Source of the DNA: Elmis aenea
Lineage: Eukaryota; Arthropoda; Insecta; Coleoptera; Elmidae
Length of the DNA stretch: 64,000 nt
Assembly (NCBI GenBank): GCA_947652605.1
Contig: OX393579.1
Span: 5,022,001-5,086,000 of the forward strand
Reading direction: 5' to 3'
Positions 1 through 64,000 of this stretch are shown here, piece by piece. The position numbers and the translations under genes are program-made. The notes beneath the pieces are model-generated. The model worked only from the letters and a program-made list of their open reading frames with translations, made no database searches and was not told the origin of the DNA. Position 1 is the stretch's first letter, and each line of letters opens with the position of its first letter.

Positions 1-154
1 CAGTTCTGGTCCAAAACCAAATCTTTAGTAACTTGCTCTTAATCCAATTTATTTTAATTTTTATTGAAGTTTACGATTACCTTGGTATTGTATACTGCAG
101 AAATTAATTTTGTTTGTCATAAGAACAATATTTTTTAGTTTTTATTGTAATTCA

Positions 155-417
155 TAATTGAAGACCTTAGTGCAAGAAGGGGATATGTGCAAAAATGTAA
201 AAAAAAAAAACTTGTACAGAAATGGGTTTTAAAATAAGCGCTTTTCATATGGTGCAAATGTGGGATAAGTAGGGCTTATAGAAATTATTTTTCTAAACCC
301 TACTTATCCCACATTTGCACCATATGAAAAGCGCAAATTTTAAAATCCATTTCTGTACAAGTCTTATTTTTTTACTTTTTTGCACATATCCCTTTCTTGC
401 ACCAAGGTCTTCAATTA
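155..417. mobile_element. Long palindromic (foldback) element
   Basis: Two arms of about 120 bp (155-274 and 298-417) are near-perfect reverse complements around a 23-bp spacer; the outer ends read TAATTGAAGACC and GGTCTTCAATTA. The arms differ mainly by small indels in A/T runs. No coding potential. This is a snapback MITE-like insertion or a recent inverted duplication; the family is not recognised. Its right end abuts the next element. Confidence 0.7.
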
Positions 418-739
418 CAGAACGCAACCCACTTAACACGTTGCGCCTACATAGGTATGCAGTGTGCTGAACAAAACGCCTACTTTTGTCATTTTTAGAC
501 AGCCTGCGTAACTGTTATGTCAAATTAGTTGCATGCCTATGTAGGCGTTTTGTGTCGTGGTTGCCTATCAATAGGCGCAACGTTTAGTGGGTTGCATACT
601 GTACATTACGCCTACATGGATATGCAATTAATTTAACGTCGTTTCTACGCAGGTTGCCTGAAAATGCCAAAAGTAGGCGCTTTGTTAAGCACATTGCATA
701 CCTATTTAGGCGCAAACTGCTAAGTGGGTTGCGTTTTGT
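417..739. mobile_element. MITE with about 70-bp terminal inverted repeats
   Basis: The left end (AACGCAACCCACTTA, on to CGCCTACTTTTG near 487) and the right end (CAAAAGTAGGCG near 668 to TAAGTGGGTTGCGTT) are reverse complements over about 70 bp. The inside repeats short pieces of the same sequence (GTAGGCG, TAGGCGCAAC). A possible 3-bp target duplication ATT lies at 414-416 and 740-742, which would mean insertion at the edge of the neighbouring palindrome. No transposase is present; superfamily unknown. Confidence 0.7.
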
Positions 740-810
740 ATTTCAGTAGGCGCCTGTTATCAATAAATATATTAATTATGTTTAGACTTTTTCAAGCGGA
801 TTCCACACAA

Positions 811-1240
811 ATAATTTAGTTAAATTATAGATGGCAGCACAACAGAAAAACAAAAAATAAATACATGTTGTAGAAGTGTCAAAAGATGTTCGATAGTTTA
901 TTGTACAAGCCTACCAATTTCATTAACCTAAATTAAATGGTTTAGTACTTTAAGGGCTGCGAATACCAATCTGGGACACCTGGTATATTAAAAATCACCC
1001 CAAGTTTTACGCATCAAAATAATTTAAAGCTATTTGAAAAAATTATAGATGGCAGCACAACAGAAAAACGAAAAATGTTGCAGAAGTGTCAAAAGATGTT
1101 CAATTGTTTATTTATTCTACAAGCCTACCAATTTCATTATCCTAAATTAAATGGTTTAGTGCTTTAAGGGGTGAGAATAACAATCTGGAACACCCGGTAT
1201 ATTAAAATTCACCCTAATTTTTCAACATCAAAATAATTTA
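811..1240. repeat. Tandem duplication, about 218-bp unit
   Basis: Two head-to-tail copies with period about 218 bp: AATTATAGATGGCAGCACAA occurs at about 824 and at 1041, and the following sequence (AAAAGATGTTC, CAAGCCTACCAATTTCATTA, TAAATTAAATGGTTTAGT) recurs in the same order. Each unit ends near GGGACACCTGGTATATT or GGAACACCCGGTATATT, resembling the CAGGGTGTCC termini of transposons elsewhere in the window. It lies just downstream of the last visible TRIM exon, inside its intron. Confidence 0.75.
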
Positions 1241-1275
1241 AAACAATTACAAGTTAATTACAAAAAAAAAATTAC

Positions 1276-4200
1276 CTGTGCAGCTTCTCCCACTTAAGCC
1301 CTCATTGGTAATGTGTTTGACGAATTCGAGGTCCTGATTTAAAACTTTAATCCTAGAATTTCCCGTATCCAAAACGTAAACCATATGATCCAAGTCGTCG
1401 ATGGCCACGGAAACGGGCTGCATAAACTCGTCTTTACCACTCCCGCGCGTCCCGTGAACGTGCGTCGGGTTGTTATGTTCACTCACGTCGAAATACAAAG
1501 GAATGTCCTTTATCGGCCTATCGAAGACAGTAATTTTGATGCCGTACCGTCCCGGCATCGGCGGTCTAAACCGTATTTTATAAGTACCGTCATCACAGTC
1601 ATTTATTACAACAGGAACGAGAACTGAAGCACCCTCGGGTTCAACGGATAAGACTTCAGCTTGAATCGGATCTCCACCGGTCCGTCGTGGATCTCCGTGA
1701 TAATCGACAGTCTCTAGAGTTACGACACTTTCGATCCCGGCTATGTTTTCGCTGTCGATGTGCGCCGTACATAAACTGGGAAACGTCGTGCTCGTTCGCA
1801 CTTTTCCTAGTTCGGTGAATCTGTGCTCGATCGCTGCGATGCTTTCTTGCATGAAATCGCATGATAGGAAACAGTTTTCTCTCGGCTCCCCTAAATTCGT
1901 CGCTGCATCCAGCTTCTCCGTCAGACTTTCTATTCGTTGTGTAATGTTCCGGACTTCGACCTGATACTGAAGACCTTGGCATTCTTGTTCTACCTGAAAA
2001 ATCGCATCAATTTAAAATTTCGCAGTGCATTACACATTCGTTGCACTCTGCGCATGAAATGAATACGTAATTTGTTTGCCTGCATGTCATGAATTTCACA
2101 TAAAAAATACCAAACTGGTTTCGGCCGTACTTACTTTATTTTTTTCAGCTTCTATAAGGGCGTACTGTTCTTCTAAAACTTTTCTCTTTTCCTTACACAT
2201 ATCTTCGACGGCGGTCATCATTTCTTGTTTTCTTTTGTCCACCATTGCTTGAATATGTTGGAATGTAACATTGACTTTTTCTAAACAACATTCTTTGGAA
2301 TCGTTTAATTTTTGTAATTCTTTCGTGACACCTTCTTGCGCTTGAGTAAGCTGAAAATAAAAAATAACTACACTGAATAAGTCTTCAGGACTGTAAAATT
2401 GAATTAAAGGCAAATTTAATCTATAAAATCACAATTTTTCTGTTCTGAAATATTTTAATATGAGCTTAGCACGTGCTTATTTTGCTTAATCCAGCCTTGG
2501 GACGTTTACAAGAAAAAAAATCAGTTCATAATTCTATGACATGAAGGTACATGTATTAAATCACTATTTAATGCTATTAGAAACCACAGCGATGCAGTTT
2601 TTTGAATTTTTATCACCGCTCGGAACAAGAACAAGAAAATATTGTATAAATTATTTATTTTAGAGTTAAAAATAATTTTATTACAACAAAATTAAACAAA
2701 ATTTACTTATTTGGGCTTAAATGTGATTATTTGATGTTCAATGTTGATTTAATGGGTGAAATCATGAATTTAACGCTAGCCGATATTGTAAATCGGCAGA
2801 CGGTTCAGTAGACGGCTAAATATGAAAATTACAACCTTTCAAGATTAGATAGACATTGAATTTTTACATTTATACATGCATATTAAGCTTCTTTATCAAT
2901 TGCAATACCTAAATTAGCCAGATTTTGCTTGTATTAAACGTTATCTTTAAAAAACAAGAAACATTTCTGGTTTAACCCAACTTTCGTTAGTACTATTTTG
3001 ATGAATTTTGGGCAAATACCTATTTAAATGGAATCCTAATGCCCAAAAACGGTTGAAACAAACAATTTTTTATTAAATAATTCATTGCTTCATAAATAAT
3101 TTTGCAAAAAATTGTCACCGTTGACAGATGGTTACGATAATTGATCGTCATCACATAAACATTGAAATCGGAAATTTCTAGACTAAATAAGCTCTATTAT
3201 GGGTTGTTTATCAATTCTATAACATATTAACTTTACTTTAAGCTAAAAAACAAAACTTAAAAGCATATTTTGTTCATGTATCTTATGTAGTATTAAATAC
3301 AGTAATTTATTAAAATGAAAAAAAATCATTTACATGTAAAAATAAATAAGAATTTACTTTTATGCAATTAAAATATATTAAATCACTAAACTTTTTAATG
3401 TCATACGCTTAGAAACCGCATAGCTTGTAGTTCGATGCAGTTTTTTGAATTTTTATTACCGCTCTGAACGAGAACCAAATAATATTGCGTAATTTATTTA
3501 TTTTAGAGCCAGAAATGATTCTACTACAATAAAACTCAACAAAATCGAGTTATTTTGAGCTTAAATGTGATTGTTTGATGTTAAATGTTGGTTTAATGGG
3601 CGAAATCACGAATTTAAAGCTTGCCGATATTGTAAATCGGCAGAAGGTTCGGTAGACGGCTAAATATGAAAATTACAACCTTTCAAGATTAGATAGACAT
3701 TGAATTTTTACATTTATACATGCATATTAAGCTTCTTTATCAATTGCAATATCTAAATTAGCCAGATTTTGCTTGTATTAAACGTTATCTTTAAAAAACA
3801 AGAAACATTTCTGGTTTAACCCAACTTTCGTTAGTACTATTTTGATGAATTTTGGGCAAATACCTATTTAAATGGAATCCTAATGCCCAAAAACGGTTGA
3901 AACAAACAATTTTTTATTAAATAATTCATTGCTTCATAAATAATTTTGCAAAAAATTGTCACCGTTGACAGATGGTTACGATAATTGATCGTCATCACAT
4001 AAACATTGAAATCGGAAATTTCTAGACTAAATAAGCTCTATTATGGGTTGGTTATCAATTCTATAACATATTAACTTTACTTTAAGCTAAAAAACAAAAC
4101 TTAAAAGCATATTTTGTTTATGTATCTTATGTAGTATTAAATACAGTAATTTATTAAAATGAAAAAAATTCATTTCCAGGTAAAAATAAATAAGAATTTA

Positions 4201-7200
4201 CTTTTATGCAATTAAAATATATTAAATCACTAAACTTATTAATGTCATACGCTTAGAAACCGCATAGCTTGTAGTTCGATGCAGTTTTTTGAATTTTTAT
4301 TACCGCTCTGAGCGAGAACCAAATAATATTGCGTAATTTATTTATTTTAGAGCCAGAAATGATTCTACTACAATAAAACTAAACAAAATCGAGTTATTTT
4401 GAGCTTAAATGTGGTTGTTTGATGATAAATGTTGGTTTAATGGGTGAAATTACGAATTTAAAGCTTGCCGATAGTGTAAATCGGCAAAAGGCTCGGTGAC
4501 AGCTAAACATACAAATAACAATCTTATAAGATTAGCTAGGCATTGGATTGTTGCATTACTACATGAATATTAATCACCTTTATCAATTGTAATACCTAAA
4601 TTAGCCTGAGTTTGCTTGTATTAAATGTTATTTTTAAAAAACAAGAAAAAATTCTGGTTTAACCCAACTTTCAATATCACAATTTTAATGAATTTTGAGT
4701 AAATACCTATTTAAATAAAATCATCACACCCAATAAAGGGTAAAATAAATATTTTTTTTTGTTATAGAACTCATTGCTTCATACATAATTTTGCAAAAAA
4801 ATTATTACCGCTGACAGATGGCGCCGGTATTACTTCATGGTCATATAAATATTTAGCTAAAAAACGAAACCTTAAAATATTCTGTTTATTTATTTTAAAT
4901 AGTATTAAATAAAGTAATTTATTAAAATGAAAAAAATTATTTAGACATCTAATTATGCTTATTTAAATTAAAATAGGCATAATTTTGCATGAAATTGTAC
5001 GTACAGCTTTATAAATACTTTTTTTAACAACGAAAATAAGATATTTTAGTTGGTTCAATGAAACATAATGAAGGTTTAATTTTGTAGACCGAACGAAGGG
5101 ATGTTTCAGGGCCGGATTAAGACTTTTAGAGACCCCTAGCCCTAAAAAGATTTAAAAAAATTACCTTCGAAATGCATTCGTTTGCTTTATATAACAATAT
5201 CTCGGACATTCTTTTAATGGCAATAGAAAATGGTATGATTGTGTGTTCAGCACACGTGCTATTCACATCGTTGTGGGAGCCCCCAGTGCACAACGTACAA
5301 AATACTGTATCACACGTCTCACAAAACAGCAACTCCTGGTTTATGTGAACAGAGCATTTAGGTATGACTTCCCGTCTCTGCCTGGACATCAAATCGAGCA
5401 ACTGATTTACTAGAAACGACGGCGGCAAAGCTTGTACACCACCTCTTGGGATAGTTATCAGCTCTCGACATATGGGACATCGAAACGTTCCTGTATCACG
5501 GGTCTGAGATGCAGCTATCCTCGTTAGACAATGCAGGCAAACGGTGTGTGAACATGGCAGCAATTTTGGCGTATGCTCGTTACCATCGTACATGCCTGGA
5601 AAAATTTTTTGTTCTAGTGAAACTTACAAAACACAGATAATATACAACAAACGTTTACATATCAAATTGGCAGTATTTTGATATGCATCGTCTCAAAAAC
5701 CCATGCAGTTATTTTTTATTTTGACTAAATAAATTTTCCATAATTTAAGAATAAAAACTGATACTTCCACCAGTCCATAAGCCATCTGCAACAACAAAAG
5801 TGTTGTTTTACTACCACTGCATATTTAAAACTCCTAAAAGTGCTTTGGAATGATGCCACCACCCAGTGGCGTAGCGAGGGTAAATGACGCCCGAGGCATT
5901 GTTTTTTTTGACCCCCCTTGATCCATATTTTTATTGTAGTTTATAAGTTTTAAGCAGAATAATGTTTTATTATTTATTTAAATACACTGTAATGCTAATG
6001 AGAACAAATTTTAATAGTATAATAGCATTTTAGTTTTCTGACTTTAAATAAAAGAAATAAGCGCAAATGTATTTTGTCTTCGCGCTCGGGGTATCAATAC
6101 CCCCCTTCGCTTCGCCACTGCCTCCAACCATTAATAATGAACCACTATTTTTATAATCCAAGAGCGTAGCTAACCCTAATAAAATATCCATCTTTACTGC
6201 TTTTGTTAGTGCACCCAATAGCATATGCCAGCGTTTTCCAAAATGGGTTCTGCGGAACCCCAGGTTTCCAAGGGACAATTCAGGGATTTCGCGTGTTTAT
6301 AGGTGTTGGTTTGTTTATTTTTACAGCATTTAAATCACTCCACTATAATAAAGCATTAACTTTTATCAATAAAACATTTTTTGTTCCAATTAATGTTTTA
6401 TCAAAATTGGGGAGGTCCATAAAATATAGGTATGGTTAGGGTTCCTCATTTTTTTTTAAATCGTGACAAATAAGTTTGGGAACCGCTGGCATAAGCAACG
6501 CGTTTTTTGAGTTCTACTGAAGCGAAATTTGGTTTTCGCTGCATTTAACAGTTGCAGTAACCTGAAGATATCCTTTGCAAAGAGGACAAAACGTCGCGTC
6601 AATAAAGCTTAAAAGACGCGAACTTCTACAGAGAATTCCTTAGAGCTATTATTTAAATACAATTGAAGAATGAGAGTATTTTCAGCCACTGAGCAACTGC
6701 TTAAATTTTTCCTACAGTGTATTTATAATACAATACAACGCTTACAAAAGGAACTGTGTTTTCGCAGCTTTCAAAGTTTTTTTTTTTAATTGCAGAATTT
6801 CAAGCTTCCAAAAAGTTCTGATAAAAAAATCAACAGGGATTGCACTTTTCAGCCCCCTGTGGAGGTGGGAGATGATTAAAAATATTACTATAGGAAACCT
6901 TTAAATAAGTATAAAACATCTTCCAGTTGTCATTCTCCTACACATCTCCATATTTGAGAAATAAAATAAAAACCTAATTTAGCCGCTCCCCTTTAGGGGG
7001 TGTAACTCCGATAGGAGACGTCTTATAAAAAAATATATATAAAAGCCCCCCCTTAATTTTCGATAAGGAATTACTTCCCGAAGTTTTTCGCAATATTTAA
7101 TTATCTGCCCTCTCATTTTCCCCCCAAAAAATTGACCTACTCCACTTCATAATAAACGGCCGTATAAGTATTGCCGTCTGCAATCTTTTCAAAATATTGA

Positions 7201-8202
7201 TAATATCACAAGATAAGAAAACAACAAAAAGCATCCACATTTTGGAACATATTTCGCCGTCGACATTTTGAGAATATCTAAATTTAGACCAACTGACGCG
7301 TTTAATGTACACACTTCGTTACTCGAGTTAATATTATGGGCCGTTAAAAATTGTAATAAAATTTTATTTAAGATTAAACTTCTATTTATAGTCGATTTTG
7401 GATTAATTGCGCTCGACGGCCGCTCGCAGATACGAAAATATGTTCGGTAAAATAAAAACCTGACAGCATTTTAATCTTTCGCGCATTATAAACGCGATTG
7501 TGAAGTGCGGCAGATATTTCCGTATTTAATTTTTTTATTGGGCTATTAAATAATTAACAGGACCTTTTGATACTCGGTTCAATAAACTACTAAAAAGTAT
7601 AAAAAAATCGGTATTGGAAAGCATTTACGTCGTCCGAAAAATACTGACAGTGATTAACAGCAATAAAAATAATTTAAATAAGGTTAATTGCAAATCAGTT
7701 ATATTATCTTTTATTGAAATGCAATACTAGTTTCAAGACTCTCATCTCTTCGTCAGTTACAGCCTTATTTATTTCTTTAAAAAAATATTTAAGCTTATTT
7801 ACATTAATAAATAAATCACCTAAAAAGAATCTTACAATATCGCCAATATATTTAAGTTCAAATAAATATCATTTATCTTTTTTTATAAAGGATATCAAGT
7901 AGAAACGCTAGACCTGTTACAAGTTTATCGTCTCTTCATTAGAGTTTTTTAAATTTATGACCCTAAATTCATTTATAAATGCATCACCTTCAAGGAGATA
8001 CTGCATGAAAATAATAATTACGCCAATATTGTTAGTGTAAGCGTATTACTTATTAGTTTATAAAAGCAAATATGGCGATTTTGGTGCATTCTAAAAATAA
8101 TAAATCCTTACATAAGCATGTTCCACAGGTAAGAAAGCTTTCGTTAAAGTCTTCATAATTGATGCTAACTGTTTCGACCAGGGTTGAGGTCATACTGGAC
8201 AT
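1276..8202 (-). CDS. TRIM-family E3 ubiquitin ligase (RING, B-box, coiled coil, filamin, NHL), 5' part
   Basis: Spliced minus-strand gene, incomplete at its 3' end. Coding exons in reading order: 8202-8112, 5595-5165, 2350-2135, 1993-1276. All junctions are GT-AG and phases agree (T|GC makes one Cys codon; the next two junctions fall between codons; the last visible donor leaves phase 1). The visible product is 485 residues. RING at about 26-75: the pair CGTC is in exon 1, and LPCSHTVCLHC plus CPIC are in exon 2. A B-box follows at about 100-145 (CSVH, CETC, CTLC). A charged coiled coil spans about 150-330, a filamin-type Ig domain about 350-445, and the first NHL strand (VYVLDTGNSRIKVLN) about 463-477. 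This order matches TRIM2/TRIM3 and nematode nhl-1 type proteins: cytoplasmic ubiquitin ligases whose NHL propeller binds substrates or RNA. The start is the first in-frame ATG after the acceptor at 8222; a second ATG lies three codons on. The exact orthologue is not settled, so no symbol is given. Confidence 0.9.
2579..4990. repeat. Three-copy tandem repeat, unit about 844 bp, in TRIM intron
   Basis: Copies start at about 2579, 3411 and 4255, each opening with AGAAACC followed by GATGCAGTTTTTTGAATTTT. Copies 1 and 2 are nearly identical over long stretches (for example 2821-3240 against 3665-4084). Copy 3 is shorter and more diverged after about 4490. Copies 2 and 3 share an insertion (CATAGCTTGTAGTTC) that copy 1 lacks. 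No ORF and no terminal inverted repeat were seen. The array fills most of the intron between exons 3 and 2. It could be a young satellite seed or an unequal-crossover triplication. Confidence 0.9.
5864..6120. mobile_element. MITE with CAGTGGCG termini
   Basis: The left end CAGTGGCGTAGCGAGGG (5864) is matched by the reverse complement of the right end (CAGTGGCGAAGCGAAGGG, ending at 6120). The element is 257 bp and AT-rich inside. Flanks CCACCACC and CCTCCAAC match at 6 of 8 positions and may be a decayed 8-bp duplication, which would suit a hAT-type element. It lies in the TRIM intron between exons 2 and 1. A fragment of the same end recurs near 62608. Confidence 0.7.
6553..6620 (+). repeat. 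Degenerate hammerhead-like motif, Penelope-type relic
   Basis: TTGCAGTAACCTGAAGA is followed by a short hairpin (TCCT ... AGGA) and then CAAAACGTCGCG. This has the order CUGANGA - stem II - GAAAC - GUC of a hammerhead core, with the conserved GAAAC changed to AAAAC. A related arrangement is at about 8372. Active folding is doubtful; read as a decayed terminal repeat. Confidence 0.3.
6796..7098. repeat. Dispersed 300-bp repeat, copy 1
   Basis: Closely matches 14778-15079 in the same orientation: CAAAAAGTTCTGATAAAAAA, CAGCCCCCTGTG, GAGATGATT, CCGCTCCCCTTTAGGGGG, GGAGACGTCT and CCTTAATTTTCGATAA all recur in order. No ORF of note. It contains short self-complementary stretches (CCCCTTTAGGGG). 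Probably a SINE or non-autonomous element of unknown family. Confidence 0.75.
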
Positions 8203-8221
8203 TCTCTCCCCAAGTCGCGTT
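8112..8221 (-). other. First visible TRIM exon (5' UTR end plus start codon)
   Basis: On the minus strand a pyrimidine-rich tract ending TTTGTTCCAG sits just before 8221, a good splice acceptor; 19 nt of leader follow, then ATG at 8202-8200. The exon ends at 8112 before GTAAGG. An acceptor upstream of the start codon means at least one non-coding first exon lies further right; it was not identified. Confidence 0.75.
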
Positions 8222-8315
8222 CTGGAACAAAAGAAAAAAACATTTAAAAAACAGTTCGCCATAATAAAACATTAAACAGATTGTAAACTATGGCGTTGGT
8301 TGCGCCTCTTAAGGT

Positions 8316-8425
8316 TTCTGGACGTTTCGTTTATCTTCAAGGTACTACAACAGTAACATAAAACAATTGCAGCATTCTGAAGATGCACCTTGCAATGCGT
8401 ACGAAACGTCGGTTCTAAAACCTTA
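8316..8425. repeat. Inverted pair of hammerhead-like relics
   Basis: Plus strand at about 8372-8412: GCAGCATTCTGAAGATGCA, then CGAAACGTCGG, the layout CUGANGA - hairpin - GAAAC - GUC. About 45 bp to the left the reverse complement of its end occurs (GACGTTTCG with ATCTTCA). Two unpaired bases separate the hairpin from GAAAC, so the core is imperfect. Similar inverted paired motifs bound the Penelope-like element at 38721-40067. Confidence 0.35.
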
Positions 8426-8429
8426 AATG

Positions 8430-11300
8430 ACGCGTTCCAATCTTAAACCACAAATTAACTTTAGTAAGGAAGCATAATTGAATAAAAATTGCACTGTATT
8501 AAAGTTAAAAATTATCCAACACATATTTAAGTTGACATTTTTGTAAAAATTGGTTTCATCTGAATAAATATACAAGTTTTTAAACGCATTTGTGACACAA
8601 AAATGCCTACTTTCTGGCGCCTAGCTTGTCTTATTGATTAATTTAGTTTCTATAATAAGCACGTTCCAATTTATCATAACCTGATGCAAAAATGTTCGCA
8701 CACTCCTGCAAATGCAAATATTTACATCAATAAACCGTTACCCACGTGTTACACGATGCATTTGTTAAACTTCTTATTCCGTTTTGCAACAAATTCTGAT
8801 GCAGAAATTTGTTTATGTTAAATGAAAAAGAGAAATAGCAAACTCCAATAAAATGTTTTAAGCGAATCATTTGCATATAGTTCCACAGTGCAATACGGAA
8901 TAGAAAAACCAATTACCATTTTTTTTTTGTTAGTGTTCTCAAGATTTCTCTGTTGTTTTATTGCCTTTGTGGGTAATATATTTATAAATTAATAAATTTT
9001 ATAAGTGTGTCATATTAATTTGATGCAATAAACTTAATTTACATACGATGCATACTACAGGAGGAGTGAATGACTGCTTTTTATTGTTCAGAGATTGTTT
9101 TAGATTTAAGTCACACGTTTTGGTTTCACTTATATCTTTAAACACTTCTTAGTAACGTACTTAAAACCCACATTCTTTTTTTGTTGTTGGTTATTATACA
9201 AATTAGTCTTGGGCATCACAAGTTAAACAGTGGCTTTTTTTTGTAAATTTAATTTTTTTAAGTTACTAATAAATATATCTTTATTTTTTTGTTGTAATAA
9301 CTCATTCAGTTTGCACTTACCGCTTTAAAAACATATACTCAGGCGTTCCTAATTTAAGTTTTAAATACAAGACCCAGAAAGATAACGCAAAAATCACAGA
9401 ATTTACATTTTTCCCATGAATACAAAACTTATTTCTCCGCGCACATGACACCGAATTATGCGATGAAGACTTGTGAGAAATTATAAAGGTATTTCAGATA
9501 GTTTTAATGAGCACGTGCATTAACAGTTAGATTTATGTACATAATCCCAACGATCCGTGTTTGCATTTCGTTTTCATCATCATCATTAGCCAAGTTATGT
9601 TAAATAAATATATGCGGCGTCTTGTTAAATCGACGTTTGTTGGCAGAGTTTTATATAGATTTTGATTTAGAATTCATTATGATCTACGTACGTTCCTGTT
9701 TAAGTATGTTTGTCATAAGATCGTCCATGCTCATACAACCATTTATCCACTTCGCTAAACAAATCACTTAAAAACGTGAAAACAGACAGTACAGTCGTAT
9801 AGCTGTGAAATTTATAAACTTAAATGCGAAATTGTGTTTGAATTGGATGTTTCACAGAATTTTGATTGTGGTTTTTTATGTGCTGTTAAAATGCCATAAA
9901 AGAAACGAAAAAGAAAGTCAAAAAATACGAAGTGGGATATTGGAACATGTAAAAAATAACTGTATCAGAACATCAGAAGTTTGCTATGCAGATGACAAAA
10001 ATTTTGCAGAACGGATTTTTTTTTGGGAAAATTGGGCTTTTCAGTTTTTTTTTCCAAGAATTGCGGCTGATGATGAGTCTTCCTGTGACTCTTCTACAAA
10101 ACTAGAGTCCATGCAGTGGGTTCATAAATGCTACTCGTCCCCAAATTGGGCTAAAATCAATGTTCTGCAAAAAAAAAATACGGCCAGTTTTCTGGGATGA
10201 AGAAGGGTATTTTACTGATTGAATATATGCAGAAGGGTCCTTTCCAAATCTTAAAAACAGCGATTAGAAATTAACCCAAGCTTAATACATTCATTTAACG
10301 AGTGTTGCATAAGTTGATGATATACTAGTGAGCAATTTTGCGGTTATTTTACTCCATTTCGCTAAATTTGGTTAAATTAATAAACATTTCGTTTCTGGGT
10401 GCGTTGATTTTGAATCATTACGTACAAAATAGCAATTTTAGCTTCGATCTATTCGATAAAGTTTCATAAATCAAAACGAAAATATAAACAAGAAATTAGA
10501 GAGCACCAAGTACGTAATACTGTGGAATTTTGAGCACCTTGTATAATTCATTTTACTTATGTAAATCGTCTATTTCATCCGCCGTATAAGCCTGTATTAT
10601 AGGTCACTATTATAATATGGTAATCGCATTATATTGAACACCTCGACTGTGCACAGAGAATGTGCGATTGAATTAATTTAATAACAATAATACGACACAC
10701 CTATGGCAGCCGATAAAAAGCAGAATGGCATACACGCGTTAAGGATTTTTTCATCGAAACCAAAAAGAGGAAAATTAAATTTGTCGGTTTTACAATTTAG
10801 CGGTTTTGCGTCCGATGTTGTTCGGTTTCGTAAGGCAAAAACAAGCCTAGACCGCCGTAGAGATGCCAAAGACCTAGCCGGCAAGTTCACGAACCTCTGG
10901 TCCGTATTAAGCAAACGGCTGTAGCCATGGTTACATTCCGATATGCTGCAGTAAACATTTATATGCGTCTCGGTGGTAAAGTGAATCGCCACACAGTGGT
11001 CAAAACTTTCTTGATAAGAGATTGTCGAAGAAAGTAAATAAGTTTAATTATAATTAACATCAGTCAGATGGTCCAGTAAGCATGAAGGGCTATACGCAGC
11101 TGTCAACAAAAATAGACCACAAACGTTGAGGAACAAAATTCATTTTTTATCACAAGTTATAAATAAAAACTACGATTAAAAGTATTTGTACGCCGCCAAA
11201 GTGCACTGCAGTACATTCTACTCAACTGCATTTAAAAAATTGATACTATAAAGCGACCGATAACCAATATTCCCTCTAATTTTTACCAACTATAGTGCGC
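8430..11300. other. No recognised gene
   Basis: AT-rich DNA. An open frame at 9805-10200 has no family resemblance and a composition typical of chance. The segment 10678-10992 is less AT-rich and open on both strands, but no splice context or family supports a gene. This may be part of the first TRIM intron. Confidence 0.5.
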
Positions 11301-11310
11301 ATTTCTCTTT

Positions 11311-11596
11311 TTTTTTGAAATATTGAGCATAATTTAAAAGCAAAATGGTACTTATGATATATCATTGTGAAGAGAAATTGATTTAGAATGTGATTCTGTG
11401 AAAATATACAGGGTGTTGTATTTAAAAAACAAAAGTTGGATATTTTTCCGAAAAACAGGTAGGCCTTGAAACAAAATTTTTAGCACCATTTTGTAGACCA
11501 GCTTTTGTTTAATAAGTTTCTTATTTAACATTTTTTGGTAACTTTAATATTTTAGCAGATATAAGCTGGACAATGAAAAATCAGCCACACTGTATA
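11311..11596 (+). mobile_element. Single arm of foldback element family (as at 37951-38714)
   Basis: About 285 bp that closely match 38431-38714 and, inverted, 37951-38230. Landmarks in order: GAAATATTGAGCATAATTT, GGTACTTATGATATATCATT, ATACAGGGTGTTGTATTT, GTTGGATATTTTTCCGAAAA, GCTGGACAATGAAAAATCAG. It ends near CCACACTGTATA. No coding frame. Confidence 0.75.
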
Positions 11597-11719
11597 TCTC
11601 AGTAAACATCCACTTCAGGAAAAAATATTTTGATTAAAAGTTGTTTGGTACTTGGCTTTCCACCACAAGACAAAATTTAATTTTTTTTCCCGAATAACAA
11701 AAGCGCAATGAAAAACAAT

Positions 11720-12165
11720 TGGATTTTTTTAAAGGACAAGATACCCCTATATTACCTATAATCATTTGATAGCGATTTTTTTCTTTTTTTAATTATGGGA
11801 TGACCTTAAAAATAAAGTTTATGCTAAGGGGCCGGAGAATATCGAAAATTTAAAAGATCGTATTAAAGAAGAGACGAGGTCTATTACACCTGAAATGGCT
11901 GGGAATGTTATTAACGAGTTTAAAAACCAAGTTTATCATTCAAAGTTTGAACACTTATTGTAGATTTCGTCAAAAATTTTAGTTCTTTTGATGTTTTTGT
12001 TAGAAATAAATACTAAACAATTAAAATAATTGGAGAGTATATTTTTGCGTTTATCTCAAAAAGTTGCTTAAGTACGGGTACTTAACTTTTGCATCACTGA
12101 AAAGAGAAAAAAATTCTTTATCAAATGAGTATAATATAGGGGTATCTTTTCATTTAAAAAAAATC
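11720..12165 (+). mobile_element. Tc1/mariner-like element, internally deleted
   Basis: Subterminal inverted repeats: AAGATACCCCTATATTA near 11739 and its counterpart TATAATATAGGGGTATCTT near 12131, each also followed or preceded by the matching ATTTGATA or TATCAAAT. Between them lies the transposase C-terminus described separately. The right boundary abuts a LINE fragment. Confidence 0.65.
11793..11963 (+). pseudogene. Tc1/mariner-type transposase, C-terminal remnant
   Basis: A 56-codon open stretch ending at a TAG encodes LWDDLKNKVYAKGPENIENL, then KDRIKEE, and closes with KFEHLL. The LW-LK-KVY opening, a helical run and a final FEHL are typical of the last 60 residues of Tc1/Tc3 transposases. 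The catalytic DDE domain is missing upstream, so it cannot be functional. Confidence 0.75.
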
Positions 12166-12184
12166 TATTGTTTTTGTTTGCGCT

Positions 12185-12600
12185 TAGAGATGCTAAATTC
12201 CGCCTTTACAAAACAGTATTGCTACCTACAGCACTATATGCCTGCGAAACTTGGATACTGAATAACAAAACACAGGAAAAATTGCAGAGATGGGAAAGGA
12301 AAATACTTAAAAGAGTTTTGGGAGGAAGGAAACAGAACAAGGATATGAGAGAAGAACAGACAGGGAAATTTATGGGATATACAAGGGACCAGCAATTGAC
12401 TTGATAATAAAAGCCAAAAGATCACAGTGGCTAGGTCATATCGAAAAAATGACAGATGGACGAACGCCAAAAATGATAGCCTGGAAAACACCAAATTACA
12501 AGAAGGAGAAAGGTCGACCGAGAAGACGGTGGAAAGAAGCAGTGCTAACAGATCTTAAAGAAAAGAGTACAATAGATTGGAAGACCAAAGTCTAAAACAG
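12185..12600 (+). mobile_element. RTE-type LINE, reverse transcriptase C-terminal fragment
   Basis: The frame reads LYKTVLLPTALYACETW then KLQRWERKILKRVLGG; after a frameshift near 12350 it resumes as DLIIKAKRSQWLGHIEKM and KGRPRRRWKEAV up to a stop at about 12594. The ALYACETW and WLGHI..M landmarks mark the region after the reverse transcriptase domain of RTE/BovB-like LINEs. 5' truncated. Confidence 0.85.
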
Positions 12601-12659
12601 AAAAGAGTGGAAGAAAACCACGGAGCTGTGGGGCTTAAACGGCCCGTAAAAAGCTCTCT

Positions 12660-14770
12660 ATATATACATTGTCATTAAAAGGACCCTTAAACCATTTATT
12701 ACTGAAATCAGGTGATGGAAAATATTTTACAGAATATTCAAATGAACCAGAACATCTTTGCGTAGTTTCTAAAAATCATTGATCATCGAAAAATGCGAAT
12801 AAATATTGGCAGAGAGACGATGGGACCATAGTCCTAATTTCTTTACAATTGTTTAATACTGTTTTCAATATTAAATATTGTTAAAGCGAATACCAAACAG
12901 ATTAATAAAATTAACAAACATGAATAAAAATACTGAAATTATTTATTCAATCACATTAGTATTTCTAAACCTTGCTTTTAATATTATAAATGGAAAAACT
13001 TAGGAGAAAACGAAGTTTTAATCAACCGCTTATCTTCGTATTAGATCACAATATTGCCTCCAATTTATTTTAATGTGTTCCACACGAGTTTCAAATTTAT
13101 TTTCAGTATATTAAGTACGCTAAACAAGTGATTAAATGCGACAAAAAAATTTTAATTGCAACTGTATTCAATCCATTACCAGTTTTTAATATAAAATGAG
13201 CATTGGATGTTTATTTTATGGCAAACATTTTACATAAATTGTAGCTGTAAAATAAATGGATATTTCACACTGGATAGGCGGTTCTTGAATATTATAATTT
13301 GCGGAACACGTATCCACAGACGTTAATGAATTTTTAAAGGCGGACACTTCGTCCAGTTAACGACAATTTCCACTTTACGAAAACATGCTTGAAAATAGTT
13401 GCTGCAAAAATATGCTTGGATGCTTGGAATTTTCGTTGCATTTATCGCCAAGCTCCGGTAAAAATCTTAATGGAGGAAACATATTCGTGTTATCACCGAG
13501 ATTTGCGAATATTTCAAAAATATTTAAAACCACGTCGAACGGTTTTTTCGCTCCAATATAATGTAACCGATTTACTGTGTACTGTTTCCCACACTTCTTG
13601 ACCTACGGAAACAGATCTGCGAAGTAAAAGGTGCACTCTTTTAAAAAGAATGAAAGAAAAAAGGTAAATTAAACAATTCAACCGTAAAAAAAATTGCACA
13701 GAATACTTTGCGAGAAGAAAGTGTACCACTATTCATCAAACGGACCTTCACCATTCGAAATGGGATGAACAAATTGAATACAATTGTATTGTGCATAAAA
13801 GAGTATAAATTAGCATAAAGATGAATCGTGTTTTGACGAGCAACTCCAAAATTATTGCCCTAGATTTTACAATGAAGCGTCTGTTTACAATGAACTTAAA
13901 TCTTTTTCACCAAAATAATTTTTTTTAAAAACGTTTATTATTTTAAATTGCACAAAAATTATCAAAACATTCTTTTAGATCCAAACAGACTCCACATAGT
14001 TTAAAATATTGGTATAATATGTAGATACGTCAAATTAAATTATGTCAGTTTTAAGGCATCTCTTTACATTTATAACTGTAATAGAATTTTATTTATAAAA
14101 TACGAAAGAAGGTACAATAAAGCCAGAAACTTAGGGAAATATATTCCTAAAAAATCATAAGTTTATTTATACAATTTCAGAGTACAATTAAACAAGAAAC
14201 TTCCCAACAAATACTCTTTAAAAATCATATTTAAAGGTTAATACTTAGCCTTCACTGAAATACAAAATGAAACAGGATATTGAACACAAATAACTTAGCT
14301 GCTAAAAATACTAACAGACATTAAAAATGAAACAATAACTTTTTTAAAATTAAATTCGTACGTGATTACTCAGGTAAAAAAACAACTTGTAAACAAGTTA
14401 TTAATTAATTTAACGAAGAATCTAAAACTGATAGCGAAAGATGATTTCATATTTGAACGTTGAATGTACCTACATATAAAATTATACGTACGTGACTTTA
14501 TAAGTATCTAATATTAACGATAAAATTTCTAATACATGCCAAAAATAATACAAAATTGCATGTATTTTACATTCTGTTTTTATTTTATTTTATTCTTCTA
14601 AATCAATTGGAGAACGATAAAAGTTTATAGTAGGTACATAAATGAAATTGAAATTATATTTAATATCTCGGAAATTTTTACTCAAAAACGGTAGGTTTTA
14701 CGAGAAAAACTAAAGAATAAAAAAAGTTTCAAAACAAACCAAGCTTAAAAAAAAACATTAATAACAAAAT
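12660..14770. other. No recognised gene
   Basis: AT-rich sequence with frequent stops. The open frame at 13389-13601 shows no recognisable motif. No repeats shared with other parts of the window were noticed. Confidence 0.5.
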
Positions 14771-14777
14771 TTCAACC

Positions 14778-15090
14778 CACCAAAAAGTTCTGATAAAAAA
14801 ACCAACAGGAGGGGTGGCACTCTTCAGCCCCCTGTGAAGGTAGGAGATGATTGAAAATATTACCATGGGAGACTTTTTAATAAGTATAAATCATCTACCC
14901 AATATCATTCTCCTACATTTATTCAAATTTGAGAAATAAAATAAAAACCTAATTTTACCGCTCCCCTTTAGGGGGGTGCAACTCCGAAAGGAGACGTCTA
15001 AGGAAAAAAAATTGTATAAAAGACCCCCCTTAATTTTCGATAAAGAATCACCTTCCGATTTTTTTTTGCAATACTTAATAAACACTCTGT
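14778..15090. repeat. Dispersed 300-bp repeat, copy 2
   Basis: Same unit and orientation as 6796-7098, from CAAAAAGTTCTGATAAAAAA through CCGCTCCCCTTTAGGGGG to AATTTTCGATAA, and continuing to AACACTCTGTATAAGG, which may be the true end of the element. Confidence 0.75.
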
Positions 15091-15099
15091 ATAAGGTGT

Positions 15100-17690
15100 T
15101 AATGTAGCTCATAATTGTTGTAAATAATTCTATTTATCTAATAAATTTACTAATAATAAAGCAGATACGAATGAATGCGCACTAGGTGGACGCAATAATA
15201 TTTGAAACGAATCACTTAATTAAAATATTTATAAAATCTACGCAAGTTATTTACAAACTATCTCAGAACGAAAAAAGCGTGTTGCATATATAATCCAACA
15301 CGTTTAAAATATTTCCCAACACGAGATTTATCATAAAAGATTATTACAAAATATTATTTAGTATCGAGGATTTGACGTCCGAAGGCTAAAACCTTTTTAT
15401 TAGACAGATTCCACAAAACTTAATTATACTTAGCGTCGTTTTTGTTAAGTAACGAACAGTTAGTTTTACCTATCGTTGTTTGATTACCGTCATTACACTC
15501 TCGACGAAATAGCTTTGACCACCTGTTCAGTGTCACGTGGTGCAATTTCCTTTCAAATTAACAACAGCCAATTTTAAGAAGTCGCCGAAGAATGAGTGTG
15601 CCCATAACAGCGATTCGTCAAGTATTACTTAACTTATACAGGGAGTTAAAAACAACTACTTTATACAAAGCCCACCTTTATACGTTACTTAAGTAAAAAA
15701 CTTTAATTATAAATAGCTTTTCAAACATTTACTAAGCCCTAATACGCACTTACTGTGGCTAATAATAGGCTTAATAACCAATTCACACGGTAATTTTGTG
15801 AAGCCAATTTCAGCTGGTCAATTTCTCTATAAAAACATAATGGAACATGTGATTATACCTCGTTTAATGATAAAATATCTCCACTGGTTAGCTAAGAGAG
15901 TTATTTTAGCAAAATTCGTACTCCTATACTTATATTATAATCTTTTATGGCTCTTGAAGGCGTCTTGTTCAAGAGAATGTTTACAGTTTTAGATTCTAAA
16001 TTGATATACATGCCTCAAAAATTTAGCATCACGTATTGGTTACGTTTTGATTAAGCTGATTTTAAAATTACTCTACCAAATAGTACGAGTAGTATCATGT
16101 TTCTTTTCAACAAGTCCTCCTATGGAATTTCGCGAAAAACTTTCATTTTCAGTATCTATTTCTCGAGAAATGTAGTTTTACAAAAATGTTAATAATACTT
16201 TTTTATTTTATAAGAATTTCCAATTGCAAAAATAATTATTGTGACCCTTCTATACGATTTTGTTGATATCAATGAAAGATTATGAGTAATTTAGACAGTA
16301 CTTCCTAATCTCTTGAAATATCTCGAGAATTCCCAAGAAGTTCCATATGATTTCTCATTTCTCAAGAAATGAAAAATTACAAACACAATCCTTAAACATG
16401 TAGAGAAATATTTAAACTAATTTGGATCGAGCTGTTGAATATGCATTCACTGTAAATCAAATTTTATACGTTAACAATGTTAATTTTCTAAAATACTAAT
16501 GTACACATTTTTAATTTTATTGTTGGCAAATGATCCGACCAATATTTCAACATTACACAACTAAAATTAGTATAATACGCTCTGCTCTATATTAGGTAAG
16601 GGGAAATTTAAGTTAGTCACTTTAACTTCGTTATCAGCTGCACAGAACTGCAATCTCTACGTCATAACCCGTAGAAGAATTAACAATACTGAACGACACC
16701 ACACTTCCGTGTCGACATTCACGACTTACAAGCGATTTAAAAAAAAATCGTATAAATCGGTTCCTACCATATTTCATTTAACGTTTTTTGCAACTTTATT
16801 ATTTAATTCAGAAACTGGCCCCTAAATTCTGGTATATTTTTTACTTTACTTAAATTAAAAGTACAAAAGCATAGAGGAGTAAATCAAACAGAAAAACATT
16901 TTCAAAACCGATTTTCGGTATCAAATTTTCCACATATAAACAAATATCTAGCTTTGTAGATGATTCAAATGGGATTCGTTAGTACTTAAGTATGTATAAT
17001 TTGCGTATGAATGCTTTAAGACCGTTTTTGATTTGAAGCTTTCAGTTTTTTCTTTGGTCCCGTGATTTATCGAATTAACCAGGTGGGATGAGAACTTTCT
17101 TCAGCCGACTTTTTTTTTTTAGCAGGTAGGTAGTAGGTACAACATAACAACTTTTATATTTATTACTAGGAACTTTTTAACTTTATTTAAAATCAAGTCA
17201 CGATAAAGTTATTATGGCGATCCGTAAGCCAGCGTTATCCAATCGACAATTACAAATAAATGAGCGCAATTAATCCTGTTTTCCTTTCTTCCTCGGTTCT
17301 TGCTCTTAACTCTCGTGTTTAACATAACTTTCTTCCGTCACGTGGGTTTTACAATAAGCCGTTACAATAAGACATTAACTGTTGTGTAATGGCACTTCCC
17401 ATTATACATGTCTAATGTAAACATTGAGTTCAGCAAGACATGAAACTAGAACAAGTAACTTAAACAAACAGTGGAGTAGTATGCTAAGGCCGAGTCGATT
17501 TCCGTAAGCTAAATAATAAAAATACTTTAAATTTTAAATCTAGACTGGTAATGTAGGTAACTTTAGTAAGGCTATTATTTTAGACTATCGTTTTACACAA
17601 AGTTTAGCACTGAATTTAATTTAGTAAAATTGTATAGGCAAGAGTAATGGAAGGCAGATTTAAAAAAAAGTAGAAAGCACACAAGAAAAA
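15100..17690. other. No recognised gene
   Basis: No coding exon, RNA gene or clear repeat was seen. The stretch is AT-rich with scattered short inverted motifs around TCTCGAGAA near 16150 and 16320. Confidence 0.45.
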
Positions 17691-17696
17691 AATCCA

Positions 17697-17835
17697 ACAC
17701 GGTTGCAGAACAGGAAGGAGTACACAGGACCCACTTTTTATATTAAGAAAAACAACAAGAAGAAAAGAGCATAACAAAAACAAGGTAATACATGTATGTT
17801 TGTATACTTGGATAAAGCAAAAAAAAAATATTTAA
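17697..17835 (+). mobile_element. RTE-type LINE, early reverse transcriptase motif fragment
   Basis: In frame: QHGCRTGRSTQDPLFILRK, followed by KVIHVC; after a one-base shift it reads VYLDKAK. These match the QxGFRxGRST and VYVCFIDLEKA motifs that open the RT domain of RTE/BovB LINEs. Frameshifted and isolated, so dead. Confidence 0.75.
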
Positions 17836-18547
17836 CATTTTTTAGATATAAAATTATGTGATTAACAATGATTTATAACAAAAAATGTTAATTCATATAA
17901 GAAATCTAAGCTTAACTATAAAATAATAACAATAATAACCTTATAAACATGATAAAATTATCCCGAAGAACAAAGTTACAAATCTTACAGCAATACACGA
18001 TTCAGAAAAAGATATATTTTGATTACCCACAATTTTTCCCGAAACGACCAGTTAATTCAAAAATATTAATGGTCATTCTTTTTTCTATTTTGTATGCACA
18101 AATTTTCCTAGACTAATTAAAAACCTATTAGTTCACAGATAATCGAAAAATAATATTTTAAAAGCGACACAGATTATTGTAACCTTAATCTGATATTAAC
18201 AACTTTGGTAACTTCGGTATAATCGTTTTATAATATTTTGGACACACCTAAGAAAACATCAATTATGGCCATTTAATTGACGACTCTTTTAAGCAGACAA
18301 GCTGCTAATCCTATCGGTGTCAGTAGATAAAATCAATTAAAAAAACAACCACAAACTAGAATAATAAAACTACTACCAAAATAACGCAGCGACTAAATTA
18401 ATTATACATCTGATAAATGTGGTCTATGATGAATCTCTTTTGGAAAAAACTTGACCAGTTTCGACAGCCTTTGTCAAAAGCATTAATTAATGGTTTACAG
18501 CCATTCACTATGATTTGAAATAAATTACTTTCACCATCAATTTGAAT

Positions 18548-19508
18548 TTGCTTATTTTTTAAATTATAACAAGGATAAAATGTTCTCAGAATAATATGTG
18601 ATTAATTCTTGGGCAAAAGTATTGGTTCGATTTTCATTCCCTCTGCCCAATACTGTCCAAATCGAGTATCATTCGTTCTATTTTAAACGCTGAATGTACA
18701 TCATAATCAAACTGCACCAACATATTATGGGGTCGACGTTAACAAACACATATTGAAAGTTATCAATCAAACCAATATATTATACCATAAATAGTGATTG
18801 TCTCAAGGCCGATTTGCAGCTCTCAGATTAATTTTATTTCCGTTTCATGTGATTTATAGAGTGGGACAATAAGCTAGTGCATTAACTAACATGTTGTAAG
18901 TTTATTATTTCTTGGCAATAATCACTTGCTTAAATAATAAAATACGATTTAAAATCGACAGATTTGTTAACTAAAACATATAATTGTCAATAAATGTTTG
19001 AGTTAACATGGGGATTAATATGAACTATAAACACAAACAAGTTAAAAAAAAGACTTATTTTATTTGTGAGAAGAGATTTTTTCACAAATGAGTGACTTTT
19101 TAACTAAACTTATACAAGATGACAATTATCTACATGGGCAACTTTCTTATCGTAAGAGTTAAGAGATTTGATTAACACGGCAAAATTGGGCAAAAGTTCA
19201 CCACGCCGTTATGCCCCTTGTGAATGCATTCCAAAAGAAGCACCCACCAAAATTAGCAAAACCTGTAGATCTAATCCCCCCAAATCGCCCTTAACTGCAT
19301 CATGTAGTAACAGATAAAAAACTGATAAAAAAGATAAATGCCTTTGTTGTCATGGTTATTCTGAAAAATGATGTGCTTATTTTTAAATTACAGCAAGGAT
19401 AAAATTTTCTCAGAATAATATGTGATAATTCTTGGGCAAAAGTATTGGTTCGATTTTCATTCCCTCTGCCCAATACTGTCCAAATCGAATATCATTCGTT
19501 CTATTTTA
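18548..19508. repeat. Direct repeat pair, about 130-bp copies
   Basis: Positions 18548-18685 and 19377-19508 match closely: AAGGATAAAATGTTCTCAGA or its one-base variant, TTCTTGGGCAAAAGTATTGG, CATTCCCTCTGCCCAATACT, GTCCAAATCGA, ATCATTCGTTCTATTTTA. They are 829 bp apart in the same orientation. LTR ends (TG..CA) are not evident; nature unknown. Confidence 0.75.
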
Positions 19509-20135
19509 ATTAGATGTTTCTCTTGTCTAAAATGGGAAATGGGTCTTATATTTCTTGTGCAGGACTTGAAAGAGATGGAGACGATGCTGCACACATTTGT
19601 GTTTATTGTAAAAAATGATTTTCCATCAAAGAAAAAGTTACATTTCATATTAAATAACTTTTAAAAAAATACCCCATCTTGCCCCACCTATAGGGCAAAT
19701 TTGATGTATTTCTTTCAACGTGTATAGGTACATACTTCTGAACTATTATTACTAAATTTTTATCCAAATATCTTTTACAGTTCTTTGTTTGATAATAAAG
19801 GGATTGATTACACAAAAACGAAAAGATTGCTGTATTTAACACAAAATGTGAGCCCTTAAACATTAAATGCCTCATTCTGTCCCGATTCCCTTTATCCTTA
19901 CACTTGGAAATTTTCAATATTTGTTAAAGCACTGCTTGCAGTTTTTTGTCTTGATAAAATTTCAAAGGATTAATATTTTCTTAGTAGACATTTGAATACT
20001 TATATGCTCAAAATTAATTGGTAAATTACACAGCTATGATCCCATTTTTAGTAAATTTACGATAAAAATTGATGATTAATGTTGTTTTAAAGTTTAAAGA
20101 TTGACTTTCATAAAGTCCATAGGCCGATGTATTTA

Positions 20136-20450
20136 TGCTTAACAGAAGATTAAAATACAAACAGCAGAAATGCGATTTTTAAGAAGAGTATGTACCATAA
20201 GAGACTAAATAAGATACGAAGATAAAAGTAAAGAACTAGAAATTTACCATCTGGGAGAAAATATACAAGAAAACGGGGAGAAATACAAAGAACACATTAA
20301 CAGAATGGACCATCAAAGATTGCCAAAGATAATAGGAAAGTATGGGCCAAGAGGAAGAAGGAAAATAAAAAGATTCCTGAAAAGAAGGGAACAACTAAAA
20401 TTAGATATCGTGAAGAGGAAACAGGCAACTTGCTTAAGCCATGGAGTGAA
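20136..20450 (+). mobile_element. LINE reverse transcriptase C-terminal fragment
   Basis: Reading KIQTAEMRFLRRVCTIRD, stop, then IRYEDKSKELEIYHLGENI and HINRMDHQRLPK, the post-RT region of an RTE-like LINE (EMRFLRR, HI.RM landmarks). One in-frame stop is present. The purine-rich microsatellite begins at its right end. Confidence 0.7.
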
Positions 20451-20454
20451 AAGA

Positions 20455-20712
20455 AGAATAAAAAGGAGGAGGAGAAGGAGGAGGAGAAGAAGGAAAAGAA
20501 AAAGAAGAAGGGGAAGAAGGAGAAGGAGAAGAAGGAGGAAGAGAAGAAGGAGAAGGAGGTGGAGAAGAGGGAGAAGAAGAAGGAGGAAGAGAAGAGGGAG
20601 AAGAAGAAGGAGGAAGAGAAGAGGGAGAAGAAGAAGGAAAATAAGGTGGTGAAGTAGAAGAAGAAGGAGCAGGTGGTAAAGGAGAAGGAGAAAAAGAAGG
20701 TGGCGAAGAAGA
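20455..20712 (+). repeat. GA-rich purine tract / microsatellite
   Basis: About 250 bp of almost pure purine on the plus strand built from GAAGAAGGAGGA-like units; the middle repeats a roughly 30-bp unit (GAGAAGAGGGAGAAGAAGAAGGAGGAA). It opens in all plus frames as Lys/Glu/Arg-rich peptides and on the minus strand as Phe/Ser-rich peptide; these frames are artefacts of the repeat. Confidence 0.9.
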
Positions 20713-20719
20713 AAATTGT

Positions 20720-22065
20720 TACTAGTTTTGGTATTTGCTCAACCGTAAAGCGATGCAATTTATTAACGAGCAAACAGATAAACATCGTGACATCCAATTA
20801 CAAATTACACGACATTTTCCAATTTGGTTACCATCACGATAATGACGTGCATGCAAAATAAATTACATAATTTCTATAACGTAAAACATAACGTCAGAAA
20901 ATCTATAACAATTTGTCCATACACTGAACCATTATGCAAGCACGACAGTCATAATTTAAACGACAGAACGAGCAATACCATTCCACGGACGTAGAAACAA
21001 TGCAACGATTAAAATGTAATAATAGCAATAGAACGTGACCTACGCCTTGCTGCAGATTAAAGAACAACAAACTGTAATAAACTGTCAATACTGTTAACAT
21101 GTAAAATTATTCACAGTTGCATGATAACGCAGCCAATGCGCGCATACTAAATATAAGTCTAAATTTCAGCTGAAAAAGTATCAGCTTATTAAACGGCGCG
21201 TTGACTGAAGGAGTCAGCTGTTTCCGTTACTCAAACGAACGGTTAGCCTCAATTACGACATACGAAAAACGATGTGCAATGAAAATTACAGTTAATTTTC
21301 GATATTAATACGAGACGTTTACCTTAGAACTAGCCGTCAGAGCGCGCCCACGCAAATACTTGGCGTTCGCTCTATGGAAATATTTATCAAATTTATATTT
21401 AAAACTCGAAGTCGCTAAACCTTTTGGTGTTGCGAAGCAAGGACCTCTCTCACGGCGTGCCATTAATTCTGCGGTGACCCTCAAATTATTATTTTGGCCA
21501 GAAGTGTAACGAGTTTAAAGCAAAGTGAGCAGATGTTTTTGGGCTAAATAGCGGACATTTATTAGTAAAATAAAAGTTTATACAAACAAAATATTTTATT
21601 CTCACAAAAAATTATGACACGTCAAAACTAGTTAACTTGGCCACTTGACTATCAATGTGTGTGTATTTGTCCTTAAAAACTACATTTTGGTTAAGTTTAA
21701 TATTAATCTTTTACATAAATATTACGATTTAAAAAAATGTATTTTTTAAAACTGCGTAGTTTTTAAGTAATTTTTTATAATTTCTAATGTAAACTTCGTG
21801 ACGAAACACATTCACATTTTATTTTATTTGTTTTACGTTTTTAGTGTTTCAACATTTAAATAAGTTTTCTCTGATTTCCAGTATTTATTAATTAACGAAA
21901 AAACTCTTCTAGTCGAAGAATTAGAACTAAGAAAAGAATATACAAATTCACCAATTCTTTTTAAATGTCGACATAGCACATGATTCTTCTCAAAATGTTT
22001 GAAGTTAACCAACATCATATCCGATTCTACATTAACATTAACTTAATCCTGCACTTTTTGTTCTG
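20720..22065. other. No recognised gene; one less AT-rich block
   Basis: Mostly AT-rich. Around 21120-21500 the sequence is richer in CG dinucleotides (GCGCGCCC, GGCGTGCC), which may mark a regulatory or non-coding exon segment, but no motif decides this. Confidence 0.35.
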
Positions 22066-22070
22066 TGATA

Positions 22071-22387
22071 TACAGGGTGAGTCACGACGGACGCGTCGGA
22101 GTTTTATGGCCAAACGGTATATATTTTCCAATTTCTGACGCTGTTAGATTATGTAAGTCAATAAGGGCTACATTTTAAAAATATTTTCAAATATACAGGG
22201 TGCTCCAAACACTGTGGACCACTGAAAAAGGGCAAAATTTTTAAACACATATCTTTAATTTGATATAAGTACGATATAATATGCAATTATAAATTACAGC
22301 TTTTCGATAGTTTTACGTAGATTATAATTACAACACAAATAATTTTTTAAATTAAATGTTTACTAAGGTATGGACCACCCTATTCAA
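22071..22387. mobile_element. Fragments of CAGGGTG-terminated TIR elements
   Basis: TACAGGGTGAGTCACGACGG occurs at 22071 and TACAGGGTGCTCCAAACACT at about 22195; TGGACCACCCTAT occurs at about 22371. The latter two could be the ends of one short element (about 190 bp). Boundaries are uncertain. Confidence 0.4.
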
Positions 22388-22990
22388 CCTGGCGCTGGAG
22401 TACGTACTAAGAAAAGTGAATAAAGGTAACAGGTGGTGAACAAATCATTGCATATGCGGATGACATAGTGATTATAAGTAAAACAAGGAAATTATTGGAA
22501 AGCATGACGAAAGAAATAATAGATCAAGGAGAAAAAATGGAATTGAAAGTAAACCAGGCAAAAACAAAATTCATGAAATTTGGAAGTAAACAAGTAATAG
22601 GAAGAGTCAAAATCGGAAATTTGGAATTCGAGGAAGTGGAAACATTTAAATATTTGGGAGTTATGATATCCAGAATGGGAGAAAGAAAATATGAAATAGA
22701 AGAAAAAATTACAAACGCCAATAAAGCTTTCTATGCTAATAAAAAACTATTGAAAAGTAAAATGCTCGCAAAGAGAGCTAAAATAAACATCTGCAATGCA
22801 ACAATTCGGCCTATCCTACTACCTATATGGTTCTGAAATAATGACCATGACAAAAAAAAAAAGAAAATGATCTGAGAATACTCGAAAGGAAAATCATGAG
22901 GACAATACTTGGGCCAGTCAGAGTAACAGATACTGAGGGCAGAATTAGAACAAATGCAGAAATCACGCAAGATACTGTTTTACGTAGCTA
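22376..22990 (+). mobile_element. RTE-type LINE fragment with YADD box
   Basis: Reads TLFNLALEYVLRKVNKG, then after a frame change QIIAYADDIVIISKTRK (catalytic YADD at about 22453), followed by an open stretch to 22836 with KLMELKVNQAKTKF-like and EVETFKYLGVMIS motifs. After another shift it reads RILERKIMRTILGPV to about 22975. This is RT palm plus thumb of an RTE-like LINE with several disruptions. Confidence 0.85.
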
Positions 22991-22999
22991 AAATTAAAG

Positions 23000-25255
23000 G
23001 ATTAAAACAAGGTTGTTTTATATCCCTGTTTGTTTGTTAATAAAGGTTGGAACGAATACCAACATTAAAAAAACAATGATTTTTTATAACATCATGCGTA
23101 AAACGACTTTGGACTGAATTAAAATACATTTTATTTAAACCCAAAGTCGACCATGCTAAAATCATTAACAACATTTTTATGCACATCAAAATGAAAAACA
23201 TTTAATACCTCAAAATAACATAAAAGTTACTTATGCCACTTTAAAATAAACGGTTCAATATACCATTTTATCCTCGCCCTCTGCCATCTCCATTTTTCTC
23301 TACAAAAAATTTGCATTGTATCACTACAGACTAACTAGGTATGTGCTGCTAACAGAGTGACTTTTGGTACAAATTTTTAATAATAAACTATGAAACGTGT
23401 TTTTATCAGTATTGGAGTAGTGTTATCCTAAAGAGCAAAGTAACCCAAATTTATCTTAATTATTGTTCTCTGAAATATAAAAATGAAAAATCAGGTTCCC
23501 AGGAGCAACTACAATAAGCCAATTTAAATTTAAAGTAATGATACAATTTTGATGGTTAGGTAAATGCGCCTTTTACAAAGCACGCCTTCAAAAGTTAGCA
23601 AATAACATGAAAATTAATTATTTAGAATCATAACATTAATTTAAAATATAACTATCCTCACCATTATCCAACACACACGACCATACCAATTCCAATCAAT
23701 CACTTTTATGCCATAAAACCAGCGAAAATTCAATCCCTCACAAACAGTAAATAATGAAAATTATATCTGCTTGTAAATAATAAAACAGCTCGAGTGGTTT
23801 CAATAAATGAGGCCAATTAAACAGTGATAAGCAAAGAAATACAGAGGCACATTGCTACACTCACCTATTTCGATAACAACTACACAAGTTTTTACTTTCC
23901 CCGCAAGAAGTACAAATAAGGCATTGTTACCAATGAAAAAACACGTCAAAGTTTATTAAACACGTCTTGACACGATTTTTTTTTGAAGATGTGTTTGCTT
24001 TAGTCTCTCCATTGTTGCGAAAATATCTAATCAAAACGCTGTTAATCGGTTCATCAACCGATATAATGGCGTTCTTAAAATTGTGTATATTTCAAAGCGT
24101 TTTGAGAACTAGAAGTAGGTTTTTGATTTCACACAAGAGTTATTTTTAACTTAAAAAAATTCCTCGAATCGCCGCTCATGCAGTTAAGTAAAATTATTGT
24201 TTTCAAGAATTTCGTTGGTACTAAAAATAAATGCTTTTTAGCGAATACTGAAAAAATACGAGCCAGTATAGTCTTCCACATGGTTTGATTTGAAAAACTG
24301 TAAGATAAATCTCTTAGCTGGAAACTTTAATTATCAGTTTCTGATAGCAACTAGAGTCGGGTATAGGTTTTAAAACTTATGGTTCTGCACTTAAATATTT
24401 GCTTACACAACGCGGTTTTAACAATGTAAATATATTCCAGAGTTTAGCGATCAATATTTGCAGAAAAGGCGCCTATTTTAAGAAGAAATAAAATCTAATT
24501 ACCTTATAGCATGCGTCGCTGTAATTACTGTTGTATTTTGTTTTCAAATATTTGCTTAACACACCTACGTTTATATGGGTGCAGTTTTCAGTGCAATAAT
24601 TTTAACAAGAACCATATCCGGTTGCTTTTTTACATATCTGTTTGTAATAGTAAATAATGAAACATGCATACAAAAATTCTATTTGCCTAGCATCTTAAAA
24701 ATCTGATAAATTATATACTTGAGACAAAAAGTTCATTTAAAATTTATATTATACGATCTTCAGGCACTTATAAAATAACACAAGACTTCACTTACACGTC
24801 ACAACTAATGGTCAAAACCTAACCTTTTTTTAAAAATATATGTTTATTATGCTGTGAAGCACCGTTACTAGTAAGGTACACAGTTCAACGATTCCATATT
24901 TATTTCAAGTCGATCTGCTCAAGTGTGTTGAAGAATTCAAAAGATGTAAATTTGTTTTTAAGTTCGTTTCAAGTGGTCTGACGAGTACCTTTTAATTTTT
25001 AAGACAAACATTGATTCAGCTTTTGACCATCGACTGAAACATCAACCGAACGATGCTAACTGGTCCCAACTAAACTTGAATGCAGGATTAAGTTTAAAAA
25101 TATTCATATATTTTTTTTACGTTTTAAAGCTTAATATGATTATTGATAAGTTTTTTTAAAGCAATATTTCTAAACCAGGAATTGAATAAAATCAATATGA
25201 AAATAAATACAGAAAAACTAAAACTATGATCGTTATAACAGAGAACAAACGGCAT
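23000..25255. other. No recognised gene
   Basis: AT-rich with no recognisable coding exon. Around 23175-23260 there is an 85-bp segment (TTTTTATGCACA, CATAAAAGT, ACTTATGCC) that is loosely repeated at 43690-43775. Confidence 0.45.
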
Positions 25256-25261
25256 AACATC

Positions 25262-25916
25262 ACTTTTTAAATGGGCTTAGGTTGGAACAGGTAGAAAGCT
25301 TTAAATATTTAGGAGTGATAATAAAGAAAAATTGAGGAATGGACAAGGAAATAAGCGAAAGGACAGGAAATGTGGGAAGAATATTTAAAATTTTACGAAC
25401 AACGTCTTTTGGAAATAAAGTCCCAAAAAGAACAAAAGTGGAAGTGGTAAAAAAGGTAGTAACTCCGGCACTTTTATACGGAAGTGAAACGTGGACACTC
25501 ACAAATAAAAATAGTAGCCGAGTAAATGCAGCAGAAATGAGCTTTCTAAGAAAAATCCAAGGAAAAACCAAAAAAGATAGAATCAGAAACGAAACATATA
25601 GAGGACAATTAAAGATAAAGTCAGTTGAGACAAAAATACAAGAAAGACAGCTGGGATGGTTGGGTCACATTTATAGGATGAAGAAGAAAGGTTAACCAGA
25701 AAAGCCCATGAAGCAAGATCACAGGGAAAAAACAAAAGACGTGCACCGAGAAAAACCTGGCAAGACGAAGTTCAAAAAGCAGCAACGGATAGAAACATCA
25801 AATGGAATGACATAAAAATGCTAGCACAAGACAATAAAACATGGGAGAAAAAATCAGCACAACACAACTCAACAGTCCCACACCTAACAGTAAAAGGACT
25901 CATGACCAAATAAAAA
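25262..25916 (+). mobile_element. RTE-type LINE, 3' end with tail
   Basis: GLRLEQVESFKYLGVIIK opens the fragment; after a stop codon comes a 118-codon open stretch (25339-25695) with VTPALLYGSETWTLTNKN and RQLGWLGHIYRM, the RTE-like post-RT landmarks. A frame-shifted trace continues to a 3' end AGGACTCATGACCAAATAAA followed by an A run at 25913. A related tail lies at 59210-59255. Confidence 0.85.
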
Positions 25917-27124
25917 AAAATCTTCACTATTACACCTCAAATTTAAAAAAAGGCGCCCAGAATACCTCACTGAAATGAGGCACTTTCAGTATTGACACAA
26001 AAACTGCATCTTTAAAATATTTATAGGAAGTTTAGGTACACGAAAATTGCTTTTAGCGTTTACTTTTGTATCAATTTGTAAAAAAGCACACAGTATAAAG
26101 CGAAAAGTTGTTTTTCCGTGCATCCACTCAAGTTCTCGATTAATCTTTTCTTGGACTTATTGACTTTAACAAATAACACCAACTTGATCATTAACAGATT
26201 GAGGATGCCATGAAAATACAGGATAATAAACAAATTGAAATCCAATAACCCAACTGACGTGAAAGGAGCATAATAATGGGATTATTTGTATACAAAATAT
26301 TAATACTTCCGGCATAATATTTGAGGTCAAACATGCAGCACTATCGACAATCTGCTTTCTACTGGCAGTTTTCAATAATTGGCTAACAAACGATTACAGC
26401 GATTACTTACAGGTAGAATTTTCTTGAATAAATTAGACGTCAGATAGAGCATTATAAAACGCCAACAGAACTGAATAATTTCCAGGAATAAGTCGTGACC
26501 ATCTTGGTTTATTACATCAACTCTATCTGATACTCCATACCGGAAACAATACCAGTTTCTTGTTTTGAAACAATTGCGACGGTTCAACTTGGCGCGTTGG
26601 TTATTCAGCTCCTCTGAATTTTTGTTATAAACAACTTAGCCACAGCAAAAACATACTACGTAATTTCATTTTTCCATTAACTTGGGCCACAAAAAACTTT
26701 GCGAGAAATATTTAAGATTAATTAATAAACAACGTAATTTTGTTTGCATAATAGCTTAGAACTGAAGATGGTATACAAAAAATAATTAATTTGAGTGCTT
26801 TACCCAAAGTATTTCAAATGTTTCGATACATTATGAAAATTGATTTATAAATCAAGAGGAAGGTTTTATTCTTGACACAAACTGAAGACGTTTTTTTTTT
26901 TAATACAACAAAATAATTCATTCAACTACATCAATAAAGTTAAGATCATGGTCGTTGCTAATGACGATCTTTGGAAGCATAGCAGAGTGTTGATAATTAG
27001 TCATACATCGTATAAGTTTTTTTTGAGTTTTAATCCTTAAAGTATGTTTAGAATTTTGCTTAAATTTTGAACTCCAAATACATTAGACCTTCAGGCATGA
27101 AACTATCAAATGAACAAGAAATAT

Positions 27125-27442
27125 GTAGCAGTTACAACTATTGGAGAAATGTTGTCGACTCACTAGGAATGATGGGGCAAGAAATACTAAAATTGGAGGA
27201 AAATGGGGATTGATAGAATAGACCATTGAAGCCAAAATATTAAAATGGTAGGGAAAATGCATGAAACAATATTGCCAAGTGAACTATTAAAGTGGCATCC
27301 ACCAAATCGCAAGAAAAGGCTAAGAAGAACATGGAAAAATGATGGGGAAGCAGCAATAGAAAGTAAAGGCCTCACAGCAGATGACTGGATGGATCACAAG
27401 AAACGGAAACTAGGCTGCGGAAAACGGCGATTTCTGTAACAA
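27125..27442 (+). mobile_element. RTE-type LINE, extreme C-terminal fragment
   Basis: Reads KMVGKMHETILPSELLKWHP, then KKRLRRTWKND, then GLTADDWMDHKKRKLGCGKR, the conserved last 70 residues of RTE-like LINE polyproteins, ending at a stop near 27438. The TATACAGGG end of the next element begins 12 bp later. Confidence 0.75.
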
Positions 27443-27453
27443 ATTCGCATCCA

Positions 27454-28232
27454 TATACAGGGCGCGCCAGATAGCATTTTCAACATGGGGATCTCACTTA
27501 TTAAAAGAGATACAGGTTTGCTTAAATTAGATGAATTACTCGTAAGTATAAGATGAGCAACAATCCATTTTTAAAAGTAAAAAATTCTTCGTACAGGGTG
27601 GTCCAAAATCGATGGGATTACATGGGTATCTCGCTTAATAGTTGTTATATTTATAATGTGTCATATCTCTCTTACTGTTGCAAATATCAATAAAGTTTAT
27701 GAAGATTATTTTTAGATATCGTTATGTAGATTTTAATAGTCCTAAAAAAAATTTATACGCTCGCTGTTAAAAAGTTATGACACAAACTTACCTTTTTTTA
27801 AATGGTAGATATAGTTACTTTTTACTTATGACCTATTTAAATTTCTTTTTTGTTTCCCTTTCCAAATACATCAGGGTTGATGTATTTATTTTCAATAATA
27901 CGCAAGTTACAAAGGTTTTTTAATTTTGTTAAAGATGAAAAACAAAAAGTAGGCTGTGAAAACAAAAACAAAAAGAAAAACCGGAAATGATAGAATATAT
28001 TTGAAAACTGTTCTCGAGTCTGTCCCAAAAAACTGCACAATTTTGGTAATTTAACCGTTTCTCTATCTTGATTGTTAAGCGAGATACCCATGGAATCCCA
28101 TCAAATTTGGACCACCCTGTGCTTCAGAAGTTACAGCAAATAATATGTTTTTCCCCTCTAAGTTTTTTGCTTTAATCATTAGATCAATTTTGTTCTTCAT
28201 TGAGGTACTTTTATGTAGAATGTAACTAGATT
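27454..28232. mobile_element. TIR element (TATACAGGGCG end), interrupted by another TIR element
   Basis: The left end TATACAGGGCG and following sequence (GATACAGGTTTGCTTAAATT, AGATGAATTA) match the left arm of the element at 30159-31911. The match stops at 27592 and resumes at 28121 (GCTTCAGAAGTTA on to TTTATGTAGAATGTAAC), so the interval 27593-28120 is a later insertion. The far terminal repeat is missing; the element fades into the CpG-rich tract at 28235. Confidence 0.75.
27593..28120. mobile_element. Inner TIR element, 528 bp
   Basis: Ends ACAGGGTGGTCCAAAATCGA and, reversed, ACAGGGTGGTCCAAATTTGA; the inverted repeat runs about 45 bp through GGGAT and CATGGGTATCTCGCTTAA. No transposase frame. 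The uninterrupted sequence at about 30292 (GTCGTGCTTCAG) shows the empty site. The left portion of the same family is present, inverted, at 62005-62407. Confidence 0.85.
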
Positions 28233-28234
28233 TG

Positions 28235-28447
28235 TTATAGTACGAGGCGAGGCGAAAAAATGCATAATAGGCGAGACGAGGAAAAGTATGAAAAGCGCGA
28301 AAAAAAAATTAATGGCTATAAAAATTGCATAAAAAAACGGTGTAATGACGAAAAATATACAGACCATACACGGTGATGCAAGGGTTGTTAAGTCAAGGCG
28401 AGGCAAAGAAGACGAAGCGAGACGAAGCGAGGCAAAGCAATACAAGG
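28235..28447 (+). repeat. CpG-containing GAGGCGA-type repeat tract
   Basis: Irregular repeats of AGGCGAGGC, GACGAAGCGA and GAGGCGAAA on the plus strand, densest at 28235-28310 and 28390-28445, with AT-rich sequence between. Composition is unlike the surroundings. No gene; origin unknown. Confidence 0.6.
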
Positions 28448-28449
28448 TG

Positions 28450-30155
28450 AACTTAATAATCAGCTAACTTATAAAATCAATATTGAAACATTTTGCTAAA
28501 TTGTTTACTTCGTTTTATTACATAAACAAAGTACGATTAAAAAATAACGTTATTAATTAGCTAATTAAACAATATTTATTACGATATTTAAAATAAATTA
28601 TTACGACTAAATTCCATCAAACAACAACAAACCAATTTTTGTGTCGCTGTTGTAAATACTACAATCACATGGCACCGACTTACGTGCGTTCACATTGCGA
28701 AGTCTTTGTTCTCCCAACTTAAACTAAGTAACATTACTTAAAATGCAAGACCCTTTAAATCGTTTCACTTACTGTATTGCCAGTCGAAGTGCTTCCATTT
28801 CGATGAAGCAGAGATAATTACAACTAAAATCGTTAGTTAAAACGCACACTGAAAGCACGTAGTTAAAAAAAATAGCAACAACACGCTGCACTAAGTTTGT
28901 ACACAACACGACCGCTCGAACTCAACTGAACGCCAGCCATCAGCTGTTGGGTTAAACAGAACAAGAACGCATGTGCAAGAAACAGACACAGCTGATACAA
29001 TCAACAATCAAGAAATCGTATGCACAAGAAAAATCAAAATTTCATCCATTCTCGGACCAACCAACTACTGCGTTACAATTATTCACAGAGTATGTTCGAT
29101 CAGGCACTTGCCGATAACGAACAACAAATTCCGAATATAAAACCAAGGACATTATTGTTTATAAGCTGAATTTTTTGTTATTGTTTATTTTGCTTGTGAA
29201 ATAAGCCAGCTGGGAGTAATTTATTGGAATTGCTAAAGAGTGATTGGAATTATCCGCCGATCCTTGGAACGATATTGTATATATAGCCTTTGGCCTCTTT
29301 TAAAAACTGTTTGTTTATACTACCCAAACCCATTTAAAACCGGAAGCGGGGTATTTATGGTAGAAAATCACATGTATTTGACACCATTGGGAAACTGGAA
29401 AAATGTTAGCACCGTGAAATGGGAAGAAGTTCGCCAATTTAGAACATTAATATAAAACATTGTCACATTTTTTAAATGTTATATTAATCAAAATGTACGT
29501 TCCAAAAGTGTTAATTGACATACAATCTAAGGCAAATATTATTTCACTTCTGTTTAGACAACAAAAGTATTTAAATGAACTTATATCGTTTCAATCCTGT
29601 GATTTACATGACCCAGTATTTTTTACTGGGTATCAGTGAACACATGAAAAATTATTTTTAAAATGTAATGCTTTGTATGGCAAATTGTTTCATATAATTT
29701 ACGCAACTTCTGTGGTCGAAACTTATGGGTACGAAGTGAAGTCGGGTGCGGGTTGGTAAGGCATTCGGGTTACGAAGGGTCATGTCGTGACGTGAAGTTG
29801 AGGGTGCGCATATTTCTGTCGTGAGTGGGCGAGAATGCGAATTTTTAATAGGGCAAAATGCCTTCTACCTAACACTACGCTAGCAACGCATTCAGTTAGT
29901 TACATGTTATTTCCAATGTATTTTGGATAAAATTCTATCAGCATTGGTAGTCCCTGTGTGTGTTAATCGAACAAATACAAACAGTAAAAAACTAGTCAGC
30001 TTGGTGTATACTCGGGCAAAATTTTGTTAATTTTTTCTTAAACTAATTTGACACTGTCGATTTATGTCATTTGGACAAATCTGTGGCGTGTTAATTTCTA
30101 AAAAATAACACCAAACATTAGATACATTGCAAATGACAAAGAACGTAGACCAATT
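28450..30155. other. No recognised gene
   Basis: A moderately less AT-rich block at 28650-29110 (CAGCTGTTGGG, GCGTTCACATTGCG) might be regulatory. A small hairpin ACCCAGTA/TACTGGGT sits at 29611-29631. No coding exon supported. Confidence 0.4.
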
Positions 30156-30158
30156 TTA

Positions 30159-31911
30159 TATACAGGGTGTCCCAGATTACATTCCAGCATAGGGATCTCG
30201 CTTTTTATAGGAGATACAGGTTTGTTTAAATTAGATGAATTATTCCTTAGTATGAGAGGAGCCACAATCAATTTTTAAAAGTACAAAATTCGTCGTGCTT
30301 CAGATGTTATAGCAAAAAATATGAAAATGTCCAATTTCATTTTTCTCTCATAGGTTTTTTGTCTTAATCATTACAACAATTTTATTTGTACCTTCTGAAG
30401 GCACTTTTTTATGTAGAATGTAACATTATCTTAGATTTTTTAAATCACTTTTCATTTTTGAGATATTACCCCTCTGCATTTTTTCTTAAGGACTGTCTAG
30501 TTGGCTTTGGAATAGTTCAATGTGCTTTTTTTTCTCTTTCTGACGACATATCATACGTTATATCTGTTTGTTAAAATAACTCAGGAACTCAAGGAACACC
30601 GTATTTAAGTGAGTAAGTAAGTAAGTTGGCTTTATTTAGCAATTGCTATTACATTGTAACATAATTTACATAGGTAGTAGTAAATATAATAAAAATAAAA
30701 ATAGAATGAAATAAAATAAAAATCTAAAAATCTTCTAAATTCTAAATGTCTTAAATAATAGTTTAATAGCGTTCTAATACGTACTCCTTAATTAATTTAA
30801 TTAATACCCTTCTTATAATTATTACATATTTTGACTTGATGCGGCATATTATTAAATATTTTAAAACCTTGATAAAATAACGAACGAGCAGTTTGACTTT
30901 TAGTACATTTCTCTATAACGAAATCAAGCGTATTTCTAGTTTTATAACTGTGGATCTCATGGACTAATTTTACATTTGCATACAGATATTTTGGTGTTTT
31001 TTGTAGTTTAATTTTTAAAATTAGCTCTAATGTTCTAAATATTATTCTCTGATTAATACTCATAAATTGAAGTGTATTTAACATAACCTTGATAGGGGAA
31101 AGAATTGAACACTGTAAAATAGTGCGCATGGCGCGATTTTGTAATTTCTGTAATTGTTGAAGTTCATTTTTATTTAAATTAATAAGTAATGAAGCACAAA
31201 ACACAAAATGAGGAGCTATTATTGTTTTATACAGTAAAACTCTAGTGTACATACTCATGTGTTTGCTACATCTTTTGAAGAGAAAAATCTTTTTGGAAAT
31301 TTTGTTCATCACGTATTTTGTGTGTAACTTAAACATTAAATTTTCATCTAATATAACACCAAGGTATTTAATTTCGGCTACTCTTTCTAAATTAGTGTTG
31401 CTAATTTTTATATCCAGATCAGCATTATAAATATTTGTTTTATAGATAATGTGTTTGGTTCCCAAAATCATAAATTTGGATTTATCAACATTAATACATA
31501 AATTATTATCGCATAGCCATTTATAAATATTACTTAGATCTAAATTCATCTTATCTACTAATTCAATTGTTTTAAATCCACTAACAAACAACATTGTATC
31601 GTCCGCAAACATTTTTATTTCACAATGTTTGGCGTATTTAACCATATCGTTTATATAAACAACAAAAACTTCCAGAAGGTACAAATGAAATTGATTTAAT
31701 GAATAAAATAAAAAAGTTACGAGAGAGAAAAGAAATTCGACATTTTCATATTTTTTGCTATAACATCTGAAGTACGAGGAATTTTGTACTTTTAAAATTT
31801 GATTGTAACTCCTCTCATACTAAGGAATAATTCATCTAATTTAAACAAACCTGTAACGCTTATAATAAGCGAGATACTCATGCTGGAAATGTAATCTGGG
31901 ACGGCCTGTAT
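30159..31911. mobile_element. Foldback TIR element split by a LINE
   Basis: The left arm (about 30159-30397) begins TATACAGGGTGTCCCAGATT; the right arm (about 31678-31911) is its reverse complement, ending AATCTGGGACGGCCTGTAT. The arms are about 235 bp and match closely through AGATGAATTATTCCTTAGTA, TGCTATAACATCTGAAG and CAGAAGGTACAAAT. A non-LTR retrotransposon occupies 30609-31677 in the middle. Confidence 0.85.
30609..31677 (-). mobile_element. Non-LTR retrotransposon (CR1/Jockey-like), 5' truncated, open RT C-terminus
   Basis: Minus-strand open frame of about 288 codons ending at the stop at 30797. The LINE part begins at VVYINDMVKYAKH (the few codons to its right come from the host element). 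Motifs: FADDT (catalytic palm, followed by MLFVSG), INVDKSKFMILG, and EIKYLGVILDENL. The thumb and C-terminal region (LLYKTIIAPHFVFCASLL) remain uninterrupted. The 3' UTR ends in a short CTTA/ACTT repeat at about 30609-30622. Absence of stops suggests a fairly recent insertion. A second copy is at 48857-49428. Confidence 0.85.
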
Positions 31912-31919
31912 GAGTGGCA

Positions 31920-32480
31920 AAACGTCACTTAAAAAAATACATTTCTCCACGAGTCTACGTTATCTAATAACTTAAGCAATTTAGCTAGGTTTATCATAAA
32001 AATGGGTTAATTATTTAATACTTTGAATTTGAATCCTAAACACGATACATTCAACACAATTATTTTAAGAGAATTGCTACATACAGAGGTAATTCAACTG
32101 ATTAAATATTATGCAAAAAGTCTGTTACAAAAATGCTAAAAATTCGACAAACATTGAAGGATGCGATCCTGACTGCATCGAAAATTATTCCCCAATAAAT
32201 GGTCCAGAATGTCTTCCATGGTATTTAAACTATCGGAAAGTGTATCAATCAACAAACAATGAAATAAGAAATTGAAAGGCTCATAATTTTGTCTAAGGTA
32301 TTTTACCTTTATTTTCTGTTTATGATATTCGATAAACTAAGATAAATTAGTTATTGGATTTAAGATGCTAATAATTACGTTCATTATACACTGAAGCATA
32401 TGTTACATTTAAACAAAGATAGTATGTTGCGTTTTAGTTCTTGGTTTCGTTAGAGGCAGGTAAAGTGACCCAAAACTGTT
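31920..32480. other. No recognised gene
   Basis: AT-rich, no repeats or coding exon recognised. Confidence 0.45.
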
Positions 32481-32484
32481 TATA

Positions 32485-33430
32485 TTATGTATCGGCCAGA
32501 CGCAACCCCTTGCGGGGGGCACTCGAGATATACAGTTCACTTTCGACAGTCTTTAGTATAAGTTGTTAGAGTTATACATGTGTATGTATGTGATGATGTG
32601 TGGTTATAAGATAAAGGGTTAGCTAATCGTTGCGTAGTGCATGTAATTACATTATATGGCCTTTATTATCGTAATACTGCAGTTATTGGTGTTTATTATG
32701 TTATTGTGTTATTGTGTTTTGGATTGCAATCATTTGGTAATGTACTAATCATGCTGCTAATTTCTCTCCATTTCTCCATACAGAGTGCTGGGGAATGTGA
32801 GTCTATGCTGTGTGTCCTGGCTCACACCCCCAGCCGTAGCTGCCCTATGGGGGGTGCCCCTGGGTGGTGGGTCTATGCTGTGTGTCCTAGCCCACACCTG
32901 GCCGCAGCCGCCCCATGAGGGTACACCTGGGTGATGAGGCGCAGTAAGCGTAGGAATCCGGTCGTACGGAGGGTCCACCCAGGTGCCATCAAAGCATGCC
33001 AACGGTACCCAACGTGACCAGAGAGTCTGATGGCTGTTGTCCAGGTTGCTGAGCTGGAGTGTTGTCCAGGAGTTGTACTGGATTGAGATCCAGGGTGTAT
33101 GTTGATACACATGCTAATTTATATAATGCGTGGGACGCCATGCTTTGCCTTTCAGCTTTGTGTGCGAGTGAGACCACCTTGTTGATTTATGCTTGGCTTT
33201 AGTGGAGATTTATGTGTTACTATAATATGGTGATGGGCTTATATTATCCCTGGCGATCCGGCATCACACGCGGGGGTGGGTTCCCCCCGGTGAGTACATA
33301 ATTGTTACTAATTATTAAATGTTATCAGTGGCACAAGCTTCTTTGTTTTATGTACGCTGCATACACCTTTGCACCAATCGCTTGGCTTCAGCCTCTGCCT
33401 GCCTCGGGAACCCATGTGTTTATAATAAAT
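32485..33430 (+). repeat. GC-rich island with 70-bp tandem duplication, possible retroelement LTR or UTR
   Basis: Composition changes sharply from about 32490 (CCAGACGCAACCCCTTGCGG) to about 33420 (GCCTGCCTCGGGAACCC, then AATAAATAA). Inside, a roughly 70-bp unit is repeated: TCTATGCTGTGTGTCCTGGC at 32801 and TCTATGCTGTGTGTCCTAGC at 32871. Open frames here are short and overlap on several strands. A solo LTR or LINE UTR is possible, since a polyadenylation signal closes it, but TG..CA ends with a target duplication were not found. Confidence 0.45.
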
Positions 33431-33698
33431 AACACTAAACTTGTAAGTAAAATAATGCGAACCATGTAAACTAAAGTAGTTAACGCCCCAGTTATTATGT
33501 ATTCAAAAAGGCATCCTAACAAAATGATCAATGCATACATTTGTGTCATATTTTTAATTTTTGAAATAAATAATATACTTTCGATTTTTATGTAACATAT
33601 CCCAATTTTTCAAGCAATGTAAGCATTAATTACAACTGTTTTTCTTGGAGGAACAAAAATAAATGTTGCTGATCGTAAGATTTTAACATGCACTGCAT

Positions 33699-34576
33699 TA
33701 GGGTTTATACAAAAACCGACTTTTGAAAAACCGGTTTTCGAATACCAGTTTTTCCAAAAAACCGGTTAAAACCGGTTTCGAATAGTTTTAAAAAAACAAT
33801 TAAAACGTAATGAAATAATTTATATTTCATAATTTTATAAAATATAAAACAAATTTCAAATAAAACCAAATAATAAGATAACAAATAAAAATTAAATTCT
33901 AAACTTCCAACAAACCATAATTAGCATTTTTTTTTTAAATTTGCTTTTTTCTTTAGAAAACATGATTTTAAAAACACAAAACATTTACGGAATCATGACT
34001 TAATCTGGTTCGTATTTGAGATACAAAATTACCAGATACAGAAAACACTGGTTCGCTGACTATTGAGCTGGGTCTTACTGTTTTTAAAGCTTCAAACAGT
34101 GTGCCCAAATTCTTTATTCTTTTATTAGTTGATTCAAATACTGCAAATTCTGCCTTTAATGAAAACAGAAATGTCTTGAAAGAAGAGATGGAGAAATCAA
34201 TTCTTAGATTTATCGAGGAACCTTTAACAAAAACAGCAAATCCAAAAACCCTTAATAATATCTTCATCTTCATCGAAATTTGTTTCCAATTCTATAGCAG
34301 AATTTGGGTAAATTCTAGATAATATTTTTTCCAAAAACTTGACTATATCGGTTCTTGAAGCCAGCGGAAATACGTTTGATTTTTTTGTAACAATGTTTTT
34401 TGGATTTTGCAAATGAAGCAGAAGTGTACAGATTTTTATGTAGATATTTATTTTTTACGTGTCTAATCTAGGCTTAAAACCGGTTTTTTAGTTTAAAAAA
34501 CCGGTTTTTCGAATACATAATTTTTTTCAAAAAAACCGGTTTTTCAAAACCGATTTTTAAAAACCGACAAACCCTA
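33699..34576 (-). mobile_element. hAT transposon, deletion derivative with 8-bp target duplication
   Basis: The 878-bp element has ends TAGGGTTT and AAACCCTA and is flanked by the exact 8-bp direct repeat CACTGCAT at 33691-33698 and 34577-34584, the hAT hallmark. Subterminal regions on both sides carry many AACCGGTTTT copies, the likely transposase-binding repeats. The interior holds only the C-terminal part of a transposase on the minus strand. Confidence 0.9.
33962..34290 (-). pseudogene. hAT transposase, C-terminal dimerisation domain remnant
   Basis: The minus strand encodes LGTLFEALKTVRPSSI, SEPVFSVSGNF and QIRTRLSHDSVNVLCF, the conserved hAT C-terminal dimerisation motif (family form: RP-S-SERxFSxxG, then RSRL). 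An overlapping upstream frame (34224-34412) with NFDEDEDI looks like the same protein shifted by one base. The DDE catalytic core is absent. Confidence 0.8.
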
Positions 34577-34589
34577 CACTGCATACGTC

Positions 34590-36390
34590 AAAAGTAAATT
34601 TTGCAAGCTGGTCAGTTAATAAATTCTGCCTGCACTGCAATAATAAATATTCATGAATAAAATTTAATCAATCAACTCGCCCGTGCCATTTTTATCCGGC
34701 TCTGTGTTAATCGGAAATACAATTTAGTTACAAATTGTCAAAGATATTCAGTTCATGTATGCAGCATTTTTTACGCCAAACCGTGAAAATTAATCTCAAA
34801 AAATAATTTTTCAAGCATGCCACTGATAAAACAAAACAAATTAAACAAAAGGACATATTGCACAAGCAGCTAACATCGTAGACAAAAGCAGGTTGTTGTT
34901 ACCTTAAAAAATCGCACTAGCTTGGTAAAAAAACTTGAAACAAGATAAAGAAACTACACACCAGACGAGTATTATGTTCTTGCCTGACCACAAACGTTTG
35001 TCACTGTCTAACTGGTGAAATAATACTGACATTGTTTACCTTTAACGGTTTGTGACATGTCGCGAGCAAGACGTGAGCCTTTCAATGCAAAGGATTCGCT
35101 GTATATCGGATAACACAACTGTCACGCCAGGAACATAGAATATGGACATGAAAACTATCTACTGGACGCGCGTGCACTAACGTGTTGTTCAACTTTTATT
35201 TATTAATTATCAACCCAAATTTAAAGTTAATTTCCTGCACTTTTACCACTAATGGTTACTAAAATTAATTGTTCTTCCGTCGATAATACCAAAAATTTTA
35301 ATTAACGGAAACTGCACAAGACGTATGCAAAAGCACACATCCGATGAGAGCAAAACGACACATTTCCCATTGCCAGCTTATTCTAGTTCATATCCTATCA
35401 ACCGGAACGTGATTAGAACGGAAGGTGCTCAGATCACAAGTAAAAACGACTAAAAGTAGAAATTCTTTCATTATTATTTCTGTCACACGTAACACATTCT
35501 GCGGAGCGAACACAATTTGATGGGGCGTTTTATAAAAATGCATTTTTCAGCTGGAATTTGTTAAAAAGAATAAATGGGAAACGCTGAGAAAAATTAGACA
35601 ATATATATTTGACACGATAACGGAATGATAGATAACACAAATCTCACGAAAACTAGATAAAAAGTACAACCAAATTATTTTAATTAATCTTTAACATTGG
35701 TACGATTTCACTGCAAGCTGATCTTTAAAAATATTGAAAACGTGGCATGTAAAATATATGAGCCGTTTATTTTGTAAGTAGCTTAAGTCAATTACAAATC
35801 AAAATGTACTGATAAATTTACTTGTTACTTATGTGTTTTATGAATATCAATGATAATGAAAATATACTTAAATAAATTAGTTTTATTACATAATTTACTC
35901 AACAATTTTCTTAAATTGGCCGTGTAAAAGCTCCACTTTTTTAGTAACTTTTATTCAGTTTCAAAATACCAAAGTGTACTCGCCCTCTGCAAAATGCAAC
36001 CAATTACTTGGCCATAGTTATTCGAACGTTGTTTAATACATAAAACTTCTTACACACACCCAAATTCGTTACAAAATTTAAATATAAATGTACCTAGACT
36101 CCTAGACCTAAATCATTGTACCACTTACTTATGCATTCTCAATTTTTATTTGAAATTTATTAAAATATTTATAATGTATCTCGCACTTAACAGCTGTTGC
36201 TATTATTAATTAATTTCGTTGACCAACTTAGTTGTTGTTTACTCAGCATACGTATGATATGAAAAGTGTTGTGGTCGCGAAAATTTTATCAGACACAAGT
36301 TTTGCACTAATAAGCAACACGAAATACACATGTTAATATTATTATGTCTTTTTTTATAGTTTAAATTACAACTCGACAGTTCATAATAAT
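34590..36390. other. No recognised gene
   Basis: AT-rich; 34940-35540 is slightly less so and contains CG dinucleotides. No exon or RNA gene supported. Confidence 0.45.
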
Positions 36391-36392
36391 TT

Positions 36393-36962
36393 TTGCAAGT
36401 TGAGCTGAAAAAAACACGAGTGCACGAGCGATTTTTTCTGAGTGAAGATTTGTCAAAATTTATAGATTATTTGCAATGCAAGAGTTATATTTTATCAGAA
36501 AATTTCTTTCACCTAACCTACCTGATCAATTAAATGTATGTTATGTCAAATTTTAGAATTTTACAAGTACTGTTAGAGTGGTGCGTCAGGGGTGTGGTTT
36601 AATCTATATTAAAGTAACGCTACTGGTCGCCGAAATTCGTCAAAAAATTATCAAGACCTAAATAATTAATTCCCTCTCCAAATTTATATTTTCGACCAAT
36701 CACAAACTCAGATTTCTTAGAAACGACCAATAAACGCATGAAAATCTGTTAATTGCGAAAAAGATATCATCAGTATGATTATGTTTACTGGTCGTTTCTA
36801 GGAAATCTGAGTTTGTTATTGGTCATTATTGGGACAATCAACATCTGACAGGGGAATTTAAAATTATTACCGTGTAATAATGCTCCTATTGGTAGTCTCT
36901 TCTAGAAGATTTAACACTAGTGATTGGTTGAAAACGCAAATTTGACAAGTGAAGGAAATTTT
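36393..36962 (+). mobile_element. Unclassified repeat element, copy 1
   Basis: About 570 bp that recur inverted at 41764-42915 (there split by a mariner). Landmarks: GCAAGTTGAGCTGAAAAAAA, TAGATTATTTGCAATGCA, AGTGGTGCGTCAGGGGTGTG, TATATTAAAGTAACGCTAC, ACAAACTCAGATTTC. A roughly 40-bp internal inverted repeat (CCAATCACAAACTCAGATTT at 36697, inverted near 36790-36828) could form a hairpin. No coding capacity found. Confidence 0.75.
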
Positions 36963-37684
36963 CTTTGCAACAGTTTTCTGTGTTCCAAAAATCGCCCAAG
37001 TTCTATAAATTTTAAACACGCAAACAGAGGCGGCAACAATAGTTGGTATTTCTTTATCTAAAGATTGCAAACCGATCAATATTTGCCAACAGACTTATTC
37101 GTCGATCGACACAAAGATAAAAAAATCTTTATTTGTTCGGGAAAACTCCTTTGTGTACTAATCTCAGAGCAATGAAATAAAATACATCACACTTTTCGTT
37201 TGAATGCATACAACCAGGAAGTACTTTGAAGGTGAAATGATAATTAATTTACGTCTTCAAACAATTTAAAGGTCAATGCCTGACTACACGCTATTTAAAA
37301 ATATGTGCGTATAACTTACGCGTATGATTTATCACAACGCAAGCAACCGATTTATTTGTGACTTTTTTAAAATAATAAATCAACAATAAGCCTTCAGATT
37401 TCGCAAAAAAAAATTTTTTTGCATGGCGCTTTTAAAATTGACGCAGCCTACTTAGTTTTTGGCATACGCATTGACGCCATAATGGATTTTTTTTGGGTCA
37501 GTTGACAAGTTTTGCGGTAAATACAATTATCGCCAACTCACAGCATGAAAAATCAATATGGTGTCTGTTATTCATTAAACAAATTCTACTGTTGTGCATA
37601 ATAAAGTTATTCGTCTTTCAATTCTTTCAGTTTTTTCAGGATATTTCGTAGCTGGGCACATTTTCACTTGAGTTTCTTACACGG

Positions 37685-37752
37685 CCGGTTTACCAGAAGG
37701 CGAATCTCGGCAATTGCCTAGAGGCGCCAAGATACGGAGGCGCCAGCCCTAC
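37685..37752. mobile_element. Fragment with GGCGCC repeats, transposon end
   Basis: GGCCGGTTTACCAG, AATTGCCTAGAGGCGCC and CGGAGGCGCCAGCCC resemble the terminus of a DNA transposon. A related reversed segment (GGGGCGCCTAAAT ... GCACTGGCCCTGG) is at 40319-40381. Pairing as one element is not proven, because other elements lie between. Confidence 0.35.
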
Positions 37753-37950
37753 TCATAAAAAATACGATATGATGAATTTGAAAAATATTAGCAGATGCGG
37801 GGAACATCTAACAAAATTAAATATGAGGGCAAACGTTTTACAATTTTAAATCCTTAAATATTTTCCAAATTTTGTATTATTGGCAATGTTGTAAAAACGT
37901 AAATGATTAAAATTTTAACCTAAAATGCCTAAAGTGACAATGTCAAAATT

Positions 37951-38714
37951 TACAGTGTGGCTGGTTTTTCATCGTCCAGCTTATATCTGCTGAAATATTA
38001 ATGTTACCAAAAAAAGTTAAATGAGAAACTTATTAAACAAAAGCTGGTCTACAAAATGGTGCTAAAAATTTTGTTCCATAGCCTACCAGTTTTTCGGAAA
38101 AATATCCAACTTTTGTTTTTTAAATAGAACACCCTGTATATTTTCACAGAATCACATTCTAAATCAATTTCTCTTCACAATGATATTATCATAAGTACCA
38201 TTTTGCTTTTAAATTATGCTCAATATTTCAAAAAAGGAGAATTATTATAGTCGGATGGGGAAACAGCACAGCATATCAACTTTTTCATTATTTGTATAGT
38301 ACATATTTCTTAATTATAATTACACTTATTTCTGTCTGATTTGACAAGTGTTTGCTAATGTAAACAAATTTAACAGGTATTTTGCAATAAACAAAACAAT
38401 ATCACAGCCGACTTTAATAATTCTTTTTTTGAAATATTGTGCATAATTTAAAAGCAAAATGGTACTTATGATATATCATTGTAAAGAGAAATTGATTTAG
38501 AATGTGATTCTGTCAAAATATACAGGGTGTTCTATTTAAAAAAGAAAAGTTGGATATTTTTCCGAAAAACTGGTAGGCTATGGAATAAAATTTTTAGCAC
38601 AATTTTGTAGACCAGCTTTTGTTTAATAAGTTTCTCATTAAACTTTTTTTGGTAACTTTAATATTTCAGCAGATATGTATAAGCTGGACAATGAAAAATC
38701 AGCCACCCTGTATA
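37951..38714. mobile_element. Foldback element with 280-bp inverted arms
   Basis: The left arm 37951-38230 is the reverse complement of the right arm 38431-38714 (ends TACAGTGTGGCTG and CAGCCACCCTGTATA). The centre of about 200 bp is unrelated to the arms. A single right-type arm is at 11311-11596. No transposase frame; non-autonomous. Confidence 0.85.
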
Positions 38715-38786
38715 CAGAGTTTGAAGGGATGTATACAATAAAACTCTGGTTTTTACAGGACGTATTCTTTAGCCAAGTATTTATTG

Positions 38787-38836
38787 GTAAACTTACATGT
38801 TTCGATTAGGACTTCCTAATCTTCATCAGAGTTACT
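38787..38836 (-). ncRNA. Hammerhead-ribozyme-like motif in left arm
   Basis: Minus strand: GTAACT, CTGATGA, A, GATTAGG-AAGT-CCTAATC (a perfect 7-bp stem II with 4-nt loop), GAAAC, AT, GTA, AGTTTAC. The core elements CUGANGA and GAAA are in order; ACATGT is self-complementary as in minimal type I hammerheads with very short stem III; GTAACT pairs with AGTTTAC as stem I with one bulge. The extra A between CTGATGA and stem II departs from the consensus, so cleavage activity is uncertain. Confidence 0.6.
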
Positions 38837-38955
38837 GAAATTTAATAATTGATAATAATAATTTTTTTAACAAATTTAACAATTGCATTATAAAAAAAGG
38901 TTGGTCTATAAAACTACTTACGTTATCCACATAATTTCTTGGTTAAAATAAACAC

Positions 38956-39255
38956 AATAGTGATTTAAAAAAACTCAAAGACATTTTAAAGACCAAAAAT
39001 AAGTCTAGTGTTCAGGCTAATACTAGTTTAACAGAACATGTACTAAAAACCGACCATGATTTCAATTTTAATAAAATAAAAATGATCTATCACGAAAAGA
39101 ATTTATTTAAAAGACTAATAGCAGAAAGTATTTTTATAAACGTAAACAATAATGCTTGTAATGACAGAACTGACATAGACAATATTTTTCAAAAAACATA
39201 CAAATTATTAGTAAATAAATGTCATCAACAAAATTTACTATTTCCTAACAATTAG
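38956..39255 (+). pseudogene. Penelope-like element protein, C-terminal (GIY-YIG region) fragment
   Basis: A 99-codon open stretch with no internal stop, closed by TAG at 39253-39255. It begins NSDLKKLKD and continues TSLTEHVLKTDHDFNF, KMIYHEKNLFKRLIAES and DNIFQKTYKLL. The 'x-L-x-EH-x3-T-x-H-x-F-x-F ... R-L-I-x-E' pattern is typical of the sequence after the GIY-YIG core in Penelope-like polyproteins. The catalytic GIY-YIG residues and the reverse transcriptase are absent, since the copy is cut immediately upstream by the inverted arm. Confidence 0.75.
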
Positions 39256-39953
39256 CTAAAATATTTCTATATATCAATTTAAAAAATATTAATAGAATTT
39301 TTGTCGCTTACTGTTAAGTTTTTTAAAATATTGTTTGTTTTTAACAAAAAATAATTATTGTTCATTAATTGTCATATTTTATCATTATCATTGTTCAATT
39401 ATTATTGTTCATTATGTTAATTATTGTAAACTATTATTATATACTCATTATTTGTTAATTAAAACTTACAATTGTAAATTTCAAAAAAGATGTTGCCTAT
39501 TAGTGACATCTGGTTAGTAAGGATTGTTATTACTAACAATTTTGTCAGTTTCCTACAAAAATCGTTGCTTAGTGGTTTTTTAAGTATGATATTTTTCCTG
39601 GTTTCACAGTCATTCTGTGCTGTTAAGTTTGTTGTAAAAATGTGCACATTGTTTTCTGTAATCGTCTTTTTAAAAAATTGTTAGTTATAAGTTAAAAATA
39701 CCAAATAATTCAAAAAAAAATTTAATATCTGTTGTTTAATGTTATATTTTACTTTGAGTAAGTTTGTGCCTGCGGATTTTTATCACATTTTAAAAGGAAA
39801 AAAATTGTTTGACCACGTTGTTTTCTAATACAACTGTTTATTTTAACCAAGAAATTATGTGGATAACGTAAGTAGTTTTATAGACCAACCTTTTTTTATA
39901 ATGCAATTGTTAAATTTGTTAAAAAAATTATTATTATCAATTATTAAATTTCA

Positions 39954-40002
39954 GTAACTCTGATGAAGATTAGGAAGTCCTAATTGAAACATGTAAGTTT
40001 AC
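39954..40002 (+). ncRNA. Hammerhead-ribozyme-like motif in right arm
   Basis: Plus strand, same layout as in the left arm: GTAACT, CTGATGA (39960-39966), stem II GATTAGG/CCTAATT with loop AAGT, GAAAC (39986-39990), AT, GTA (predicted cleavage after 39995), AGTTTAC. It differs from the other copy by one T for C at the base of stem II, leaving a G-U pair. Confidence 0.6.
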
Positions 40003-40411
40003 CAATAAATACTTGGCTAAAGAATACGTCCTGTAAAAACCAGAGTTTTATGTATACATCCCTTCAATCATCATTAACGGACGCAATTCCAATATTTAAT
40101 ATATACAGAGTGTAATTTGTCACCCTTTAATGTATAGATAATAAAAGTAAACAAATGTATTAGTGTTCATTAATACAAAAATATTTAAAAGTTCATACTG
40201 ATATTACTAATTATTATAAAAATAAATGTTTTTAGTGATCTACCCGCGTTAAAACTCTTTCAGTTGGTGTTCGACTTTGGGGTAAATTCCCAAAAACATA
40301 TTACACGATAATGTATAGGGGCGCCTAAATTTTCTTTGCCTAAAGGCGTCAGATCTCAGATACTCTTGCACTGGCCCTGGATTCCCACTAAGCACATACA
40401 AATATGGTAAC

Positions 40412-41026
40412 AGGACAATCACCCCCTGGACAATCACCCCCCGGACAAATAACCCCCCGGACAAATAACCCCCCGTGTAAAAAATCCCCCAGACAATTAA
40501 CCCCTCGTGCAGAAAAAACAACGACTAACTTGAAATAACAGTAGATTATAATTGCCGCAATGTAAAGTGATAAAGTTGCAAAAAAAAAAGAAATAAGGCA
40601 GATTAACAATTTAATCTTCTTCGGGTGTTACCTTTGAACGCACAATTTTTCACTGTTATGGCCATCATGCAGCGATTTGGAATGATGTTAACATCATAGG
40701 ATTAGGATTAAAATTAGTAAACTTGTAAACTTTATGGTTTATTTAAATAAACTTACATTTGTAAAGTATTTTACAGGAAAATAAATATTGTTAATAATGT
40801 ATTAAAATGTTATTCTTTAATTTTTTTATTTGCAACTTTATCACTTTACATTGCGGGAATTATAATTTACCGATATTTCAAGTTAGTCGTTGTTTTTTTT
40901 TGCATGGGGGTTAATTGTCTGGGGTTTTTTTACACGGGGGGTTATTTGTACGGGGGTTATTTGTACGGGGGGTTATTGTCCGGGGGTTATTGTCCGGGGG
41001 GTGATTGTCCAGGGGGTGATTGTCCT
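40412..41026. mobile_element. TIR element with C-run/G-run subterminal repeats
   Basis: The left arm (40412-40600) opens AGGACAATCACCCCC and repeats units such as GGACAAATAACCCCCC at 16-18-bp spacing; the right arm (about 40810-41026) is the reverse complement, with G-runs at 40907-41015, ending GGGGGTGATTGTCCT. Inside the arms both sides share CAACGACTAACTTGAAATA and TGTAAAGTGATAAAGTTGCA. About 200 bp of unrelated AT-rich DNA lies in the centre. Open frames over the arms are repeat artefacts. Confidence 0.8.
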
Positions 41027-41763
41027 AGAACCACAAATATAAACGCATTTCTTTGCATATTTAACCAACTTTTGATCTTCAACAGTATCCAGAATTCTCA
41101 TGTATTTATGAAGAATCATACACTCTGTAAAGTATTTTTTTCGATCAAATTCAACATCGTAACATTACTGGCCTATATGCTCTTAAACGTGGCCTATTTT
41201 TCACATTTGCGCCGCTTACTCGATCACACAAACAAAGACCACTCTTACATAATCAAATTAATAACGCATGCACTGCCACATTATTAATTATACACACAAA
41301 AACATGACTCAATTTCTACGCATCAACCGTGCTTCTAAACAAACTACACACTTAGCGTCAATTTAAATGAGAAGATATTACGTGCTAATTAATTTACGCC
41401 TTTTTCCGGTCTTTATGTTTTCATTTGGCCGAACTCGTCGATTCTGATTTTGGCTTGGTCTTGAAGTGTGGCTCAAGTTTTTCGCGATAAAATTGCGCGG
41501 GGATCATTAACCTGTCGAACGTCGAACCATACAAAACACGGCTTAAAAACAATCGCGCCGGACTGTCACGGCGGATTCCTTAGAGCCATTCTGCCGAAGC
41601 AATTTTGATTCTTTTCAATACAATGAAATATTATATTCAATTATGTTTGTGAGTCAGCTATTAAAGATCGACACACTTTTTAGTTAGTGATTGTTATCCC
41701 GCGGACAATTCTTGGTTGCTAGATTGATTCAAGCGTGTTCTGAGATAAAGGAAAATAAGGTTG

Positions 41764-42915
41764 AAAATATCCTTCACCTGTCAAATTTGCGTTTTCAACC
41801 AATCACTAATCTTAAATGTTCTAGAGACTACCAATAGGAGCACTATTGCACGGTAATAATTTTACATTCCCCTGTCAGATGTTGATCCTCATCTCAAATT
41901 TGCTTTTTCGACCAATAACAAACTCAGATTTCCTAGAAACGACCAATAAACATATTCATACACTGATAATATCCTTTTCGCAATTAACAGATTTTCATAC
42001 GTTTATTGGCCGTTTCTAAGAAATCTGAGTTTGTGATTGGTCGAAAATATAAATTTGGAGAGGGAATTAAATATTAGGTTGATGCATAATTATCCGCCGT
42101 TTTTGAAAAGTTATAATATAACATAAATTATAATAAAATATTGGAAATTTTCTTGTATACATCCCTTCAATAAATTATAATGTAACATAATCAAAAACGA
42201 AAACAAACTCAAAGCAGTAGGTACAGTTATCATTTGGGGAAGTAGTCACCATCAACGTCGATTACTGCTTCCCATATGCTTGGAAAACGGTCGATTCCGC
42301 GGGCGAAGAAGCACTGGTTTTTGGAGGCAATGCACGATTTGACATCCTCTACCAAATCCGAAGATCGACCCTTTCCTGACTTGTCATCTAAGCTTTAAAG
42401 CGAACAAACCGCTCTCGGCATGACCTCTCGCTAATCGTTCCTTCGCGAAATAACTCAGCGGTTTTCCATCCTTCCTCGAAGTGATACAGCATAATGTGGC
42501 TTATATGTGTATGATTTTCGATGTGCATTTTAATTTCTCAACCCTTTTAAAGAACTATATTATGACAAATGTCAATTAAACGACAAATTGAATAACAAAA
42601 CTTCGCGGAAAAAAACGGCAGATAATTATGCATCAACCTAATATTTTGGTCTTGATAAATATTTTGACGCATTTCGGCGACCGGTAGCGTTACTTTAATA
42701 TAGATTAAACCACACCCCTGACGCACCACTCTGACAGTACTCGTAAAATTTGACATAACATACATTTAATTTGGCAGGTAGGTTAGGTGCAGGAAATTTT
42801 CTGACAAAATATAACTCGTGCATTGCAAATAATCTATAATTTTTGACACATCTTCACTCATGCAAGTTGAATCAGAAAAAAATCACTTGTGTTTTTTTCA
42901 GCTCAACTTGCATTC
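41764..42915 (-). mobile_element. Unclassified repeat element, copy 2 (inverted, split by mariner)
   Basis: Reverse complement of 36393-36962, interrupted at 42072 by a 568-bp mariner and resuming at 42642 (GTCTTGATAAATATTTTGAC). The right edge holds an additional local hairpin (GCAAGTTGA ... TCAACTTGC at 42863-42911). Confidence 0.75.
42074..42641 (-). mobile_element. Mariner element, internal deletion derivative
   Basis: Inverted ends TTAGGTTGATGCATAATTAT and its reverse complement at 42622-42641, flanked by a TA duplication (42072-42073 and 42642-42643). On the minus strand a transposase N-terminus (HIMLYHFEEGWKTAELF, SERSCRERFVRF) runs straight into a C-terminus (CIASKNQCFFARGID, then WEAVIDVDGDYF), so the whole DD34D catalytic centre is deleted. 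The TIRs look intact, so it could be moved only by a related full-length element. Confidence 0.9.
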
Positions 42916-42919
42916 GGGC

Positions 42920-45480
42920 ATATTTACCAAAAATTATCGATAATTTTCAATGCACTTGTTATATTACTACTGATAAATTTACTAAATAAAAATCTTGTAC
43001 AAAATAACGCCTGAGAAATGGGATAAACAAGGAAATTGAAATCATTAGGAGTAAAACCGTGGTTCATTGCAAAAACAAGTGGCGCCAAGTTAAAAAGACA
43101 GCTAAGGCTGCCCAAAGACTGCTGTGTTTGTAGTTAGGAATGGAAAAGTATTAATAAAAACGGACTATCAACGTTGGAAAGTTCATAAAAGCTATTATTA
43201 GGATGCCTGAAAACACATAAAAGTTATAAGAAAGCGCTGAAATTATTTTGTAGATTGGTGTCACATTTCTTAAGCTTTTTTTGTTTGGGCGAGACATCGC
43301 CAGCAAATTCGCTGGCAAAAAATGGTTAATCTGCTTCAAAAATGGTAGCTCCAATGAAAATTTAAAATAACATTTGTCCATGAACAGTTTTAATGCCAGA
43401 TACTAATAATAAAAGTTGGTTATAATAGTTTTTAACTAACTCAACTGAAGCAATGATTAACGGGATTAAACAAGAAATAAAAACTTTGCTCACAAGGTTT
43501 ACACGAAAAAAAATTGCATACATTTTTTAAAACAAAATTAAGCGCAATTTGAAACTTTTCAGCTAATTTTTGATCTGAAATTTATTCCCAGGCACTGTAA
43601 TTTCTTTTATAGTTATTTTAACAAACCCTACATCAAAATTCTTACGATAAGTAACCGAGATAGCAAACATAAGTGAAATTTCTTTATAGTTTGCATAAGT
43701 ATTTTTATGCACAATAAAATGCAAAACTTTTAATATCTCAGAAGAACATAAAAGTGACTTATGCCTCTTTCAAAATCCAAAAGCTGATGAATTAAAATAT
43801 CATCGTTTAGCAATGGAAATAACGTAGTATATCCATGATAAAAGATTGTTTTCCTTATTTTATAGCCAAATTGAACAGTTAATAAAAAGTATTTGAAGTC
43901 AATTTTTATCCTAAATTGACTGAATACAAACAAAAACTCTTTAAACAAATAACAAAGCCAAAACACTGTGATAAAATTTCGCCTTAAAATCGACGAATTT
44001 TATCTTTTTAAGCACCCCACAGAGACCAAGTTCAGTTTGAACACGTGTGCATATTTTATTATGTACTTTGCTTGAGGGAAAGAGAGAGAAAAAGGCAAAT
44101 AAAAGGGCAATGCAGTTACGTGAAAGTAGGTTACAAACCAGAAGTCAATCAATACAAAACACAATAAAAATTATTTTAATAAATGATGTTAGTGCAAGCT
44201 TTCGATGGTGTTTATATTTAAAAATCTAGCGCGCATCTATTATAATTTTTTGTTGTAAATTAAACTTACTGTGGCAATTTTATAAAAAAATAATACATAC
44301 TGAACATAATTACAGAATGTTCTTGATTGGGAGTATTTTTCTCGTTGCCTGTAATTTTAAAATCGTTACAGTTCGGTATTTTGAAAGTGTGTTAACATTA
44401 AAATTTTGATCAAGAGCACTGTCTCTTTTTTTTTTCTTGACGAAACAAAACTGCTGTAATGATCGTCATCTGTTTCAATAAATTCGTCATAACATAACAC
44501 ACAACAACTTGATTTAACGTACAATTTCGAAAATTTCACTGTAACTATGACAAACACGTTGGAATTGCATTGCGAACTATTTTAAACAACTTCCTATAAA
44601 CAATTTTCGCAAATTATCGCTCACTATGGTACTAGTTGCGGAAAAACCACTCCAGAACGTGATGTAACAAGTTAACAACTTCGTTATAAGGTAAAAAAAG
44701 CAGTTTTTTATATTGTTATCAGGAAAATAGCACAATAAAGTGTTTATGTATCTTAGATTGTCAAGATAAATTTGCGGAAAAAATTACGAAACATGGACAG
44801 TAATTGCTCAAGTTTCATGTACAATTATATCCGCATAATTGCCTGCACAATGTTAAAAAAAATCGATTAAAAACTGTACTTACAATTGCGAGCAGCAAAA
44901 CATACGTTTTCAAATTCAATGCTGCCAAAGTTCACACACAAAAATATGATTTTAAACTCCGCATTAATAATGCACGGAGCGTCTCGAAGCGTCGTTTTAA
45001 ATATTAATCCGTTGATTATGAAAACACCACACAACGTCGCGCTTCACAAAAGGAATAATCAAAACGTCAGAAGGCACGTCTAGTAATACAATCACCATTC
45101 GACCGAAATACGGACCAATAACAAAAAACGGATTTAAATAAAGTTCGGAACGGATGTTCCAGACGACGGATGGCTCATTAAAAGGAACGAACGTGGAATA
45201 GCGAAGAACACACAACACGACACAGCGGTGTTTTTGTGATTTTGTTTATAATGGTACCTTCCAGCTGTTTGTACGTTGCGCGCTCGCAGCTGAGCAGCTA
45301 CGGCCTGCAAATCAATATTCTTTGACCGAGCCGAACCGCCCCTCACAACGAAAACACCCCCGTGGTTGTGCACGTTGCGATTCCTTCGCAGACTCGTCAA
45401 TGAATTCGGCTCGTTACTGAATGGATGCCGAAATCTCGATGGTAACGCTTGATTAAACGAAGAGCCGAAACGCGAAATTA
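42920..45480. other. No recognised gene
   Basis: AT-rich up to about 44850. From 44880 to 45480 it is less AT-rich with many CG dinucleotides (GCGCGCTCGCAGCTGAGCAG near 45278), consistent with a promoter or non-coding exon region. The minus-strand frame 45134-45400 has a possible splice donor at about 45256, but nothing identifies it. Confidence 0.4.
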
Positions 45481-45520
45481 AAGTAAGATCTGCTACAACG
45501 TTGCTGGAGCAGAAGAAAAT

Positions 45521-45570
45521 TATAAATAGCCTCCAGCGTTTCTAATTCGCTGAAAATAATCAAGTAGTTC
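45521..45570 (+). promoter_or_regulatory. Candidate core promoter (TATA box)
   Basis: TATAAATAG at 45521 follows a CG-rich stretch. TCAAGT at 45560-45565 could serve as an initiator, but the 40-bp spacing is longer than usual. No downstream coding exon on the plus strand was recognised, so the transcript it would serve is unknown. Confidence 0.25.
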
Positions 45571-45974
45571 AACGGAGAGTAAAAAAAAAACAAACGAGAA
45601 ATGTGCAGAAAAACAAAACACTAATAAGATTTGCTTGGCATGGGGGATGTTAAATCAGTTCTGGTCTGCAGTGGCCAGACTTTTTTCTGTTGTTAAAGTA
45701 TACGTGTAAAGAATAATAATTTTGAAAACGTTTTTCTTCATGTGTTTAAGAAAGGGGGCTCAAGATTTTATTTGTACCTAGGACGTAAAAAATTGTACGC
45801 CCAGGCGTTGGTTTGCTTTTGGAAAAATTTGCTGTTGATCGTACAGTGTGAAAATTAAGTTGCGGTACTGATTTTTGTTGTTAATACCGGCGTGTTAGGT
45901 CGGTAAATGGTGGAAGTACTAGGACGCATAATCTTTTATAATGTTGATTTGAGTCAAATCATTTGATTGCTTCT

Positions 45975-46178
45975 ATGATGGAGCACAAGTCGCGATTGGA
46001 TTTTGCGTTATAATGGAGATAACTGCAGCAGAATCGTTCAGAATTTTTAAAACAATTGTTAAGGGAGACTAGTGAATCGGGAACGTCCACATTCGAATGG
46101 CACAAGGGCATCAAAGGGAACAACAAATCGCTCGAGGACTATGGAAGAAGCAGGCGTCGCTCTTCGACGCTTTAGGAA
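45975..46178 (+). pseudogene. Mariner-type transposase HTH fragment
   Basis: Broken frame reading MEHKSRLDFAL, then FLKQLLRETSESGTSTFEWH, KGIKGNNKSLEDYGRSRRR, ending at a stop near 46173. The TFEWHK-x-K-x4-S-ED-x-x-R-S-R-R pattern is the end of the N-terminal DNA-binding domain in mariner-type transposases. Two stops lie within it. Confidence 0.55.
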
Positions 46179-46579
46179 TGGATTAATCGCGGATTTGTTT
46201 TCGAAGGATGAACACTGCACGCCAAAAAGTTATGCATGGATCTATAACTCGAAAAAATCTTTCATGTGTGTCCTAATTTTCACGAGAACACGCGTTTCTT
46301 ATCTGTGTCGCATTTTTTGGCAAAGAAGGTTAATGTGGTACGTCTTCATAACTCTCACCTATGAACTTTTTTTTGTTTCCAAAGCTGAAATTGAAGTAGT
46401 AAAGACGAAGGTTCGATTATGTACCTACAATTTAAAGGAGCATGACAAGTGAATTGAAGATTGACCCCCCCAAAAAAAGGCATTTTTATCATTATTAAAT
46501 ACAAAATGAGGAAGGAGTCATGTTGAAGGGTCGTTTCAATAACAGCTTTGTTATAAATACGGTAGGCTTCCTCCATCAT

Positions 46580-46800
46580 TTCCAGGAGATGAGATTTTTG
46601 AGAAGAATAGGTACGCAAAAGAAGATGAAAAACGAAGTTTGAGGGAAAAAGAAATAGAGGAAGACCAACAAGAAAATGGGAAAACAAAGTGAGACATGGA
46701 CTAGAAGAAAAAGGAGTCAGCTGGAGAGTTGTGGCACATAGCCAATGATTGACAAAGATGGAGAAACAATCAAGAACTTAAAAAAATACCTTGACACCGA
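46580..46800 (+). mobile_element. LINE C-terminal fragment
   Basis: Reads GRGRPTRKWENKVRHGLEEK followed by GVSWRVVAHSQ, resembling the basic C-terminus of RTE-like LINEs (GRPRxRWxDxV). Short and frameshifted. Confidence 0.5.
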
Positions 46801-46809
46801 AAGATACAA

Positions 46810-48850
46810 GAAGACTCGATAAAGAAGAAAATACGGTAGTTTTATTAAATTTGAATAGTCCCGGAACTTAACTGTCCCACTGTGCAAATATAAAAACTAC
46901 ACAAATACACATGACAATTGCACAAAATTATTGAACTTAAATTTGTGATTCACAGATCGCAAGTTTCAGAAAATGTATTAGTAGTTTTGTGTTCTCTACT
47001 GCCGTACCTAACTAGATGAGATTTTAACTATCAAAATTAAATTTAAAAAACCAAGTGCAGACCTGGCAAGACGTTTCGATTCAAATCTTCAGAAACAAAA
47101 TTTAGTTTTTTTCGTTTTATAATCTTCTGACATTTTATATTAATTAAAAATTTTGTTTTCCATCAAACTAAACAAAAAATACTGTTTATTTTGTTCCACT
47201 CTGTTATATTCTACTTATGCGATTAATAAAAATTTACCGGGATAAGGTGCCTGTTCCTATATTTTCTGAAGATATATAAAGTAACGAATTTTTTTCACTG
47301 AATGAAGTAGCTAATTGGATAGTACAAAGGAAATTGATACTCGTGTGGGTAACTATTCATGGCCACGTTTTTCCACTTGCAAACGAAAGAAAGAAAAAAT
47401 TGATAGAGTAGGTAAAACAAGTCTTAAAAGCTAGGTTTTCCTTCAAAAATAATGTTTAATTTCGACTAATTATAGATGCCTGAAACTCCTGAAAGGCAAC
47501 TTGATTACGTACTTAATAAGCAAATTTCTATAATTTTAATGGAATTATCTGACAATATAAGATCATAAAATGATGTTTTTCCCAAAATATCGGTAATAAA
47601 CTGTATTTTTCTCTACACTTTCGCTTATGCTTTTTCAAACAATTTGTACTGTTTAGTGTTCAACTTAAACTATTTGGTGACGTTTGTATGATAACAAATT
47701 TGCACTCACTTCCAGTGCAGATAAGTTAATCAACGCAAGCTTCGTTTTTACAGGTGTTTTTGCTTGATATAAGTTACAGATAACAGTACACCTAGCGTCC
47801 ATACTTAATCCGCAATTGATTCTATTAAACTTATCGTTCGTTTACACAAGACAGGATGTCCATAAACAGAGTGAATCAGTGCTAAGCACAAAACCTCAAG
47901 TTTGTTTAACACAAGATTTTTCCATTCCACCATTGTAAACATTTACATAGATAAAGCTAGCGCGAACAAGTATGATCCAATCAAACCAACAATCAAGCGG
48001 AAACACGAGTAATTATAATTACCGACATAAAACAGCTTCGACAATAAAAATCTGCGTTTATAACAGGTCTAAAAGACAGCTTTAGAATCACAATAATTTT
48101 AATATTATAAAACTGCTATAAAAGATAAGGCATCATTACCACTTCCGGAGCTGGTAAACGTGGAAATGAGAAGAATTATATCCACAGCCGACTGTGAACG
48201 CAGTTCTTGGTTATTTCTGTGTTATATACGGAAGTTGCTGTGCTATTTTACCATAGTTATATTTACAAGTTATAAATAAACCTTGCAGTGTTTGTATACC
48301 GGCACTATATACCACCACAAAGTGTTGAGATTATATTTTTACGTTTATAATGTGCCATGTGGTCGGTCCTTTTGAAGATAACGTTTCAAAAATATACAAA
48401 AATATATTGCATGCTGTGAAGTTTCATTAGGGTACAGTTATGCAATAAGTTTTAATTTAATTATCAAATCTAAAACCACAGCTTAATGTACGAGTTATAT
48501 TTGATTGGGCAATTTCTTTTAAGTTATATTTGCATAGTAAGTTTAAGAAATTAATGGCCGAAAAACAAGTGGAGTTTAATTAAAATTAATTAGTTAAAAC
48601 TTGTTCTGGTTGAAGTTATTACTACACTAATATTGCTAAAAATCAATTTTCATTTCCCAATTGAAAAAAAATAATTGTAATTATTAAGAAATTGCCTCTA
48701 TATTAATAGAGCTGGTAAGTGACTCTTAATTAAAACACCATGGCGATTATTTTTTTTGTTTACGAAGGATAATGAAGAGATGGTTAAAAAATTAAGCGTT
48801 TATACAAAACATTGTTAATAATATATAAATTTGCAAAAACATAAAATAAA
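46810..48850. other. No recognised gene
   Basis: AT-rich intergenic or intronic DNA without recognised exons or shared repeats. Confidence 0.45.
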
Positions 48851-48856
48851 GTAATA

Positions 48857-49428
48857 GTAGTAAGTTGGCTTTATTTAGCAATTGCTATTACATTGTAACA
48901 TAATTTACATAGGTAATAGTAAATATAATAAAAATAGAATGAAATAAAATAAAAATCTAAAAATCTTCTAAATTCTAAATATCTAAAATAATAGTTTAAA
49001 AGCGTTCTAATACGTACTCCTTAATTAATTTAATACCCTTCTTATAATTACTACATATTTTGACTTGTTGCGGCAAATTATTAAATATTTTAAAACCTTG
49101 ATAAAATAACGAACGAGCAGTTTGACTTTTAGTACATTTCTTTATAACGAAATCAAGCCTATTTCTAGTTTTATAACTGGATCTTATGGACTAATTTTAC
49201 ATTTTCATACAGATATTTTGGTGTTTTTTGTAATTTAATTTTTAAAACTAGCTCTAATGTTCTAAATATTATTCTCTGATTAATACTCATAAATTGAAGT
49301 GTATTTAACATAACCTTGATGGGGGAATGAATTGAACACTTTAAAATAGTGCGCTTGGCACGATTTTGTAATTTCTGTAATTGTTGAAGCTCATTTTGAT
49401 TTAAATTAATAAGTAATGAAGCGCAACA
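48857..49428 (-). mobile_element. Second copy of the LINE at 30609-31677, more truncated
   Basis: Matches 30617-31200 closely, including AAGTTGGCTTTATTTAGCAA and TTTGACTTTTAGTACATTTC, but is cut at about 49428. Small deletions (for example in ATTTAATACCC, and three bases in ATAACTGGATCT) and substitutions break the protein frame. Same orientation as the other copy. Confidence 0.9.
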
Positions 49429-49439
49429 ATTGTTAGGAA

Positions 49440-50880
49440 AACGTACATTTAAAAAATAAATTATGGCTAAATAAGTTTGATGTTAATAACAAGATAATAA
49501 AGTTTTAAAAACCATTGTTTCTACAATACCTAAGCTACATAAAAAAATGTTTAGTATGTACCAGTAAATTTGCAATTGATTAGGAAATAGATTTACAAAA
49601 AAGGCCAACTTCTGCAAAGTTTTGTTTTGTCTATCTTCCTGTAAATCAGTTCAGAATAACTTTTACAATTTTAAGTTCCATGAACTTCCTTTAGTGTTTT
49701 TAGGCTGGGAATTTAATAAATTGAAATTGATAATAATTATTACAATACAAATCTTTTATCACACAGTTACCCTTAATGTAAACCCCCATTAATTAGTATA
49801 GAAGTATTGATTCAGAAAAATCCTGTCCATTCAATTTAAAAAAAAAGGTAACATGCAATGCAGCACAAATAAATTGTTGCAAAATTTTGGTTTAATCTTG
49901 TTTAAAAATGCAGCTTTGCAAACCAAAATATTTTTAAAAAATGGTAAAGAAAACTAGGTAATCTGAATTATATCAAACAAATAAAAACATTAACCATTTA
50001 GCAAAATTTTGATATATTATGAATGAAATGTTTTAAAACAATGTTAATTCTATGCATTACATAAATAATAAATTTAAAAAATTTACATACATTGTAGTTA
50101 AACATGAATAAACATAAACAATTAGGTACATCATACTAAATGAATATTATAATGGAGCACCAGCTGACATGCATGAATTACTGTATTACCAGTTACCCCT
50201 CAGCTGTAACTGTGTTGTGAGTCGGTTATATTTGAATTTAATTATCAATAAATCACATGCAACTAATTAATTAAATGTTTATTTACCTTGTTACTGCAAA
50301 AATTGTTTGCTGTCATTGATTCAAGTTTTGCTGTTAAAGAACTATGAAACTTTGCAGGTTAAATTGTTATTGCAACACACTAATAAACACAAACACATCC
50401 CACATGTAATACCATACTTCCTCAACACCTTTAAGCAATGAATAAAATATTTTAAGCTCTGTAGTTTTAAGCTGTGCAAGCTTTCCTTAACCTACTTTAC
50501 CCACTATTTGCACACTTTGTACCAACATGGAGAATATCAATGGCACTTAAATTTTTGTATAAATATGTTCCTAGAAGCTTTTTATACGAATAAGTACACT
50601 TAAATTTAATAAACAAAGATAATATACATTTGTGTAATGTTATAATGTTCTTAGAGCTATTTAAGTAAATAAATTTGGTACGAATTACGTTGGCATTGGT
50701 GCTGTGACAATTAAATTATAACCCCATTTAACAGCTGTCACCTGTCAGTTTACTAGTTCACAACACGTAGTTTTGGACACGTCAGATATCATAACAAATT
50801 GTGGTAATTACAGTAAAATCAAATAAAATACAACGTGCAAGAAGGTTTTAATAGTAGTGAAAGTGCTAGAGTGATAAGGC
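49440..50880. other. Upstream region of Bet1
   Basis: AT-rich with no recognised exon. The Bet1 transcription start probably lies between about 50700 and 50900, where the sequence becomes less AT-rich (CAGCTGTCACCTGTCAGTTT at about 50731), but no core promoter motif is clear. Confidence 0.35.
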
Positions 50881-50930
50881 CCTCCAAGCTTTAAATATAA
50901 CCTCACATAAACAAACTGGATTCGTTTAAA

Positions 50931-51263
50931 ATGAGAAGATCTCATGCTGGCAACTATTATGAACCTCTATCACAAAACTCGAACGAAGTAGAAGATGAAA
51001 ACGATCGTCTGACAGATGAACTGAAGGATAAAATACACACTTTGAAGTCACTGTCGATAGATATCGGAAACGAAGTTAAATATCAAGACAAACTTCTAAG
51101 GGACGTGGACGATGACATGGATAGAACGGGCGGTTTTCTAGGGAACACGATGAATCGAGTCAAGCGACTTACCAAAGGTTCACACAATTATCATATTATA
51201 TATTTATTTTTCTTTGCTATATTTGTATTTTTTATATTGTACATCGTTTTGAAATTTAGATGA
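50931..51263 (+). CDS. Bet1: Bet1, ER-Golgi Qc-SNARE
   Basis: Single-exon gene for a 110-residue protein, the usual size for BET1. It acts as a Qc-SNARE in COPII vesicle fusion between ER and cis-Golgi, pairing with syntaxin-5, membrin/GS27 and Sec22 or Ykt6. The SNARE helix spans about residues 24-81: ENDRLTDELKDKI, the highly conserved LKSLSIDIGNEVK, then QDKLL with Q52 as the likely central-layer glutamine, and GGFLGNTMNRVKRL. A C-terminal membrane anchor follows (about 88-107, rich in Phe, Ile, Leu and Tyr), closed by KFR, making it tail-anchored with the N-terminus in the cytosol. The N-terminus (RRSHAGNYY) matches other animal Bet1 proteins. The first ATG after stops in frame was taken; its context TTTAAAATGA is reasonable. 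No intron is needed. Confidence 0.95.
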   Translation: MRRSHAGNYYEPLSQNSNEVEDENDRLTDELKDKIHTLKSLSIDIGNEVKYQDKLLRDVDDDMDRTGGFLGNTMNRVKRLTKGSHNYHIIYLFFFAIFVFFILYIVLKFR

Positions 51264-51335
51264 GTCATTGTAATTATTTTAACTAGGAAGCGTAAACTTG
51301 AACTGAACTTTGAACTTGTTAAACGATCTTTTGTA

Positions 51336-51355
51336 AATAAAATGTTTAAAATAAA
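51336..51355 (+). terminator. Bet1 polyadenylation signals
   Basis: Two AATAAA hexamers (51336-51341 and 51350-51355) lie 73-92 bp after the Bet1 stop codon. Confidence 0.6.
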
Positions 51356-51359
51356 ATGG

Positions 51360-52390
51360 TTACAATGGCACAAATTTTATTGTTTAATTGTTAATAATCT
51401 ATCAGAAGATAAACTTTTAGTTTGGGTGTTTAAACTATAAGTAGAAAATATTCCTATTAATTTCTTTGTCTGATATTAATAATAGATAACCAAACTAAAT
51501 TAAAGTTGGGGGTGTAATGATGTAGTGGTATTTGGGAATTTTCTCTATGAACTGTTTAGGCACTCCAAATTAAAAGATCTATGTGTATAAACGTTTTAAC
51601 ATTGTTAAAATATATATAACGGCATTTATTTAAGTGTTAAGTTGTAATATTTATTATATTTAACTAAATTCATGTAATATGGTTTGAAATAAAATTCCAT
51701 ATATTTTAAATTATATATTATTTTCAAATAACAGTAGTACATACATGAACACAAAAAATACAACGCATTCATAATTTTTAATCATATTCCATAAAAACCT
51801 CACAAAATGTAGCACACAGAAACGTTTATCGAAAATGGTCCCCGTGTTGGGAATATTTTATTCATCGGTATAACAATTACGAAATTGCATACATAGTTGC
51901 TTACCAGAAACTTGCCATCAAGTTGGCTATTCAAGAGATAAAACAGTACAAAGTCAATGTACAACAACTAACAACTAAAAGTGTGAAACTAGACACGTTT
52001 TGAGAAGTAATGTACACTTGGAATGGCGAGAATTTGTATGCATTTATGCTAGTAATCCGTTCCCATAACAATCACAGGGATTACGACCGTCGCTTTCATA
52101 CAAACAAAGAAAAAAAAACATCAGTCATTAACAATAACGCTACATAATTGTGCAAATACCTTAAACAATACTGTTGTCGATGAAATAAAAATAATAATTT
52201 TAAAATTACTCACTCAACTCTCATTATACACATTACTTTAAAATAACAAAAATTATTGGTAACGAAACAATGAAAAAATAAACAGATTTTTATCGTCACT
52301 TACTTTTGACTTAAAATACGCCACAATATATTTATTTACAGGGGCAGCATATTTTATTTAATTCGAGTAAAAAAAATTTAATTACCTATT
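51360..52390. other. No recognised gene
   Basis: AT-rich spacer between the Bet1 3' end and the nested transposon block. Nothing recognised. Confidence 0.5.
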
Positions 52391-52577
52391 AAGAATATAT
52401 ACAGGGCGTCCCACATTCAAGGCCCAACAAGGATCTCACTCATTTAAGTGAAGTCGGCTAAATTTGAGAAAAATTCTTAATCCTAGTGCTGAATTACAAT
52501 TTAAAGACAAAATTTCCATAGCCACAAATCTATGAACAATTTTCTTTTATTAGACAAAAATTAAGACACCATGGCCC

Positions 52578-52753
52578 ATGGGCGTCCGCAGAAAATTTTC
52601 CAGGGGGGCAAAGCATAGAGATAAATAAGAATATATATAAATTTTAATTAAATTTTTTAATTTTTATGATTTGTTTTTACAAGTACTATTTTTTACTCGA
52701 TCCCAGGGGGGGGGGCACGGGCCCCGTTTGCCCCTCTTTGCGGACGCCCATAG
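52578..52753. mobile_element. 176-bp MITE with exact 8-bp target duplication
   Basis: Ends ATGGGCGTCCGCA (left) and TGCGGACGCCCATAG (right) are inverted repeats. The direct repeat CATGGCCC flanks it exactly at 52570-52577 and 52754-52761, pointing to a hAT-type origin. The interior has a G-run and C-rich block near 52705-52735 (CAGGGGGGGGGGCACGGGCC). Confidence 0.85.
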
Positions 52754-52875
52754 CATGGCCCAAAATAAAGTAAACATTTGACAAAAAATCTATAATTAGA
52801 TCATCATAATCTCATGATCTTTGATTTTACAGATAATTTAGAGAATTCAGTGTTTTTTTTTAGTCTTTTGACATC

Positions 52876-53130
52876 TTCAAGGCCCGGTTGCACAAAGCAA
52901 CAGTCCATGTTAACTAAAACCAGGCAAAATCCCAAGCACTATGGGTGCTCATGCCTGGATTTAGAGATTAACATTTGTGTTAACACTAACTGTTGCTTTG
53001 TGCAATTGGGCTTTAGTGTTAACATACATTTTAATTCCTAAAACTAGGCAATATCAGCGTCTTGCGGCGATTTTCCCTTGTGTTGGGTTAACACGGATGT
53101 TAAAACTGTTTCTTTGTGCAATTTGGCCTT
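52876..53130. mobile_element. MITE with GGTTGCACAAAG ends
   Basis: The left end AAGGCCCGGTTGCACAAAGC and the right end TTTCTTTGTGCAATTTGGCCTT are inverted repeats. An extra internal copy of the right end (GTTGCTTTGTGCAATTGGGC, about 52991-53010) suggests either a shorter form or an internal duplication. TTAACACTAAC and GTTAACA motifs recur inside. No ORF of note. Confidence 0.7.
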
Positions 53131-53479
53131 AAAATAAAAGAAATTAATTAAAAAAACTAAACAAATTTTGTTTAATTTTTCCTGAACAACTTTGGAGCTA
53201 TTAGGGCCATTGTGATTTGAATTTGGTACCAAACTTTGCACTGACTGAACCGACTTTATAGCTATTAAGATAAGTGACATTTGGCCTCGAATATGGGACA
53301 CCCTGTATAACATTCAACAAATCGAATTAAAAAAAACTTTTCTGGACATCTAAAACGAAATTATATTCGAATAATAGCAGTGTTGCCAAAATATCAATCT
53401 AAAATAATTCTGCAACCTTCTTGGACTTTAAAAGGAAGCACCAAAGATATTTATTCAACATGGGAATTACAAAAATAAA

Positions 53480-56400
53480 TTAACCTTCCGCTAAGATCTG
53501 GAGTAATAAACGTTTAAGACTGTCTATGCCCGTTAGGAATCCCCCGTCGGGTCCCTGATGGACCATGCTAGAACTGGGGCCACTATTTTTCCCATCGAAA
53601 CTAGTATGCGCAAAATCTATCATTCGAACATCGACCTGGGTCAAACTAGGCGATCTAGATCTACTTATCGTACTACAAGAAGCCACTGATAAATGAGACT
53701 CTTTGACGCGCAATCTCTTGGGGACGTTATTGTGCGAAACGGTCGGTGTTAACTCCTCGTCGTCTTCGTCTTCAAGCTCGAAATCCGCGTACTGTAAATG
53801 CTGGCAGTTGTGTTGAGATTTATTTTTTTTCGCTGACGTTATTTCGAAATCCGATACTTCGTCGTTCGAACTAGCACCGTTAAATTGTCCCGAGAGGGAA
53901 TATTCATCACTACTACTATTAGAGTACATCATCCAACTATCGACGGGGCTCGTGGTTGTAATAGTTGGAATAGTGGGCGGGGAATCCATGAACAGGGTGT
54001 CTTCGGATATCGGATAGAAGCTACTTTTGGCCCCCCGTGCCGCCGCCAACCCGAAGCCCCTGTGATGAGAATCTTGGCTAACTTCGTCGTGACTTAGGTC
54101 GATCGACGAGTTGCTCGTGTCCGCGTCGTAACAGACGCTTCTGCACGGGTCCTCGCAATCGTGGGTGCACGTATCGCAATATGTAGGAACTAAATCGGTG
54201 GAGGTGTGAGTTGTGTTTGTTACGGAAACTCTCGGTATACCCCCATTTCCTTCATAAACTATGAGTAAAGAACTGAAAAAAAAAACTTACTATCAGTAAA
54301 AATTATTTTAAAACACAGTATGGCCATAAAACTATGGATTTATGCCAAAAACTGAATTTTGTGATGTCCAAATTCAATGGGATTTATGATATCTCGCTTA
54401 TTATTTATGATCGAGGAGCTAATTTAGCACCAAAATTGTAGTTTTGCCAAAGCAGTTTGCAAAAATTTCCTACCATTCACGGTTTTTCAGTCATTTTCGA
54501 AAAACTGTTAGGAATCTCTAATTTCCGTTCCATAACTCTTTTTTAAAGTAATATTGAAAGTCTACAAGCTTAATTTGAGTCTAATACACTAAAAACAATT
54601 TTTTTCAGATTCAAAACAATGCATATCCACCATTTTTCAACTACATTAAGCTTTAATTAGTCCCAAATTGCATCTATTAATATTTTTACGATACGACAGA
54701 CGATCATCTCCAAGTCGCACACATAATTTTTCAAGTTTTTATTGTTACTGATCAAATCTACTAAGAAATTTCGCTACAGAATTAAAAAGCATAAAAGGCT
54801 TAATAGTTTACAGAAGATTTTGACTGTGCTAATGCTTTAAATACAAAATATACCCTAATTTTATACAAAATAAACATAATTTAGGGTTAGGTGAATATTG
54901 CATGACAGTAGTCTATTCCAAGTATCTTTAATATCATTTGTTGTAAATTATGAATGAAAACTATGAATGAATAAGGTTATTGACCCTACTTCATTCCAAC
55001 TTTTTACTACGAATTTTACAACTGTGGTTATTTAAATTTTTAAAGGGCAGCATAACCCTATAGTAATAATGAGATAAGCGTTTATACACTATTATTGCTA
55101 TAAACCGCATTTGGGAGGCGAAATTTATGCAAAATAATGTCTATTATCATATAAATTATTATGGAACATGTTTAAATATCACATTTAACTAGGAATAATC
55201 TGTTTAAAGCCATTTTATCGCTGGAAAATGATAAAATAATATTTTTTTTAGCACAGTTACTGTCATTAAAATTATTAGTGATAGTTTTTATTCAGTAAAT
55301 TATGCACGTACATAAAAAAATAATTTAAAATAATAAAATTACTATAATTTTCCTCATTTATTATAGAGATGGATGAGTTTTCCACATTTAGACACAAGTA
55401 TACTTTTAAATTACAATTTCATAAAAGATTTTATTGGAAAATAACCATTTTATTTCAAGATCTTTGTTTCTGTTACATTTTATTTGTAGCAAAAATTATT
55501 GGAATCATAAGGGGAAAATGCATAAAACTTTCTAAAGCCTTTCTACAATTTTGGCACCTAAAATTGGCAGATACCTAAAACATTTTATGGAGAAATGAAG
55601 GTTATTTTATTTGAACAATCGATTAAAAACTTTTTATCTCTGAAAGGTAAAATTTTGATTTAAAATATACATGTGGCAGCACCTCAACATACTCATTGTA
55701 AGGCATTATTAATTCTTAAGTACTTACCATGAATAAAATCGATAACTGCTCTGTTTTTCAATCACTTGTCTGAGTTGTTCTAATTTTGATATCACTTTTC
55801 TTATGACTCCAACACGAAGTCCATAACCGTTATGAAAAAAACGGAAAAGAGCATTTTTAAAGCTTTCCTCGTTTAATTCCCTTCCCCAATATTTGTCTCT
55901 TTTATGGTAATGATCAGATTCCGCTTGATATACTTGCATACCACACAAACGCACTCCTAACGAAGCCGAAGTACTCGCCGCACACTTTGCCATCTGTTTG
56001 CACTTCTTCTCTGCCGAAGCATCGTCGCCGTGCTGGCGCGTCCCCATTTTCAAATCCAAAATGCAAGGATGTGTGTAACGTGATGTAATATTTTCTAACA
56101 TGAGGAAGTATTGCTTGTTTGTATTGTCGGTTTGTGAGATGCTTTTTAAGACGTCTTTTGGATTGCCATTGTGGTGCACTCTTATTCTGTAAGTAATTTA
56201 AAACGTCAGTACAGGTTGGCTAGATTATAAAGAAATTATTTATAGTTTTGTCTTGTTCCCATACGGTTATAAAACTTGAAATTAATTACAAGAATTTCTA
56301 AAATTATAAATCTTTAGTATTTTTTAAAAAACCTTATTCCAATTAAACCTAAATGTTCCATCTGTTTAACAACAGAATAAAAAGGATTTTCGGCTCAATA

Positions 56401-59400
56401 ACTCTAGAAAATCTAAGTCATCATGATCTTTGGAATTTGGCCAACATTGTCTTGGCAGATCTAGGTTTCCAATTATCTATTTAACAAGCAAAATTGGCAT
56501 GGAAACGTAATCTATGAATAAAATATATTAAAATCTTCGAGGACATAGACAAACAATTCAAAACCAATGTCTAGTTTAACATTTTTTTTTTTGTAAAAGT
56601 ACACTTCACATGAAATGCCTTTCATATTAAATTATTTGTGAATTTAAAAAAAAAACAATAAGAAAACAATGTTTAAAAAAAAATAAGAACAAATATTACG
56701 CAAAAAATTATATTTTAAACAAATTTCTGCTAAGTTTGAACGAATTTTAATATCATGTGAATGTTTATTAAATCAAATCCACTGCAAATATAAGTTTTTG
56801 TAAAAATCTAAGCTTGATTGAAAGTGTTTAGACCTGGAAACAATGTTTAAAGGTACCTATACAAGCTAAATTAGCAAACTTGTATCTATGAAATTTGGAA
56901 GGATTAGGTGAGGTTTTGTTAAAAGAATGATAAAAAATAATATTTACTTTATAACTTCTTCGCGTTTGCGTTTGGATCCGCTCTTAGATCTGGTAGAATC
57001 ATCGCGAAAGCTTGGGCTGTATCTTTTCTCCAGTTTTCCATCACTGCACATTGTTGCTTGCATAACGCCTGAAACAATTCGCCCATGCTATTAGCAAAAG
57101 CAGGAAATAGAACCCCACAATAAATCTTAAATAAATTAAGGCTAAACTTTAATTATCTTGAAAATAAATTTCAAAAATGATAATCTTTATGACTTGTCTC
57201 CTGTTAGTACTATGAACCAATTAAAAAATTAGTTAAGTGCTAAAAGCAGATGGATGATTGCTACAGATTTCAACACAAGCCACATTAACTGCAGCCCAAC
57301 AAAAAATGGTTAATGGTAAATAATATGTAATAAAAAAAAAATACGCGGGAGCTATCAAGTTTCGTTTCAAAACTTTAGAGCAAAAATTTAAAGTTTCACA
57401 AAGTGCAATGTACTTTCTGCAATTTACTAATGTAGTAATAGAATAACATATCATTTTTAACCCTTTTTATAAATGCAGAACGTCCATACAAACCCGCGAT
57501 GGACGCAGGTAGCGATCAATCAGGTGGGGGCCAGGCAGCAGGCAGTTGTATGTCTGTCTGTGTCTCCCGATCCAGCCAGATGACGAATTCCTCAATAAAA
57601 CAAATGATTGTGGCATAACGAAGTCTAACAATGCAACCATACCAACAAGCACACAGGAAGAAGGTTATGCAAATGGCTTTGAAAAAATTCGTAACGAAAA
57701 TGGGTAAACTACACCAGTAAACGTCCTATAAATCAAACAATTTCTTAATCACTTCGTCATGGTGACGCCATTCAGCGACACTTTCACTAAATTTTTTTAT
57801 CCAACAACTTAAGCAACTAAAAGAACTTTAAAGAGCAGTAATTTTTCTTTGATAAAATCGGATTTACAATGTAACTCACCCATTGTCATTACAATATCAG
57901 ACTTATTACAGCAACTAAACAACAAACTTTAGGATCCATAATGATAAAAGACAAACAAAATCGTTTAAAATGTGCCCAATTCATTTTAATATGTATGCAG
58001 CTTTAATAGTTTGGCTAGTTCACTTATCAAAGTACAATTCAAGATAATTTAAATCATCAAAATCATGTTTTGGAGGTTCAAAAGCTTCGCTTAATTTAAA
58101 AAATGTACATCAGCAACATTTTTACTTTTATGCGGAGATTTCTAAATCAATTACAAGAGAATTCTTCGGTTCTTTTCAAAGAGGGAACTACCCGAAAGAT
58201 ACCATCAAAAATACAAATATATAATTGTGCTGTAACCAAATCTTATTTAAATAATTTGATGAGTTTGAAGTAAATGAAAGTTCAGAGTTTTATTTTCATT
58301 AGATTACCAATATTTTAGTAATTAATAGAATTTCGACACCGTTTTAACTGAAAAAATGACTGCATTAACAAAATGTGTAACCTTTTACTTTACGTGTATC
58401 GTGCTCCAAATTCTTGTTCTTATTTTTTACTCCTCAGAAAGCATTTTAATTTGAAACAGGTTGAATGAAAACCAACACTGAAGTAAATTGATTTATATAT
58501 AATGCTGGTAAAAATTTCAACACACTCAAAATATATAACATCGCCATAAAAGGCGGCATTAAGGAGCTAAAAAACGGCACACTAAATTTTTAACAAAGAC
58601 AGTTTTTTATTCCAACAGTTTTTCTCCAACTACGTACAAAAAAAAAGTTTATGGCTTAGTACTGTATTCAAGTCGCCTTCGATATTAATCTAATAATTAA
58701 ATTTGCATTGTGTATATGATTTATAACAATTTAGAACATTATTTCTATACTTACCTTAAAGGTAATTACTAACTGAATTCAAATTTTAACCGCATTATAA
58801 TACAAGTAAAGAAACACAATGGTACAAGGTAAAATTGTAATTTTAGTTTCAAAGGCAAATATAAAAACCTGGTAAAACAATCACACAACACATTTACACC
58901 ACTATAAGTTATTCAAATGAATCCCCCAAATAAATGATTTATTTTGCTTAGGTAAACAGTTTATTATACTGAACAGGTCATACATAACGTAGGAATAGCT
59001 TATATAGAATAATTATTGTGGTACAATAATCGTTATTAGTTTATTATAGCACATATCAAGAGTCAGATTCGATAATCCACTTTTTTTTAAACAAAAATGA
59101 AGCGTAACTCATACAAAATGCAAAAATATTAATTCAGTTAATTAAAAACAATATAAACAAAAATTAAAAATGACTACGTTAGATGAGATGTATTCACATT
59201 TAACGGCCAAATAAGTCCTACACCTGACGGTAGAGGAACTTATGACTAAATAAATAAGTTCTACAAATTTACAGCAAACAGCGAATGATGTGCACAGCAA
59301 AAATCGAAAACCACTTGAAAGGTTTGATTATTTAATTCTTCCTTATTATATACATACATAAAATACCTATTAAGTACAAGTACATAAAACTAGTTTAAAC

Positions 59401-62400
59401 AAGATTTAAATCAACCAGACACTAAATTTCAGGAAACTACTGAACAATGAAGATCTCCTAAATTAGTTTTATTAGTATTAAAATCTTTATTGTGTTGATT
59501 TAAAGCTTTGTTCGTATTATAAGGATTGTCTTATAAACAAGTATCACTTTTTTAATTCTAGAGTCTCTGTGGAGTGCACTTTTTTCGCCCTAATCTATTC
59601 AGCTTACCTTTATATTTTGGTACAAACAGTTTGATGTCTTTGTCTTGGATATTTTGGTAAAACTCTAGTTCTCTGTAGTTTAGAGGTTTGCAAATTGTAC
59701 TGGGGTTTAATACCATTAGTCTTGTATGTCCTCCAACCTGAAAAAAAGACGTCACAAACGTTACTCTAAGAATCCATAATTAATAATCATCTTTACATAC
59801 AACTAAATTCGTTTCGAGACATAAGTCATGTTTTTTTTTTCAAGAATATAGTGAATACAAATTGCTACTATTGTTGCACCAACGATAAAGTAGCAGAGGG
59901 TATGTTCGCCGATTGTGTAAGTGCTGTAGTGTTGCAAAATGTTGTAGGAAAATTGTGTGTTGTAAATATAACGAAATGTCGTGACCAGCATTCACACGGC
60001 AACTGCAAGGGCGCTAAAAATGGATATTCTATTTTAAATTAAACGTACTGAGACATAGAGAATCCCTCCAGCATCTCTAGAAAATTGAACTACAAAACGC
60101 ATCTTTCCTATCCAAAAATTAACAAAGAAGTTACTAGTTCAAGAAAGTAACTTTTTATAATTTTTATTTGATCTTGACTGTAGACTTAATTTATTTTACA
60201 ACACATCGCAGATTTAATATGACATTAATAACAACAGTTAGTGGTTGCATTTGATGGAATTTTTACAGTTCCAAAAATTAATGACAGATACTATGTGTTA
60301 GGAGTGACTGAGTAAATAAATGTCCCTTCTAGTTCCAAATTACTGACGGATCAAGAGAAACCTTGCAACCTTTTTCAACATCATAATGTAATAAAAATGG
60401 AACACGTTCAGCGACCACGTGCTAAATTCATTAGTTCTAAAAACAATCCGTTTTGATACTACAATAACTTTTAAAGCAAATTAAAACAAGGTCAAACATG
60501 AGCGCAAATTACGAACGTAAACGAAAATTCGTCTTAAAGTTTCCCCAAATTTGTTTTAAATCCATGCACAAGCAGCGAATGTCTAAGTATAGCAACAACT
60601 ACACGCGTTTCGCACTAAATATAGAGTTTTATTAAGTTCATCTGGAAGCGATATAAATATTTCGCCAACAGCTTGAGAATTTTATGTATCGAAAATTGAT
60701 TGAAATTAAAAACTTGGCCGAGTTAATGGGACACGTTCTAGGCCACTGTTAAAACGAAATTACATCACTAGCATAACCTACATAAATAAAATTGAACTGT
60801 ATCATACAAAAACGACATTAATTTGGCACGCTAGCGTAGCAGGAACAACCACAATTGGCAATGGGCTAGACAAATGGTGCATAATTGGGAAGTTTAAACG
60901 GTATTAAGTTGGATAAAAGCTTTGGTAGTGCAAAAAAATCTTTAAAAGCAGGCATTTGTAGGTTATGAGTAATCAAATTATTCGTTTACAGATTGCTATT
61001 CGAAGCGAACACAAAGTTCATGTTTTTTCTTCAAGTCTACACTGCTACATTCGCAAATCTAAAGTGAAAAAATGTTATATTTAAGCTGTAAATACTAAAA
61101 ATTTGTCTGGAGCAGGGCAAATGTTATAATTAATTAGCACATGATAAGTTATTGAGACCGAAGAACAAAGACCAAAATGTATGAAATTAAATAAAATAAA
61201 TTATCTTTAATTGACCAAAGAAGCTGATAAAAAGCAAATACTCTGGTCCTTAAAAAAAGGTTAAAACTTCCATCGAAATTGGGTATAATTTAGAGTTCCA
61301 ATACGGCTTGCTGCATGAAATTTTTTTCGAATTTTAATAAATTTGATAACCGATAAGTCATTTTTACATTTTTTTAAATTCTAAAAAAAATTTGTACTCG
61401 ACAAAAAAATTTCACACCCCTCTGATCCAACTAGTTTTTATCCGGCCCGTTGCAGAAATAAATTGCCCACCCCTGATTTAAAGTGATGTTATTTTGTCTA
61501 AAGCAAAATTAGATTTTGCCTTAGATTGAGTGTCAAACTTGAACATTTTTGGAACAGACATTTTCATTCATATTTAGCCATTATCAATAATTTCTTTGGA
61601 AAAATTACCTCTGGATTTGGTGAATCTGTTAAAATAATTGTGTTGAATTTGCCCTGTAGAATCAAAGTGTCTAATGACGTAACACATTTTCACGAAAAAC
61701 CTGGATAAATTGCTTAAATTATCAGATAACATAGACAAATGTCTTTGATTCAGTTACATTTTGCTACAAATATCAACAGAATTTGTTTGCGATTTTTGTC
61801 GCTTGCAATTCATCTAGTATTCAGTGTTATTCTTGTGGAAATTAACAAGCCAAATGGTCCAAATGGCTAAGGACGAAGAAGTGTCAAATTAACACAAAAA
61901 CCAAGTTAAACTTTACACCAAAATTTTGTTCAAAGTTTTCGATACCGATCGATTTTTAGCTGTGTATTAAGTGCGATTACTAGTGATATGCCAAATATTC
62001 ATGAAGGATAACTACATCAACCCTTATATATTTGGAATGACAAAAAAAATAAGGAATTTAAATAGGTCATATCCAACTTCAGTTTAAAAAAATGTAAGTT
62101 TGTGTCATAACTTTTTAACGGCGAGTGTAAAATATTTTTTATAAAAATATAATCGAATTCTACATAAAAATATCTAAAAACAATCCTTGTAATTTTTTTT
62201 TTGATATTTACAACAAGGGAGATATGACACATTATTAATATGATAAAAACAAAACTTTTTTTCCAATAACTCAAAAACCGGAAATGAAAATTGTAAACTG
62301 CTCTGAGTTTGTCTCAAAAAAACACTTTTTTGGTAATTTAACCGTTTCTCTATCTAGAATATTGAGCGAGATACCCATGTAATCCCATCGAATTTGGACC

Positions 62401-63000
62401 ACCCTGTACAGTAAAGTAACTAAATTAATACTGCACGTCCATAATTGATTTGATAAAAATATGCAGTCTGGCTAACCAGATACGTGCAATCAAAATAATC
62501 TTTCAACAGGAACGTAAAAGGATAGGAACGCATGCGCTGGGACCATTCGAACACGTTCTAGCGAAATCTGAATGGATACAATAGAAATGCACAGCACGGG
62601 ACAGTGGCGTAGCCGGAGCTTTTCCACGCGTAGCCCATTATTTTAATTTTAAGGCGACGGTTTTCCGTAGCGCGTGTTCACAAACTAAACCCCAAAATAT
62701 TTAAACTGGCCACAAAAATTACCGATTTGGAATGTTAAAAGAAAACCGAATCTTTTGACTCTGTGCATTACAATTTGACGAACAGAATCGAGAATAAAAC
62801 AGCATCAAGGGAGAAAAACCTTTGTGATTTGGAAATGAAGAATTATGAGTGCGCAAACTTGACAACTGTGATTATGTTCTTACCTGGTTACTTAAGGGGT
62901 GAAGGTCAATTTCATCGGTGTCATCAAGATGTTGGTCAAGGCGAAGGAGATCACGTGACTGTTCCGCATAATGTCGACTTCGTGTTTCAGAATCTCCCAT
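53480..63000 (-). CDS. IP6K: Inositol hexakisphosphate kinase (IP6K)
   Basis: Five coding exons on the minus strand: 63000-62884, 59737-59608, 57068-56948, 56186-55728, 54272-53480. All junctions are GT-AG and phases agree, giving 1620 nt and 539 residues. The enzyme makes 5-diphosphoinositol pentakisphosphate (5-IP7) from IP6 and ATP, in cytosol and nucleus. Evidence: [19 protein letters not shown] (residues 40-58, N-lobe), [33 protein letters not shown] with the family signature PxxxDxKxG (P163, D167, K169, G171); [36 protein letters not shown] across the last junction; and [12 protein letters not shown] near the C-terminus (metal-binding D496). The start ATG at 63000 follows an acceptor at 63140 and about 140 nt of 5' UTR, so another non-coding exon lies upstream. 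A Ser/Asp/Glu-rich segment of about 200 residues (about 287-488) separates the kinase halves. The symbol follows the family; no paralogue number is implied. Confidence 0.95.
54273..55727 (-). other. IP6K intron 4
   Basis: AT-rich; donor GTAAGT at 55727, acceptor with a long T run ending at 54273. No repeat element recognised with confidence. Confidence 0.7.
57069..59607 (-). other. IP6K intron 2
   Basis: About 2.5 kb, AT-rich. A less AT-rich segment (57473-57660) is open on the minus strand but does not fit as an in-frame cassette. A RTE-like 3' tail lies at 59205-59255. Confidence 0.6.
59205..59258 (+). mobile_element. RTE-type LINE 3' tail fragment
   Basis: CGGTAGAGGAACTTATGACTAAATAAATAA resembles the 3' end of the LINE at 25880-25915 (CAGTAAAAGGACTCATGACCAAATAAA). 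No protein remains. Confidence 0.5.
62005..62407 (-). mobile_element. Partial copy of inner TIR family (as 27593-28120)
   Basis: In reverse complement it starts ACAGGGTGGTCCAAATTCGA, GGGATTACATGGGTATCTCG, and follows the left part of 27593-28120 (GTGTCATATCTCCCTTGTTG, CCGTTAAAAAGTTATGACAC, ATGACCTATTTAAATT) before losing similarity near 62005. The second terminal repeat is missing. Confidence 0.8.
62608..62660. mobile_element. Terminal fragment of CAGTGGCG MITE
   Basis: CAGTGGCGTAGCCGGAG matches the left end of the element at 5864-6120 over the first 12 bases. The rest is diverged and no right end was found. Confidence 0.4.
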
Positions 63001-63139
63001 ACCCCAGTCCGCTAACAAGTAAACCATCCCCACGTTCGGGCTTATTCACACTAATCGTGCCTTTTGTCACCGCTTCTGAAAATATTCCAACAGGAGATAA
63101 GTTTCTCACGCTGTCTACAAGAACTGGTATCTTAAATTC
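62884..63139 (-). other. IP6K start exon (5' UTR plus first 39 codons)
   Basis: A pyrimidine-rich acceptor ending TTTTTTTTGCAG precedes 63139. About 140 nt of leader, containing stops in the coding frame, lead to ATG at 63000. The 39 codons (acidic; includes [13 protein letters not shown]) end with CAG before GTAAGA at 62883, between codons, joining in frame to VGGH in the next exon. Confidence 0.8.
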
Positions 63140-63439
63140 CTGCAAAAAAAAACACAGAATTAGTTTCAATGAAACGCAATTTTCGTTAGAGAATAACCTC
63201 CCAGGGCATAATACAGCAAAATTATTTACACGGGGTCTCAAAGAATTAGTCTCTAATGAGTTTCGGTTCTGAAATATTCGTGGGGCAAGTGTGGCTTAAT
63301 TTCTCTGAAAGGAAATGAGAAAATTAAACACGTAACTGATTTAAAAAATTATGCTTAGTTGATTTGCTTCGAGATTGTTGACAAACACAAAAAATTTCTG
63401 ATGAGAAGTTTTGTAAGAACGTCTAGAAAGTACAAGGAT

Positions 63440-63463
63440 ATTCCCGTCATGTTTGACGGGAAT
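63440..63463. other. Perfect 10-bp hairpin
   Basis: ATTCCCGTCA, loop TGTT, TGACGGGAAT. It lies 300 bp upstream (in IP6K direction) of the first visible IP6K exon. Not followed by a T run on either strand, so no terminator function is suggested; role unknown. Confidence 0.5.
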
Positions 63464-64000
63464 AAATGACATTTGAATTTCAGTTAAAGGGAATCTTTTT
63501 TATGACGTGTTCAGTGCAACTTTACAAAAATTAATACGCCAAGATTCAAACGAACCATTTACAATGCAGGCAAACGAAATTTTGATTTCGGCACGCACTC
63601 AAATCAGATTTCAATTATGTTCCTAACGAAAGTCTTTTTTAAATTACAAACTAAAATTCTTATGCGATAATCTGCAATTAAGAATGATGGAACTTGGTAA
63701 AGAAATATTTTCAACTTAAAAACACTCTTAAAATTACTTTTCCCATGGACTCTTGAATCAAATTACAGTTACTAACTGTACAATATCGGTTCTTTTATTC
63801 AAGGAAAACGGAGTAAAATCCCTATAAATCATCAAAATGTCGACAAATGTAACCGTAACATGCAACAAATAATAATTAATTTCCTGACAGTTGTAAACGC
63901 CGAGGTAAACCCTGAATTTCAAACCGCACACAACTATGAAACACAATTGTCACGACCACAACAGAAACGAGACCTCGACATGACGCTATAATTATAGATT

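What the first reader, a model, noticed from the sequence alone, without database searches (positions are those of the whole stretch)
38787..40002. Paired hammerhead-ribozyme-like cores in the inverted arms of a Penelope-like element
Both arms carry CTGATGA, a perfect or near-perfect 7-bp stem II with AAGT loop, GAAAC, AT, GTA, with complementary stem I strands on the outside. The palindromic ACATGT gives a two-base-pair stem III, the form thought to work as a dimer. Hammerheads are known in Penelope-like elements; here they sit head to head, so both strands of the locus would encode a potential self-cleaving RNA. The extra A before stem II is the main doubt.
Basis: partly seen in the sequence, partly recalled or inferred. 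Interest (0 to 1): 0.75.

Follow-up and report, generated by a model that had tools for sequence, protein, structure and literature searches.

The report
Dimer-type hammerhead ribozymes in Penelope repeats
A small RNA shape thought to cut itself sits in both mirror-image ends of a broken jumping gene; it is very likely a real, already known kind of element, here with one odd extra base that turns out to recur in its likely relatives nearby.

Summary
The motif is real. Two arms (38721-38954 minus, 39835-40067 plus; 99.1% alike) each carry a type I hammerhead core: CUGAUGA, an extra A, a 7-bp stem II (G·U at its base in the right arm), GAA, palindromic ACAUGU, site A, 4-bp stem I. No Rfam hammerhead matches at E<=10. 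Yet the full descriptor is expected 0.0005 times per window and is met three times: both arms and an unreported copy at 7756 (minus) with other stems and palindrome (ACUAGU) but the same extra A. Two decayed cores also fit best with one unpaired base there, so it looks like a lineage trait; a viroid hammerhead with an extra A at that place cleaves. A 5'-truncated body between inverted pseudo-LTRs is a published Penelope layout, and minimal, possibly dimeric hammerheads in Penelope-like elements are published too. Correction: in a transcript across the locus the other arm is antisense and should lock the ribozyme in a duplex, so cleavage would need another sense copy. The element's identity rests on layout and recall; no protein match was found. 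Other genomic copies and activity are untested.

The parts
38721..38954 (-). left inverted arm (pseudo-LTR, minus orientation)
   Evidence: 99.1% reverse complement of 39835-40067; 217 nt with 1 mismatch
38790..38833 (-). left hammerhead-like motif; C3 at 38829, extra A 38822, stem II 38821-38815 / 38810-38804 (perfect), palindrome 38800-38795, predicted cleavage after A 38794
   Evidence: sequence and scans
38947..39255 (+). open frame of 102 aa, cut off at its 5' end by the left arm; reads like the C-terminal end of a Penelope endonuclease (recalled resemblance, not shown by any search)
   Evidence: no Pfam match above its cut-off, no protein, viral-contig or PDB match
39835..40067 (+). right arm (pseudo-LTR, plus orientation)
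39956..39999 (+). right hammerhead-like motif; C3 at 39960, extra A 39967, stem II 39968-39974 / 39979-39985 (G·U at the base), palindrome 39989-39994, predicted cleavage after A 39995
   Evidence: sequence and scans
7720..7761 (-). second, divergent hammerhead-like motif: CTGACGA, extra A 7749, stem II 5 bp, palindrome ACTAGT 7731-7726, predicted cleavage after A 7725, stem I 5 bp
   Evidence: its region aligns colinearly with the arm
6562..6595 (+). decayed hammerhead core of another Penelope type (CTGAAGA, U, stem II, then CAAAACGTC)
8377..8410 (+). decayed hammerhead core of another Penelope type (CTGAAGA, U, damaged stem II, GAAACGTC), facing a further remnant at 8340-8321 (minus)

Best explanation
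The locus is a 5'-truncated Penelope-like element whose inverted pseudo-LTRs each carry a minimal type I hammerhead ribozyme. Stem III is only a 6-nt palindrome, so two copies must pair through it (6 bp) to form an active double hammerhead that cuts after GUA. In an intact element with tandem (direct) pseudo-LTRs, or between two transcripts, this would trim or monomerise element RNA. In this inverted copy the second arm is antisense and should sequester the motif, so the locus itself is probably silent as a ribozyme unless transcription starts inside an arm. The extra nucleotide between A9 and stem II is an inherited trait of these ribozymes here. Shown: sequence, pairing potential, statistics, layout, second copy. 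Inferred: the element's identity, dimerisation, cleavage, sequestration (predicted fold only), role.
For: Descriptor met 3 times (2 independent) against 0.0005 expected. Second copy at 7756 with the same extra A, different stems and a different palindrome, in a region that aligns colinearly with the arm (score 66, 1 of 300 shuffles as good, best of 278 other window chunks 61; with the motif left out 12 of 1000 shuffles as good). Two decayed cores ending in AAACGTC also fit best with one unpaired base at that place. Published: Penelope elements with 218-bp pLTRs and 5'-truncated copies between inverted 212-bp pLTRs, head-to-head most frequent (PMC3846280); minimal type I hammerheads in pLTRs of Penelope-like elements that may act as dimers (PMC7761336); extra A in a working viroid hammerhead (PMC3705267). 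Control: of 32 viral-contig stretches with the same primary-sequence pattern, several of them near-identical to each other, 0 have stem II>=5.
Against: No Rfam hammerhead hit at E<=10. A model built from the two arms ranks 7756 only fourth (16.3 bits, E 0.066), below a hit at 24921 that lacks the core (18.4 bits, E 0.014). The double-hammerhead pairing is not the lowest-energy dimer in any of the three motifs (right -17.4 against -26.6, left -22.4 against -31.0, 7756 -12.4 against -19.4 kcal/mol). The protein fragment has no match in anything searched, so the element's identity rests on layout, the other remnants and recall. No transcript or cleavage data; no other genomic copies could be fetched.
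Confidence: 0.75

Rival explanations
1. A fossil: hammerhead-derived motifs that were active in an ancestor but no longer cut here, kept only because the copy is young. (Overlaps with the best explanation on origin, differs on activity.)
For: The element is truncated; the right arm has a G·U at the base of stem II; the extra base lowers activity in the viroid (PMC3705267) and other core insertions lower it strongly (PMC3088659); other cores in the window are decayed.
Against: The left arm is perfect in core and stem II; the core bases are intact in three motifs, one of them strongly diverged.
Confidence: 0.4
2. The inverted arms matter as a source of double-stranded RNA: the transcript folds into a hairpin of about 220 bp that feeds small-RNA silencing, and the ribozyme plays no part here. 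(Can hold together with the best explanation.)
For: 217 of 217 right-arm bases pair with the left arm in the predicted fold; inverted Penelope copies in introns have been proposed as hairpin sources (PMC1431729).
Against: Does not explain the hammerhead core in a diverged copy.
Confidence: 0.3
3. The arms are terminal inverted repeats of a non-autonomous DNA transposon, and the motif arose by chance.
For: Other inverted-repeat elements surround it; the protein fragment has no match.
Against: Chance expectation 0.0005 per window against 3 hits; no target duplication seen by eye at the arm ends; pLTR-like arm length and layout.
Confidence: 0.07
4. The strand after the core is kept as a splice donor (GTAAGT at 39993-39998 and its mirror) or as a protein-binding hairpin rather than as a ribozyme.
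For: GUAAGU spans the predicted cleavage site in both arms; introns are known in these elements (recalled; a title on introns in retroelements is cited in PMC12910113, and an intron in one Penelope frame is described in PMC3846280).
Against: The 7756 copy keeps the hammerhead core but not GTAAGT.
Confidence: 0.1

Closest known systems
Minimal (small) type I hammerhead ribozymes of Penelope-like elements (Cervera and De la Pena 2014; Lunse et al. 2017; neither held; known to me here only as cited and described in other papers)
   Same: Type I order of strands, near-absent stem III, place in the pseudo-LTR, possible dimer action
   Different: An extra A between A9 and stem II and the palindromes ACAUGU / ACUAGU; I could not check whether the published set already includes this form
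Hammerhead of the Poseidon element of Anolis carolinensis (PMC11167929, passages)
   Different: There it overlaps the start of the reading frame and showed cleavage only with the element's protein present; here no long frame starts in the motif (my reading)
Plus hammerhead of chrysanthemum chlorotic mottle viroid (PMC3705267, passages)
   Same: Extra A between A9 and G10.1
   Different: Viroid RNA; not a retroelement
Penelope families of Adineta vaga (PMC3846280, passages)
   Same: Pseudo-LTRs of about 190-220 bp; 5'-truncated copies bounded by inverted pseudo-LTRs, head to head most frequent; some copies there have no target duplication, and none was seen here by eye
   Different: The word hammerhead does not occur in that paper's main text, so no ribozyme comparison is possible from it

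Membership tests
Type I hammerhead ribozyme | CUGANGA ... GAAA core with A15.1-U16.1 and a site base other than G | tested here: met
   all three motifs
Type I hammerhead ribozyme | stem II after A9, within the one or two inserted nucleotides tolerated in known hammerheads | tested here: met
   exactly one unpaired A in all three motifs, so not strictly adjacent; tolerance from PMC10085705 and PMC3705267
Type I hammerhead ribozyme | open stem I enclosing the motif | tested here: met
   4 bp in the arms, 5 bp at 7756
Type I hammerhead ribozyme | self-cleavage at the predicted site | not testable with these tools
   needs in vitro transcription
Rfam 15 hammerhead families as modelled (I do not file it under these) | score at or near the curated cut-off | tested here: not met
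   none at gathering score in the window; no hammerhead family at E<=10 on the locus or either arm
Penelope-associated minimal dimeric hammerhead | near-absent stem III whose strand is palindromic, so that two copies can pair | tested here: met
   ACATGT in both arms, ACTAGT at 7756
Penelope-associated minimal dimeric hammerhead | lies in a pseudo-LTR of a Penelope-like element | tested here: inconclusive
   pLTR-like arms, but the element's identity is not proven by a protein match
Penelope-like element | reverse transcriptase plus GIY-YIG endonuclease frame | tested here: inconclusive
   5'-truncated; only a 102-aa frame without any match; resemblance to the endonuclease C-terminus is recalled
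Penelope-like element | pseudo-LTRs of about 200 bp, often in inverted head-to-head layout with 5' truncation | tested here: met
   one search compared with PMC3846280
Animal retrozyme (non-LTR) | short tandem repeats of about 150-450 bp, each with a hammerhead | tested here: not met
   the arms are inverted around a body with a reading frame; definition from PMC7229834

The most novel reading that the evidence does not exclude
A Penelope lineage whose ribozyme has become an obligate double hammerhead with a fixed extra base at position 10 and a changing but always palindromic stem III, so that only tandem copies or pairs of transcripts of the same lineage cut, while inverted copies silence it by antisense pairing: a built-in test of copy arrangement.
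Probability: 0.15. Interest if true: 0.55.

Novelty: new member of a known kind. Interest (0 to 1): 0.33.

Why it matters
A 2020 review calls the role of hammerheads in Penelope-like elements a mystery (PMC7761336, passages). A copy with two clean arms, a diverged relative with a different palindrome, and a recurring extra base gives a compact set for testing whether these ribozymes work only as dimers and whether the extra base tunes them.

Tried and rejected
Rfam search: no hammerhead (the three weak matches at E<=10 were two snoRNA families and one lncRNA family). Covariance model from the two arms: does not by itself make 7756 significant. Protein identity of the 102-aa frame: no hit above a Pfam cut-off (one sub-threshold match at E 0.24), none in the protein collection (1 candidate; 254 candidates with a padded query that scored all but the last residues of the frame), none in viral contigs (24 stretches matched a peptide pattern, none confirmed), none among PDB sequences; structure prediction without an alignment was too poor to use (pLDDT 54). 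Viral contigs: the exact motif is absent; a looser pattern gave 32 stretches, none with stem II>=5. MAFFT misaligned the divergent motifs, so no pair-counting was done on them. Considered and dropped: chance; a retrozyme (arms are inverted, not tandem).

Rows dropped before the extra-base count: the first list (cores with up to one mismatch before a GAAAC...GT-type string) has 16 rows and its second list (AAACGTC) 14 sites. I took from them the two arms, 7756, and the four places that have both AAACGTC and a CTGAAGA-like core (6562, 8377, 47092 minus, 8340 minus); the rest, among them 1752 and 53555, were set aside by eye as not hammerhead-like and not examined further. Of the seven taken, 47092 and 8340 were too decayed to judge.

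Full report
Observation. The region holds two arms that are reverse complements: 38738-38954 and 39835-40051, 217 nt with one mismatch, extending with a small indel to 38721-38954 (234 nt) and 39835-40067 (233 nt) at 99.1%. Read outward from the middle, each arm contains AACT CTGATGA A GATTAGG AAGT CCTAAT(C/T) GAA ACATGT A AGTT. In hammerhead numbering (recalled) this is stem I, C3-A9, one extra A, stem II (7 bp), G12-A14, A15.1 ... U16.1, A17, stem I. The left arm is perfect; the right arm has T at 39985, a G·U at the base of stem II. The 6-nt palindrome cannot close on itself as two base pairs (2-nt loop) but pairs with a second copy over 6 bp, the double-hammerhead form.

Chance. The two arms are one duplication, so they count once. 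A first loose scan found only the two arms; a slightly looser one (any base at position 7) found a third place, 7756 on the minus strand, at an expectation of about 0.14 per window (28 hits with stem II>=4 in 25.6 Mb simulated, both strands). A scan that also asks for a palindromic stem III, a non-G site base and stem I listed five places at up to two core mismatches; three have none, both arms and 7756, and the other two (27874 minus, 18138 minus) have weak stems; the same scan of 19.2 Mb of simulated sequence gave 1, 5 and 84 places at 0, 1 and 2 mismatches. In a larger simulation, 3.53 Gb counted over both strands, 5174 places have core + GAAA + stem II>=4, 543 of them also the palindrome, 15 of them also stem I>=4; per window 0.19, 0.020 and 0.0005. 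The window has three at every level. The descriptor was tightened after I had seen the arms, so for the arms the last figure is partly post hoc; 7756 was first found by core and stem II alone, and its palindrome, site base and stem I came as independent additions.

The second copy. 7756 (minus) reads UGUAA CUGACGA A GAGAU GAGA GUCUU GAA ACUAGU A UUGCA. Stems I and II and the palindrome differ from the arms, while the core and the extra A are the same: the pattern that a structure under selection would give, though from two independent motifs only. Its surroundings align colinearly with the arm from the arm's third base (score 66; shuffles 43.4 +/- 6.6, 1 of 300 as good; best of 278 other window chunks 61); with the motif left out the support is weaker (score 52; 12 of 1000 as good). 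Against: a two-sequence covariance model of the arms ranks it only fourth (E 0.066), below a hit at 24921 without the core (E 0.014), and its own single-strand fold is no better than shuffles (z -0.1).

The extra base. I looked at seven cores: both arms, 7756, and four with AAACGTC and a CTGAAGA-like core (what was set aside is told under Tried and rejected). That such strings are typical of Penelope hammerheads is recalled. Trying 0, 1 or 2 unpaired bases after A9, five of the seven have a recognisable stem II and each fits best with exactly one: A in three, U in two (6562 and 8377, both damaged). Two (47092 minus, 8340 minus) are too decayed to judge. In print, the plus hammerhead of chrysanthemum chlorotic mottle viroid has an extra A at this very place with a moderate loss of rate, while C or G there is strongly harmful (PMC3705267, passages); [quoted passage not shown] On the other side, natural insertions at other core positions (after A6, or near C3) lowered activity strongly (PMC3088659, passages). 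On balance the extra A is not a good reason to reject the motif, but it may make it slow.

Rfam. No family reaches its gathering score anywhere in the window; at E<=10 no hammerhead family matches the locus or either arm. I give it limited weight, because these minimal forms lack stem III and carry an insertion, but I had no published Penelope hammerhead in hand as a positive control.

What the element is. A frame of 102 aa (38947-39255) is cut at its 5' end by the left arm. Its last part reads to me like the C-terminal end of a Penelope GIY-YIG endonuclease, but this is recall: Pfam, two protein searches, viral contigs and PDB sequences gave nothing, and the unaided structure model was unusable. 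The layout does fit: Adineta vaga Penelope elements have 218-bp pseudo-LTRs, a 5'-truncated copy there is flanked by inverted 212-bp pseudo-LTRs without a target duplication, and head to head is called the most frequently observed arrangement (PMC3846280, passages). I saw no target duplication at the arm ends here (by eye).

How it would work. Minimal type I hammerheads without a usable stem III are reported from pseudo-LTRs of Penelope-like elements, may self-cleave as dimers in tandem, and have no known role (PMC7761336, passages; PMC6155905, passages). The Anolis element's hammerhead showed no cleavage without the element's protein, its mutants still inserted in vitro, and no reads beginning or ending at its site were detected; the same paper recalls earlier self-cleavage of a Penelope hammerhead in 3-25 mM magnesium (PMC11167929, passages). 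By analogy the motif here would cut after GUA when two sense copies meet. At this locus they do not meet in one transcript: the other arm is antisense, and the predicted fold of 38721-40067 pairs 217 of 217 right-arm bases with the left arm. So the head-to-head layout more likely silences the ribozyme than doubles it. The double-hammerhead pairing of two copies is also not the best dimer by energy rules (right -17.4 against -26.6, left -22.4 against -31.0, 7756 -12.4 against -19.4 kcal/mol); those rules leave out tertiary contacts and allow slow strand exchange.

Control on specificity. The primary-sequence pattern CTGANGAAG-N10-30-GAAACATGTA occurs in 32 stretches of the viral contig collection, many of them near-identical to each other; 0 of 32 have stem II of 5 or more pairs. 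The sequence words alone are therefore not enough; the pairing is what sets the window's motifs apart.

Limits. The decisive genomic comparison, other copies in the same assembly, could not be made: 17 identical requests did not complete. The two key papers on Penelope hammerheads are not held, so whether the extra-base form is already described there is open; nine literature searches (listings) and passages of 13 papers did not show it for Penelope-like elements. No paper was read whole.

Verdict. Real, well above chance, most likely a known kind of ribozyme in a known kind of element, in a copy whose layout should keep it quiet. The added value is the recurring extra base and the changed palindrome in a second copy.

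Noticed in passing
window 7720-7761 (-): Divergent hammerhead-like motif with the same extra A and a different palindrome; probably a decayed pseudo-LTR of a related element.
   Followed up: yes
window 6562-6595 (+), 8377-8410 (+), 8340-8321 (-), 47092-47070 (-): Decayed cores ending in AAACGTC, as I recall them from other Penelope-like elements; those at 8377 and 8340 lie head to head.
   Followed up: partly
window 7933-7957 (-): TAAATTTAAAAAACTCTAATGAAGA resembles the start of the arm's motif (21 of 25), about 200 nt before the 7756 copy; possibly a decayed tandem pseudo-LTR.
   Followed up: no
window 39993-39998 (+) and mirror 38796-38791 (-): A splice-donor-like GTAAGT spans the predicted cleavage site in both arms.
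   Followed up: no
window 36394-42912: The element lies inside a much larger inverted-repeat structure (arms about 36394-36963 and 41763-42912, 85-88% alike) that also holds other inverted repeats and an apparent mariner-like insertion (about 42069-42646, 36-nt inverted ends; mariner is my reading).
   Followed up: no
window 42148-42170: A 22-of-23 match to the outer end of the arm, with no longer match to the element there.
   Followed up: no
window 37951-38712 and 11310-11597: A repeat with about 310-nt inverted arms (94%) directly left of the element; a related copy of one arm lies at 11310-11597.
   Followed up: no
window 5126-5623 (-): A frame with RING and B-box-like cysteine patterns, probably an exon of a TRIM-like host gene (my reading, not searched), suggesting an animal genome.
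   Followed up: no
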